From Enterobacter cloacae complex sp. ECNIH7 (GTDB taxonomy: Bacteria > Pseudomonadota > Gammaproteobacteria > Enterobacterales > Enterobacteriaceae): a DNA stretch of 64,000 nt. The notes under the pieces were generated by a model, which was given only the letters and a program-made list of their open reading frames with translations, had not been told where the DNA came from and did not search any database. How positions within the stretch are numbered: position 1 is the first letter of the stretch; each line of letters starts with the position of its first letter. Shown one piece after another: positions 1-64,000 of this stretch. The stretch covers positions 1,488,001 through 1,552,000 of the forward strand of contig NZ_CP017990.1 of NCBI RefSeq assembly GCF_002208095.1, read 5' to 3'. Position numbers and translations under genes: made by a program.

Positions 1-347
1 GTATGGCTGACATCGAGAAAAACATTAAAGAGCTGGCTGTTAAAGGCCGCGACGGCAAGCTGACCGTAGACGACCTGACCGGCGGTAACTTCACCATTAC
101 CAACGGCGGCGTATTCGGCTCGCTGATGTCTACCCCGATCATTAACCCGCCGCAGAGCGCGATCCTGGGTATGCATGCCATTAAAGATCGCCCTATGGCG
201 GTAGACGGTAAAGTTGAGATCCTGCCAATGATGTACCTGGCGCTCTCTTACGATCACCGCCTGATCGACGGCCGCGAGTCCGTGGGCTTCCTGGTCGCGA
301 TTAAAGAGCTGCTGGAAGATCCAACCCGTCTGCTGCTGGACGTCTAG
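1..347 (+). CDS. sucB: Dihydrolipoyllysine succinyltransferase (E2 of 2-oxoglutarate dehydrogenase), C-terminal part
   Basis: Only the last ~114 codons are inside the window; the gene enters from the left edge. The fragment is the catalytic acyltransferase domain, which moves the succinyl group from the lipoyl arm to CoA in the TCA cycle. The active-site signature DHRLIDGRE, with the catalytic His and the following DG, is visible near residues 80-88 of the fragment. The terminal LLLDV matches the usual SucB end, so the 3' end is intact. It is followed after 83 bp by sucC, as in the sucABCD operon. Confidence 0.97.
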
Positions 348-430
348 TTTTGCAGTCTTGCCCGGCGGCGTATGGCTGCCGGGCCAATAAAAGCACGACC
401 TAACGATTACCTGAAGGATGGATAGAACAC

Positions 431-1597
431 ATGAACTTACATGAATATCAGGCCAAACAGCTGTTTGCCCGGTATGGCTTACCGGCTCCGGTGGGTTATG
501 CCTGTACTACCCCGCGTGAAGCAGAAGAAGCCGCATCTAAAATCGGTTCCGGCCCTTGGGTAGTTAAGTGTCAGGTTCACGCTGGTGGCCGTGGTAAAGC
601 GGGCGGTGTGAAGGTTGTTAAGAGCAAAGAAGAGATTCGTGCGTTTGCTGAACATTGGCTCGGCAAGCGTCTGGTAACGTACCAGACAGATGCGAACGGC
701 CAGCCGGTTAACCAGATCCTGGTTGAAGCGGCGACCGACATCGCAAAAGAACTGTACCTGGGCGCGGTTGTTGACCGTAGCTCCCGTCGCGTGGTGTTCA
801 TGGCGTCTACCGAAGGCGGCGTGGAAATCGAAAAAGTGGCGGAAGAAACCCCGCACCTGATCCACAAAGTGGCAATCGATCCGCTGGCGGGCCCAATGCC
901 TTATCAGGGTCGCGAGCTGGCGTTCAAACTGGGCCTGGAAGGCAAGCTGGTTCAGCAGTTCACCAAGATTTTCATGGGTCTGGCGAACATCTTCCTGGAG
1001 CGCGACCTGGCGCTGATCGAGATCAACCCGCTGGTGATCACCACTCAGGGCGACCTGATCTGCCTCGACGGCAAGCTGGGCGCTGACGGCAACGCGCTGT
1101 TCCGCCAGTCGGATCTGCGCGAAATGCGCGACCAGTCTCAGGAAGATCCGCGTGAAGCACAGGCTGCACAGTGGGAGCTGAACTACGTGGCGCTGGACGG
1201 CAACATCGGCTGCATGGTTAACGGTGCGGGCCTGGCAATGGGCACCATGGACATCGTTAAGCTGCACGGCGGTGAGCCAGCAAACTTCCTCGACGTAGGC
1301 GGTGGCGCAACCAAAGAGCGCGTAACCGAAGCGTTCAAAATCATTCTCTCTGACGACAACGTGAAGGCCGTTCTGGTTAACATCTTCGGCGGCATCGTTC
1401 GTTGCGACCTGATCGCCGACGGTATCATCGGTGCGGTAGAAGAAGTGGGTGTTAACGTTCCGGTGGTTGTACGTCTGGAAGGTAACAACGCTGAACTCGG
1501 CGCGAAAAAACTGGCTGACAGCGGCCTGAATATTATTGCAGCGAAAAGTCTGACGGATGCAGCTCAGCAGGTTGTTGCCGCAGTGGAGGGGAAATAA
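431..1597 (+). CDS. sucC: Succinyl-CoA synthetase beta subunit
   Basis: The product has 388 residues, the standard SucC length. It has an N-terminal ATP-grasp domain ([16 protein letters not shown] start; nucleotide-binding stretch [12 protein letters not shown] near residues 54-65) and a C-terminal CoA-ligase domain ([25 protein letters not shown]). With SucD it converts succinyl-CoA, ADP and Pi to succinate, CoA and ATP. The ATG follows a purine-rich stretch (GAAGGATGGA). Its TAA shares one base with the sucD ATG, so the two subunits are probably translationally coupled. Confidence 0.98.
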
Positions 1598-2466
1598 TGT
1601 CAGTTTTAATTAATAAAGATACCAAGGTTATCTGCCAGGGCTTCACCGGTAGCCAGGGGACTTTCCACTCCGAACAGGCGATTGCCTACGGCACGCAGAT
1701 GGTTGGCGGCGTAACGCCAGGTAAAGGCGGTACCACGCACCTGGGCCTGCCGGTATTCAACACCGTGCGTGAAGCCGTAGAAGCGACGGGCGCAACCGCG
1801 ACCGTGATCTACGTTCCGGCACCGTTCTGCAAAGACTCCATTCTGGAAGCGATCGACGCAGGCATCAAACTGATCATCACTATTACTGAAGGCATCCCGA
1901 CGCTGGATATGCTGACCGTGAAGGTGAAGCTGGATGAAGCAGGCGTGCGCATGATCGGCCCGAACTGCCCTGGCGTTATCACCCCGGGCGAGTGCAAAAT
2001 CGGCATCATGCCGGGCCACATTCACAAGCCGGGTAAAGTGGGCATCGTGTCCCGTTCCGGTACGCTGACCTATGAAGCCGTTAAGCAGACCACCGATTAC
2101 GGCTTCGGCCAGTCCACCTGCGTGGGCATCGGCGGTGACCCGATCCCGGGCTCTAACTTCATCGACATCCTGAAGCTGTTCCAGGAAGATCCACAGACCG
2201 AAGCGATCGTGATGATCGGTGAGATCGGTGGTAGCGCGGAAGAAGAAGCCGCTGCTTACATCAAAGAACACGTGACCAAGCCAGTTGTCGGTTACATCGC
2301 GGGTGTGACTGCGCCAAAAGGCAAGCGTATGGGTCACGCGGGCGCGATCATCGCCGGCGGTAAAGGTACGGCTGATGAGAAATTCGCAGCGCTGGAAGCA
2401 GCAGGCGTGAAGACCGTTCGCAGCCTGGCGGATATCGGCGAAGCACTGAAATCCATCATTAAGTAA
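1597..2466 (+). CDS. sucD: Succinyl-CoA synthetase alpha subunit
   Basis: The product has 289 residues, as in E. coli. An N-terminal Rossmann CoA-binding domain ([15 protein letters not shown], residues ~15-29) is followed by the ligase domain carrying the phosphorylated histidine in [12 protein letters not shown] (near residue 246). The alpha subunit carries the phospho-His intermediate between CoA release and ADP phosphorylation. The start overlaps the sucC stop by one base, and the gene is the last of the suc operon before a hairpin terminator. Confidence 0.98.
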
Positions 2467-2527
2467 GTCCTCTCTGCTCCCCGAAAGGGGGGCGTTGAAG
2501 TATAAAAATGTCCGTTTCGACATGGTT

Positions 2528-2553
2528 GGCCGCTGTAAAGCGGCCTTTTTTAT
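2528..2553 (+). terminator. Rho-independent terminator of the suc operon
   Basis: GGCCGC-TGTAAA-GCGGCC is followed by TTTTTT. It lies between the convergent sucD and mngR ends and partly overlaps the mngR stop codon. Confidence 0.85.
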
Positions 2554-3266
2554 TGCCTGCGTCTGGCGACTAGCGTGAACTTGTAATCGTCGGTATTGAA
2601 CACGTTGCGGCTGTATTCAAATACCCGTCCGTCCTTCAGAAACCCGCGGGAGACTTTTTCCAGGATCGGCTTTGCCGGATCGAGCGACAGTGCGGCGATC
2701 GCCTCCTCTGACGGCATGATCGGCACCAGCTCCTGTTCGCTGCGATCGATAACCAGCTTTTTGATCTGCTCAACGTAGTGGTATTTCGAATTCTCCATCA
2801 CTTCCCAGGTGAGGTCGGGGAACATGGCCAGCGGCATCCACGTTTCTTCCAGATTTACCGGTTTTTGTTTGATAAAGCGGACGCGTTTGACGTGCCAGAC
2901 CTTATCGTCATGAGAGAGATTCAGCTTTTCGGCAAGTTTTGCATCGGCTTTCAGCACTTCGAAAATGCTTACCTCACTGTGGGTATCCACGTTCCGGTCG
3001 GCCAGTTTTTCGTAAAACCCGGTGAGCTGGTAAATGTCGTAATTGACGCGCTCTTCTTTTACGTAGGTGCCGCTGCCCTGAATGCTCTCGACGATCTGCT
3101 CTTCCGTAAGCAGCTTCAGCGCCTGTCTCACCGTAACGCGACTCACGTTGAATGCCTCCTGAAGGCTGGATTCCGTCGGTAACGCATCGCCAGGCTTTAA
3201 CTCTCCCGCGCTGATTTTTTCGCGAAGCGCATCGGCTATTTGCCGGTACATCGGTTTGTTACCCAT
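2550..3266 (-). CDS. mngR: GntR-family transcriptional repressor of mannosylglycerate genes
   Basis: The product has 238 residues. The N-terminal winged helix of the GntR/HutC family is clear (MYRQIADALREKISAGELKPGDALPTE region, then VSRVTVRQALKLL, residues ~5-60). It is followed by a UTRA effector-binding domain ending in NTDDYKFTLVARRR. The ATG at 3266 is chosen because MGNKPMYRQIAD matches the MngR N-terminus and a GAAAGGCAG ribosome site lies just upstream; an earlier in-frame ATG adds 15 unlikely residues. It is divergent from mngAB, which it is expected to repress until 2-O-alpha-mannosyl-D-glycerate is present. Confidence 0.94.
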   Translation of the reverse strand: MGNKPMYRQIADALREKISAGELKPGDALPTESSLQEAFNVSRVTVRQALKLLTEEQIVESIQGSGTYVKEERVNYDIYQLTGFYEKLADRNVDTHSEVSIFEVLKADAKLAEKLNLSHDDKVWHVKRVRFIKQKPVNLEETWMPLAMFPDLTWEVMENSKYHYVEQIKKLVIDRSEQELVPIMPSEEAIAALSLDPAKPILEKVSRGFLKDGRVFEYSRNVFNTDDYKFTLVARRRQ

Positions 3267-3314
3267 CGAATCTGCCTTTCTAATACCTTTGCATGGAATT
3301 ATGCCTCTCACTTA

Positions 3315-3348
3315 AAATTTGTAAATAATACAACTTAAATACAAATTT
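3315..3348. promoter_or_regulatory. Inverted repeat, candidate MngR operator
   Basis: AAATTTGTA and TACAAATTT form exact 9-base arms separated by 16 bases in the AT-rich mngR/mngA divergent spacer. Placement suggests control of both transcription units. Assignment to MngR is inference. Confidence 0.5.
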
Positions 3349-3436
3349 GCATTGTTAGTGAAAATGATCACATAAATGTATTGTGTGACCTGCCACAATT
3401 GCCGCCAGACAATAACAACTTAAGTGTGAGGATCTT

Positions 3437-5353
3437 ATGAACCTGACGACTCTGACCCACACCAGTGCTGTCTGCTTGCAGGCGCACTATGCCAGCCGTG
3501 ATGAGGCCATTCGCCAGCTTACAATGCGGCTGGTGGCGCTGGGCAAAATTACAGATGGCGATGCATTTTTGGCGGAGGTCTACCGTCGCGAATCGCAGGG
3601 GCCAACCGCCCTGGGTGAAGGGCTGGCTGTCCCGCATGGTAAATCGAGCGCGGTGAACGAAGCGGCTTTTGCGGTTGCTACGCTGTGCGAACCGCTGGAT
3701 TGGGAGGGGGTGGACGGCCCTGAAAAGGTTGAGATGATCGTCCTGCTGGCCATCCCGCCAGCTGAAGCGGGATCCACGCATATCCAGGTGCTGACGGCGC
3801 TGACGTCTCGCCTTGCCGATGATGTCCTCCGGGAACGCGTTATGGCTGCAGAGACGGCAGAGGATCTGCTTGATGCGCTGAACGGTGTCTCGCAGGAAGA
3901 CGAGGCTGATACGCGGGTGAATGCACCAACCGTCGTCTGTGTAACCGCCTGTCCGGCGGGGATCGCGCATACCTATATGGCCGCAGAGTACCTGGAAAAA
4001 GCGGGACGTAAGCTCGGCGTCAACGTGGTGGTCGAAAAGCAGGGGGCGAACGGTATTGAAGGGCGCATTACTGCCCAGCAGTTGCTGGAGGCGAAAGCGT
4101 GTATTTTTGCCGCAGAAGTGGCGATCAAAGAGAGTGAGCGCTTTCAGGGGATCCCCGCCATTTCCGTGCCCGTTGCGGAACCCCTGCGCCATGCTGAAGC
4201 GTTGATTGAACGCGCGCTGGCGCTAAAGCCTTCTACCGATGCGCGCCATGCGCAGGTCGATACCGAAACGAAAAAGCGCGTTAAAACTGAACTCAAGCAG
4301 GCGCTTCTCAGCGGCATCTCTTTTGCGGTGCCGCTGATCGTCGCCGGCGGTACGGTGCTGGCCGTATCGGTACTGCTGGCGCAAATCCTTGGCCTGCAGC
4401 ACCTGTTTGACCAGGAAAACTCGTGGCTTTGGATGTACCGCAAGCTTGGCGGCGGCATGCTCGGCATTTTGATGGTGCCTGTCCTGTCGGCCTACACCGC
4501 CTACTCGCTGGCGGATAAACCTGCGCTGACGCCGGGCTTTGCGGCCGGTCTTGCTGCCAACATGATCGGCTCCGGTTTTCTCGGCGCTATCGTCGGCGGG
4601 CTGATCGCGGGCTATCTGATGCGCTGGGTGAAAAGCCACATCCGGCTCCGTAGCCGCTACAACGGCTTTCTGACTTTTTATCTCTATCCGGTGATTGGCG
4701 TGCTGGGCGCGGGCAGCCTGATGCTGTTTGTGATTGGCGAACCGGTGGCCTGGCTCAATAACACGCTCACCGTCTGGCTTAACGGTCTCTCCGGCGCGAA
4801 TGCGCTGCTTCTGGGGGCGATCCTCGGGTTTATGTGCTCATTCGATTTGGGTGGCCCGGTCAACAAAGCCTCTTACGCGTTCTGCCTGGGGGCGATGGCG
4901 AACGGGGTATACGGTCCCTATGCGATCTTTGCCTCCGTCAAAATGGTCTCAGCCTTTACCGTCACGGCGTCAACGATGCTGGCACCGAAGCTGTTTAAGT
5001 CGTTTGAAATTGAAACCGGTAAATCGACCTGGCTGCTCGGCCTCGCGGGCATTACCGAAGGGGCGATTCCGATGGCGATAGAAGATCCGCTTCGCGTTAT
5101 TGGCTCATTTGTACTCGGATCCATGATGACAGGCGCGGCTGTCGGTGCGATGGGAATCGGGTTGTCTACGCCGGGGGCCGGGATTTTCTCTCTCTTTTTA
5201 CTTCACGATGCCGGGTTGGGCGGTGTAGTTGCGGCGGCGGGCTGGTTTGGCGCGGCGCTGGTGGGGACCGCTATCTCCACCTTTGTTCTGCTGCTCTGGC
5301 GACGCCAGGCGGTTAAAAATGGCAACTACGTCATTGAAGACGCCATACCGTAA
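3437..5353 (+). CDS. mngA: PTS 2-O-alpha-mannosyl-D-glycerate transporter, EIIABC
   Basis: The product has 638 residues in the fused order EIIA-EIIB-EIIC of the fructose/mannitol PTS family. The EIIA active His lies in GLAVPHGKSS (near residue 64). EIIB carries the phospho-cysteine in VVCVTACPAGIAHTYM (near residue 172). EIIC (from about residue 285) is strongly hydrophobic with many membrane segments. It imports and phosphorylates mannosylglycerate. The ATG follows GTGAGGATCTT. mngB starts 24 bp downstream, so the two are co-transcribed and divergent from mngR. Confidence 0.95.
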   Translation: MNLTTLTHTSAVCLQAHYASRDEAIRQLTMRLVALGKITDGDAFLAEVYRRESQGPTALGEGLAVPHGKSSAVNEAAFAVATLCEPLDWEGVDGPEKVEMIVLLAIPPAEAGSTHIQVLTALTSRLADDVLRERVMAAETAEDLLDALNGVSQEDEADTRVNAPTVVCVTACPAGIAHTYMAAEYLEKAGRKLGVNVVVEKQGANGIEGRITAQQLLEAKACIFAAEVAIKESERFQGIPAISVPVAEPLRHAEALIERALALKPSTDARHAQVDTETKKRVKTELKQALLSGISFAVPLIVAGGTVLAVSVLLAQILGLQHLFDQENSWLWMYRKLGGGMLGILMVPVLSAYTAYSLADKPALTPGFAAGLAANMIGSGFLGAIVGGLIAGYLMRWVKSHIRLRSRYNGFLTFYLYPVIGVLGAGSLMLFVIGEPVAWLNNTLTVWLNGLSGANALLLGAILGFMCSFDLGGPVNKASYAFCLGAMANGVYGPYAIFASVKMVSAFTVTASTMLAPKLFKSFEIETGKSTWLLGLAGITEGAIPMAIEDPLRVIGSFVLGSMMTGAAVGAMGIGLSTPGAGIFSLFLLHDAGLGGVVAAAGWFGAALVGTAISTFVLLLWRRQAVKNGNYVIEDAIP

Positions 5354-5377
5354 AACCTCACAAAACAGGAAACGAAG

Positions 5378-8008
5378 ATGAAAGCTGTATCTCGCGTTCA
5401 TATCACGCCGCATATGCACTGGGACCGTGAGTGGTACTTCACCACTGAAGAGTCGCGTATTCTTCTGGTCAATAATATGGAAGAGATCCTGACCCGTCTG
5501 GAGCAGGATGATGAGTACAAATACTACGTCCTCGATGGACAGACGGCGGTGCTGGAGGATTATTTTGCCGTTGTGCCCGAAAACCGCTCTCGCGTGAAGG
5601 CGCTTGTCGAACGTGGAAAACTGATTATCGGCCCCTGGTATACCCAGACCGATACCACGATTGTGAGCGGCGAGTCGATTGTCCGCAACCTGATGTACGG
5701 CATCCGGGATTGTATGGCCTTCGGCGAGCCGATGAAAATCGGTTATCTCCCGGATTCGTTTGGCATGTCCTGCCAGCTTCCGCATATCTATAACGGGTTT
5801 GGCATTACCCGCACGATGTTCTGGCGCGGCTGTTCTGAACGCCACGGGACCGATAAAACCGAATTTCTCTGGCAGAGCCAGGACGGCAGTGAGGTCACGG
5901 CACAGGTGCTGCCGCTGGGCTACGCGATTGGTAAGTACTTACCGGAGGACGAAGCGGGGCTGCGAAAACGGCTCGACAGCTATTTTGAGGTTCTGGAAAA
6001 GGCGTCCGTCACCAAAGCGATTTTGCTGCCCAACGGCCACGACCAGATGCCGCTGCAGCAGAACATTTTCGCGGTGATGGATAAGCTTCGTGAAATCTAT
6101 CCCCAGCGTCAATTCGTGATGAGTCGGTTCGAAGAGGTCTTTGAATATATCGACGCGCACCGCGATGAACTGGCGACGCTAAAAGGGGAGTTTATCGACG
6201 GGAGATACATGCGCGTTCACCGGACCATCGGCTCCACGCGCATGGATATCAAAATCGCCCATGCGCGTATTGAGAACAAAATTGTCAATATCCTTGAGCC
6301 GCTGGCGACGCTTGCCTGGACGCTGGGCTTCGACTACCACCACGGCCTGCTGGAGAAGATGTGGAAAGAGATCCTCAAAAACCACGCTCACGACAGCATC
6401 GGCTGCTGCTGCAGCGACAAGGTGCATCGCGAGATTGTCTCCCGCTTTGAACTGGCTGAGGACATGGCAGATAACCTGGCGCGTTTCTTTATGCGCAAGA
6501 TTGTCGACAACATGCCGCAAAGCGACGCCGATAAGCTGGTGATGTTCAACCTGATGCCCTGGCCGCGTGAAGAGGTGATGAACACCACGATTCGACTGCG
6601 CGCCAGCCAGTTCCGTCTGCGGGATGACAAAGGCAATGAGATCCCGTATTTCATTCGCAGCGCGCGCGAGCTAGACCCGGGCCTCATTGACCGGCAGATT
6701 GTTCACTACGGCAATTACGAACCGTTTATGGAGTTTGATATTCAGCTCAGCCAGATACTGCCGGCGATGGGCTACCGTACGCTGTTTATCGAACCTAACG
6801 TGGCCGGGAAGGTGCTCTCTCCGGGGGTAAATACCGCATCCTTACTTGAAAACGCCTTCTGGCAGATTGACTTAAATGACGACGGTACGCTGCGCCTGCG
6901 CGACAAAGAAACCGGGCTTGTTTATGACCGCGTGCTGGAAATCGAAGAGAGCTCGGATGATGGCGATGAATACGACTACTCACCTTCGCGGGAAGAGTGG
7001 AGACTCACTTCCACGCAGGGCGAGCATGAATTTGAGATTACGCATGAAGGCTGGCAGAGCAGGGCTGTTATCCGCCATCGAATAGCCGTTCCGGCGAACC
7101 TGGCCGAACGCGCGGCGCGCCAGCGAAACGGCTATCTCGACGCTGAATTTGAGATTACGCTAAGCCATAACAGCAGACGCATTGACGTGGCAGTGTGCCT
7201 GGATAATCAGGCCAACGACCACCGCGTTCGCGTGCTGATCCCAACGCCGTTTATGACAGAGGAAGTGTTAGCGGATACGCAGTTTAGCTCGATCACTCGC
7301 CCGGTGCAGGACGCGGCGATGGAAAACTGGCGGGAGGAGGGGTGGAAAGAAGCGCCGGTTCCCGTCTGGAATTTACTTAACTACGCCGTATTGCAGGAAA
7401 AACGAAACGGGCTTGCGCTATTTACCGAGGGGCTGCGTGAATTTGAAGTCGTGGGCGATGAACAAAAAGCATTTGCTCTGACCTTGCTGCGCGGCGTGGG
7501 GGTACTCGGCAAAGAAGATCTGCTCCTGCGCCCCGGCAGACCATCCGGTATCAAAATGCCGGTCCCGGACTCTCAGGTGCGTGGTTCGCTAAGCTGTCGC
7601 TTTAGCCTCTTCAGCTTCAGCGGCTCGCCGGAAAACGCGGGTGTCGCGCAGCAGGCTCAATCGTGGTTAACGCCGGTGCAGTGTTATAACAAGATCCCCT
7701 GGGATGCAATGAAGCTGAATCGCGCGTCGTTGACCACGCCGGAAAGTTACAGCCTGTTAGCGCTTTCGCCAACGGGATGCGTACTCAGTGCGATCAAAAA
7801 AGCGGAAGATCGCGATGAGCTCATTCTTCGTCTGTTCAACCCTTCGCAGTCCAGAGCATGTGACGCGACGCTAGCCGTCAATCCGGGGGTGAAGCGGTGC
7901 TGCGAAACGGACATGAATGAACGGCTGAAGGACCACGGTGAAGACGAAGGCATTGTCGGGGCGTTCAAACCGGGACAGTCGCGAACCTTTAGCCTTCTTC
8001 TTGCCTGA
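5378..8008 (+). CDS. mngB: Alpha-mannosidase, mannosyl-6-phosphoglycerate hydrolase (GH38)
   Basis: The product has 876 residues, typical for MngB. GH38 signatures are visible: the zinc site [10 protein letters not shown] at the N-terminus, the nucleophile Asp in [14 protein letters not shown] (about residue 126), and a helical three-bundle domain followed by a C-terminal beta domain. It cleaves the phosphorylated sugar delivered by MngA to mannose-6-phosphate and glycerate. An AACAGGAAACG ribosome site precedes the ATG. No signal peptide is seen, as expected for a cytoplasmic enzyme working behind a PTS. Confidence 0.95.
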
Positions 8009-8027
8009 GAACCGCTGATATCATTAA

Positions 8028-8056
8028 AAGGCTGCACTGTTTGCGGCCTTTTTCAT
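8028..8056 (+). terminator. Terminator after mngB
   Basis: AAGGCTGC and GCGGCCTT form a stem (one G-U pair) around ACTGTTT and are followed by a T run. It begins about 20 bp after the mngB stop. Confidence 0.75.
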
Positions 8057-8686
8057 TAATAGTCACTCCGCGGTGTTAAGTTAGGGGGGGATAAAAGTAA
8101 AATAAATGTAATTACGAAGGGTTGCATAAATGCCATGGAAAAATAACCCGGCCTGACTATGCTTTATTGTTTGCCGCGCATCGAAATGAGGCTTTTGTTT
8201 CGCGTTAATTAAAATCACTTCTGTTTATATTTTTTTTCGTCTTCGATAACCAATCACATCTTTACATGCACATATCATTAACATGGTTTTTACCATTCTT
8301 ACCACGATTAAACATAGTTAACATCAAGGTTTGTTTTTGATTTAAATCAAAGTTTAATCCTTGGAAAAAGGTGTCGAAAAGCGCTAAATTGTCCCCGATC
8401 AAAATGGCCGAAAAGTGGTAATTTTGCTATAAATTGATCGCCGTCGAAAAACGTAAATGTGATTCAATAAAAACCTGTTTATTGTAAGGGTTTTGCAGCG
8501 TATTATATTTGCGGTATCAATTTGAGTTTTTTATTAACGTATTTGTAACCTCACGTCATCGTTTTTATCCTCCTTCAGGGTAATAACGACGACAAGGATG
8601 CGAATAATTTGTATTGGGGCATGCGTGTGGATCTCTCTCTCTGACGGGGTTCACTCTCGGAGTCTTCATGCGATGAGCAAGGAGTC
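8057..8686 (+). promoter_or_regulatory. Long upstream control region of cydABX
   Basis: About 630 bp contains no convincing gene. It is AT-rich and contains repeated TTAACAT-type elements resembling ArcA-P sites, plus a perfect FNR box annotated separately. E. coli cydA also has a long multi-promoter leader controlled by ArcA and FNR. Individual start sites cannot be assigned by eye. A seven-base G run sits near 8084. Confidence 0.6.
8337..8350. promoter_or_regulatory. FNR binding site upstream of cydA
   Basis: TTGATTTAAATCAA is an exact match to the FNR consensus TTGAT-N4-ATCAA and is perfectly palindromic. FNR is known to tune cydAB in enterobacteria. Confidence 0.8.
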
Positions 8687-8689
8687 ATG

Positions 8690-10258
8690 ATGTTAGATAT
8701 AGTCGAACTGTCGCGCTTACAGTTTGCCTTGACCGCGATGTACCACTTCCTGTTTGTGCCGCTGACGCTCGGTATGGCGTTCCTGCTGGCCATTATGGAA
8801 ACGGTATACGTTCTCTCCGGCAAACAGATTTATAAAGATATGACCAAGTTCTGGGGCAAGTTGTTTGGTATCAACTTCGCGCTGGGCGTGGCAACCGGTT
8901 TGACCATGGAGTTCCAGTTCGGGACTAACTGGTCTTACTATTCCCACTATGTAGGGGATATCTTCGGTGCGCCGCTGGCCATTGAAGGTCTGATGGCATT
9001 CTTCCTCGAATCCACCTTTGTAGGTCTGTTCTTCTTCGGTTGGGACCGTCTGGGTAAAGTCCAGCATATGGCGGTAACCTGGCTGGTGGCATTAGGTTCG
9101 AACCTGTCCGCGCTGTGGATCCTGGTGGCGAATGGCTGGATGCAGAACCCTATCGCGTCTGATTTCAACTTCGAAACCATGCGTATGGAGATGGTCAGCT
9201 TTGCCGAGCTGGTCCTGAACCCGGTGGCACAGGTTAAATTCGTTCACACCGTCGCCTCTGGCTACGTGTGCGGTGCGATGTTTGTACTGGGCATCAGCTC
9301 TTACTACATGCTGCGCGGTCGTGACTTCGCGTTTGCTAAGCGCTCCTTTGCTATCGCTGCAAGCTTCGGTATGGCAGCAATCCTCTCTGTTATCGTTCTG
9401 GGTGATGAATCCGGTTACGAAATGGGTGACGTGCAGAAAACCAAACTGGCTGCCATCGAAGCCGAATGGGAAACCCAACCGGCGCCTGCTGCCTTTACGC
9501 TGTTCGGCATTCCCGATCAGGACGCGCAGGAAAACCGCTTCGCCATTCAGATCCCTTATGCGCTGGGTATCATCGCCACCCGTTCTGTTGATAAGCAGGT
9601 GACCGGTCTGAAAGAGCTGATGGTTCAGCACGAAGAGCGTATCCGTAACGGTATGAAAGCCTACTCGCTGCTGGAACAGCTGCGTGCCGGTTCTACCGAC
9701 CAGGCCGTTCGCGACCAGTTCAACAACGTGAAGAAAGATCTGGGTTACGGTTTGCTGCTGAAGCGTTATACCCCGAACGTTTCTGATGCGACAGAAGCGC
9801 AGATCCAGATGGCAACCAAAGACTCGATTCCACGCGTTGCGCCACTGTACTTCGCATTCCGTATCATGGTGGGCTGCGGCATCATCATGCTGCTGATCAT
9901 TGCGGCGTCCTTCTGGTCCGTGATTCGCAACCGCATCGGCGAGAAAAAATGGCTGCTGCGTACCGCGCTGTACGGTATTCCACTGCCGTGGATCGCTATC
10001 GAATCCGGCTGGTTTGTTGCGGAGTACGGCCGTCAGCCATGGGCGATTGGTGAGGTACTGCCAACGGCGGTAGCGAACTCGTCCCTGACAGCGGGCGACC
10101 TGATCTTCTCCATGCTGCTGATCTGTGGTCTGTACACCCTGTTCCTGGTGGCTGAACTGTTCCTGATGTTCAAGTTCGCGCGCCTTGGCCCAAGCAGCCT
10201 GAAAACCGGTCGCTATCACTACGAGCAGTCCACCGCGACTACTCAGCCGGCACGCTAA
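8690..10258 (+). CDS. cydA: Cytochrome bd-I ubiquinol oxidase subunit I
   Basis: The product has 522 residues and carries the haem ligands of the family: His19 (TAMYHFLF), the His in [12 protein letters not shown] (about 186) and the Met in FRIMVGCG (about 393). The periplasmic Q-loop with quinol-binding residues lies in the central region. It oxidises ubiquinol and reduces oxygen to water in the inner membrane at low oxygen. Two ATGs are adjacent (8687 and 8690). The second is preferred because it gives five bases to the AAGGAG site and matches the usual N-terminus MLDIVELSR. Confidence 0.97.
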
Positions 10259-10273
10259 GACAGGAGTCATCAA

Positions 10274-11413
10274 ATGATCGATTATGAAGTATTGCGTTTT
10301 ATCTGGTGGCTGTTGATCGGCGTTCTGCTGATCGGTTTCGCCGTCACGGATGGTTTCGACATGGGGGTGGGGATGCTCACCCGTTTCCTCGGTCGTAATG
10401 ACACTGAGCGTCGAATCATGATCAACTCCATCGCCCCTCACTGGGACGGTAACCAGGTGTGGCTGATCACCGCTGGCGGCGCGCTGTTCGCTGCCTGGCC
10501 GATGGTCTACGCGGCTGCGTTCTCCGGCTTCTACGTGGCGATGATTCTGGTGCTGGCCTCTTTATTCTTCCGTCCGGTCGGTTTCGACTACCGTTCCAAG
10601 ATTGAAGACACCCGCTGGCGCAACATGTGGGACTGGGGCATCTTCATCGGTAGCTTCGTTCCACCGCTGGTGATCGGCGTGGCGTTCGGTAACCTGCTGC
10701 AGGGCGTACCGTTCCACCTGGACGAATACATGCGTCTTTACTACACCGGTAACTTCTTCCAGCTGCTGAATCCGTTTGGTCTGCTGGCCGGCGTGGTGAG
10801 CGTGGCGATGATCATCACTCAGGGCGCAACCTATCTGCAAATGCGTACGGTTGGTGAACTGCACCTGCGTTCTCGCGCGACGGCTCAGGTCGCTGCGCTG
10901 GTCACGCTGGTCTGCTTTGCACTGGCCGGTGTGTGGGTGGTGTACGGCATTGATGGCTACGTAGTGACGTCTGCAATCAACCATACTGCGCCGTCTAATC
11001 CGCTGACCAAAGAAGTGGCGCGTCAGGCAGGTGCATGGCTGGTGAACTTTAACAATACCCCTGCGCTGTGGGCTATCCCGGCTCTGGGCGTATTGCTGCC
11101 GCTGCTGACCGTGTTGACGTCTCGTCTGGAGAAAGGCGCTCTGGCGTTCGTGTTCTCATCACTGACCCTGGCGTGCATCATCCTGACATCGGGTATCGCG
11201 ATGTTCCCATTCGTCATGCCATCCAGCACCATGCTGAATGCTAGCCTGACCATGTGGGACGCAACGTCCAGCCATATGACGCTGAACCTGATGACGTATG
11301 TTGCTTGCGTGTTCGTTCCGATTGTTCTGGCTTACACCATCTGGTGTTACTGGAAAATGTTCGGTCGTATCACTAAAGAACATATCGAAAGCAACACCCA
11401 CTCTATGTACTAA
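10274..11413 (+). CDS. cydB: Cytochrome bd-I ubiquinol oxidase subunit II
   Basis: The product has 379 residues, the usual CydB length, with about nine hydrophobic membrane segments. The N-terminus MIDYEVLRFIWWLLIGVLL is typical, followed by FAVTDGFDMGVG. It forms the structural heterodimer with CydA. A CAGGAG ribosome site lies upstream of the ATG, 15 bp after the cydA stop. It is second in the cydABX-ybgE operon. Confidence 0.97.
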   Translation: MIDYEVLRFIWWLLIGVLLIGFAVTDGFDMGVGMLTRFLGRNDTERRIMINSIAPHWDGNQVWLITAGGALFAAWPMVYAAAFSGFYVAMILVLASLFFRPVGFDYRSKIEDTRWRNMWDWGIFIGSFVPPLVIGVAFGNLLQGVPFHLDEYMRLYYTGNFFQLLNPFGLLAGVVSVAMIITQGATYLQMRTVGELHLRSRATAQVAALVTLVCFALAGVWVVYGIDGYVVTSAINHTAPSNPLTKEVARQAGAWLVNFNNTPALWAIPALGVLLPLLTVLTSRLEKGALAFVFSSLTLACIILTSGIAMFPFVMPSSTMLNASLTMWDATSSHMTLNLMTYVACVFVPIVLAYTIWCYWKMFGRITKEHIESNTHSMY

Positions 11414-11427
11414 GTAAGGAGCTGAAT

Positions 11428-11541
11428 ATGTGGTATTTCGCATGGATTTTAGGGACGCTTCTTGCCTGTGCATTTGGTGTCATCACTGCCCTGGCGCTTG
11501 AGCACGTCGAAGCGACCAAAGCGGGTGAAGAAAAACACTGA
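11428..11541 (+). CDS. cydX: Cytochrome bd-I accessory subunit CydX
   Basis: This 37-codon gene begins MWYFAWILGTLLACAF and has one transmembrane helix followed by a charged tail (HVEATKAGEEKH). CydX packs against CydA and stabilises the haem b595/d site. AAGGAG lies five bases before the ATG, and the gene starts 15 bp after cydB. Its TGA overlaps the ybgE start (TGATG). Confidence 0.96.
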   Translation: MWYFAWILGTLLACAFGVITALALEHVEATKAGEEKH

Positions 11542-11831
11542 TGAATATTATCGCGACGCTTTACGCGGTAATGGACAAGCGCCCGTTACGGGCGCTTTCT
11601 TTAGTGATGGCATTACTGCTGGCAGGTTGTATCTTCTGGGACCCTTCGCGCTTTGCAGCGAAAACCAGCGAGCTTGAAATCTGGCACGGCTTCCTCATTA
11701 TGTGGGCGGTGTGTGCAGGTGTGATCCACGGCGTGGGCTTTCGTCCGAAAGCCATTCACTGGCAGGGAATTTTTTGCCCTCTGATTGCCGATCTGGTGCT
11801 TCTCGCCGGTTTGATTTTCTTCTTCTTCTGA
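11541..11831 (+). CDS. ybgE: Cyd operon protein YbgE
   Basis: This small inner-membrane protein of 96 residues has three hydrophobic segments (ALSLVMALLLAGCIFW; IMWAVCAGVIHGVGF; the C-terminal LIADLVLLAGLIFFFF). It matches the conserved YbgE found after cydX. Its exact role in bd oxidase assembly is unsettled. The ATG overlaps the cydX stop, which indicates translational coupling. Confidence 0.93.
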   Translation: MNIIATLYAVMDKRPLRALSLVMALLLAGCIFWDPSRFAAKTSELEIWHGFLIMWAVCAGVIHGVGFRPKAIHWQGIFCPLIADLVLLAGLIFFFF

Positions 11832-11852
11832 ATAAGAAATGTCCGTTAACGT

Positions 11853-11880
11853 TATGGGCTTACCCGAGCCCATAAAAATT
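11853..11880 (+). terminator. Hairpin after ybgE
   Basis: TATGGGCT and AGCCCATA form an 8-bp stem around a 6-base loop and are followed by AAAAATTT. It is a plausible but weak intrinsic terminator of the cyd operon because the T run is short. Confidence 0.5.
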
Positions 11881-11979
11881 TACTCTCCGTTTACTTTCTC
11901 CCATTCCCAACCCTCTTTCCCGCGCGTATAGTAGCGAAGTTTAAAAGCATTAACTTTTGTTGCATTACCGGGATGTAAA

Positions 11980-13073
<1,094 letters not shown>

Positions 13074-13076
13074 ACC

Positions 13077-13505
13077 ATGGCCAGATCGCGTGGACGAGGT
13101 CGTCGCGAGCTCAAGTCCGAAATCAATATCGTTCCACTGCTGGACGTCCTGCTGGTACTGCTGCTGATCTTCATGGCGACAGCGCCAATCATTACCCAGA
13201 GTGTGGAAGTGGATCTGCCAGATGCGACAGAATCACAGGCGGTGAGCACCAATGACGATCCTCCGGTTATCATTGAGGTTTCCGGCGTAGGGCAATACAG
13301 CGTCGTGGTAGAGAAAGATCGTATGGATCAGCTGCCGCCTGAGCAGGTTATTGCTGAAGCGCAGCGTCGCCTCGAGTCAAATCCGAAAACGGTCTTCTTA
13401 ATCGGTGGCGCGAAAGACGTACCCTACGATGAAATTATTAAAGCGCTGAACTTGCTACATAGTGCGGGTGTTAAGTCAGTTGGCTTAATGACCCAACCTA
13501 TTTGA
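13077..13505 (+). CDS. tolR: Tol-Pal system protein TolR
   Basis: The product has 142 residues. A short basic cytoplasmic head (ARSRGRGRRELKSEIN) precedes one transmembrane helix that carries the proton-translocating Asp in VPLLDVLLVLLLIFMA (about residue 23), then a periplasmic domain. It is a partner of TolQ. It starts three bases after the tolQ stop with GGGGTAAACC as ribosome site region. Confidence 0.97.
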   Translation: MARSRGRGRRELKSEINIVPLLDVLLVLLLIFMATAPIITQSVEVDLPDATESQAVSTNDDPPVIIEVSGVGQYSVVVEKDRMDQLPPEQVIAEAQRRLESNPKTVFLIGGAKDVPYDEIIKALNLLHSAGVKSVGLMTQPI

Positions 13506-13533
13506 TCATCCGCGTAGTTTTTGGGAACCGATA

Positions 13534-14820
13534 GTGTCAAAGGCAACCGAACAGAACGACAAGCTTAAGCGAGCGATAATCGTCTCCGCAGTGCTGCACG
13601 TGATTCTCTTTGCAGCGCTGATCTGGAGTTCGTTCGACGAGCATATTGATGCATCAGCCGGCGGCGGTGGAGGGTCTTCCATTGACGCCGTGATGGTGGA
13701 TCCCGGTGCGGTAGTACAGAACTATAATCGCGAACAACAGCAGAAGGCGAGTGCCAAACGGGCTGAAGAGCAGCGTGAAAAACAGTCGCAACAGCAGGCG
13801 GAAGAACTGCGTGAAAAGCAGGCCGCAGAGCAGGAGCGTCTGAAGCAGCTTGAGAAGGAGCGTTTGCAGGCGCAGGAAGCCGCGAAAGAGCAGGCGGAAC
13901 AGCAGAAGCAAGCCGAAGAGGCCGCGAAAAAAGCCCAGGAACAGCAAAAGCAGGCGGAAGAGGCGGCAGCAAAAGCCGCAGCGGACGCGAAAGCACAGGC
14001 TGATGCCCAGGCAAAATTAGCGGCAGAAGCGGCGAAGAAAGCCGCTGCTGATGCTCAGAAGAAAGCTGAAGCGGAAGCCGCGAAGAAAGCCGCAGCTGAT
14101 GCTCAGAAGAAAGCCGAAGCGGAAGCCGCGAAGAAAGCCGCCGCTGATGCTCAGAAGAAAGCCGAAGCGGAAGCCGCGAAAAAAGCCGCTCAGGAAGCAG
14201 AGAAGAAAGCTGCTGCCGAGGCCGCGAAGAAAGCGGCTGCGGCTGAGAAAGCGGCTGCAGAAAAAGCTGCCGCCGCTGAAAAAGCCGCCGCCGATAAAAA
14301 AGCTGCAGCTGAGAAGGCTGCCGCCGATAAGAAAGCTGCAGCTGAGAAGGCCGCTGCCGATAAGAAAGCTGCTGCTGATAAAGCGGCTGCCAAAAAGGCC
14401 GCTGCTGCTGAAAAAGCTGCTGCTGCCGCAGGGGTTGACGATCTGCTGGGCGATTTGAGCTCCGGTAAGAATGCACCGAAAACGGGCGGTGGGGCGAAAG
14501 GAAACAACGCAGCGCCGACGGGAAGTGGTAACACTAAGAGTAACGGTGCGACAGGGGCTGAAATCAACGGTTATGCCGCGCAGATTAAATCCGCTATTGA
14601 AAGCCGATTCTATGATGCGTCTTCCTATACCGGTAAAACGTGTACGTTGCGTATAAAACTGGCTCCGGACGGCATGCTGCTGGATATTAAGTCTGAAGGT
14701 GGCGACCCGGCTTTATGTACTGCGGCCCTGGCTGCAGCGCGTCAGGCGAAGATGCCTAAACCGCCGTCTCAGGCAGTTTACGAAGTCTTCAAAAATGCGC
14801 CGCTGGACTTCAAACCTTAA
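13534..14820 (+). CDS. tolA: Tol-Pal system inner-membrane spanning protein TolA
   Basis: The product has 428 residues, and the start is GTG. Domain I is one N-terminal helix (AIIVSAVLHVILFAALIW). Domain II is a very long Ala/Lys/Glu helix (about residues 65-300) built from near-exact tandem repeats. Domain III (about 335-428) is the globular periplasmic domain with two cysteines (KTCTLRI, ALCTAALA). It bridges TolQR to TolB/Pal and is also the route used by colicins and filamentous phages. Repeat number usually varies between strains. Confidence 0.96.
   Translation: MSKATEQNDKLKRAIIVSAVLHVILFAALIWSSFDEHIDASAGGGGGSSIDAVMVDPGAVVQNYNREQQQKASAKRAEEQREKQSQQQAEELREKQAAEQERLKQLEKERLQAQEAAKEQAEQQKQAEEAAKKAQEQQKQAEEAAAKAAADAKAQADAQAKLAAEAAKKAAADAQKKAEAEAAKKAAADAQKKAEAEAAKKAAADAQKKAEAEAAKKAAQEAEKKAAAEAAKKAAAAEKAAAEKAAAAEKAAADKKAAAEKAAADKKAAAEKAAADKKAAADKAAAKKAAAAEKAAAAAGVDDLLGDLSSGKNAPKTGGGAKGNNAAPTGSGNTKSNGATGAEINGYAAQIKSAIESRFYDASSYTGKTCTLRIKLAPDGMLLDIKSEGGDPALCTAALAAARQAKMPKPPSQAVYEVFKNAPLDFKP
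14041..14184 (+). repeat. Three tandem 48-bp repeats inside tolA
   Basis: Three near-identical 48-base units encode AADAQKKAEAEAAKKA each, differing by a few silent bases. A second block of 30-base units (AADKKAAAEK) follows at about 14,287-14,380. They form the helical stalk and are prone to length change by slippage or recombination. Confidence 0.85.
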
Positions 14821-14826
14821 GTTACA

Positions 14827-14850
14827 TTTTCCCCGTGCAAACGGGGAAAA
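14827..14850 (+). other. Perfect hairpin between tolA and tolB
   Basis: TTTTCCCCGT and ACGGGGAAAA are exact 10-base arms around GCAA, immediately after tolA. There is no T run beyond the stem, so it may be an mRNA-stabilising hairpin or a leaky terminator. tolB is known to have its own promoter in E. coli. Confidence 0.6.
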
Positions 14851-14954
14851 ATAGACCAGGTTTAGTCACAGGGTTCTGGTAGTTTTGTCTATTTGAGTTT
14901 GTTAACATTCTGCTAAATTATCGTGGGTAAGGTTACCCGGATAAGGGAGATATG

Positions 14955-16247
14955 ATGAAGCAGGCATTACGTGTAGCATTTAGTTTTTTAATGCTGTGGG
15001 CAGCAGTACTGCACGCAGAAGTACGTATCGAGATCACCCAGGGGGTGGACTCGGCACGCCCAATCGGTGTTGTTCCGTTCCAGTGGGCCGGTCCTGGCGC
15101 TGCACCTGAAGATGCCGGTGGCATCGTGGCGGCTGACCTGCGTAACAGCGGTAAATTCAACCCGTTAGATCGTTCTCGTCTGCCGCAGCAGCCGGGCAGC
15201 GCGCAGGAAGTACAGCCTGCAGCATGGTCTGCGCTGGGTATTGATGCCGTGGTTGTGGGTCAGGTTACGCCTAACCCGGACGGCTCTTACAACGTGGCCT
15301 GGCAGCTGGTGGATACCGGCGGTGCACCGGGTACCGTTCTGGCACAGAACTCTTACAAGGTCACTAAGCAGTACCTGCGCTACGCGGCACACGCTGCCAG
15401 CGATGCGGTATTTGAAAAACTGACCGGCATTAAAGGGGCGTTCCGTACCCGTATTGCTTATGTGGTACAGACCAACGGTGGTCAGTTCCCGTATGAGCTG
15501 CGCGTATCTGACTACGACGGCTACAACCAGTTCCTGGTGAAACGTTCTTCACAGCCGCTGATGTCTCCAGCCTGGTCTCCGGACGGTTCTAAACTGGCCT
15601 ATGTAACCTTCGAAAGCGGCCGTTCAGCGCTGGTTATCCAGACGCTGGCAAACGGTGCTGTTCGTCAGGTGGCCTCTTTCCCACGTCACAACGGTGCGCC
15701 TTCCTTCTCTCCGGACGGGTCTAAACTGGCGTTTGCGCTGTCAAAAACCGGTAGCCTGAACCTGTACGTGATGGACATTGGCTCTGGCCAGATTCGTCAG
15801 GTGACCGACGGTCGCAGCAACAACACCGAACCTTCATGGTTCCCGGACAGTCAAAACCTGGCGTTTACCTCTGACCAGGCTGGCCGTCCACAAATTTACA
15901 AAGTCAACATCAACGGCGGTGCTCCGCAGCGTATTACCTGGGAAGGTTCGCAGAACCAGAACGCAGACGTGAGCAGCGACGGTAAATTTATGGTAATGGT
16001 GAGCTCCAACGGTGGGCAGCAGCACATTGCCAAACAAGATCTGGTAGCGGGTGGCGTTCAAGTTCTGTCGTCAACGTTCCTGGATGAAACGCCAAGTCTG
16101 GCACCTAACGGCACGATGGTAATCTACAGCTCTTCTCAGGGGATGGGATCTGTGCTGAATCTGGTTTCTACAGATGGGCGTTTCAAAGCGCGTATTCCGG
16201 CAACTGATGGACAGGTAAAATCACCTGCCTGGTCGCCGTATCTGTAA
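14955..16247 (+). CDS. tolB: Tol-Pal system periplasmic protein TolB
   Basis: The product has 430 residues. A signal peptide ([21 protein letters not shown], cleaved before EVRIEI) is followed by an N-terminal alpha/beta domain and a six-bladed beta-propeller seen as repeated [10 protein letters not shown] motifs. It shuttles between TolA and Pal. Of two adjacent ATGs (14952 and 14955), the second is used because it matches the standard N-terminus and spaces better from AAGGGAG. Confidence 0.96.
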
Positions 16248-16258
16248 ATAATAATTAA

Positions 16259-16804
<546 letters not shown>

Positions 16805-16813
16805 GAGAATTGC

Positions 16814-17608
16814 ATGAGCAGTAACTTCAGACATCATCTGTTGAGTCTGTCGTTACTGGTTGGAATAGCGGCCCCCTGGGCCGCTTTTGCTCAGGCACCA
16901 ATCAGTAGTGTCGGCTCAGGCTCGGTAGAAGACCGGGTCACTCAACTCGAGCGTATTTCTAACGCTCACAGCCAGCTTTTAACCCAACTCCAGCAACAAC
17001 TTTCCGATAACCAAAACGATATTGACTCTCTCCGCGGCCAGATTCAGGAAAGCCAGTATCAGTTGAACCAGGTTGTGGAACGTCAGAAGCAGATTTTGCT
17101 GCAGATAGATAGCCTGAATAGCGGTGGTGCAGCAGCACAAGCACAGCCAGCCGCGGGCGATCAGACCGGTGCGGCGACATCAGCTCCGGCTGCGGATGCT
17201 TCTGCTTCAACAGGGGCGCCTGTACAGAGCGGTGACGCGAATACGGACTACAACGCGGCCATTGCCCTGGTGCAGGATCAATCTCGTCAGGATGACGCGC
17301 TTGCTGCGTTTCAGAACTTTGTTAAGAAATACCCTGATTCCACTTATCAGCCAAATGCGAATTACTGGCTCGGTCAGTTGAATTACAACAAGGGTAAAAA
17401 GGACGATGCGGCGTTTTATTTTGCCTCCGTGGTAAAAAACTACCCGAAATCGCCAAAAGCGCCTGATGCGATGTACAAAGTGGGCGTCATCATGCAGGAC
17501 AAAGGCGACACTGCGAAAGCCAAAGCGGTTTACCAGCAGGTAGTCTCAAAATTCCCGGGTACCGAAGGTGCTAAGCAGGCGCAAAAACGTCTGAATTCGA
17601 TGGGATGA
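16814..17608 (+). CDS. cpoB: Cell division coordinator CpoB (YbgF)
   Basis: The product has 264 residues. A signal peptide (LLSLSLLVGIAAPWAAFA) is followed by a trimerising coiled coil (about residues 40-100, RVTQLERISNAHSQLLTQLQ region), an Ala/Gln-rich linker, and C-terminal TPR repeats (DYNAAIALVQD, PNANYWLGQLNYNKG, APDAMYKVGVIMQ). It couples Tol-Pal energy state to PBP1B during septation. It is the last gene of the tol-pal cluster, starting nine bases after pal. Confidence 0.95.
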   Translation: MSSNFRHHLLSLSLLVGIAAPWAAFAQAPISSVGSGSVEDRVTQLERISNAHSQLLTQLQQQLSDNQNDIDSLRGQIQESQYQLNQVVERQKQILLQIDSLNSGGAAAQAQPAAGDQTGAATSAPAADASASTGAPVQSGDANTDYNAAIALVQDQSRQDDALAAFQNFVKKYPDSTYQPNANYWLGQLNYNKGKKDDAAFYFASVVKNYPKSPKAPDAMYKVGVIMQDKGDTAKAKAVYQQVVSKFPGTEGAKQAQKRLNSMG

Positions 17609-17617
17609 TTATCGCAT

Positions 17618-17643
17618 GACCAGAAATCGCGTTATTTCTGGTC
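17618..17643 (+). terminator. Strong hairpin after cpoB
   Basis: GACCAGAAAT and ATTTCTGGTC are exact 10-base arms around CGCGTT. No T run follows, so termination is possible but unproven. Confidence 0.5.
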
Positions 17644-17769
17644 GTGCAGCATGATTCGTAAGCAGTTAAGTGATCTTCATCGAAATTTTTGTTGCGCTGA
17701 ATTCTTAAATCAGTAATATATGCCGCCGTTGCCACGGGATATCAAACAACGTGAAAACAGCGTAAAAGT

Positions 17770-17845
17770 GGGTCGTTAGCTCAGTTGGTAGAGCAGTTGA
17801 CTTTTAATCAATTGGTCGCAGGTTCGAATCCTGCACGACCCACCA
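17770..17845 (+). tRNA. lysT: tRNA-Lys (anticodon TTT)
   Basis: This 76-base cloverleaf has acceptor GGGTCGT paired with ACGACCC, anticodon loop CTTTTAA with TTT, T-loop GGTTCGAATCC and an encoded CCA end. It is first of a five-tRNA cluster. Confidence 0.97.
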
Positions 17846-17870
17846 CTAAGTCAGGTGGAAGTAGTAGTAA

Positions 17871-17944
17871 AACGTGAAGGATAACGTTGCGTCAGCAACG
17901 GCCCGTAGGGCGAGGCGAAGCCGAGTCATCCTGCACGACCCACC
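17871..17944 (+). repeat. tRNA-linked spacer repeat, copy 1
   Basis: This ~74-bp unit begins AACGTGAAGGATAACG, contains several short hairpins (GTTGC/GCAAC; GCCC/GGGC) and ends with TCCTGCACGACCCACC, which copies the 3' end of the tRNA-Lys gene. A second copy lies at 18,152-18,226. It resembles the 3'-tRNA duplications known after tyrT in E. coli. Confidence 0.75.
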
Positions 17945-17971
17945 GCTTAACGCATATCGGCAGTACAGAGT

Positions 17972-18047
17972 GGGTGATTAGCTCAGTTGGTAGAGCATCT
18001 CCTTTACACGGAGGGGGTCGGCGGTTCGAGCCCGTCATCACCCACCA
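17972..18047 (+). tRNA. valT: tRNA-Val (anticodon TAC)
   Basis: This 76-base cloverleaf has acceptor GGGTGAT/ATCACCC, anticodon loop CTTTACA with TAC, T-loop GGTTCGAGCC and encoded CCA. It lies between two tRNA-Lys genes, as in the E. coli lysT-valT-lysW cluster. Confidence 0.97.
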
Positions 18048-18050
18048 CTC

Positions 18051-18126
18051 GGGTCGTTAGCTCAGTTGGTAGAGCAGTTGACTTTTAATCAATTGGTCGC
18101 AGGTTCGAATCCTGCACGACCCACCA
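18051..18126 (+). tRNA. lysW: tRNA-Lys (anticodon TTT)
   Basis: It is identical over 76 bases to the first tRNA-Lys, separated by only three bases from tRNA-Val, so the two are processed from one precursor. Confidence 0.96.
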
Positions 18127-18151
18127 ATTTTAATGTCTTACTCAGATATTA

Positions 18152-18226
18152 AACGTGAAGGATAACGTTGCTTTAGCAACGGCCCGAAGGGCGAGGCGAA
18201 GCCGAGTCATCCTGCACGACCCACCA
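18152..18226 (+). repeat. tRNA-linked spacer repeat, copy 2
   Basis: This is the second copy of the unit at 17,871-17,944, nearly identical, with a loop change (GTTGCTTTAGCAAC). It ends in the tRNA-Lys 3' terminus including CCACCA. It follows lysW by 25 bp. Confidence 0.75.
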
Positions 18227-18267
18227 ATTTTATTGGTTCCGAGTGATAATTCAGGCAACACCCAAAA

Positions 18268-18343
18268 GGGTCGTTAGCTCAGTTGGTAGAGCAGTTGACT
18301 TTTAATCAATTGGTCGCAGGTTCGAATCCTGCACGACCCACCA
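18268..18343 (+). tRNA. tRNA-Lys (anticodon TTT)
   Basis: Third identical tRNA-Lys copy, 76 bases with encoded CCA. Confidence 0.96.
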
Positions 18344-18374
18344 GCCTGAATAAATTTGAAGTACATCCCGCAAG

Positions 18375-18450
18375 GGGTCGTTAGCTCAGTTGGTAGAGCA
18401 GTTGACTTTTAATCAATTGGTCGCAGGTTCGAATCCTGCACGACCCACCA
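18375..18450 (+). tRNA. tRNA-Lys (anticodon TTT)
   Basis: Fourth identical tRNA-Lys copy, followed directly by the cluster terminator. Confidence 0.96.
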
Positions 18451-18456
18451 GTGTAG

Positions 18457-18483
18457 AAAGGCGCCCTAAAGGCGCCTTTTTGC
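18457..18483 (+). terminator. Terminator of the tRNA cluster
   Basis: AAAGGCGCC-CTAA-AGGCGCCTTTTT forms a GC-rich stem with a T run 7 bp after the last tRNA. Confidence 0.85.
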
Positions 18484-18581
18484 TATCTGCCGTCTGTGCA
18501 GGTCGGGCAAGGCGAAGCCGCCGGCCGACAAATGCTATCCGCACCTATTTCCGGTGACTTTTCCTCTCATATTCGCTATCT

Positions 18582-18599
18582 TGTTTAGTATACAAAACA
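18582..18599. promoter_or_regulatory. NadR operator upstream of nadA
   Basis: TGTTTA-GTATAC-AAAACA fits the NadR box TGTTTA-N6-TAAACA with one mismatch and lies about 75 bp before nadA. NadR represses nadA when NAD is plentiful. Confidence 0.75.
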
Positions 18600-18672
18600 C
18601 AATTGCCATGCGTTTTGCTATGTCATGCAAAAGAAAGGCAATATTGTTAAGCCCGTAAAACGAGAAGCCATA

Positions 18673-19716
18673 ATGAGTGTGATGTTTGATCCTGAAGCCG
18701 CAATCTATCCGTTTCCGCCAAAGCCTGTCCCGCTAAGCCAGGACGAAAAGCAATTCTACCGTGAGAAGATCAAACGTCTTCTTAAAGAACGAGATGCGGT
18801 GATGGTGGCCCATTACTACACCGACCCGGAAATTCAGCAGCTGGCGGAAGAGACCGGGGGCTGTATTTCTGACTCACTGGAGATGGCACGCTTCGGTGCA
18901 AAACATCCCGCTTCCACGCTGCTGGTTGCTGGCGTGCGTTTTATGGGCGAAACGGCAAAGATCCTGAGCCCTGAAAAAACCATTCTGATGCCGACGCTTA
19001 ATGCGGAGTGTTCCCTGGATCTCGGCTGCCCGATTGACGAGTTCACGGCCTTCTGCGACGCTCACCCTGACCGGACCGTGGTGGTTTACGCCAACACCTC
19101 TGCGGCGGTAAAAGCGCGTGCAGACTGGGTTGTCACCTCCAGCATCGCCGTTGAGCTGATTGAACATCTGGACAGCCTTGGCGAGAAAATTATCTGGGCG
19201 CCTGACCGCCATCTTGGAAATTACGTTCAGAAGCAGACGGGGGCAGACGTTCTCTGCTGGCAGGGTGCCTGCATTGTGCACGACGAATTCAAAACCCAGG
19301 CGCTGGCGCGCATGAAGGCACTTTATCCTGACGCCGCTATTCTTGTTCACCCTGAATCACCGCAGTCTATTGTCGACATGGCGGATGCTGTGGGCTCAAC
19401 CAGCCAGCTTATCAACGCGGCCAGGACGTTGCCTAACAGGCAGCTCATCGTGGCGACCGATCGCGGTATTTTCTATAAGATGCAGCAGGCCGTGCCGGAG
19501 AAAGAGCTCCTTGAAGCGCCAACGGCGGGTGAGGGCGCAACGTGTCGCAGCTGTGCGCACTGCCCGTGGATGGCTATGAACGGCCTGAAGGCCATTGCCG
19601 AAGGGCTCGAGACAGGCGGTGCGGCACATGAAATCCATGTGGATGCCGCCCTGCGTGAAGGTGCGTTAATTCCGCTTAACCGCATGCTGGATTTTGCGGC
19701 TACACTACGTACTTAA
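18673..19716 (+). CDS. nadA: Quinolinate synthase
   Basis: The product has 347 residues. It condenses iminoaspartate with dihydroxyacetone phosphate to quinolinate in de novo NAD synthesis, using a 4Fe-4S cluster. Candidate cluster cysteines are visible in CSLDLGC, CWQGAC and the C-terminal [22 protein letters not shown] near residue 43 is the substrate pocket signature. The ATG at 18673 ([18 protein letters not shown]) matches the family; an upstream in-frame ATG adds 16 residues without support. Confidence 0.96.
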
Positions 19717-19738
19717 TTCAAAACGTCCCGGGGAAAAG

Positions 19739-20458
19739 ATGGATTTTTTTAGCACGCAGAACATTCTGGTTCATATACCGATTGGTGCAGGTGGCTATGA
19801 CCTGTCATGGATTGAGGCCGTTGGCACGCTGGCGGGATTACTCTGCATCTGGCTGGCAAGCCTGGAGAAGATCAGCAACTACGCGTTCGGGCTGATTAAC
19901 GTTACGCTGTTTGCAATTATCTTCTTCCAGATCCAGCTGTACGCCAGCCTGCTTTTGCAGCTGTTCTTCTTTGCGGCCAATATTTACGGCTGGTACGCGT
20001 GGTCGCGTCAGAACAGCCAGCAGGAGGCAGAGCTGCAGATCCGCTGGCTGCCCCTGCCTAAAGCTATCGCCTGGTTCGTCGCTTGCGTGGTGGCCATTGG
20101 CTTAATGACCGTCTACATCAACCCGGTGTTTGCGTTCCTGACCCGCGTTGCCGTGTCGGTCATGTCCGGTTTCGGCCTGAACGTGACGATGCCCGAGCTC
20201 CAGCCGGATGCCTTCCCGTTCTGGGATTCCTGCATGATGGTACTGTCGATTGCGGCGATGATCCTGATGACGCGAAAATACGTTGAGAACTGGCTGCTGT
20301 GGGTCATCATCAACGTTATTAGCGTAGCGATCTTCGCTCTGCAGGGCGTCTATGCGATGTCGCTGGAATATCTGCTGTTGACCTTCATCGCGCTGAACGG
20401 CAGCCGGATGTGGATTAACAGCGCGCGTGAGCGAGGTTCTCGCGCGCTTTCCAGCTAG
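19739..20458 (+). CDS. pnuC: Nicotinamide riboside transporter PnuC
   Basis: The product has 239 residues, an inner-membrane protein with about seven helices of the 3+1+3 SWEET-like arrangement. The conserved start is [20 protein letters not shown], followed by [15 protein letters not shown]. It takes up nicotinamide riboside by facilitated diffusion. The ATG follows GGGGAAAAG 22 bp after nadA, so it is in the NadR-controlled nadA-pnuC operon. Confidence 0.95.
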
Positions 20459-21393
20459 TGGTGATGCTGATGTGAATGTCCGGACTGCGCCTCGTTAAGG
20501 TGGCAGTCTGGCCCGTTACAGGGCTGATATTCCATCTGGATGGTGGCGTGGCCAATTTCGTAGTGATGTTCAAGAAAATGCTGGATGCGCTCAAGCAGCG
20601 CATCGTGGTCGTGAGGCGGGATCACCTGGACGTGCAGCGTCATGACCGGTTTTTCCCCCACCAGCCAGACGTGCACGTGATGAACGTTGCGTACTTCCGG
20701 AACTGAACGGCGCAGGTTGCGCTTCAGCTCTTCAATATCCATAGATGTCGGTGCCCCTTCAAGCAGTTCATTCACGCTCTCCTTCAGCAGTCGCCAGGCG
20801 CTGCGCAAGACCAGACATGACACCAGCACGGACAGAATCGGATCGACAGGCGTCCAGCCGGTATAGAGGATCACCAGCGCGGCGACGATCGCCCCGACTG
20901 AGCCGAGCAAATCACCCAGGACATGCAGAGCCGCAGCGCGCACGTTGAGGTTCTTTTCTCCGCTGCCGCGGTGCAGAATCCAGAAGGCCAGGATATTTGC
21001 GAGCAGTCCCGCCACGGCAATCACCATCATTGTTGTCCCGGCGATTGGCTGCGGGTGTCTGAAGCGCTGTACGGCCTCCCAGACGATAAGAACGGTGATG
21101 ACCACCAGCGCAATAGCGTTCACAAACGCGGCAAGGGTTGTCAGCCTCAGCCAGCCGAAGGTATGGCGCGCATTGGGAGGACGACGCGCAAACTGTACCG
21201 CCAGGAGGGCGAAGAGCAGCGCTGCGGCATCGGTCAGCATGTGTCCGGCATCAGCCAGTAGCGCCAGAGAGCCGGAAATCAGGCCGCCAATGACCTCGAT
21301 AACCATAAACGTTGCCGTGACGCCAAAGGCCAGCATCAGTCGTTTAGCGTTATCGTTGCCGGGAGAGTGTGAGTGGGAATGGGAGTGCGCCAT
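20455..21393 (-). CDS. zitB: Zinc efflux transporter ZitB (cation diffusion facilitator)
   Basis: The product has 312 residues. It has a His-rich N-terminus (SHSHSHSPG), six membrane helices and the CDF metal site motifs [10 protein letters not shown] (helix II) and HVLGDLLGS (helix V), then a cytoplasmic C-terminal domain and a His-rich tail (HSHQHHH). It exports Zn(II) in exchange for protons. Its stop overlaps the convergent pnuC stop by four bases. Confidence 0.95.
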
Positions 21394-21450
21394 ATCTGCT
21401 TTCCTGATGTGTTATTGTTTTTAGTGTAGCGTTTTTAATAGGTTACTCCA

Positions 21451-21481
21451 AAAAGAAAGGAGAGCCTGAGCTCTCCTTTTT
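21451..21481 (-). terminator. Terminator of ybgS
   Basis: On the minus strand a perfect 10-base stem (AAAGGAGAGC with GCTCTCCTTT, loop of four) is followed by CTTTTT. It lies 19 bp beyond the ybgS stop. Confidence 0.8.
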
Positions 21482-21499
21482 CTTACCGGTTACCACCCC

Positions 21500-21880
21500 T
21501 TACTGGGTTGTGCCATCGGTTTTGGTATTCGCGTCGTTCCCTACTTTATCATTAGGATCGGGGCATTTGCCGTCCTTACACATTGAGTTCTTATGAACCT
21601 CATCCGAACTCATATTGTCATGATTCATGGTGCCGGCACCGCTGCTGTTGGGATGCAGCATAGTGCCGCCGGTGTTGGTGTTACCGGTATTGATCTGGCT
21701 GTTGTCGACATTATTCGGGGCGATGTTCTGTTTCGCATCAGGGGCGGGCTGGCCTGCTGCCGCAGCGGCATTGGCATCCCCGTTGCTATCGGATGTGCCC
21801 GTTTCCGCGGCCAGGACGCTGCCGCTTGCCAGAGTGAGTGTGGCGGTCAGGAAGAGGGTTGCCAGTTTAGTCATTTTCAT
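21500..21880 (-). CDS. ybgS: Putative exported protein YbgS, homeobox-like name only
   Basis: The product has 126 residues. A clear signal peptide ([26 protein letters not shown]) is followed by a low-complexity Asn/Asp/Gly/Thr-rich region with a Cys pair ([11 protein letters not shown]) and terminal TKTDGTTQ. The function is unknown. Two ATGs are adjacent (21883 and 21880); the second has better spacing from AGGAG and matches the E. coli homologue. An upstream start would break the signal sequence. Confidence 0.88.
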
Positions 21881-22096
21881 CATGGTGCTCCTGTTCTTGT
21901 CGTTACGCTGGATAACTTTCTCCAACAGTGCATCTGTTTCAGAGGCGAAAGATTCCGCCTCACGGACTTACGTCAGTAGGGAATCGCGTTTAAGCGTTTA
22001 AAATTGGTTGTTACAGTTAAAAAGCTTAGGTTAGATCTCGTTTTTCGCTATTTTGTGGCGATTTTTAGGCGAATTCCAGGAATTATCTGCGTGAAG

Positions 22097-22114
22097 TGTA
22101 AAACCGTGTTTACA
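22097..22114. promoter_or_regulatory. TyrR box upstream of aroG
   Basis: TGTAAAACCGTGTTTACA is an exact match to the TyrR consensus TGTAAA-N6-TTTACA, 71 bp before the aroG start. TyrR with phenylalanine represses aroG. Confidence 0.85.
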
Positions 22115-22184
22115 CTTCCTGGTCGACAAGATAGATTGAAAGGATTGCTTTCATTACTAAAGATATGGCAGAGCTGGAACGAAG

Positions 22185-23237
22185 ATGAATTATCAGAACG
22201 ACGATTTACGCATTAAAGAGATCAATGAGTTATTACCTCCTGTAGCGCTCCTTGAGAAATTCCCCGCCACTGAAAATGCCGCAAACACGGTTTCTCATGC
22301 TCGTAAAGCGATCCATAAGATCCTGAAAGGTAATGACGATCGTCTTCTGGTGGTGATTGGCCCGTGCTCCATTCACGATCCTGCAGCTGCGAAAGAGTAC
22401 GCAGCCCGTCTGCTCACTCTGCGTGAAGAGCTGAAGGACGAGCTTGAAATCGTAATGCGCGTCTATTTTGAAAAACCGCGCACCACCGTGGGCTGGAAAG
22501 GGCTGATTAACGATCCGCATATGGATAACAGCTTCCAGATCAACGACGGTCTGCGCATTGCGCGCAAGCTGCTGCTGGAGATCAACGACAGCGGCCTGCC
22601 TGCTGCCGGTGAATTCCTGGACATGATTACGCCACAATACCTGGCAGACCTGATGAGCTGGGGCGCAATTGGTGCGCGCACGACTGAATCTCAGGTTCAC
22701 CGCGAGCTGGCGTCCGGTCTCTCTTGCCCGGTGGGTTTCAAAAACGGCACTGACGGCACCATTAAGGTGGCTATCGACGCCATCAACGCAGCGGGTGCGC
22801 CGCACTGCTTCCTGTCCGTAACCAAATGGGGCCATTCCGCCATCGTTAACACCAGCGGGAACGGCGACTGCCATATCATTCTGCGCGGCGGCAAAGAGCC
22901 GAACTACAGCGCGAAACACGTGGCAGAAGTGAAGGTCGGGCTGGAAAAAGCCGGGCTGCCACCGCAGGTGATGATCGATTTCAGCCATGCCAACTCCAGC
23001 AAGCAGTTTAAAAAGCAGATGGAAGTGGGTGCAGACGTCTGCCAGCAGATTGCCGGCGGTGAGAGGGCGGTGATTGGGGTGATGATCGAAAGCCATCTGG
23101 TTGAAGGTAACCAGAACCTGGAAGGCAGCGAGCCGCTGGTGTATGGCAAAAGCGTCACCGATGCCTGCATTGGCTGGGACGATACCGATGCTATCCTACG
23201 TCAGCTGGCGAATGCGGTAAAAGCGCGTCGCGGCTGA
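22185..23237 (+). CDS. aroG: 3-deoxy-7-phosphoheptulonate synthase, Phe-sensitive
   Basis: The product has 350 residues, the standard AroG length. It condenses phosphoenolpyruvate and erythrose-4-phosphate, the first step of the shikimate pathway. The conserved blocks LLVVIGPCSIHDP (near residue 55; metal-ligand Cys), KPRTTVGWKG (PEP site) and DFSHANSSKQ (about 270) are all present. The N-terminus MNYQNDDLRIKEINELLPP is that of the phenylalanine-inhibited isozyme. It stands alone, with a TyrR box upstream and a strong terminator downstream. Confidence 0.96.
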   Translation: MNYQNDDLRIKEINELLPPVALLEKFPATENAANTVSHARKAIHKILKGNDDRLLVVIGPCSIHDPAAAKEYAARLLTLREELKDELEIVMRVYFEKPRTTVGWKGLINDPHMDNSFQINDGLRIARKLLLEINDSGLPAAGEFLDMITPQYLADLMSWGAIGARTTESQVHRELASGLSCPVGFKNGTDGTIKVAIDAINAAGAPHCFLSVTKWGHSAIVNTSGNGDCHIILRGGKEPNYSAKHVAEVKVGLEKAGLPPQVMIDFSHANSSKQFKKQMEVGADVCQQIAGGERAVIGVMIESHLVEGNQNLEGSEPLVYGKSVTDACIGWDDTDAILRQLANAVKARRG

Positions 23238-23254
23238 ATTCTCAGTCACAAATA

Positions 23255-23284
23255 AAAAGCGCGGAAGGCTCCGCGCTTTTTTTA
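23255..23284. terminator. Bidirectional terminator between aroG and gpmA
   Basis: AAAAGCGCGG-AAGGCT-CCGCGCTTTT is an exact 10-base stem with A and T runs on both sides. It sits between converging genes. Confidence 0.9.
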
Positions 23285-23297
23285 TATCTGGCGAAAA

Positions 23298-24050
23298 TTA
23301 CTTCGCTTTACCCTGGTTCGCGACAGCCGCTGCTTTCGCCGCGATCTCTTCTGCGTTACCCAGATAGTAGTGTTTGATTGGCTTGAAGTTTTCGTCGAAC
23401 TCATACACCAGCGGTACGCCAGTTGGGATGTTCAGTTCGAGGATTTCGTCTTCACCCATGTTGTCCAGGTATTTCACCAGCGCACGCAGGGAGTTACCGT
23501 GAGCCGCGATGATCACGCGCTCGCCGCTTTTCAGGCGTGGCAGAATGGTTTCGTTCCAGTAAGGCACAACGCGGTCGATGGTCAGCGCCAGGCTTTCGGT
23601 GGTTGGCAGCTCAGCGTCGGTCAGCTTCGCGTAACGCGGATCGTGGCCCGGGTAGCGCTCGTCATCTTTGGTCAGCTCTGGTGGGGTGATTGCGAAGCCG
23701 CGACGCCACTGTTTAACCTGCTCGTCGCCATATTTCTCAGCGGTTTCCGCTTTGTTCAGGCCCTGCAGCGCACCGTAGTGACGTTCGTTCAGTTTCCAGG
23801 ACTTCTCAACCGGCAGCCAGGCCTGATCCAGTTCGTCCAGCACGTTCCACAGGGTGTGGATGGCACGTTTCAGCACAGAGGTGTAAGCAAAATCAAAGCT
23901 GAAGCCTTCTTCCTTCAGCAGTTTACCTGCTGCTTTTGCTTCGCTTACGCCTTTCTCAGACAGATCAACGTCGTACCAACCGGTAAAGCGGTTTTCGTTG
24001 TTCCACTGGCTTTCGCCGTGACGCACCAGAACCAGCTTAGTAATAGCCAT
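23298..24050 (-). CDS. gpmA: 2,3-bisphosphoglycerate-dependent phosphoglycerate mutase
   Basis: The product has 250 residues. The histidine phosphatase signature [12 protein letters not shown] at residues ~6-17 carries the catalytic phospho-His. It interconverts 3- and 2-phosphoglycerate in glycolysis. AAGGAGTAAGAG-type ribosome site bases (read on the minus strand) precede the ATG. A Fur-like site lies just upstream. Confidence 0.97.
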
Positions 24051-24072
24051 CTCTTACTCCTCAAGCATTTTT

Positions 24073-24094
24073 AGAATGATAACAATTCTCATTA
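24073..24094. promoter_or_regulatory. Fur-box-like sequence upstream of gpmA
   Basis: GAATGATAACAATTCTCATT resembles the Fur consensus GATAATGATAATCATTATC on both strands. E. coli gpmA is reported to be Fur-regulated. Assignment is by similarity only. Confidence 0.5.
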
Positions 24095-24225
24095 TATTGC
24101 CGTGGCCGTGCCACCAGCAACGCTTAACCCTAACCATAGCGAAAATAGTCTCTGAGTGTAAGATGCTTGTGAATCCAGGGTTATGATTTTGTCTGCGATC
24201 GGCGCTATTTTCAGCAAGGCGCGCA

Positions 24226-24251
24226 GAAAAAAGCCCTCCGGAGGGAGGGCT
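24226..24251 (-). terminator. Terminator of the gal operon
   Basis: On the minus strand AGCCCTC-N6-GAGGGCT is followed by a T run, shortly after the galM stop. Confidence 0.8.
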
Positions 24252-24256
24252 GGATA

Positions 24257-25297
24257 TTAATGTGGAATAAAATGATATTCCGTCACGCTCACGTACTCTT
24301 CACTCGGGCGCAACACGCAGTCCGGCTGTGGCCATTCAGGATGGTTCGGGCTGTCCGGCAGGAACTCGCTCTCCAGCGCCAGGCCTTGCCAGTCGCTGTA
24401 CTCATCGTGTTCGCGCGCCGTCGTGCCTCCGAGGTAGTTGCCTGAGTAAAACTGCAGGGCGGGGGCGGTGGTATAAACCGTCATCTGCAGTTTCTCATCC
24501 GCAGACCAGACCTGCGCGGCAGGCTGTTTCACATCGCCTTTGGCCTGCAGCAGGAAAGCGTGATCGTAGCCTTTCACCTTGCGCTGATCGTCATCGCTCA
24601 TGAAATCCTGGGCGATGGACTTCGCGCTGCGGAAGTCAAAGCTGGTGCCGCTCACGTCTTTGAGGCCCTGATACGGAATGCCCATCTCGTCAACCGGCAG
24701 ATACGCATCCGCCTGGATCTGCAGCTTATGGTTACGCACGTCGCACTGGCTACCGTCCAGGTTGAAATACGCGTGATTGGTCAGGTTGACCGGACACGGC
24801 CTGTCGACCATCGCACGGTATTCGATGGCGATACGGTTGTCGTCGGTCAGCGTAAAGCGCGCGGACGCGACAAGGTTCCCCGGAAAGCCCTGATCGCCAT
24901 CAGGCGAATCCAGCGAGAACAGCACTTCGCCATCGTTTTGACGAACAATCTTCCAGCGGCGTTTATCAAACCCGTCCGGTCCGCCGTGCAGCTGGTTCTC
25001 ACCCTGGCTTGGAAGCAGGGTGTACTGCACGCCGTCGAGTTCAAAGCGGCTTTTCGCGATGCGGTTAGCATAGCGACCAACGGACGCGCCCAGATAGGCG
25101 GACTGATTGACGTACTGCTCAGGCGAGGCGCAGCCGAGCAGAGTCTCGCGCACGCAGCCGTCCGGCATCGGTACGCGGGCAGAAAGAAGGGTTGCCCCCC
25201 AGTCCATCACCGTAACGACCATCCCCGCGCGATTGCGCAGGGTTAACAGGCGATACGGCAGACCATCCGGTGCAAGGGTAGGTGTTTCGTTTAGCAC
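24257..25297 (-). CDS. galM: Aldose 1-epimerase (galactose mutarotase)
   Basis: The product has 346 residues from a GTG start ([12 protein letters not shown] read as M). It interconverts beta- and alpha-galactose. The catalytic His is in [10 protein letters not shown] and the catalytic Glu in [20 protein letters not shown]. The GTG overlaps the galK stop by seven bases and matches the E. coli galM start; upstream ATG starts inside galK were rejected. Last gene of galETKM. Confidence 0.95.
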
Positions 25298-26439
25298 TGT
25301 CCGGCTCCTTGTGATGCTTTGCAAACATAGAAGGTTTCTTTGATGCCCGTTTTTGCTTCGTACTGCTTCGCCACGGCATCCTGTACGGCAGGGACCAGCT
25401 CTTCTGGCACCAGCGCAACGATGCAGCCGCCAAAACCGCCGCCCGTCATGCGCACGCCGCCTTTGTCGCCGATGGTGGCTTTAACGATGTCCACCAGGGT
25501 GTCGATCTGCGGCACGGTGATTTCAAAATCATCGCGCATGGAGGTGTGAGATTCCGCCATCAGCTCACCCATGCGTTTCAGATCGCCTTTCGCCAGCGCG
25601 GACGCGGCTTCAACGGTACGGGCATTTTCCGTCAGCACGTGACGAACGCGTTTGGCGACGACCGGATCCAGCTCGTGTGCCACTTTGTTAAATTCATTGA
25701 GCGTCACGTCGCGCAGGGCAGGCTGCTGGAAGAAGCGGGCGCCGGTTTCGCATTGCTCGCGGCGGGTATTGTATTCGCTGCCCACCAGCGTGCGCTTAAA
25801 GTTGCTGTTAATGATGACGACAGCCGCGCCTTTTGGCAGGGGAACGGCTTTGGTACCCAGCGAGCGGCAATCAATTAACAGGGCATGCTCTTTTTTGCCC
25901 AGCGCGGAGATCAGCTGGTCCATAATGCCGCAGTTACAGCCCACGAACTGGTTTTCTGCTTCCTGACCATTCAGGGCGATTTGCGCGCCGTCCAGCGGCA
26001 GATGATAAAGCTGCTGGAATACGGTGCCCACGGCGACTTCCAGAGACGCAGAGGAGCTTAAGCCCGCACCCTGCGGCACGTTGCCGCTGATAACTAAATC
26101 GGCGCCGCCAAAGTTCTTGTTGCGCTTCTGAAGGTGTTTCACCACGCCGCGCACGTAGTTAGACCACTGCTGGCTGTCGTGCGTCACAATCGGGGCATCG
26201 AGGGAAAACGCGTCCGTCTCATTACCGTAATCCGCCGCAATCACGCGAACCTGGCGGTCGTCACGCTTCGCGCAGCTGATAACGGTCTGGTAATCGATGG
26301 CGCACGGCAGCACGAAACCGTCGTTATAGTCGGTGTGTTCACCGATCAGGTTAACGCGGCCTGGCGCCTGGATAACGTGGGTGGCAGGGTAGCCAAATTT
26401 CTCAGCAAACAGGGATTGGGTTTTATCTTTCAGACTCAT
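25291..26439 (-). CDS. galK: Galactokinase
   Basis: The product has 382 residues with the GHMP-kinase signatures: [20 protein letters not shown] near the N-terminus (galactose binding), the nucleotide loop [15 protein letters not shown], and [11 protein letters not shown] near the C-terminus. It phosphorylates alpha-galactose at C1. It lies five bases after galT, in the gal operon. Confidence 0.97.
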
Positions 26440-26444
26440 TTTTT

Positions 26445-27491
26445 TTAGACTCCTGATTCGCGATAGTGGACGTCGCTAACGGCACGCAGACGTTCTGCCG
26501 CCTGTTCCGCCGTCAGGTCACGCTGGGTTTCCGCCAGCATTTCATAGCCCACCATAAATTTACGTACCGTCGCAGAGCGCAGCAGCGGCGGATAGAAATG
26601 GGCGTGCAGCTGCCAGTGTTGATTCTCTTCCCCGTTAAACGGGGCGCCGTGCCAGCCCATGGAGTACGGGAAGGAGCACTGGAACAGGTTGTCGTAACGG
26701 CTGGTGAGCTTTTTCAGCGCCAGGGCAAGGTCGTCGCGCTGCGCGTCGCTGAGATCGGTGATGCGCTGCACGTGTGCTTTCGGCAGCAGCAGCGTTTCAA
26801 ACGGCCAGGCGGCCCAGTAAGGGACGACGGCCAGCCAGTGTTCGGTTTCCACCACGGTGCGGCTGCCGTCGGCCAGCTCACGCCGGGTATAGTCCACCAG
26901 CATCGGCGAACCGTTTTCCGCGAAATACGCTTTCTGCAGACGGTCTTCACGCTCGGCTTCGTTAGGCAGGAAGCTGTTCGCCCAGATCTGTCCGTGCGGG
27001 TGCGGGTTTGAGCAGCCCATGGCCGCGCCTTTGTTTTCGAACACCTGCACCCACGGATAGCTCTGCCCCAGCTCTGCGGTTTGCGCCTGCCAGGTGCTGA
27101 CGACCTCTTTCAGCGCGTCCACGCTCAGCTCGGGCAGCGTTTTGCTGTGATCCGGCGAGAAGCAGATCACGCGACTGGTTCCGCGCGCGCTTTCGCAGCG
27201 CATCAGCGGATCGTGGCTTTCCGGCGCGTCCGGCGTGTCGGTCATCAGGGCGGCAAAATCGTTGGTGAACACGAAGGTGCCTTTGTAGTCAGGGTTTTTG
27301 TCCCCGGTGACGCGCGTGTTGCCCGGACAGAGGAAGCAGTCCGGGTCATGCTGTGGCAGCGTCTGTTTTGCAGGCGTCTCCTGAGCCCCCTGCCATGGGC
27401 GCTTGGCGCGATGCGGGGAGACCAAAATCCATTGCCCGCTTAACGGGTTAAAACGACGATGCGGATGATCGACGGGATTAAATTGCGTCAT
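26445..27491 (-). CDS. galT: Galactose-1-phosphate uridylyltransferase
   Basis: The product has 348 residues. The nucleophilic histidine sits in the HxHxQ motif of [11 protein letters not shown], and zinc-site residues are seen near CFLCPGNTR. It exchanges UMP between UDP-glucose and galactose-1-phosphate. It starts nine bases after the galE stop. Confidence 0.97.
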
Positions 27492-27500
27492 GACGGATCC

Positions 27501-28517
27501 TTAGTCCGGATAGCCTTGCGGGTGGCGTGACTGCCAGTGCCAGGTATCCTGTGCCATTTCATCAAGCGTGCGCGTCACACGCCAGTTGAGCTCTTTGTCG
27601 GCTTTGGTGGCATCGGCCCAGTAAGCAGGCAGGTCGCCATCACGACGCGGAGCGAAGTGGTAGTTAACCGGCTTACCACAGGCTTTGCTGAAGGCGTTAA
27701 CCACGTCCAGCACGCTGCTGCCGACCCCGGCGCCGAGGTTGTAAATATGCACGCCCGGTTTGTTGGCCAGCTGCTGCATAGCCGCAACGTGACCGTCGGC
27801 CAAATCCATCACGTGGATGTAGTCGCGCACGCCGGTGCCGTCTTCGGTCGGATAGTCATTGCCAAAAATCGCCAGCGAGTCGCGGCGACCCACGGCAACC
27901 TGGGCGATATACGGCATCAGGTTGTTCGGGATGCCCTGCGGATCTTCACCCATGTCGCCGGACGGATGCGCGCCGACCGGGTTGAAGTAGCGCAGCAGCG
28001 CGATGCTCCACTCCGGCTGCGCTTTTTGCAGGTCGGTCAGGATCTGCTCCACCATCAGCTTGCTTTTGCCGTACGGGCTTTGCGGGGTACCGGTCGGGAA
28101 GCTTTCAACGTAAGGGATTTTGGGCTGATCGCCGTAGACGGTGGCGGAGGAGCTAAAAATGAAGTTTTTGACGTTGGCCGCGCGCATAGCGGAGATGAGA
28201 CGCAGGGTACCGTTGACGTTGTTGTCGTAATACTCGAGCGGCTTCGCAACGGATTCACCGACCGCTTTCAGACCCGCGAAGTGGATCACCGCTTCGATGG
28301 CGTGGTCGTGAAGGATCTCGGTCATCAGCGCTTCGTTGCGGATGTCGCCTTCCACGAAAGTCGGTTGTTTACTGCCAAGGCGTTCAATCACCGGCAGCAC
28401 GCTGCGCTTACTGTTGCACAGGTTGTCGAGGATGATGACGTCGTGACCGTTTTGCAGCAGTTGCACGCAGGTATGACTACCTATGTAACCGCTACCACCT
28501 GTTACCAGAACTCGCAT
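27501..28517 (-). CDS. galE: UDP-glucose 4-epimerase
   Basis: The product has 338 residues, a short-chain dehydrogenase-type protein. NAD binding is shown by VTGGSGYIGSH at the N-terminus, and the catalytic pair by YxxxK in SPYGKSK (about residues 149-153). The start at 28517 (MRVLVTGG) is fixed by homology; the extra upstream codons run through the promoter. The internal operator OI overlaps codons ~7-12. Confidence 0.97.
   Translation of the reverse strand: MRVLVTGGSGYIGSHTCVQLLQNGHDVIILDNLCNSKRSVLPVIERLGSKQPTFVEGDIRNEALMTEILHDHAIEAVIHFAGLKAVGESVAKPLEYYDNNVNGTLRLISAMRAANVKNFIFSSSATVYGDQPKIPYVESFPTGTPQSPYGKSKLMVEQILTDLQKAQPEWSIALLRYFNPVGAHPSGDMGEDPQGIPNNLMPYIAQVAVGRRDSLAIFGNDYPTEDGTGVRDYIHVMDLADGHVAAMQQLANKPGVHIYNLGAGVGSSVLDVVNAFSKACGKPVNYHFAPRRDGDLPAYWADATKADKELNWRVTRTLDEMAQDTWHWQSRHPQGYPD
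28483..28498. promoter_or_regulatory. gal internal operator OI
   Basis: On the minus strand GTGGTAGCGGTTACAT is, from memory, identical to the E. coli GalR/GalS OI site. With OE it allows DNA looping. Confidence 0.85.
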
Positions 28518-28549
28518 ATTTCGCTCCATTGGGCTTATGGTATGTAATA

Positions 28550-28560
28550 ACCATAGCATA
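28550..28560 (-). promoter_or_regulatory. gal promoters P1 and P2 (-10 elements)
   Basis: On the minus strand TATGCT (P2) and TATGGT (P1) are offset by five bases exactly as in E. coli gal. A CRP-like site (GTGTGACATGGGAT) lies just upstream at about 28,574-28,590. Confidence 0.75.
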
Positions 28561-28595
28561 ACAGAGACGCGAAAAGTGTGACATGGGATAAAATA

Positions 28596-28611
28596 GTGGA
28601 ATCGTTTACAC
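28596..28611. promoter_or_regulatory. gal external operator OE
   Basis: GTGGAATCGTTTACAC is, from memory, identical to the E. coli GalR external operator, next to the CRP region of the gal promoter. Confidence 0.88.
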
Positions 28612-28690
28612 TCGTTTTTACACTCGCTTTAACAATGACTCCGAGCATTCTAGATCAAAGAGATAGCGATGTATTGATGCAAGTTATCTG

Positions 28691-28714
28691 AAAAAGAGGA
28701 GGGCAGAGCCCTCC
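28691..28714 (-). terminator. Terminator of modF
   Basis: On the minus strand GGAGGGC-TCT-GCCCTCC is followed by TCTTTTT, five bases past the modF stop. Confidence 0.8.
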
Positions 28715-28718
28715 ACGG

Positions 28719-30191
28719 TTAATCGACGTTGCTGAGAAGGTAGCGATAACCCTCACCGTCCGGCACAAACTCCAGGCGATGGGTGATGCAGGAGGGGGCA
28801 TCTTCGGCGTGATGTGAAACGAACAGCAGCTGCGTATCACCTTCGCTAATCAGCACGTCCACAAAGCGGCGGATAAGCTGTCGATTCAGCGGATCGAGTC
28901 CCTGCAGCGGTTCGTCGAGGATCAGCAGCGTAGGGTGTTTCACCAGCGCGCGAACGATCAGCGCCAGACGCTGCTGCCCCCACGACAGACTATGAAACGC
29001 CGCGTCAGCGACCCGGTTGTCCATGCCCAGAATGTCCAGCCACTGCTGGGCCAGCTTGTGCTGTTTGTCCGATACCGCCTGATAAATACCGATGGAATCA
29101 AAATATCCGGAAAGGATCACGTTGCGTACCGTGGTACTGACCCGGTAATCCAGATGCAGGCTGCTGCTGACATAGCCGATATGTTTTTTTATATCCCAGA
29201 TGGTTTCGCCGCTGCCGCGACGCCGACCAAACAGCGTCAGATCGTTGCTATAGCCCTGCGGGTGATCGCCGGTGATCAGGCTCAGCAGCGTGGATTTCCC
29301 CGCGCCGTTAGGGCCGACAATCTGCCAGTGTTCGCCGGGATTGACCGTCCAGCTAAGACGGTTGAGGATCGGGCGATCGTCATAAGAGACAATCCCATCT
29401 CGCAGTACGATGCGCGGCTGGTGGGGATCGAGCGCATGGCGGGCCGAAGGGGCGTCAGGTTCCGGAAGGGTAATTCCGTCGAGCTGTTCGCTGTGCGCGA
29501 GCTGGGCAATCAGCGCCTGCTTGAGCAGCGCTGTTTTTTCACCGGTCTCGGTCAGGTTACAGTCGGCCAGTACGCCCGCGTGCTGAATAAAGTCCGGAAT
29601 TTCATCGAAGCGGTTAAGCACCAAAACCAGGGTATATCCCTGCTGATTAAGCGACTCCAGCAGGGACGCCAGCTGCGCGCGGGACTGCACGTCAAGGCCG
29701 TCAAACGGTTCGTCGAGGATAAGCAGCTCGGGCTCGCTCATCAGCGCCTGGCAAAGCAGCGTTTTTCGCGTCTCGCCGGTAGAAAGGTATTTGAAGCGTC
29801 GGTTGAGCAGGGCGGTGATACCGAACCGTTCTGCCAGGCGCTGACAGCGGGCGGGATCTTTCACCTCATCCTGAATAATTTCCGCCGTCGTACGGCCGGT
29901 ATCTTCTTCGCCTGGGCTGAGTAAATCAGTGTTATTGCGCTGCCACTCCTCGCTTACCAGCTTTTGCAGTTGTTCAAATGACAGGCGCGTCAGGCGCGTA
30001 AAGTCGCTCTGGTATTCGCCCTTGAGGAGGGGGAGCTCGCCGGCCAGCGCGCGGGCCAGCGCGGATTTACCGCTGCCGTTAGTGCCGACAAACGCCCAGC
30101 TTTCACCCGCGCGTATCGTCAAATCAGCAATCGTCAGCGTTCGGGTATCGCTAAGACGAAACGTGCCTTGCGAAATATGCAATGATAACAT
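28719..30191 (-). CDS. modF: Molybdate-related ATP-binding protein ModF
   Basis: The product has 490 residues with two ABC ATPase modules: Walker A GTNGSGKSALAR (about residue 36) and GPNGAGKSTLLS (about 295), each with a D-loop/Walker B (LLILDEPFDGLD; LLILDEPLQGLD). There is no membrane domain. The precise role beside ModABC is not settled. It lies directly downstream of modE on the same strand. Confidence 0.93.
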   Translation of the reverse strand: MLSLHISQGTFRLSDTRTLTIADLTIRAGESWAFVGTNGSGKSALARALAGELPLLKGEYQSDFTRLTRLSFEQLQKLVSEEWQRNNTDLLSPGEEDTGRTTAEIIQDEVKDPARCQRLAERFGITALLNRRFKYLSTGETRKTLLCQALMSEPELLILDEPFDGLDVQSRAQLASLLESLNQQGYTLVLVLNRFDEIPDFIQHAGVLADCNLTETGEKTALLKQALIAQLAHSEQLDGITLPEPDAPSARHALDPHQPRIVLRDGIVSYDDRPILNRLSWTVNPGEHWQIVGPNGAGKSTLLSLITGDHPQGYSNDLTLFGRRRGSGETIWDIKKHIGYVSSSLHLDYRVSTTVRNVILSGYFDSIGIYQAVSDKQHKLAQQWLDILGMDNRVADAAFHSLSWGQQRLALIVRALVKHPTLLILDEPLQGLDPLNRQLIRRFVDVLISEGDTQLLFVSHHAEDAPSCITHRLEFVPDGEGYRYLLSNVD

Positions 30192-30258
30192 GGTTTATCC
30201 CTGTTTTTGCAGCATCAGATATCAGGGATACGCACTGTCGGTACGATTGTCAATGCGC

Positions 30259-31047
30259 TCAGCACAAAGTGGCGATAATCACCCGGTCCGCGTTGAAATA
30301 CGCGGTGACGGCAGCACCTTCTTCTAAACCGTCCGACTCGCTGAGCGGTATGGTCGCGCAAAGCGGCTGCCCATCTGCCAGGGTCATTAGCACTTCGCAC
30401 TGCGCCTGGCCGCGTTTGATATGGCTAATTGCGCCCTGGAGCTGGTTATCGGCCGCCTTTGCGGCGTCGGGATCGCGCGTAATATTGACCCACGGCGCTT
30501 TCAGCAGAACCAGCACCTCTTTACCTTCATCCAGCTCAAGACGTTCCGCGCTTTGCGCCGTTATGGCGGCCTTCAGACGAGTGGTGCCATCGGCAAGCAG
30601 GATCTCAATATGCTGCTGTACCTGGAGATTGTCGCGCGCCGTCACCGTTCCAAACCACTGGTTGCGGGCGCTGGTTTGTAGCGAGAAGCGGGAAATGGCG
30701 GCCAGCAGACTGTCCAGCGGAACGTTATCGTCGTCGCTCAACACATCGAACGCCTTTTGCTGGATCTGGGCCAGCAGATCGTAAAGCTGAATAAGGCGCT
30801 GGCCATAGCGCGTCACGATCGCACCGCCGCCGCCTTTGCCGCCCGTGGCTCTGTCCACCAGCGGGTGTTCGCTCAGGGTGTTCATTTCGTTGATGGCGTC
30901 CCAGGCACTTTTGTAGCTGATGCCCGCGTTTTTCGCCCCCTGGCTAATCGAGCCCGTTTGTTCTATTTGTTTAAGCAGGGCGATACGTCGCGGATCGGCG
31001 AAAAGCTTTTGCTGAAGTCGGAGTGTGAGAAGAATTTCGGCCTGCAT
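30259..31047 (-). CDS. modE: Molybdate-responsive transcriptional regulator ModE
   Basis: The product has 262 residues: an N-terminal LysR-like winged helix (SISQGAKNAGISYKSAWDAINEM, read in part) and two C-terminal MOP/TOBE domains that bind molybdate (SARNQWFGTV, KAPWVNITRD). With molybdate it represses modABC. The start at 31047 (MQAEILLTLRLQQ) matches the family; an earlier in-frame start adds 28 arginine/proline-rich residues without support. Confidence 0.95.
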   Translation of the reverse strand: MQAEILLTLRLQQKLFADPRRIALLKQIEQTGSISQGAKNAGISYKSAWDAINEMNTLSEHPLVDRATGGKGGGGAIVTRYGQRLIQLYDLLAQIQQKAFDVLSDDDNVPLDSLLAAISRFSLQTSARNQWFGTVTARDNLQVQQHIEILLADGTTRLKAAITAQSAERLELDEGKEVLVLLKAPWVNITRDPDAAKAADNQLQGAISHIKRGQAQCEVLMTLADGQPLCATIPLSESDGLEEGAAVTAYFNADRVIIATLC

Positions 31048-31174
31048 AACAGTGTCCTGGCAAAAAGAGTATTGTGGCCTAAATGGTGCAGGGCGCAAAG
31101 GGTACCGCACAAAAGGGGATGTTTTTCTCACTTGAAAAGGTAGAATGAGCTATTCACAATATCTGGAGAAAACC

Positions 31175-31324
31175 ATGTTAGAGTTGTTGAAAAGTCTGGT
31201 ATTCGCCGTGATCATGGTACCAGTAGTGATGGCCATCATCCTCGGTGCCATCTACGGCCTGGGTGAAGTGTTCAACGTCTTTTCGAACATTGGTCACAAA
31301 GACCAGGCTAAAAAGCAGCATTGA
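31175..31324 (+). CDS. acrZ: AcrAB-TolC accessory small protein AcrZ
   Basis: This 49-codon gene encodes one transmembrane helix ([19 protein letters not shown], then [15 protein letters not shown]). AcrZ binds AcrB in the inner membrane and increases export of some antibiotics. TGGAGAAAACC precedes the ATG. It is divergent from modE, as in E. coli, and ends before a strong terminator. Confidence 0.95.
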
Positions 31325-31332
31325 TTCCCTAC

Positions 31333-31360
31333 AAAACGCCCGGCGAGTCCGGGCGTTTTG
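31333..31360 (+). terminator. Terminator of acrZ
   Basis: AAAACGCCCGG-CGAGT-CCGGGCGTTTT is an exact 11-base stem with a T-rich end. Confidence 0.9.
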
Positions 31361-31459
31361 CTCTCAAGATTTTCCCGTCTACGCCGATATTATTTAACGC
31401 ATCACCCCGATTTACCCCTTCAGCGGTACGATTAAACGCTGGGATCTCCCTGACGTTAC

Positions 31460-31483
31460 CGTTATATTAATATGTATATAACG
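31460..31483. promoter_or_regulatory. ModE operator upstream of modA
   Basis: CGTTATAT-N8-ATATAACG is a near-perfect palindrome matching the ModE box, 20 bp before the modA ATG, where bound ModE-molybdate would block transcription. Confidence 0.85.
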
Positions 31484-31502
31484 CTACTCACAGGAGTTAC
31501 AA

Positions 31503-32276
31503 ATGGCACGTTCATGGGTACGCCTTTTCGCAGGGGCAACGCTGACGCTTTCACTTACCGGACACGCGCTGGCGGACGAAGGTAAAATTACGGTCTTTGC
31601 GGCGGCGTCGCTGACCAACGCGCTGCAGGACATCGCGGCGGCGTATAAAAAAGAGAAAAACGTCGAGGTGGTCTCCTCGTTTGCCTCTTCCTCTACGCTG
31701 GCGCGCCAGATAGAAGCGGGCGCACCGGCGGATCTGTTCATCTCGGCTGACCAGAAGTGGATGGATTACGCGGCGGAGAAAAAAGCGATTGATGCGACAA
31801 CCCGCGAAACGCTGCTGGGCAATAGCCTGGTTGTCGTGGCGCCAAAAGCCAGCGTGCAGGCAGACTTCACCATCAACAAACAGACCAACTGGACGAGACT
31901 GCTGAACGGTGGCCGTCTGGCGGTGGGCGACCCGGAGCACGTTCCGGCCGGGATTTATGCCAAAGAAGCGCTGCAAAAGCTGGGTGCATGGGAGACATTG
32001 TCACCGAAGCTGGCCCCGGCGGAAGATGTGCGCGGCGCGCTGGCGCTGGTAGAGCGCAATGAAGCTCCGCTGGGCATTGTGTATGGCTCTGATGCCGTTG
32101 CCAGTAAGGGTGTGAAAGTGGTGGCAACGTTCCCGGAAGACTCCCATAAGAAAGTGGAATATCCTGTTGCGATTGTTGATGGACATAAAAATGCGGCCGT
32201 GACGGCCTTCCGCGATTACCTTAAAGGGCCGGAGGCGTCCGCAATCTTTAAACGCTATGGATTTACGACTCACTGA
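31503..32276 (+). CDS. modA: Periplasmic molybdate-binding protein
   Basis: The product has 257 residues. A signal peptide (LFAGATLTLSLTGHALA) precedes a type II periplasmic-binding fold with the oxyanion site residues in VFAAASLTNAL and FASSSTLARQIEAGAPAD (read in part). It captures molybdate or tungstate for ModBC. The ATG follows ACAGGAGTTACAA. The stop overlaps the modB ATG. Confidence 0.97.
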   Translation: MARSWVRLFAGATLTLSLTGHALADEGKITVFAAASLTNALQDIAAAYKKEKNVEVVSSFASSSTLARQIEAGAPADLFISADQKWMDYAAEKKAIDATTRETLLGNSLVVVAPKASVQADFTINKQTNWTRLLNGGRLAVGDPEHVPAGIYAKEALQKLGAWETLSPKLAPAEDVRGALALVERNEAPLGIVYGSDAVASKGVKVVATFPEDSHKKVEYPVAIVDGHKNAAVTAFRDYLKGPEASAIFKRYGFTTH

Positions 32277-32965
32277 TGATATTGACCGATCCTGAATGGC
32301 AGGCTGTTCTGCTGAGCCTTAAAGTCTCTTCCCTGGCGGTTGCGCTGAGCTTGCCCTTTGGGATCTTCTTTGCCTGGCTACTGGTTCGCTGTCAGTTTCC
32401 CGGCAAAACGCTGCTCGACAGCGTGCTGCATCTTCCGCTCGTTTTGCCGCCCGTGGTGGTCGGTTACCTGCTGCTGATTTCGATGGGGCGACGCGGTTTT
32501 ATCGGCGAGAAGCTCTACGACTGGTTTGGGCTGACGTTTGCGTTTAGCTGGCACGGTGCGGTACTGGCGGCGGCGGTGATGTCATTCCCGCTGATGGTGA
32601 GGGCGATCCGCCTCGCGCTGGAAGGCGTGGACATGAAGCTCGAACAGGCGGCCCGCACGCTGGGCGCAGGGCGCTGGCGCGTCTTTTTCACCATCACGCT
32701 CCCGCTTACGCTACCGGGCATTATTGTCGGGACGGTGCTGGCCTTCGCCCGCTCGCTGGGCGAGTTTGGCGCGACCATCACGTTTGTGTCGAACATCCCC
32801 GGCGAGACGCGAACCATCCCGTCGGCAATGTATACTCTGATTCAAACGCCGGGCGGTGAAGGCGCGGCGGCGCGGCTGTGTATTATTTCAATTGTGCTGG
32901 CGCTGGCATCGCTAATGGTGTCTGAATGGCTGGCGCGGCTCAGCCGTCAGCGGATGGGGAAATAA
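32276..32965 (+). CDS. modB: Molybdate ABC transporter permease
   Basis: The product has 229 residues with five to six membrane helices and the EAA loop ([21 protein letters not shown], read in part) that contacts the ModC ATPase. It starts at the modA stop (TGATGAT), so translation is coupled. Confidence 0.97.
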
Positions 32966-32967
32966 GC

Positions 32968-34026
32968 ATGCTGGAACTCCATTTCACCCAGACGCTGGGA
33001 AACCATACCCTGACGCTTAACGATACGCTGCCGGCAAGCGGTATCACTGCCATCTTCGGCGTCTCGGGAGCGGGAAAAACGTCGCTGATAAATGCTATCA
33101 GTGGTCTGACGCGGCCGCAGTCAGGACGGATTGTATTGAATAACCGCGTCTTAAACGACGTGGAAAACAAGGTTTATCTCACGCCGGATAAACGCCGCAT
33201 TGGCTATGTTTTCCAGGACGCGCGCTTATTCCCGCACTATAGCGTGCGCGGCAACCTGCGTTACGGCATGGCGAAAAGCATGGCCGGACAGTTTGATAAG
33301 CTGGTGACGCTTTTAGGCATTGAGCCTCTGCTCGACAGGCTGCCATCGTCGCTCTCCGGCGGAGAAAAACAGCGCGTGGCCATTGGCCGCGCGTTGCTGA
33401 CCGCCCCCGAGCTGCTGCTGCTCGACGAACCGCTGGCCTCGCTCGATATTCCGCGTAAACGGGAACTTCTGCCTTATCTACAGCGCCTGACCCGGGAAAT
33501 TAATATTCCGATGCTCTACGTTAGTCATTCGCTGGATGAGATCCTGCATCTCGCCGACAGGGTGCTGGTGCTGGAAGAGGGCAGCGTGAAGGCGTTCGGC
33601 AACCTGGAAGAGGTGTGGGGCAGCAGCGTAATGCACCCGTGGTTACCCAGGGAACAGCAGAGCAGCATTCTTAAAGTGAGCGTTCTGGAACACCATCCGC
33701 ACTACGCGATGACCGCCCTGGCGCTGGGCGACCAGCATCTTTGGGTCAATAAGATCGACAAACCGCTACAGTCCGCGCTGAGAATTCGCATCCAGGCGTC
33801 GGACGTCTCGCTGGTGCTGCAGCCGCCGCTGCAAACCAGTATTCGAAATATTCTGCGCGCCAAAGTCGCGGAGTGTTTTGATGATAACGGGCAGGTGGAA
33901 GTGAAGCTTGAAGTCGGCAGCAGGACGCTCTGGGCGCGCATCAGCCCGTGGGCGAGGGATGAGTTAGGGATCAAACCCGGCCTGTGGCTTTACGCGCAAA
34001 TTAAGAGCGTCTCGATCACCGCCTGA
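32968..34026 (+). CDS. modC: Molybdate ABC transporter ATP-binding protein
   Basis: The product has 352 residues. ABC signatures: Walker [14 protein letters not shown] (about residue 31), signature [16 protein letters not shown] (about 127), Walker [15 protein letters not shown]-terminal MOP domain (about 290-352) binds molybdate and gives trans-inhibition. The ATG at 32968 lies two bases after the modB stop; an earlier ATG would overlap modB by 40 bases. Confidence 0.97.
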
Positions 34027-34636
34027 TTACAGCAGGTGGGTGTAAATGTACTGTGCGATGCTGTCGGTGGTGTTGTCACCAATCACCACGTTGGCGCGGG
34101 CTTTCACCGCGTCGTCGGCATTGCCCATCGCCACGCCGGTACCGGCGGCTTCCAGCATGCTGATGTCGTTGTAGTTGTCGCCGAAGGCGATCACGTCACG
34201 CATCGACCCGCCCTGAGATTCTACATACTGCGTCAGGCGCTTGCCTTTGCTGTTGCCTTTGCGGGCAATGTCCACCTGGTCATGCCAGGACCATTCGCAC
34301 TCCAGACCCAGCGTTTGTTCCACGTGTTTTGCGAAGGTATTCAGTTTGGTGGTGTCTTCATCGGTCAGGGCGAATTTCCAGATTGCCTCAACGTCCTGGG
34401 CGGCCTGACGCAGGGAGGAAACCTGGGTAAAGACCGGACGCTGCGCTTCAGGCAGGGACAACGCCCAGTTGCTGGTGCGCACCACGTGGCCGGTAGGGCG
34501 CTCGTAGACCATTGCGTTATCCACATACATCAGGCCGTGAACGGCATGCTCATCCAGCAGATCGATCAGCTGCAGCGCCTGGGGAACCGGCAGCGGGTCG
34601 GATTCTAAAACCTTTTTTGCCTGATAATCATACAAA
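34027..34636 (-). pseudogene. ybhA: HAD-family phosphatase YbhA, C-terminal part, cut by the prophage
   Basis: Codons matching about residues 71-272 of the pyridoxal-phosphate phosphatase YbhA are present (LYDYQAKKVLESDPLP to the C-terminus). The HAD motif IV is seen in VIAFGDNYNDISMLEAAG. The N-terminal ~70 residues, with the nucleophile motif DxDGT, are missing at about 34,636, where AT-rich prophage sequence begins. The rest should lie beyond the right window edge. A short read-through into phage DNA supplies an artificial start, so a stable active enzyme is unlikely. Confidence 0.88.
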
Positions 34637-34640
34637 TGTG
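34624..34640. other. Prophage left attachment junction (approximate)
   Basis: ybhA homology ends around codon 71 and base composition switches from GC-rich to AT-rich within about 15 bases. Large serine recombinases use short cores, so the exact crossover dinucleotide cannot be read without the right junction. Confidence 0.7.
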
Positions 34641-34675
34641 TTATGCTTATACAAACAAAAATTAGAAGGTTTAAC

Positions 34676-36490
34676 ATGAAAAAAGTATTTGTGTATCATC
34701 GTGTTAGCTCGGATCAGCAGCTCGACGGGTCAGGTATCGCACGCCAAGCTGAACTATTAGAAGGCTACTTAGAGCGTACTGGCATTTGTGCGGAAATGGA
34801 TGATCCAGCCCCAGTAGTACTATCGGATCAAGGTGTCTCAGCCTTTAAGGGTTTAAACATCTCTGAGGGTGAGTTAGGGGCATGGATGGAACAAGTACGT
34901 AATGGTATGTGGGATAGTTCTATATTGGTAGTGGAATCTATAGACCGCTTTAGCCGCCAGAACCCGTTTGATGTGATGGGTTACATCAATGCTCTAATGG
35001 CACATAACGTAGCTATTCATGATGTAATGGCTAACATAGTTATCAGCCGTAGTAATTCTAAAGATCTACCTTTTGTAATGATGAATGCTCAACGGGCATA
35101 TGATGAATCTAAGTATAAAAGTGATCGTATTCGTAAAGGGTGGGCGAAGAAACGCGAACAAGCATTCAACAAAGGTACTATAGTAACTAATAAACGTCCT
35201 CAATGGATCGAAGTAGAAAATGATAAGTATGTGCTTAATCATAAAGCGGCAGTAGTTAAAGAGATATTTGCTCTTTATCAAACTGGCATGGGATGCCCCA
35301 CGATTGCTAAACAACTTCAAACGAAAGAAGGTGAGCAATATAAATTTAATCGTCCGTGGACTGGTGAACTTGTTCATAAGATTCTTACTAATCGCCGTGT
35401 AACTGGTAAGATTTTCATTTCAGAAATCATCCGTAACCATGATGATATTGAAAATCCAGTAACTCAGAAAAAGTACGATATGGACGTGTACCCTGTAGTG
35501 ATTAATGAAGAAGAATTTGAATTAGTACAGGAATTGCTAAAGTCTCGTCGTCCTAATGCTGGACGTGTTACCGTGAAGAAAGACGGACAGGAAGAAGTAC
35601 TGATTAAAAGTAATTTGTTTAGTGGTATCGCTCGTTGTACTGAATGCGGCGGGCCAATGTATCATAATGTGGTTCGTGCTAAACGTACACCAAAGAAAGG
35701 CGATCCAAAAATCGAGGAATATAGATACATTCGTTGCCTCAATGAACGTGATGGACTTTGCGAAAATAAAGCTATGACCTATGAAACAGTAGAGCGTTTT
35801 GTAGTAGAGCATTTATTAGGCATGGATCTAAACACTGTGATTAAAGAACAAGAATTCAATCCTGAAATTGAAGTGATACGTATTCAAATTGATCAAGTTA
35901 AGGATCAGATCACTAACTATGAAAATGGTATTGAACGGCGTAAAAGTGCTGGTAAAGCTGTCTCTTTTGAAATGCGGGAAGAATTGGATGATGCCAAGTT
36001 AGAATTAGAACAGTTATTAGCACGTCAGGCTTCATTAGCTACAGTACAAGTAGATTTACCAGTACTACAGGATGTTAACGTTACTGAATTATATAATGTG
36101 AATAACGTCGACATACGCACACGTTATGAGAATGAACTTAACAAGATTGTTTCTAATATTCGTCTAAAGCGTAACGGCAATTTTTACACAATTGACATTA
36201 TCTACAAGCAGAACGAGCTGAAAAGGCATGTCCTTTTTATAGAGAATAAGAAGAAAGAACAAAAGTTAATCAGTGAGGTGATCATTGAAAATGTTGATGG
36301 TGCTAAATTCTATTACACACCATCTTTCGTAATTAGTGTTAAAGATGGTGAGATCCGTTTTCAGCAGACTAAAGAAGATCTTACAATCATTGATTATTCG
36401 CTATTGCTGAACTATGTAGATGCTGTAGATCGATGTGATGCCGTAGGTGTTTGGATGCGAAACAATATGAGTTTCTTATTCACTAAGTAA
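34676..36490 (+). CDS. Large serine recombinase (phage integrase)
   Basis: The product has 604 residues. The N-terminal resolvase domain (residues ~1-150) has the catalytic serine in YHRVSSDQQ (Ser11) and the conserved ESIDRFSRQNP. The recombinase domain follows (~170-290), then a zinc ribbon (CTECGG and a second Cys pair in IRCLNERDGLCENK), a coiled-coil segment (~400-455) and a C-terminal tail. It catalyses attP x attB integration with double-strand cleavage. The ATG at 34676 follows AGAAGG. It lies about 40 bp from the junction, the usual place for an integrase. Confidence 0.93.
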   Translation: MKKVFVYHRVSSDQQLDGSGIARQAELLEGYLERTGICAEMDDPAPVVLSDQGVSAFKGLNISEGELGAWMEQVRNGMWDSSILVVESIDRFSRQNPFDVMGYINALMAHNVAIHDVMANIVISRSNSKDLPFVMMNAQRAYDESKYKSDRIRKGWAKKREQAFNKGTIVTNKRPQWIEVENDKYVLNHKAAVVKEIFALYQTGMGCPTIAKQLQTKEGEQYKFNRPWTGELVHKILTNRRVTGKIFISEIIRNHDDIENPVTQKKYDMDVYPVVINEEEFELVQELLKSRRPNAGRVTVKKDGQEEVLIKSNLFSGIARCTECGGPMYHNVVRAKRTPKKGDPKIEEYRYIRCLNERDGLCENKAMTYETVERFVVEHLLGMDLNTVIKEQEFNPEIEVIRIQIDQVKDQITNYENGIERRKSAGKAVSFEMREELDDAKLELEQLLARQASLATVQVDLPVLQDVNVTELYNVNNVDIRTRYENELNKIVSNIRLKRNGNFYTIDIIYKQNELKRHVLFIENKKKEQKLISEVIIENVDGAKFYYTPSFVISVKDGEIRFQQTKEDLTIIDYSLLLNYVDAVDRCDAVGVWMRNNMSFLFTK

Positions 36491-37192
36491 CGAGTATCCT
36501 AAACATAAAACGAAAGAAACCTCTTAATTGACTTGTAACGTCAGCAGAGCCATCAAAAATGCGATTTTAGAATCTTGCTTCAGCCGTGAAGATTTTTTGA
36601 AAAATACAAAGTTGAGTAATGATAGTATTTCTCTTTTAAAAATGTAACTAACAATCGTTACATGTATTTTTGTGATAAATCTAACGTTACTTCCAAAGTA
36701 CATAGTGATGCACTTGAAAGTAGTCTATAGTTAAATTGACAATAATAATAATGTAGTATCAGTTGAGTAGTTAGCAGTACTTTGATGATAGTTGTCATGG
36801 GACGTAAGCGAAATACGATACATTTTTTTGCCCTGCTAGTATTTGATGGTATTAGCAGGGTGTATTTATGTTTGAACAACACTAGTAAAGCTAACTATTT
36901 ATAACGTTGAATAGTCAAGCCATCATAAATCGCAAGGCAGACTATCTAACTTTCCGATAAGTATTTGATTATTTTAAAAACAAGATTTTACGTTTTAAGT
37001 TTAATTTTGGCCTCGTGTACGTTCGTATGCGGGGCTTTTTCGTATATGGTAATGCGTTGGTGTGGGTTTGTAATAGAGCCTCTCAAAACGCGTCACAGCA
37101 AAGATTTGCGTTAAGTGATTCGTGAGGGTGACTGATATTAGGCGATGTGAGATTTTTCTTGGTGAAAAAACCTTCTATTTGATATAATACCA
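36491..37192. other. AT-rich segment without a convincing gene
   Basis: About 700 bp after the integrase. It holds a hairpin with arms CCCTGCTA and TAGCAGGG near 36,830-36,860, one AGTACT site, and a strong terminator at 37,010-37,040. A 74-codon minus-strand frame at 36,658-36,882 has no ribosome site or recognisable features and is not called. Confidence 0.5.
37010..37040 (+). terminator. Strong intrinsic terminator
   Basis: GCCTCGTGTAC and GTATGCGGGGC pair over 11 bases (with G-U pairs) around a GTTC loop and are followed by TTTTT. It lies 520 bp after the integrase stop, so it may end the integrase mRNA or an unannotated small RNA. Confidence 0.8.
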
Positions 37193-37305
37193 ATCAAGCC
37201 AAAACTCCTGTTGGTGAAAGGTAGAGGTTGCCGCCTCTACCGTTTGCCGACGGTTGAAGGTACATTACCTTCTTATAGCCCCTGAAAAGATTCAGGGGCT
37301 ATAGT
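37193..37305 (+). ncRNA. Candidate structured small RNA with three consecutive hairpins
   Basis: A promoter-like TTGGTG-N18-TATAAT lies just upstream (-10 at about 37,182). Three perfect stems follow in order: GGTAGAGG/CCTCTACC (37,220-37,241), GAAGGTA/TACCTTC (37,256-37,272) and a 12-base stem ATAGCCCCTGAA/TTCAGGGGCTAT (37,275-37,302). No open frame is present. The family is not recognised; it could also be a regulatory leader for the small gene downstream. Confidence 0.5.
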
Positions 37306-37413
37306 ATTGAAATGTTCCAACCTGGTATGTTCATATCAGTACTTCTATTACAATAACTCACATGATTACGCCTCTTTATATAAATAAATGTATACAATAC
37401 AGGAGGCGTATAC

Positions 37414-37584
37414 ATGCTAAAGCCATTAATTGAAATCTTTCTTTTCCCAATCTACACAATACTAGTATTGATGTTTATGATTCTCACAGTACTAGCACTT
37501 CCACTAAAGATACCATTTGTAGAACGTCACGTAAGACAACACATAAATAAAAGTACTGATAAATTACGAAAGAAAAAGTCCTAA
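37414..37584 (+). CDS. Small single-helix membrane protein, unknown function
   Basis: This 56-codon gene has a perfect AGGAGG seven bases before the ATG. The product starts MLKPLIEIFLFPIYTILV and has one long hydrophobic segment (about residues 5-31, IFLFPIYTILVLMFMILTVL) followed by a basic tail (ERHVRQHINKSTDKLRKKKS). The layout suggests an inner-membrane protein with a positively charged cytoplasmic end. Not recognised; small prophage membrane proteins include superinfection-exclusion factors, but nothing here shows that. Confidence 0.65.
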   Translation: MLKPLIEIFLFPIYTILVLMFMILTVLALPLKIPFVERHVRQHINKSTDKLRKKKS

Positions 37585-37589
37585 GAATT

Positions 37590-37619
37590 TTGGAACGGGT
37601 GATTTTTTCACGGTATAAT
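37590..37619 (+). promoter_or_regulatory. Sigma-70-like promoter, followed by a second one
   Basis: TTGGAA-N18-TATAAT (37,590-37,619). A second element, TTGGGA-N18-TATAAT, follows at 37,639-37,668. Both point to the candidate RNA that ends at 37,821. Confidence 0.5.
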
Positions 37620-37673
37620 GTAGGTATCTATAAAATATTTGGGACAGACGCAAAAAATGTCCTATAATATTGA

Positions 37674-37821
37674 TGTGGCTTTCTGAGTGATCGAAAATGT
37701 TCACCTAGCCGAACTGCGAAGCATAATTCCATTTCTCCAGCCATCAGAGACTAAATAGATGGTAACATTATAATTCTCCTATATTGCTAAAGTATAGCCC
37801 CCTAAAAGGGCTATCTTTTTT
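37674..37821 (+). ncRNA. Candidate promoter-to-terminator small RNA, about 150 nt
   Basis: It is framed by two promoter-like elements and a clean terminator. No convincing reading frame or ribosome site lies inside. The 3' hairpin stem ATAGCCC/GGGCTAT is similar to the long stem of the candidate RNA at 37,275-37,302 (ATAGCCCC), which suggests related terminators or a shared binding surface. Start point is estimated. Confidence 0.45.
37794..37821 (+). terminator. Intrinsic terminator
   Basis: ATAGCCC-CCTAAAA-GGGCTAT is followed by CTTTTTT. Confidence 0.85.
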
Positions 37822-37869
37822 GCTTGGGATAAATAACGTATACGTATACAAATCACATGAGTTAATTAA

Positions 37870-38043
37870 ATGAAGAATAATAAATCTAAGGATAGAAAAG
37901 ATAACGTAATAACCGCACGTTTATCTAATTCACAGGTTGAAGTACTAAAAAAATTGATTGATGAAGGTAAGGTATCAAAAGGTACTCTATCTTCTGCTGT
38001 AGGTTACTTAATTGATCAGTACATTGTACTAAACAGTAAGTAA
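37870..38043 (+). CDS. Small predicted ribbon-helix-helix DNA-binding protein
   Basis: The product has 57 residues. A basic N-terminus (MKNNKSKDRKDN) is followed by a short strand VITARLSNSQVEVLKKLIDE and GKVSKGTLSSAVGYLIDQYI, which fits the strand-helix-helix pattern of Arc/CopG-type regulators (single-sequence judgement). Such proteins act as dimers on palindromes. The ribosome site is weak (GAGTTAATTAA). It is close to the HNH gene and may be a prophage regulator; the target is unknown. Confidence 0.5.
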   Translation: MKNNKSKDRKDNVITARLSNSQVEVLKKLIDEGKVSKGTLSSAVGYLIDQYIVLNSK

Positions 38044-38121
38044 TTAATTGGTTGTCTACTAACCACACAATAAGTAGAAACGCGATTACAGGAAGTAACG
38101 CGGGTAATATGGAAGTTATAT

Positions 38122-38595
38122 ATGAAAATATGGAAAGAAACGAAATATGAATATTATGTAGTAAGTAATGAAGGTGATGTATTCAATACTAAGACAGAAA
38201 CACTACTAAAGCTAACCCCTTCAAAATCTAATGGGTACTACAAAGTAACACTATCTGTCAAAGGTGGTGATAGTAGAACTGTAGAAGTTCATCGACTAAT
38301 CGCAGAAACTTTTATTGAACGTGATGAATCATTGAAATTAGTTGTTGATCATATTGATGGTAATCCTCTAAACAATCACGTGGATAACCTACAATGGATT
38401 ACACAAAAAGAGAATATGGCAAAAGCGAAAAATAAACGTAGCTGGAATAGATTCACCGAAGAAGAGAAAGTACAAATTATTGATGCGTGGAATACTGGAA
38501 AGTACTCATACATTGGGATTACATCCTACTTCAATCAACTATGGAACCGAAATACTACACGACATAGTTACACAAGAATTATCAAACAAGCATAA
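38122..38595 (+). CDS. HNH homing-type endonuclease with NUMOD4 domain
   Basis: The product has 157 residues. The N-terminal NUMOD4-like module (MKIWKETKYEYYVVSNEGDV, then GYYKVTLS) is followed by the HNH motif: VEVHRLIAETFI, VVDHIDGNPLNNHVDNLQWIT. The C-terminal part (SWNRFTEEEKVQIIDAW) looks like a helix-turn-helix DNA-binding segment. GGAAG precedes the ATG. These free-standing endonucleases promote their own spread between phages; no intron or intein is evident next to it. Confidence 0.88.
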   Translation: MKIWKETKYEYYVVSNEGDVFNTKTETLLKLTPSKSNGYYKVTLSVKGGDSRTVEVHRLIAETFIERDESLKLVVDHIDGNPLNNHVDNLQWITQKENMAKAKNKRSWNRFTEEEKVQIIDAWNTGKYSYIGITSYFNQLWNRNTTRHSYTRIIKQA

Positions 38596-38649
38596 TAACT
38601 TAGGGGCTATCATGTAGGAGTGACAGCCCCATATTAAGGGGGAATTATA

Positions 38650-39120
38650 ATGGCGAGAAAAGAAACAATACACAATAATCAAATGATCCAGAATGAACTA
38701 CGTTTCATTAGCTTTAATTCACTATCTAGTGAAGCAAAAGAAGTAATGCGTGGAATAATCCAGGAAAGTACTTTTCTAGGTAAAAACCGTGTACCGGAAG
38801 AAGATGTATTTGCGATAGTAAAGAATGCTCCTGAATTCAGTGAAGTTATGGTATTTGAACATCTAAAACTATTCAGACAGAATAAAAATCAAAACTATCC
38901 AGATAGTAAATCATCGCGTGAAAAGTACAAACGCATAGCAACCCTAGTATCACAGGCGTTTGAAGTACTAGTAAAGGAAGGGAAATCCCTTAATAGAATG
39001 AAGCAATACAAACCAAAGAAAACCGTAACAGAAGAACATGTAGCACTAGTTGAACTGCTAAAAGATGAAGGTGCGGATCTTATTACCTTAATTGAACGAC
39101 TAGTAGCAATGAATAAGTAA
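38650..39120 (+). CDS. Phage protein of unknown function
   Basis: The product has 156 residues, soluble and highly charged. The ATG follows AAGGGGGAATTA, a strong ribosome site. No domain is recognised. The central region is helical (KRIATLVSQAFEVLVKEGKSL) and the C-terminus resembles a short amphipathic helix (DLITLIERLVAMNK). It is preceded by a hairpin GGGGCT/AGCCCC at about 38,604-38,632. Confidence 0.7.
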   Translation: MARKETIHNNQMIQNELRFISFNSLSSEAKEVMRGIIQESTFLGKNRVPEEDVFAIVKNAPEFSEVMVFEHLKLFRQNKNQNYPDSKSSREKYKRIATLVSQAFEVLVKEGKSLNRMKQYKPKKTVTEEHVALVELLKDEGADLITLIERLVAMNK

Positions 39121-39972
39121 TTGATTTATATGTAAATAATAACCGTAACTATAACCGTATTGTATACGTCGAAAATACGGTTATTATGAGTAAAATACGG
39201 TTGATGCCACAACATATAGTAGTTAAATCAATGGGTTACATACCACATATTGATTCCCGTAACTTAATATAATATACACTTTAAAGTAAATGACTTACTT
39301 GTCTATTCAGTATCATAGAGCCTAACTCGCTTTGCTCGTTAGTCTCTGTAAAACCAAAAAGATAAGATCGTAAACTTGCGTTTTCTCGCTAGTCACTCGA
39401 AGAACGCCACGTCTTTTGTTTTTGTCTATCGACTACTGAAGGAAGTGAAAACCTATACTGTTTGGGGTCAGCCGTCTTTTGGAGTAACTACGCGGGCTTT
39501 GCCCTTGTCGGGTTATCGGGCTGTTTAAGCCATTACTATTAATTAATCTACTACTGGTACAGTACTACCAGAACTATGGACTTATCAGATGATGAGGCAG
39601 TATACTTCCAACAATCATTAGTTAACTAAGAGTTAGGTACAATAATCCGAGTAATTAATATCTTATCTGATCATCTAAAGGTAGAATCACCAGATAATCC
39701 CATATAACCTTTATGGTCTATTTGTGACTTTATTAGCACCGATTAACATTAAGAAATCATTAGGAAAGATGATACTTACGTAAATGATTGAAATAAAATA
39801 TTAAACCCTCTGAAAACCGGATATTGGAGACAAGTACACAATTTACATTCGAAACCTTGAAAACATGTAGATAACAGGTATGTTTATAGGTATAGCTCGC
39901 TAACTAATAAAATTTATTAACTTATTCTCATTTAGATTACTTACAATACTTCAAGACGGGGAAGTGATTGAT
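39121..39972. other. 850-bp non-coding region with repeats and a composition shift
   Basis: It contains a cluster of AACCGTA half-sites (39,141-39,202). The block at about 39,300-39,530 is visibly richer in GC than the DNA on either side and has hairpins such as GCGTT...AACGC (39,387-39,416) and GGGC-TTT-GCCC near 39,502. An AT-rich stretch follows up to the first EAL gene. No gene is supported; only a 17-codon frame at about 39,577 was seen. It could be an origin, operator region or RNA gene. Confidence 0.5.
39141..39202. repeat. Four AACCGTA half-sites (two direct, two inverted)
   Basis: AACCGTA occurs at 39,141 and 39,153, and its complement TACGGTT at 39,176 and 39,196. The inner pair extends to exact 10-base arms TAACCGTATT/AATACGGTTA. 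The arrangement is typical of an operator or iteron cluster. Confidence 0.6.
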
Positions 39973-40659
39973 ATGAAGCAGTTTTTCATAGTGGAGCCAT
40001 TAGTAGACCCAGTTTCAATGAGGTTAAGAGGGGTTGAAATATTAACTCGCTTCCAAGATCAGTATGGTAAGTTTTACCCGCCGGATACTGTCATTCAGAG
40101 CATGAGCAATGAAGAAAGATGTTTGTTACTCAGAGAGCAAGTCACTGCTATCAAAGAAAAAAATGATTTCTTCACAAAGAACAATCTGTTGTGTAGTCTT
40201 AATGTTAACAGGGATATGATTGAATGTATCAATCGCACACCTGAAGAAGATTGCCTATTAAAGGGTATGAATTATGTGCGGCTTGAAATTTCAGAGAGTC
40301 TAGCAACATGTGAACTACACACCCGTACTAAACTAATAGAAGCACTATGTACTAGATTTGGTAAGGTATGGCTGGATGATTTGGGAGCAGGATATTGTGA
40401 TATAAGCATGGTTGATGCTTCTCAGTATGAATTGATTAAGATTGATCGTGAATACTTCTGGCGGGAAGCCAAGAAAGAACAGCCATTCAAAGGTTTGATA
40501 CTCTATAAAAATAAATGTAATAAAATCGTCTTTGAGGGCGTAGAGACAGATGAACAACTTGAACTAGCTAGACGTTTAGAGGTATGGGGTGTACAAGGTT
40601 ACTTGTTTAACTCTTGTAAATTAATCGATATTGAAAGTCTGGCACTTCGCTATGACTAA
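39973..40659 (+). CDS. Stand-alone EAL-domain protein 1 (PdeH/YhjH-like c-di-GMP phosphodiesterase fold)
   Basis: The product has 228 residues and consists of one EAL domain. Motifs that bind metal and c-di-GMP are all in place: VEILTRF (EIL in place of EAL, Glu22), SLNVN, RLEISES, WLDDLGAGYCD, IKIDREYF, FEGVETDEQ and VQGYLF. There is no sensor, membrane or GGDEF domain, as in host PdeH, which lowers c-di-GMP and favours motility. ATG at 39973 is preferred over a GTG nine bases earlier because GGGGAAG then has correct spacing. Catalytic activity is inferred, not shown. Confidence 0.87.
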   Translation: MKQFFIVEPLVDPVSMRLRGVEILTRFQDQYGKFYPPDTVIQSMSNEERCLLLREQVTAIKEKNDFFTKNNLLCSLNVNRDMIECINRTPEEDCLLKGMNYVRLEISESLATCELHTRTKLIEALCTRFGKVWLDDLGAGYCDISMVDASQYELIKIDREYFWREAKKEQPFKGLILYKNKCNKIVFEGVETDEQLELARRLEVWGVQGYLFNSCKLIDIESLALRYD

Positions 40660-40702
40660 TATATGACTATATAAGGCTGACAAATTAATATCTAGAATCG
40701 TT

Positions 40703-40888
40703 ATGTGCTATAAAATTCTGCCCCTTGATAATGGTATATATGAGATATATCGCTTGAGTGAAAGCAGCGATGATTCTTTTACTCAGTTAGCCCGGACTAT
40801 CCTTAGTTCACATGAGGTTTTACTAACGAATCCACAGGTGTATCCCGACATTTCATATATAGACTATATTATGTTCTACGTACCCTAG
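40703..40888 (+). CDS. Possible small protein, unknown
   Basis: This 61-codon frame lies between the EAL gene and the next gene on the same strand and ends 13 bases before it. The product is acidic and Tyr/Ile-rich (MCYKILPLDNGIYEIYRL). There is no clear ribosome site before the ATG. Position supports it, sequence only weakly. Confidence 0.4.
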   Translation: MCYKILPLDNGIYEIYRLSESSDDSFTQLARTILSSHEVLLTNPQVYPDISYIDYIMFYVP

Positions 40889-40901
40889 TTAAGGAAGAAA
40901 A

Positions 40902-41501
40902 ATGAATTATAATAAATGTGACTATTCTGCTATAGAATTAGTGGATGGTGTAATCTTTCGCATGAAAGATGATATTACTGGTTTTTATAAGTTAGTTGAT
41001 AATGAAAAATATTACTATTATCATTTTGAGGATGGCGTCTATACACGTACTGATGGTTTAGTAACAATAGATAAGGGTGATCTTTTTTCTAATCTACTTG
41101 AGCTGAGAGCGGAGAGTTTCATTCATATCACAGACCAAAATATAGAAATGCCTCAGAGTGAATTCCGTAGTGCTTTTTTATATTTCGATAGTTTACGAGT
41201 CAGCATTGAAAGCATTGATGGAAACATGTCAATAAAATCATTTGATTATAAAACTGATACTGAAATTCAAACTTATAATGATGTACTACAGTTCTATAAT
41301 CACATCATTGATAATAAATGTGCGTATTATGGAAGACCCGACTTTGACAATGATATTCTTATCAATTCATTACGCAATATTGGCGTTCCAATCGACCAGG
41401 TTAAGGAACATCTTACAAGATTTGATATGTTTTGTAGAATGATTATTCCTGAATATCAGTATCCAATCTCACCAACAGAGATAAAACAGCTTAGCTATTA
41501 A
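40902..41501 (+). CDS. Phage protein of unknown function
   Basis: The product has 199 residues, acidic, with many Tyr, Asp and Ile residues (EKYYYYHFEDGVYTRTDG). The ATG has an excellent AAGGAAG ribosome site. There are no membrane segments, signal peptide or recognised domain. It follows the first EAL gene at short distance and may be co-transcribed with it, making it a candidate partner or accessory protein. Confidence 0.7.
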   Translation: MNYNKCDYSAIELVDGVIFRMKDDITGFYKLVDNEKYYYYHFEDGVYTRTDGLVTIDKGDLFSNLLELRAESFIHITDQNIEMPQSEFRSAFLYFDSLRVSIESIDGNMSIKSFDYKTDTEIQTYNDVLQFYNHIIDNKCAYYGRPDFDNDILINSLRNIGVPIDQVKEHLTRFDMFCRMIIPEYQYPISPTEIKQLSY

Positions 41502-41820
41502 TTTTCTCAATGCCTTTACTACTTGGTAAGGGCATTGAGCTTTTGGATTAACTTTAAAAAAACTTATCGATAATCTTATATGGCTTTACTTCTATATCAT
41601 ACCTAAAGTACACTCATAACCTCACGCCCCCCACTATGGGTAGGTTTGTTGAAGGTGTGGGTGTGGCGTGAAGCTACCATACAACAGCCCTCAGTACTGT
41701 TACTCCCCCTTCAGTTTACATGTAAGTAAAGAAATTCTACATAAGGCCGATACTACCCATTGTGACTTAGAGGATGTTGAAACAACCTCTTGTATTCCAG
41801 ATAGTTCACAAGGGTTACTA

Positions 41821-42114
41821 ATGGGGAAAATTATTGTAGTTTTATTGGTGCTCATCGCTTTGTATTTCAAAATCTCAGGTGGAGATGTTAAGCATGAAGC
41901 ACAGCACGAAGAACCGTCTACCCAGCTCACCAATCAAGAGTTACAGGACGCTAAGGATTTCGCTCAGGCTCTTATCCAGCGTGATTACACATGCGATAAA
42001 GTCACTAGGTTTAGCAATGCGAACTTCTCAGGCCGTATAGATGTATGGTGTGATGATCAATACCAGTATGAGATTACAAAGCCTGGTGGACGCTGGCAGG
42101 TAGTAGCGAAGTAA
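41821..42114 (+). CDS. Small membrane-anchored or exported phage protein
   Basis: From the ATG at 41821 the product has 97 residues: MGKIIVVLLVLIALYFKISGG is one hydrophobic segment (anchor or uncleaved signal), followed by an acidic linker and a domain with two cysteines (DYTCDKVTRF, DVWCDDQYQYEI). AAGGG lies six bases before this ATG. The frame stays open upstream to a GTG at 41668 without a good ribosome site, which would put the hydrophobic segment in the middle. Function unknown. Confidence 0.6.
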   Translation: MGKIIVVLLVLIALYFKISGGDVKHEAQHEEPSTQLTNQELQDAKDFAQALIQRDYTCDKVTRFSNANFSGRIDVWCDDQYQYEITKPGGRWQVVAK

Positions 42115-42220
42115 TCTGAAAATTTCAGTACTAAGCCCTTTATGATGTGAATCTACAGGGCTTTTTCAATTTGTAAATGATATTATCATTCAGAACTTGC
42201 CTATAGTGAAGAGTGGTAAA

Positions 42221-42661
42221 ATGAAAATTACTGTTGAAAATATCTCTGAGATGTTCGAGGGAACGAAAGAACTATTGACTGGTGGGCTGATCACGGCTGT
42301 CACTGGTTTGATTATTATAATTGGTCCAAATGGCAATGAATATGTAAAAGTGCCTTTGATGTTTGTTGCGATATTTCTAATTACTATAATACCTGGTTTT
42401 ATCGCGATGCTTTTCTCACCATTAACAAAACTGACAGCAAAGATTTTTGATATTAAAAGTAGCAATATACTTTGCCGCCTGTTTTCATTTTTGTATTTCC
42501 TACTGTATTGGTTTGTAACGCTTTCAGTGTTCAACTTTATAATTAGAAATGTATTAAATGTACACCCAATAGAAGATGGTATGAAAATATGCTTTGCTAT
42601 TGGGTGCTTTATTGTCGCAGTAGTACAAACAAGAAGATTTTACACAATACTTATTAAGTAA
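42221..42661 (+). CDS. Multi-pass membrane protein, unknown function
   Basis: The product has 146 residues with about four hydrophobic segments (LITAVTGLIIIIGP, LMFVAIFLITIIPGFIAMLF, LFSFLYFLLYWFVTL, IEDGMKICFAIGCFIVAVV). The ATG at 42221 is preferred over an upstream TTG. The ribosome site is weak (GAGTGG). No family is recognised. Confidence 0.6.
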   Translation: MKITVENISEMFEGTKELLTGGLITAVTGLIIIIGPNGNEYVKVPLMFVAIFLITIIPGFIAMLFSPLTKLTAKIFDIKSSNILCRLFSFLYFLLYWFVTLSVFNFIIRNVLNVHPIEDGMKICFAIGCFIVAVVQTRRFYTILIK

Positions 42662-42726
42662 TTGAATATGCCCCAATAACATGAACTGTCCTACTCAATG
42701 GGGCCGTCAATGTGTAGGGGCATTTT

Positions 42727-43040
42727 TTAGAATGGCAGTTCTTCTTGCCCACAGGACCAATCATCAGCATGTTGTTCAACCACTCGGCGTTCAGCATGTA
42801 GATAAACTAGAGCATCCAACACCTTGTTAAAGGGTGTCTCGCTAATCAGTACAAAACAATCCCTTTCAACCGTTCCCAGCCAGAACACCCCACCTACAGA
42901 ACCTTCAAATATCACCCGATCACCAACTCGAATTGTTCAAGAATACTTCCCCGATAACAGACCGTGAACCAAACCCCAGCGTGTGAGAACTGATGAACAC
43001 CTCTACGTATGGATGGATCGTAACCGTTCTTATTGCCCAT
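42727..43040 (-). pseudogene. Minus-strand gene with an apparent single-base frameshift, unknown function
   Basis: A frame starts at 43,040 (MGNKNGYDPSIRRGVHQF), preceded by GAGGGC, and reaches a stop near 42,914. An overlapping frame carries on to 42,727 (RVGDRVIFEGSVGGVFWLG to GQEELPF). The switch falls around 42,925-42,935, and the total length is one base short of whole codons. Both parts look protein-like and are richer in GC than neighbours. The simplest reading is one ~104-residue gene with a one-base deletion, or a sequencing error. It is the only minus-strand gene seen in the prophage outside the insertion sequences. Confidence 0.45.
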
Positions 43041-43236
43041 TTCTAAGCCCTCCACTAACCGTTAGATACTGTAAATTTATACAGTGTAATACTGAAGAAC
43101 AAGACGAAACGCTAAAAATTCAATAAAAACGATCATATTCAATAAGTTAAATGATTTTCTTTAGGCGAATAGTTTCTATACTAATAGATTTGAGCGATCA
43201 ATAATAGAGTATAAATCGATTAAAGAGATCAATGTG

Positions 43237-43932
43237 ATGATAATAACTAGCTTTATAGCAGAGCCGATCATGACAACTTCAGGCCAACTGGTTGGTTGTG
43301 AATTGTTAACCCGTTTCCATTGCCAGGACTTGCCTGTACTGAACAGTAAGTACTTCATCATGGCTATGGATAATGAAAGGAAGAGGGAACTACTCACACG
43401 ACAACTACAGGCCATAGAATTACGTGCTTCATGGTTCAGGGATCACCGGCTTTTCTGTACCGTTAATGTTGATACCTTACAGGCACGGCTATGTGTATAT
43501 GACAGTGGTATAACTCACTTACTGGATAAGCTGGAGTTTGTCAGGTTGGAGATCTCAGAAGACTTTGAAGGGTTGGAATTGGGTATAGATCATCCGGTGT
43601 TACGAACAATGTTAAACGTAGGCTATCGCTTGTTCCTTGATGATCTTGGTTCCGGTCGGGCTAACGTTGCGGCGTTAACTACTGGATGCTATGAAGCGGT
43701 AAAAATCGATAGGGCGTTCTACCGTGAGGAAGTACAGAAACCAACATTCAACGTACTGATGAAGAACATCATGAACTATTGCCCCTATGTAATCGTAGAG
43801 GGAGTAGAGCAGCGGCAAGAGCTACCAGTACTACGCGATGCTGGAGTAACTGCGGTTCAAGGCTATCTATACCGTTCAGTACCGTTCGACAAGATAACAA
43901 CCTTATCTAACACCATAGTAAATACCCTATAG
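43237..43932 (+). CDS. Stand-alone EAL-domain protein 2 (PdeH/YhjH-like)
   Basis: The product has 231 residues, a second single-domain EAL protein. Key motifs: GCELLTRF (ELL in place of EAL, Glu22), CTVNVD, RLEISED, LFLDDLGSGRAN, VKIDRAFY, IVEGVEQ and VQGYLYRSV. It is clearly divergent from the first copy, so it is not a recent duplication. Layout and the conserved E-N-E-DD-K-E-Q series suggest an active c-di-GMP phosphodiesterase or a binding-only regulator of the YdiV type. Start at ATG 43237, with GTG at 43234 as alternative; AAGAGA is upstream. Confidence 0.87.
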   Translation: MIITSFIAEPIMTTSGQLVGCELLTRFHCQDLPVLNSKYFIMAMDNERKRELLTRQLQAIELRASWFRDHRLFCTVNVDTLQARLCVYDSGITHLLDKLEFVRLEISEDFEGLELGIDHPVLRTMLNVGYRLFLDDLGSGRANVAALTTGCYEAVKIDRAFYREEVQKPTFNVLMKNIMNYCPYVIVEGVEQRQELPVLRDAGVTAVQGYLYRSVPFDKITTLSNTIVNTL

Positions 43933-43954
43933 ACAATAACTATGGGGTATACCT

Positions 43955-44332
43955 ATGAACATCACATTACACTTCCCTCAAGGCTCTACAAGCATCATAG
44001 ACGGTACTTATACAGGTTATGAGTATTCCCGTTCAGATAAGCTAATTAACGCTCATATCACGTTTGATGAATCATACAAGCTATTCATCAACCAACACCG
44101 TTTAGTACTCAGCTATAAATACATCACAGTGAATCACCAACACAGCTACACAATCGGTAGATGGGTTTATGACTGGAACACAATAGAAAATTACAAAGGC
44201 TCAGAGCGTGTACACCTCGACTATCTCCAGTGCTTGACTCAGGAATTAATACAAGATGAATCACTGAACAGTAGACCTATAGATAACTATCGAATTGCTC
44301 TATTGATCAATCAATTCAGAGAACAAAAATAA
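43955..44332 (+). CDS. Phage protein of unknown function next to EAL protein 2
   Basis: The product has 125 residues, mostly predicted beta strand at the N-terminus (MNITLHFPQGSTSIIDGTYTG) and helical at the C-terminus (DYLQCLTQELIQDESL). It starts 23 bp after the EAL gene with GGGG as ribosome site, so the pair is probably one transcription unit. It ends before a terminator-like hairpin. No family recognised. Confidence 0.65.
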   Translation: MNITLHFPQGSTSIIDGTYTGYEYSRSDKLINAHITFDESYKLFINQHRLVLSYKYITVNHQHSYTIGRWVYDWNTIENYKGSERVHLDYLQCLTQELIQDESLNSRPIDNYRIALLINQFREQK

Positions 44333-44343
44333 CTCGACAATAT

Positions 44344-44371
44344 GAGAACCTTTTTCATTTAGGTTCTCTTT
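44344..44371 (+). terminator. Terminator before the packaging genes
   Basis: GAGAACCT and AGGTTCTC are exact 8-base arms around a T-rich loop, followed by TTT. It separates the accessory segment from terS. Confidence 0.65.
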
Positions 44372-44392
44372 GAACCTTAAAACACCGCGTAG

Positions 44393-48143
<3,751 letters not shown>

Positions 48144-48151
48144 AATGATAA

Positions 48152-52647
<4,496 letters not shown>

Positions 52648-52703
52648 CCGACAGAGCAGGCGAACAGGCCAGCAACAGGAGTTGTCACGGATAAAGGCGT
52701 ACC

Positions 52704-52988
52704 TCAGTCGGACAGCTTTGCGAAGTACGCCGCGGCTTTTTTTAATATGTCCCGTTCGTCGGTAACCCGTTTCAGCTCTTTCTGGAGACGGCGGATCTCG
52801 GCCTGAGCATCTGACTGTTCTTTATTAGTGGAAGAATCCGGACCGTACTTCTTTATCCAGGCATAAAGGCTGTGGGTGGTGATATCGAGACGTGTTGCAA
52901 CGCTGGCAACAGAATAACCGCGATCAACAACCTGTTTGACTGCTTCAGTTTTAAACTCTTCAGGATAACGCTTACCGCTCATGGGCAC
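52704..52988 (-). CDS. IS3-family OrfA (helix-turn-helix, leucine zipper)
   Basis: The product has 94 residues. The helix-turn-helix (RYPEEFKTEAVKQVVDRG, then SVASVATRLDITTHSLYAWIK, read in part) binds the terminal repeats; a leucine-zipper stretch (IRRLQKELKRVTDERDILKK) follows. It ends just after the slippery A7G run used for OrfAB synthesis. Confidence 0.92.
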   Translation of the reverse strand: MPMSGKRYPEEFKTEAVKQVVDRGYSVASVATRLDITTHSLYAWIKKYGPDSSTNKEQSDAQAEIRRLQKELKRVTDERDILKKAAAYFAKLSD

Positions 52989-53060
52989 CTCTCTTTAAGT
53001 CATCTTAAATGACTCTGAGGTGTCTGTTAAACGCGTGGCGATTCACTATGGGGAATAATT

Positions 53061-54752
53061 ATGGCTCAAACATTTTTAGGGAATCTAACTACAGTATGGA
53101 TTAATACCGATACAACCAACGTTGATCCAAATGCCCGTACTTTTGTTCAAGTTGAAAACCTTTCAGCGTTTCCAAGTTTTAGTGAATCAACTTCTGTTTC
53201 AACTGTAGAAACATATGATAGTACTTACACCTCTAAAGTAGCGGGTGATAGTTCATATGGTGATATGACTATTCAAGTTAACTACGTTCCAGGTGAAAAC
53301 GCCGTATTTGATTCTGCTGTTGATTCTCAGCAGTTAGTACAAGTCAAAGTAGAAATGCTTGATGAAGGTTCAAACGATACAACCGTAAACTATGTGCTTT
53401 ATAACGGGTACTTATCCAGCGTATCAGATACGTCAGATATGGATCAGGTTGTTACCCGCTCATACGTATTCACACCAGAAAACCAGGTATCAGCAGGTAT
53501 TCTTGATGAATCTGTAGTTGAACTTTATCGTGGTGATTGGGGCGTTGGTTCGAACGGTAACGAGTTCCCAAGCTATCAAGGCCGTGATGGTAACTCATTC
53601 GTTAAGATCGCAGCAGCCAACGCACCAACAGGTGTTGATATGTTGGGTATCACTAACCTTGATGGTTCTAACGGTACCCAATTAGTAATGAACAAAACCG
53701 GTACGCCAGTACTGAACATTCGTAACTTCTCAACAGCAAGTAACGGGGCATGGTACAAGGTCTACACCAGTGCCGATAAACCAACGTTAACAGAACTTGG
53801 TGCGGCAGCCGCTACAGATCTCAGTAACTACGTACCAATCACACGTACTGTCAATGGTAAAGCACTTACAGCCAACATTACTTTAGTGGCAGCAGATATT
53901 AGTGATGTTTACTCTAAGACCTACATTGATTCAAACATAGTTCCGAAAGTATTCCAGTTAAACGGACACGCATTATCAGGAACGGCGTTGAACTTAGTAG
54001 CCGCAGATATTCTTGATGTGTATTCACAGACTCAGGTTAATAATACCTTTGTTGCTAAAACGGTTACTGTTAATGGATTATCATTAAGTTCTAATATTAC
54101 ATTAACGGCAACACAACTTACTGATATGGCATCATTGGCATTTAGTAATAGTACTTATGTGCCTAAGACGTTCTTAATCAATAACAAGCCATTATCTGGT
54201 ACTAACATTCAATTGGTAGCAGCAGATATTAGTGATGTATATTCCCGTACTGAAAGTAACGGATTGTTTGCGTTACGTATCACTACAATTAACGGTTATG
54301 CTCTTAACAGTAACGTAACCTTGAACTATAACGATGTGGGAACGTATTCAAAAGCACAAATTGATGCTAAAGATGCCGCACTACAAGCGAACATTGATAC
54401 CAAAGTAACTATCACTCAAGACCTTCTAACAATAAATAACGTAGAAGATACTTTAGAACTTGATATGTCTGATGGTAAACGTGTATTCAAAGCAACACTA
54501 ACCGCAGCAGTAACACAACTAAGTGTAATCAATGGCAGTGGAAGCAACTTAAATAGCCAAACTATTACTATGTGTTTAACACAGGGAACAGGGGCAAATA
54601 AAATTTCATGGCCTTCTAATGTTATTTGGTCTTATGGTCGTGAACCAGTATTAACCTTTACTCAGAACTCAATTGATGTGATTCAATTCTTAACTGTCGA
54701 TGGGGGGAGTACCTGGTACGGCTCCTTACTAATGGCGGATCTACAAGAATGA
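53061..54752 (+). CDS. Tail-tube-domain protein fused to tail-fibre repeats
   Basis: The product has 563 residues. Residues ~1-155 resemble the tail tube protein encoded at 57,628 (both have FPSF/FPSA, DMTIQVNY/DLTLTVNW, VYNGYLSS-like YNGYLSSVSD/VNGYVSSDVV, VVTRSYVF/VVTRDFVV). From ~270 a series of fibre-type repeats follows: VNGKALTANITLVAADISDVYS, NGHALSGTALNLVAADILDVYS, INNKPLSGTNIQLVAADISDVYS (each quoted in part), then a beta-rich C-terminal domain. The layout suggests a tube subunit carrying an external adhesin. GGGGAATAATT precedes the ATG, just outside the insertion sequence. Confidence 0.75.
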   Translation: MAQTFLGNLTTVWINTDTTNVDPNARTFVQVENLSAFPSFSESTSVSTVETYDSTYTSKVAGDSSYGDMTIQVNYVPGENAVFDSAVDSQQLVQVKVEMLDEGSNDTTVNYVLYNGYLSSVSDTSDMDQVVTRSYVFTPENQVSAGILDESVVELYRGDWGVGSNGNEFPSYQGRDGNSFVKIAAANAPTGVDMLGITNLDGSNGTQLVMNKTGTPVLNIRNFSTASNGAWYKVYTSADKPTLTELGAAAATDLSNYVPITRTVNGKALTANITLVAADISDVYSKTYIDSNIVPKVFQLNGHALSGTALNLVAADILDVYSQTQVNNTFVAKTVTVNGLSLSSNITLTATQLTDMASLAFSNSTYVPKTFLINNKPLSGTNIQLVAADISDVYSRTESNGLFALRITTINGYALNSNVTLNYNDVGTYSKAQIDAKDAALQANIDTKVTITQDLLTINNVEDTLELDMSDGKRVFKATLTAAVTQLSVINGSGSNLNSQTITMCLTQGTGANKISWPSNVIWSYGREPVLTFTQNSIDVIQFLTVDGGSTWYGSLLMADLQE

Positions 54753-57571
54753 TAAGAAAACAAAATATCAGCAATGCCCAACAGATGATTGAAGGGCATT
54801 GGAAATTTTTAGAACGTAATACGGGTTTAGTTAATGACAATAAAACAGATCATTTTGTACTAAACCCACAAAACGTTTTAGCAAACAACAGGCACTTTAT
54901 AGCGGAAACAGGCTGGGAGGCACAACCGGACGGTGACGCAACCACAGAAGGACAATCCTTAGCAATTCTTGGTGCTATCTATGCGTATCAGGCAACCAAA
55001 GAACCGTACTATCTACAACGTGCTAAAGACTTTTTCAACGCCTATCATTTGGCGTTCTTTCGTGGGGTAGCGTTTCCCGATCCACCTAATGGTTCATTAC
55101 GTTGTAATTGGATCTGTAATGGCAAAGCTCCAGTACTGGCACATTACCCATTAGATCCAGAGTATCCAACTCATGGCGGGTTCAAGGGCGTCTTGTTCAC
55201 ATGGACGAACGGACAAACACAGATACCTCATGGTTCACCTAACTACGGTGAATACCTCGATGCGGTATGGTTTGCCTTTCCAGAAAGGGCGGGTCTTGGT
55301 TGGAACCAGGTTAACGCAACTGCCTACGCATGGTTAGCCAGTGAAGATAGCATTGATTGGGATACTAAAGCCCCTACCTATGATGTTGATTGGATTGTTG
55401 ACCGTACAGGCCGAAAGGTAGATAGCAATGGTGATGTACTGGCAGAAGGGCTAACAAGCCAGATCGGTACAGTCCAGCTTAAAGACACGTCTATAAACGG
55501 CAATTACCGATTCAACTACGCCACGAAGAATCCTGTATCAGAGGGTGGCTATCTCATGGGGCGTAATGAGCGTTGGCACAACAGGCCAGTAAACGTACCT
55601 ATTGATAACTATGGTACGCTCGACTTTTCTGATAACGCCTCAGATGCTGAATTGTGGTTCTGTAAGGCATGTAAATTACTATGGGATATTACAGGCGAAC
55701 GTATCTATTACTTAGCATGGCAGAATTCACTAATTACTTGTACTGGTTATTCTGATATTGATAAATTTGATATGTTCTTTCGTAAGAGTGCTATTGCTTT
55801 AACGCCTTTTACAGATGGTATCTCATACGATTATTTCTATCCAAGTGATCAAGTAGCATCATATTCACGTGATTCAGATGGCTATATTGTCATTAATCAA
55901 AGTGCCTCAGCACAAACAACACTTGAACAACAATCTATATGGTTCAAGTTTAATAATAGTTCATCATTCCATGTTGAATATAGTGGTGTTGATACAACTG
56001 GTAAACCGCTAAGCCTTGCTGTAGCAATGACAGTTAATAAAACTAAAACAGAAGATGGTGCTATTAGATACCGTTGCGGTTTACCCATTACCAATACTGA
56101 CAACAGTATTATATCTATGGATATCCCAATGAACCATTTTACCAGAATTGCTAAACCTGATGGTGGACAGTACTTAACAGCAGATATGCGAATGGTTTCC
56201 GATTATGGGGATAATACAGTAACTTCACTTCAATATGTTTCCGGTATCGCTGGAACGTACTATGACAACGTGATTTCTACTACTATGGATTCTGACGGTA
56301 GTTCTACAGTTGGTTTCTGGATCTTTGATGATGAAACACAGGACTTAAACACCTTCACATATAGAACATATGCTGATGATTTTAACATTCGTATTATTGA
56401 TGATCTCGGTTGGCGTTGGTGGGCTATGCTACCAGCAAGCAACGGGGCATGGGTAACACAAACGTTTAATGTACTGGATTTTAAATTGAGTTCTTATCAA
56501 CCGGATCATGAAGAAGGTGATGAACAGCCAGGACAACCAACACTAACAGGACGTGAAGAGTTTACACTATTACTTGATACCGATCCGGTTGATGGTGTCT
56601 CAGGTCGTATTGACTGGTATTGTGTTAACGATTTGCCAGCACTTTATAATGATGGTGGTACAGGTGATTATTCAGTACTGGTTTCTCTAACTTTCAACGA
56701 TAGTACCAGTAGTGGATATACAGCACGTTTAGGTGATTGTGTAATTCGTAATTACATGCTTGATAGTTTGTCATATACACCCGGACTAATACCATTTAGT
56801 AACATCACAGATCCATATGCTCAACTGTATTCCGGTTGGCGTGGTCTACCATATCCAGGTTATCAACTACCCGCTATATGGTGTTTCAAAGGTACTACAA
56901 TTGATCAAACCAGACTAAATAATAGTATTAAGTTCTTATGTGATGCTCAAGATTGGTTTACTAATAAATTCCATCCTACTTTACCTGGTCCATGTGCTCA
57001 GGCTTATGTATGGAACCGTCAGGACGCATTAGCATATTCACCTGATGGACAACCAGATCAATTTATTATGCAGCACTGGTATGAAGAAGCATGGTCAGGT
57101 TATGAACCTCGTGCGTTCTTTGGTGGTTGTGATGTAGTCCATGAACTATATCAACGTGGTGATTATGCTATTCCGCAGAACATTATTACGTACTGTCAAA
57201 ACTGGATGAATTACTTGAAGTGGTTCATGAAAAATAATGATGGTCACGCACCAACACGATTTAAAGATGATGGTGAAGTTATCTATGATGGCTTTACGGG
57301 TCATATGTCTGGTTTATGGCTTGCTGGTGCTTCAATGATGGCAATAGCAGGTTATCCAGATCACGAATTACTTGATTTACTATTCGCGGAAATTCAACAG
57401 AACTATAACGTAGTTTCAGCTAATCACGTAATGAATGGTGGCTGGTCATCAGCTATCAGAAGTGGAACACCTACAACACCACAGAACAATTCAATGTTCT
57501 TTGGATTCTATACAGGTGAACTACTAAGAGGTTTAGCACTTTACATGAAGTACTACAACCAACATATATAA
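54749..57571 (+). CDS. Large putative carbohydrate-active tail protein, family not recognised
   Basis: The product has 940 residues and no signal peptide. The N-terminal ~350 and C-terminal ~290 residues are helical and Trp/Tyr/aromatic-rich, with patterns reminiscent of (alpha/alpha)6-barrel glycan-processing enzymes (ATTEGQSLAILGAIYAYQAT; GGCDVVHELYQRGDY; HMSGLWLAGASMMAIAGYPD). The middle (~370-640) is beta-rich. Candidate acids lie in SPNYGEYLDAVW and HWYEEAW. Its ATG overlaps the stop of the tube-fibre gene (ATGA), so the two are coupled. A capsule or O-antigen depolymerase role is inference. Confidence 0.5.
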   Translation: MIRKQNISNAQQMIEGHWKFLERNTGLVNDNKTDHFVLNPQNVLANNRHFIAETGWEAQPDGDATTEGQSLAILGAIYAYQATKEPYYLQRAKDFFNAYHLAFFRGVAFPDPPNGSLRCNWICNGKAPVLAHYPLDPEYPTHGGFKGVLFTWTNGQTQIPHGSPNYGEYLDAVWFAFPERAGLGWNQVNATAYAWLASEDSIDWDTKAPTYDVDWIVDRTGRKVDSNGDVLAEGLTSQIGTVQLKDTSINGNYRFNYATKNPVSEGGYLMGRNERWHNRPVNVPIDNYGTLDFSDNASDAELWFCKACKLLWDITGERIYYLAWQNSLITCTGYSDIDKFDMFFRKSAIALTPFTDGISYDYFYPSDQVASYSRDSDGYIVINQSASAQTTLEQQSIWFKFNNSSSFHVEYSGVDTTGKPLSLAVAMTVNKTKTEDGAIRYRCGLPITNTDNSIISMDIPMNHFTRIAKPDGGQYLTADMRMVSDYGDNTVTSLQYVSGIAGTYYDNVISTTMDSDGSSTVGFWIFDDETQDLNTFTYRTYADDFNIRIIDDLGWRWWAMLPASNGAWVTQTFNVLDFKLSSYQPDHEEGDEQPGQPTLTGREEFTLLLDTDPVDGVSGRIDWYCVNDLPALYNDGGTGDYSVLVSLTFNDSTSSGYTARLGDCVIRNYMLDSLSYTPGLIPFSNITDPYAQLYSGWRGLPYPGYQLPAIWCFKGTTIDQTRLNNSIKFLCDAQDWFTNKFHPTLPGPCAQAYVWNRQDALAYSPDGQPDQFIMQHWYEEAWSGYEPRAFFGGCDVVHELYQRGDYAIPQNIITYCQNWMNYLKWFMKNNDGHAPTRFKDDGEVIYDGFTGHMSGLWLAGASMMAIAGYPDHELLDLLFAEIQQNYNVVSANHVMNGGWSSAIRSGTPTTPQNNSMFFGFYTGELLRGLALYMKYYNQHI

Positions 57572-57627
57572 ATAAACAGAAGGGGTATCAAGGAATGATG
57601 CCCAAAATATATAAAGGAATATTAAAC

Positions 57628-58101
57628 ATGGCTTTTAATTCTATTTTTGTAGGCAATAATGTCAAAGTGGAAATCGCAACTGCTCCTACTGGTGGTGGTC
57701 AGGCAACTACCTTTACTGTTGTTGAAGAAGTTGGTGCTTTTCCATCAGCGGCAGGTGCTGAATCTAACGTTGTGAGTGTAAACACTTTCGGTCAACAGTA
57801 CGCTAAGAAATTGCTTGGTTCTCGTTCAGTACCGGATCTAACTCTAACTGTTAACTGGAAACCAGGTGCTGTAGGTCAAGAAATGCTTGCCGCAGCCGCA
57901 GCAGCACAAACCCTAATTCAAGTTAAAGTAACTTATTTCCAGAAGATTGATGATCAAGATGGTGCGGCTTATTACAGCATCGTAAACGGTTATGTAAGTT
58001 CAGATGTAGTTAACGGTGATTTTGATGGTGTGGTAACTCGTGATTTCGTAGTTTCTGTTACTGGTGCTCCAATTGCGGTTGGTGAAGTTACTGGTTCTTA
58101 A
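57628..58101 (+). CDS. Major tail tube protein
   Basis: The product has 157 residues. It starts MAFNSIFVGNNVKVEIAT and is beta-rich, with DLTLTVNWKPGAVGQEML and VVTRDFVVSVTG. Size and place, directly before the gpG/gpT genes and the tape measure, fit a lambda gpV-type tube protein. It is paralogous to the N-terminus of the 53,061 gene. The ATG at 57628 has AAGGAATATTAAAC upstream; an in-frame ATG at 57595 adds 11 residues and is less likely. Confidence 0.8.
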   Translation: MAFNSIFVGNNVKVEIATAPTGGGQATTFTVVEEVGAFPSAAGAESNVVSVNTFGQQYAKKLLGSRSVPDLTLTVNWKPGAVGQEMLAAAAAAQTLIQVKVTYFQKIDDQDGAAYYSIVNGYVSSDVVNGDFDGVVTRDFVVSVTGAPIAVGEVTGS

Positions 58102-58150
58102 TATCGTTAAGTACTAAATACTACAAGCCAACTAACAAGGATAAAGCGAA

Positions 58151-58441
58151 ATGGATTTTACTAATCTTATGACAGCTATTGGTGTGAAGTTAACACCAGT
58201 AGAACTAACACCAGAATGTACTGTATACATCAAACTACCATCAATTACCCAACACGCAGAAGTTTCAGATCCATATAAAGCGATCTTCTATTGTGTGGTT
58301 GATGAAAGTGGTAAACAGATTTTTGATTCACCTGAACAAGTTGAACAGAATGTTGATTTAACAGTACAATTAAAACTAAATGCCGAGATCGGTAAAGTGT
58401 TTGCCAAATCCTTTAATGTTGAGGATGTTGAGGCAAAGTAA
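58151..58441 (+). CDS. Tail assembly chaperone, gpG-like
   Basis: The product has 96 residues, acidic, located between tail tube and tape measure as lambda G. It ends VEDVEAK then TAA, directly at a candidate slippery sequence (GGCAAAG, 58,432-58,438). The role would be to hold the tape measure protein during tail assembly. AAGGATAAAGCG precedes the ATG. Confidence 0.75.
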   Translation: MDFTNLMTAIGVKLTPVELTPECTVYIKLPSITQHAEVSDPYKAIFYCVVDESGKQIFDSPEQVEQNVDLTVQLKLNAEIGKVFAKSFNVEDVEAK

Positions 58442-58809
58442 GACGCGATCCGATTCTCAGACTATCACTATCTTTATTGTATAACAGCGGGTGTAGTGTG
58501 GATGATCTCTACACTATGCCCGTTTTGCTTTTCTTCTACCTATTAGTTTTCAAAGAATCGGTTGATCCTGATTCATCACAAATTGAACAAATCAGGCATA
58601 CAGAACTATTACAGGCAATATGGTTAAGTACTGGCAATATCAAGAAAGAAGATATACCGAAATTTAGTATCTATGAACTCGATTCATTGAACATCATTTC
58701 AAATAAAACCTTAGCTGAACAACACGCAGAAAGGGAGAAGAAGATCGCAGATCAACAAAAAGCAAACATGCTTAATTGGATGGGAGTAAAGCCAAATGGC
58801 AAACAATAA
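58432..58809 (+). CDS. gpT-like extension of the tail chaperone, made by -1 frameshifting
   Basis: The frame is open from the slippery site to 58,809, which overlaps the tape measure start by 14 bases. It has no ATG near its beginning; a TTG at 58,477 is the only plausible independent start. A -1 shift on GGCAAAG would join gpG to VRRDPILRLSLSLLYNSG and the rest (YTMPVLLFFYLLVFKES to GVKPNGKQ). This is the classic G-GT arrangement of long-tailed phages. Confidence 0.7.
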   Translation, partial: GKVRRDPILRLSLSLLYNSGCSVDDLYTMPVLLFFYLLVFKESVDPDSSQIEQIRHTELLQAIWLSTGNIKKEDIPKFSIYELDSLNIISNKTLAEQHAEREKKIADQQKANMLNWMGVKPNGKQ

Positions 58810-61258
58810 TAAACAATCAATGATATTTGAAATCACAGGTGATGAATCTGGATTACAAAAATCATTAAAAAACGCAGCAAATGATATAGGTGATTTTGGT
58901 GATCGTGCTGGCGGGGTGTTTGGTGGTTTCAATACCGGACTATCAACCACGGCTAAAGCTATGTCTGGTTTCGCTGGTGCGGTAGGGGTCGCAGGTATCG
59001 CCATTGCCGCCACTTTAGCTAACGTACAAGAACAATCAGAAAAGGCGTTTGAAGTCTTTCAGGCAGCATCACTATCACAAACTGGCATAGTACAGATCCA
59101 ACAGGCAGCTAATATGTTTGCGTCCGTAGGTCTGACTATGGATCAAGTAGCCGACCAGATGAAAGATGCTAAGGATAAGTTAGGCGATGCTATCACTAAT
59201 AACGCTGGTTCTATGCTAACCGATGTAATTCAACCATTGAAGTTAAATATGTTTGAGTTACAGAAAGCAGCAGAAAGTGGTGAAGATATTATTGCTAAGA
59301 TTTACTATCAAGCTAAACAAATGGGCTTTAGTCAGGCTCAGATTGTACAGATGATGGAAACTGTAGCTAACGATGCTACTAAACGCATGACTGTATATAG
59401 AGAATTCAGTACTGAACAAGAGTACCAAAATAGCCTTGCTAATGAAAATATTCAGTTAACGGCAGAGCAATCACGACAATTTGAAGAATATAGAACGGCA
59501 ACGAATAATCTATCAAGAGCATGGGATACGTGGCGAAATTCAACACTTGCCCCTGTTGCTAAAAGTCTTGCTGATATTCTTGATCTAATGACTAAGATAC
59601 TCAACAGTAAGCCAGTGGCAGCAGCCGCAGCAGCTACGAGTAAGCAGGGGATACAGGCAGTACAGGAATACCAACAACAGTACCAACAACAGATTCAGAA
59701 AAACTCGTCTATCTATGGTGCTCAGGTGGTAGAAGAACAGCAGAAGCAACAAGAAGCTAATAATAAGACTTTTGAAAATCTTTTAGCAAATATTGATGCC
59801 GCACATAATCTTTTAGCCAAACAACAAGAGCAATATAACAAGGGTTCAGATAAGAGTGTTATTGATTCAGCGTTGAAACCTTATCTATCAGCGAAGCAAA
59901 AGACACAAGCACAGATTGATACTCTTGATGCTACTCACCAACAACTACGAGCAACGATTAAAGAGTCTTTAGCACGTGCTTACAAAGGTGATGAAGCGGC
60001 AATGAATGCCGATTTAGCTAAACTTGATGAAGGTTATAAAGCTAACCGTGAGAAGTTAGTAAAAAGCCTAACAGCCGATGAAGATAAAGCACGTGAAGAT
60101 AAAGCAAAGAAAGATGAAGCAGCAGCCAAGAAAGCACAAGCCGCACAAGATAAGATTAATGAACAAACTAAAAGAGCAAAAGCACTATTAGAACAAACCT
60201 TATCACAGATCGGTACTAACGAAGCACAGATACGTATTATTCGTTTTAACTATGAACAAGATGAAATTGAAAAACGTATCAGTACAGCAGGTAAATTAGC
60301 TGGTAAGAATGAAACTGAAATTACAGCAATGTTAGATCAGCAATATAAAAGCCGTGCGACTAAGTACAAAACTATGGTTGATGAAATGCTTGCTGAAACA
60401 GACCGTTTAAAACAAGCACAAAATATTGCCGCAATTGCCAGTGATCCGAATGCCACACCAGAGGCTAAGGCCAAAGCAGCAGCAGCGGGTAAGACGTGGA
60501 CAGGTGACACAGCAAGTCAGGGATTAGGGTACAAGAACCCGTTGGACTTCTCACCAGATCCAACACAGGTACAGCAAGTAAGTACTGAACAGCAAGAGAA
60601 CCAGGATGGGGCTAAAGCTCTATACGATGCCAAAGTAATTGGATTCCAGGAGTACCAGGATCAGCTAACAGCGATTCAGGCCAACGCCGATATCAAACGT
60701 GGGCGATTAACCGCAGACGCACTATCAAACACTTTAGGTATGTGGGCTACTGGTGCGGGTGATGTAGGAACTATCATGGCTGGCGTGTTCGGAGAGTCCT
60801 CGGCAGCGGCTAAGGCAGCTTTTGCCGTAAGTAAAGGTATTGCCATTGCTCAGGCAGTGATCAACATCCAACAGGGCATATCCGAGGCTATCAAACTTGG
60901 TTGGCCTATGGGGATCGCCGCAGGTCTACAGGTAGCCGCACAGGGTGCTCAACTGGTCAGTACTATCAAAGGTACAACTATTCAGGGTCAAGCCCATGAT
61001 GGTTGGGATTCACTACCAAGTACTGGTACTTACAATCTTGAAAAAGGTGAACGTGTAGTAGGTAAATCATTGAACCAGGATCTAACTAAGTATCTAAGCA
61101 ATCAAGATAGCGGTGGTACTGGTGATATTAAAATTGACGCACCGTTAATTATTAATAGTAATGGTCAGATTTCCGATGCTGATTTTCAAAAGATGTGTGA
61201 TAAACACGCCGATACTATTGTACAGGCAACACGTAAATCTCAGAAGAATAACGTATAA
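58796..61258 (+). CDS. Tail tape measure protein
   Basis: The product has 820 residues, mostly helical. It has Gly/Ala-rich hydrophobic stretches (AMSGFAGAVGVAGIAIAATL; a second near AGDVGTIMAGVFGESSAAAKAAFAVSK, read in part) and long Gln/Lys/Glu coiled-coil regions (~300-560). It sets tail length; at about 1.5 angstrom per residue this gives a tail near 120 nm, an inference. It overlaps the end of the gpT-like frame. A long tail with this gene fits a siphovirus. Confidence 0.9.
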   Translation: MANNNKQSMIFEITGDESGLQKSLKNAANDIGDFGDRAGGVFGGFNTGLSTTAKAMSGFAGAVGVAGIAIAATLANVQEQSEKAFEVFQAASLSQTGIVQIQQAANMFASVGLTMDQVADQMKDAKDKLGDAITNNAGSMLTDVIQPLKLNMFELQKAAESGEDIIAKIYYQAKQMGFSQAQIVQMMETVANDATKRMTVYREFSTEQEYQNSLANENIQLTAEQSRQFEEYRTATNNLSRAWDTWRNSTLAPVAKSLADILDLMTKILNSKPVAAAAAATSKQGIQAVQEYQQQYQQQIQKNSSIYGAQVVEEQQKQQEANNKTFENLLANIDAAHNLLAKQQEQYNKGSDKSVIDSALKPYLSAKQKTQAQIDTLDATHQQLRATIKESLARAYKGDEAAMNADLAKLDEGYKANREKLVKSLTADEDKAREDKAKKDEAAAKKAQAAQDKINEQTKRAKALLEQTLSQIGTNEAQIRIIRFNYEQDEIEKRISTAGKLAGKNETEITAMLDQQYKSRATKYKTMVDEMLAETDRLKQAQNIAAIASDPNATPEAKAKAAAAGKTWTGDTASQGLGYKNPLDFSPDPTQVQQVSTEQQENQDGAKALYDAKVIGFQEYQDQLTAIQANADIKRGRLTADALSNTLGMWATGAGDVGTIMAGVFGESSAAAKAAFAVSKGIAIAQAVINIQQGISEAIKLGWPMGIAAGLQVAAQGAQLVSTIKGTTIQGQAHDGWDSLPSTGTYNLEKGERVVGKSLNQDLTKYLSNQDSGGTGDIKIDAPLIINSNGQISDADFQKMCDKHADTIVQATRKSQKNNV

Positions 61259-61309
61259 ATATCATATAGCCCACATGGATTGTGGGCTAACTTTTAAAGG
61301 AATAATAAT

Positions 61310-61864
61310 ATGTTAAATAACGCTCTTATCAGTGAGTTCATGTTAACGGACAATATACCGCAATATCAAAACCAGACATGGACAGGTGAAACTATTACAC
61401 GTGTTGTAGGTTCGCAGTACTTCACCCTTAGTTTTAAAGTAACTCTAAACAAGATGAACCGTACTGAACTTGCTAACTTCTATGCTCTTTATGGTCAAGG
61501 TAGACCGTTTGATATATCTCTTGGTTGGTGGTCAGATTATAACGGTACTCAGGCATCACAAGTACAGGCAACCGCAGCAAGGGCAGCAGGGGCAACATCA
61601 GTTGCCGTTAATGCTAATACACTTGAAGTTGGTACTGTAGTTCAGTTTACCGGACACAAGAAACTATATCGAATCATAGCCAACACAGGTAACGTGATTA
61701 CTATCTTCCCTAGATTAATCAAAAACATCCAACTTGGGGAAGTAATGAAATATGACAATATTCAAGGTTCATTTATTCTTACACCACAAAACGCAGCATA
61801 CCAGATGCCAAGTACAAACATTATGGAAGTGACAATAAACGCAACCGAAAACATCAGAGGTTAA
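61310..61864 (+). CDS. Minor tail protein, gpM-like by position
   Basis: The product has 184 residues. The N-terminal part (residues ~1-75) has WTGETITRVVGSQYFTLSFKV and ends DISLGWWSDY; a beta domain with GATSVAVNANTLEVGTVVQF follows. It is directly downstream of the tape measure, where lambda M (tail tip) sits. AAAGGAATAATAAT precedes the ATG. Identity rests on order more than on motifs. Confidence 0.6.
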   Translation: MLNNALISEFMLTDNIPQYQNQTWTGETITRVVGSQYFTLSFKVTLNKMNRTELANFYALYGQGRPFDISLGWWSDYNGTQASQVQATAARAAGATSVAVNANTLEVGTVVQFTGHKKLYRIIANTGNVITIFPRLIKNIQLGEVMKYDNIQGSFILTPQNAAYQMPSTNIMEVTINATENIRG

Positions 61865-61867
61865 TTT

Positions 61868-62512
61868 ATGTCAATTCCAAGTAATGTATTAACTAATGCG
61901 GATCTTATCGCGTACTGGAATCTTACACGTGGTGATAATAAAACCGTTCTAACAGAAAAAGAACTCTATCAATGTGGGGTTATGGTTAAGTTGATTGATA
62001 TTCTTCCAGCAACTGGAAGTAACATATATCTAACTGATGCTATAGCCGATCAGAACTATAATGGAATTAGTTATAAGTCCGTACCTGATTTTCTTGATTC
62101 ATCTTTTTCTAACTATGTAGAAAAGAACCAAATTAATAATAACGGTACTTCTTTGAAAGTAAGTAATGTAAGCCAGGATTATCTATCTATGGCGTTACGT
62201 GGATTGTGGAATGATGCCAAAGTTAATATCTGGATGGGAATTGTTAACCCAGCTACAGGGGGTATTCTATATGCCTATCGTATGTTTAGTGGTTACATTG
62301 ATTACTTTAGTTCTGACTTTAACAACACAGCAGGTAATACCACAAATGAAACAACAGTAAATCTAAATTCATTGTGGAAGAAGTTAGACCAAACACAACG
62401 CCTGTTATCCAGTACATCAGTACACCAATCATTACACACTGGTGATAAGTTTTTTGACCTAATCGGAATACTAAATAGTTCAGAGCAATTCTGGAAGAGT
62501 AGCAAGAAATAA
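61868..62512 (+). CDS. Minor tail protein, gpL-like
   Basis: The product has 214 residues. Beta-rich N-terminus (LIDILPATGSNIYLTDA, GISYKSVPDF), then a region with RGLWNDAKVNIWMGIVNP and GYIDYFSS, and a C-terminus LLSSTSVHQSLHTGDKFFD. These resemble the tail-tip/hub proteins of lambda-like phages (gpL/DUF2163 type). It starts three bases after the previous stop and overlaps the next gene by one base. Confidence 0.65.
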   Translation: MSIPSNVLTNADLIAYWNLTRGDNKTVLTEKELYQCGVMVKLIDILPATGSNIYLTDAIADQNYNGISYKSVPDFLDSSFSNYVEKNQINNNGTSLKVSNVSQDYLSMALRGLWNDAKVNIWMGIVNPATGGILYAYRMFSGYIDYFSSDFNNTAGNTTNETTVNLNSLWKKLDQTQRLLSSTSVHQSLHTGDKFFDLIGILNSSEQFWKSSKK

Positions 62513-62907
62513 TGAAAAACGGATTTATAACAGAGTACCTAAGTGGTTTAGTTGGTGAACCTTTAGTGTACGGTACTAATGATTGTCATATCATGGTGCT
62601 AACAGTAATAGATATGATCACAGGTAGTAATTACCGTGATGAAATCTACCAGAAATACACAACACCAACAGCAGGTAGAAAATACGCAAAAGCAAACTGT
62701 AGTTATTCTACTCTACATCTATTGTGTAAAGAAAACGGCGAATTAGTAACTGAACCACTTGATGGGGATATCATCATTTCGTCAGGTCACAGTACAGTTT
62801 ATTGGCGTGGGAAAGTAGTAATTTTATCAGAAGATAAATCTAACTATATCGTTTCTCAATATATCCCAAATGAAAAAGACAAAATATACAGATTTAAAGG
62901 GGAATAA
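62512..62907 (+). CDS. Tail assembly protein, gpK-position, DUF6950-like
   Basis: The product has 131 residues. The motif YGTNDCHIMVLTVIDMITG near residue 19 and KYTTPTAGRKYAKANC fit the small Cys-containing NlpC/P60-related DUF6950 proteins often found between L and J genes. A possible peptidase catalytic Cys is in NDC and a His in SSGHSTVYW, but activity is not shown. Confidence 0.6.
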   Translation: MKNGFITEYLSGLVGEPLVYGTNDCHIMVLTVIDMITGSNYRDEIYQKYTTPTAGRKYAKANCSYSTLHLLCKENGELVTEPLDGDIIISSGHSTVYWRGKVVILSEDKSNYIVSQYIPNEKDKIYRFKGE

Positions 62908-62909
62908 CT

Positions 62910-64000
62910 ATGGCAGTAGCAGCAGTTGCCGTAGCTATTATCGCAGGGGCATCAGCGGCGGCAGCAGCATACGCAGCAGGTTTAGCTTTAGCAGCAGTAG
63001 TAGCTATAGGTATTGGTACAGCAGCACTATCTTACATTAGTTCATCACAGATGATGAATGTAGGCCAAATGGGGGTAACGTATCCGAGTACGGGTAGTAA
63101 CAATGCCCGATCAACATCACCAAGTACTGGTATTCCAATTTCATACGGTGGTTCTAACCGTAACGCAACAGAAGTAGCCTATAACAAATTAGGTTCTATT
63201 GTGGTTTGGCAGAATGTTTACAATGGTACATCAAATCAGTTATGTACTATTCACGCTATTAGTATTGGTGAAATTGGTCAGGTTCCAGGAGAACAATCAC
63301 AAGGCGTAATTAAGCAAATCTATTTTGATAATGCTCCGGTACTGCTTGATGGTGCGTATATCACCACAGAAGGCCAAGTACCTACATCAATGATGATAGA
63401 GAAGTACCGCAAATACCTACAGATTGAAGTACGTTTTGGTAAACCGTCATACGGTGGTTCTATGACGCTTGCCCGTCAATATGGCGGCAGTCAATGGAAT
63501 GATAATATGCGTGGTGATGGTCTTGTACAGATCTGTACTGTAATCAAGAAAACCAACGACTCATTGATTGATGGGATTCTAACGAACCAGAACTATACAC
63601 TATCGGTAGAAATGCGTGGACGTATGATCTATGACTTAACTGATAATGTGCGTAAACCTTCAAGTAATCCACCAAGCCAATTATATGACTTTATAACTAA
63701 TACAGAATTTGGTTTTGGTTTGAATCCGAATGATATTGATATGACAAGTTTCCGTAATATGGCTAACTATTGTGCTAATAACCATTTTTATTCAAATGGA
63801 AATATTCAGTACGATAAATCATTTAAGGAAAACATTGAAAATATTCTACAGACATTTGGTGGTGTACTATATGAATCAAATGGTATGTACTATCTAACGG
63901 TAGATGCTCCAGATATTCCAAGTGTACATTTTGATGAAACGAATATTCTTGGTAGTGTGAATATCACAACGGGTTCTAAGTCTGATTATTTTAATACAAT
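62910..64000 (+). CDS. Tail tip / host specificity protein J-like, partial
   Basis: The frame is open from ATG 62,910 to the right edge (at least 363 residues). An Ala-rich hydrophobic start (MAVAAVAVAIIAGASAAAAA) is followed by TGIPISYGGSNRNATEV, YDLTDNVRKPSSNPPSQLYDF and LQTFGGVLYESNGMYYLTVD, which are features of lambda gpJ-type central fibre proteins. AAAGGGGAATAACT lies upstream. It follows the M-, L- and K-like genes in lambda order and likely determines receptor binding; the C-terminal specificity part is outside the window. Confidence 0.8.
   Translation, partial: MAVAAVAVAIIAGASAAAAAYAAGLALAAVVAIGIGTAALSYISSSQMMNVGQMGVTYPSTGSNNARSTSPSTGIPISYGGSNRNATEVAYNKLGSIVVWQNVYNGTSNQLCTIHAISIGEIGQVPGEQSQGVIKQIYFDNAPVLLDGAYITTEGQVPTSMMIEKYRKYLQIEVRFGKPSYGGSMTLARQYGGSQWNDNMRGDGLVQICTVIKKTNDSLIDGILTNQNYTLSVEMRGRMIYDLTDNVRKPSSNPPSQLYDFITNTEFGFGLNPNDIDMTSFRNMANYCANNHFYSNGNIQYDKSFKENIENILQTFGGVLYESNGMYYLTVDAPDIPSVHFDETNILGSVNITTGSKSDYFNT

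Follow-up and report, generated by a model that had tools for sequence, protein, structure and literature searches.

The window, which is the whole 64-kb stretch of DNA that was analyzed, carries a lambda-like siphophage-type prophage, and the features bearing on this report are collected in Table 1. Two genes stand at its center. The first, TF, encodes a tail-tube domain fused to fibre repeats, and the second, G940, encodes a putative glycosidase. Both precede TTP, the gene for the ordinary tail tube protein; TF has a gene of its own, two places ahead of TTP.

Table 1. Features of the prophage in the 64-kb window, in order of position
Feature	Positions	Strand	Basis
Mutator-family transposase gene	46268-47476	-	Inside the terminase large subunit frame; one uninterrupted 629-aa frame in close relatives
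Protease-capsid fusion, cut off by IS element	50144..51838	+	PHROG 617; the L004 protein has 608 aa, match stops at residue 558
IS3-type element	51835..52988 (element reaching ~53040 when the right edge is judged by eye)	-	rve and HTH_Tnp_1 domains; comparison with L004
TF, 563-aa tube-domain/fibre fusion	53061..54752	+	Open reading frame; PHROG 158, 7760 and 9017 matches; kept in relatives
TF N-terminal tail-tube domain, residues 1-150	53061..53510	+	
TF linker domain, residues ~157-248, common to DCP80	53529..53804	+	tblastn, residues 1-248 against DCP80
TF fibre repeats, five, 36-37 aa each	53835..54380	+	Periodicity test and four pattern matches; fifth by eye
TF C-terminal partner domain (final 125 aa), constantly paired with G940-family proteins	54375..54749	+	HMM
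G940, 940 aa, putative (alpha/alpha)-barrel glycosidase with inserted CBM-like beta-sandwich domains; PHROG 2871/phi92 gp141 family	54749..57571	+	
TTP, ordinary tail tube protein	57628..58101 (open frame from 57595)	+	
Two small genes in the tail-assembly-chaperone position	58151..58809	+	First: Pfam Phage_TAC_13, sub-threshold; second: position alone
Tape measure protein	58796..61258	+	PHROG 13674

A first-pass annotation of this DNA had described a 563-residue protein translationally coupled to a 940-residue one. Both frames were found where it had placed them, and they share four bases, ATGA, an overlap that supports the coupling. It had also started the tube gene at 57,628. The open frame begins upstream of this ATG. 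Several relatives, however, have shorter frames whose alignment starts there, so this start is probably right. Promoters were not in excess in the region (9 predicted versus 17.0 expected), and the expression of TF relative to that of TTP therefore cannot be read from the sequence.

Judged from its sequence, the prophage in the window is defective, and intact versions of the damaged genes are present in relatives. The IS3-type element replaces the end of the capsid gene, a gene resembling head closure Hc1, and nearly all of a terminator-like gene; about 0.9 kb of the near-identical locus L004 is missing. In the genome that holds the window, the tip protein J (L121, 911-4440) has 1020 aa and is followed by a separate 109-aa frame, and the J protein of another relative (L025) has 1175 aa. 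The 109-aa frame may be the rest of J, which would mean that the tip protein is broken. TF and G940 are of full length here, as they are in relatives. Elsewhere in the window, at 17770-18450, lie five tRNA genes, four for Lys (ttt) and one for Val (tac).

The sequence of the N-terminal domain of TF marks it as a paralogue of the tail tube protein. TF residues 5-136 are 37-38% identical to TTP, and PHROG 158 ("major tail protein") matches both TF (E 7e-21) and TTP (E 5e-16), in agreement with the similarity between the two that had been noticed in the first-pass annotation. The Pfam model Phage_TTP_12 scored TF at 16.9 bits, below its cut-off of 26.1, and NCBIfam gave no match. The alignment of the two proteins spans the entire tube domain with few gaps, including the region of the presumed stacking loop. 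A comparison of residues 1-155 with gpV-type tube proteins had been suggested, and in the predicted structure the fold of residues ~1-150 resembles lambda gpV, so that one outcome named beforehand as refuting, an N-terminal domain without a tube fold, did not arise; the model of full-length TF was a poor prediction, with a mean pLDDT of 43. The claim of at least four fibre repeats was likewise borne out, since five are visible by eye, a single pattern picks up four of them, they recur every 36-37 residues, and the self-similarity of TF at lag 37 was reached by 0 of 1,000 shuffles. At the C-terminal end, residues 440-559 match PHROG 7760 (E 6e-28). We infer that TF becomes part of the tail-tube wall, and the type of the repeats suggests that they form, with the linker, a short and probably trimeric shaft.

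G940 belongs to a known family of virion proteins, that of phi92 gp141 (PHROG 2871). Its residues 4-938 match PHROG 2871 at 1224 bits, demonstrating full-length homology; it is 56% identical to its homologue in phage GAP31, and the family occurs in 504 of 50,697 phage records. Structure prediction gave a confident (alpha/alpha)-barrel glycosidase with inserted beta-sandwich domains, the predicted fold being that of an (alpha/alpha)6 glycoside hydrolase of the GH8/GH48 type. The first-pass annotation had proposed looking for such a fold and had named, as another result that would refute its reading, a match to a structural tail protein devoid of a catalytic fold. G940 is a member of a known tail-protein family, yet a glycosidase fold is what was predicted. 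In a Foldseek search of G940 against the PDB, most rows were whole-length alignments of low TM-score that included unrelated beta-rich proteins and toxins, and the VIA-align rows were preferred.

Whether this fold would act as an enzyme was judged from its conserved residues. All 57 members of the family that were aligned keep two of them, E67 and D63, which lie where a barrel helix begins. This invariance argues against a G940 that binds glycans and performs no catalysis, a reading that we regard as unlikely even though several comparisons would fit it: neither Pfam nor NCBIfam matched G940, a PDB profile search gave one weak hit to a GH76 enzyme (E 0.025), and HHalign assigned a probability of about 0.1% to a relationship with host GH8 proteins, with both alignments being shallow. 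Strict GH8-like signatures in the right order were present in just 24 of the 57 members. The same signatures arose in 4 of 100,000 shuffles, the pattern having been picked after the sequence was seen, and in 5 of 65 phage-locus open reading frames longer than 300 aa, all five of which are G940 homologues. In pairwise alignments, the signature Glu lined up with that of GH8 in 23 of 57 members when a 130-aa segment was used and in 34 of 57 with a shorter segment, and the second signature Asp fell on its GH8 counterpart in 48 of 57. Shuffle tests of the two signature segments gave p ≤0.01 in 0/57 and 5/57 members, so that most members are not significant.

The association of TF with G940 was examined with an HMM built from the last 125 residues of six TFs and run on 703 open reading frames from 13 phage loci picked for spread. 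Eleven open reading frames matched, each directly upstream of a G940 homologue. A gene with the partner domain precedes the G940 homologue in 11 of the 12 loci that have one, or in 10 of 11 when GAP31, which was chosen through its TF match, is left out. The sole exception is phage Goslar, where the G940 protein, at 1198 aa longer than most, is extended at its N terminus before the match to G940 starts. In the examined stretch of the thirteenth locus, that of phage DCP80, both the TF C-terminal domain and a G940 homologue are absent. The N termini of the partner proteins vary: that of GAP31 is a Tail_spike_N adaptor, that of the podophage Atoyac23 is a T7-fibre-type domain according to a note in its record, and phi92-like phages have short stretches ahead of the partner domain.

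Among the known systems closest to the pair studied here is the phi92 gp140-gp141 (PHROG 2871) tail protein pair of Vequintavirinae, Stephanstirmvirinae, Rosemountvirus, and others, in which the second protein is homologous to G940 over its whole length. There, too, the gene before the G940 homologue ends in the C-terminal domain of TF, and several of the pairs overlap by one or four bases; TF and G940 together thus have the coupled upstream partner with a conserved C-terminal domain that is typical of phi92 gp141. The difference lies in the anchor, which in the phi92-type pairs is Tail_spike_N, a T7-fibre-type domain, or a short stretch, whereas here it is a tube paralogue in a siphophage-type prophage. 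Some database proteins join G940 and the same kind of repeats in a single chain (P0080 and P0075, by eye), and P0080 matches PHROGs 23008 and 17472, as TF does. The simplest reading of these sequences is a variable anchor, a constant partner domain, and G940, and the conserved pairing suggests that the C-terminal domain of TF holds G940. For phage S144, the published ESI-MS/MS of virion preparations lists both proteins of the pair, gp16 with 3 unique peptides and gp17 with 25 (PMC7432712). This detection is good but imperfect proof, because the list also includes some non-structural proteins.

Relatives of the locus were collected with G940, TTP, and TF as queries. In one count of 48 loci, 47 had a G940 match, and the remaining one (L073) ends before G940. 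TF with its tube domain lay directly before G940 in all 42 loci with upstream DNA, TTP lay directly after G940 in all 42 loci with downstream DNA, and the order TF-G940-TTP was found in 38 of the 38 loci with both flanks. The arrangement is beyond chance. These relatives confirm the position beside the tube gene that the first-pass annotation had given the pair, and they answer its suggestion that the same pair be sought in other phages. Since the loci were found by their similarity to these genes, the counts show that the pair is stable within the phage group and not how frequent the group is. From the start, the gene order in relatives is a probable small terminase, terminase, a small gene, portal, and protease-capsid; then a gene of 97-99 aa with a weak match to head closure Hc1, a 145-aa gene that is probably the tail terminator by its position alone, TF, G940, and TTP; and finally a pair of chaperone-like genes, the genes for tape measure, Dit, and hub, one of the DUF6950 type, J, and lysis-type genes. 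The portal and terminase names were taken in part from the annotation of Escherichia coli N61.

The phage group is rare in species-level genome sets. A tube-profile search of 394 genomes of the order found the fusion in the window's own genome only; two other matches were weaker and fell in short frames (165 and 145 residues), and among 398 genomes of the phylum only the two genes of the same genome were found. When searched alone against 50,697 INPHARED phage records, the TF tube domain had no match at E values up to 1, and TTP matched DCP80 alone.

Comparison of heads and tails placed TF within the tail module. In three relatives (L009, L013, and L014), the capsids are 36-39% identical to that of the window and TF and G940 are 95-97% identical, and their two connector genes share 92-96% and 83-94% identity with the L007 counterparts. 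The connectors travel with the tail module, and TF therefore belongs to that module. These results bear on the reading that a fibre cassette landed at the tube locus by chance, as a moron that plays no part in the virion. The damage to the window's prophage, which is broken in at least two places, would suit such a cargo gene, but TF is kept in every one of the relatives with upstream DNA and in more than one head lineage, and DCP80 has a counterpart with another payload, with the tube duplication apparently older than that split. We consider an insertion of this kind very improbable. As a separate observation, L007 on the one hand and L009, L011, L013, and L014 on the other have very different heads (capsids 36-39% identical to the window's in the latter) joined to a near-identical tail, and the breakpoint in L009, L013, and L014 falls between the capsid gene and the Hc1-like gene.

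The side fibres of siphophages are generally regarded as parts of the tip or baseplate, and the first-pass annotation had remarked that fibre and depolymerase genes normally follow the tail-tip genes. The one prophage inspected from end to end, that of E. coli N61, has 7 genes after J; five of them had no match to a fibre family among the PHROGs, and the other two encode 90 and 225 aa. Downstream of J, the window's own genome and DCP80 show only short frames or annotated genes as far as a lysozyme or endolysin. TF-G940 is therefore the sole candidate side fibre found besides J. The G940 gene of N61 (L109, 23558-24720) has an IS3 element in its 3' part, and G940 is split in L062 as well. The N61 prophage also carries (L109, 11162-12444) a SMODS nucleotidyltransferase beside a SLATT-domain protein, a likely defence pair.

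The DCP80 record begins with a related siphophage region. A terminase and a capsid-type gene come first, a gene of 140 aa and a tube-fibre fusion of 698 aa follow, and a protein of 745 aa, with an N terminus like that of T4 long tail fibres, precedes a tube gene. A protein search with the DCP80 tube fusion returned 3 proteins, and searches of IMG/VR for the DCP80-type arrangement found nothing. In the tree, the tube duplication is apparently older than the DCP80 split, which would make the tube anchor older than its present cargo: one mount with two outer parts, a reading whose basis, one record and three database proteins, is thin. The DCP80 branches are long, and for this reason its place in the tree and the age of the duplication are unsure. 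The record itself (L071/L110; 140,978 bases) is filed under Straboviridae, starts like a lambda-like siphophage, and continues with T4-type genes (motA, rIIA); it may be a chimeric assembly.

Taken together, we propose, with a probability of about 0.72, that TF and G940 together make up a side fibre of two components, active on glycans and held in the wall of the tube by a tube paralogue dedicated to this task. The tube-paralogue domain of TF would be incorporated in the wall of the tail tube, the linker and repeats would form the short, probably trimeric shaft, and the C-terminal domain would grip G940. With its carbohydrate-binding-type inserts, G940 would bind and probably trim a surface polysaccharide and so give the J tip protein access to its receptor. 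The tube paralogue would be the stable anchor, with an outer part that can be exchanged, as in DCP80.

The guesses for where TF sits in the tail are, from more to less likely, one ring or a small number of rings at the head-proximal end, a scatter along the shaft, and a place near the tip. A ring at the head end is favored because of the gene order and the parallel with the myophages SE13 and S144, in which the pair sits between the neck-connector genes and the sheath and tube genes. In the strictest form of this reading, TF would make a single specialised hexameric ring, with the tail terminator on one side and the ordinary tube on the other, and the fibres would form a neck collar resembling the neck passage structure of lactococcal phages; to this version we give somewhat less than even odds. 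TF does lie between the terminator-like 145-aa gene and G940-TTP, and passages on lactococcal phages describe neck fibres with glycan-binding or hydrolase-like ends (PMC6669499). Gene order merely hints at position, however, and TF retains a whole tube domain, with a presumed stacking loop that would fit stacking on both of its faces.

The match of TF to TTP over the whole domain, at 37-38% identity and with few gaps, would also allow scattering, with TF mixed into the TTP rings and glycosidase fibres standing along the shaft. Available passages on two systems offer precedents: the SPP1 tube mixes two tube proteins, its gp17.1 being present with an FN3-extended form at 3:1 (PMC8718954), and some lactococcal 936 phages bear CBMs on an extended major tail protein, TpeX (PMC6669499). 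In both cases, however, the second form comes from a frameshift on one gene and not from a paralogue, and we hold scattering to be rather doubtful. A bolder version, in which the whole shaft bears enzymes, with many exchangeable glycosidase fibres along its length, no tip-mounted side fibre, and the whole tail working through capsule or polysaccharide, is unlikely. The first-pass annotation had pictured a decorated tube in which minority subunits display an adhesin or enzyme along the shaft. The predicted tube and glycosidase folds and the conserved gene order support that picture in part; "along the shaft" and "minority" do not follow from them, since a single ring at the neck or tip end is equally possible, and the TF tube domain could sit in an end ring without decorating the shaft.

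The proposed tube-anchored side fibre shares features with several known systems, each compared here through partial descriptions. Like TpeX and the FN3-extended gp17.1, it would place a domain of the glycan-binding or adhesin type on the outside of tube subunits. Those forms arise by programmed frameshift of the tube gene, whereas here a separate paralogue with a fibre shaft is joined by a separately encoded glycosidase-fold protein; the extension by frameshift in the tube gene that defines the TpeX type is absent from TF. The neck passage structure of 936 phages has neck fibres with a trimeric CBM or a hydrolase/lyase-like end (PMC6669499), and the portion of that paper used for the comparison, which was made by description alone, describes no tube domain in it. 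The Ig-like C-terminal domains of lambda gpV and T5 pb6 are fused as decorations to a tube domain with the fold predicted here for TF (PMC8718954), but in the descriptions used they are part of the main tube protein and come without an enzyme or fibre shaft. In the open-licence papers searched, no tube paralogue that anchors a two-gene glycosidase fibre was found. Glycosidase-type tail fibres are already known, as are outward-facing tube domains; what would be new is the separate tube paralogue as the anchor for a two-gene glycosidase fibre. If the tube paralogue is that anchor, tube rings would be general mounting points for adhesins and enzymes, as the payload of DCP80 suggests.

The large and poorly understood phi92 gp141 family would also be tied to a two-gene logic of a variable anchor, a constant partner domain, and a glycosidase-fold protein. 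Two further observations concern members of this family. In Erwinia phage Hena2 (L117, 3053-4585), a second G940-like piece of 510 aa lies upstream of the pair and is annotated as a proximal tail fibre subunit. In addition, 23 records named as Campylobacter phages match G940, and the host label may be wrong; the two that are listed among the matches (H98 and H99) are 30.6-30.7% identical to G940, like the neighbouring Escherichia rV5-type records.
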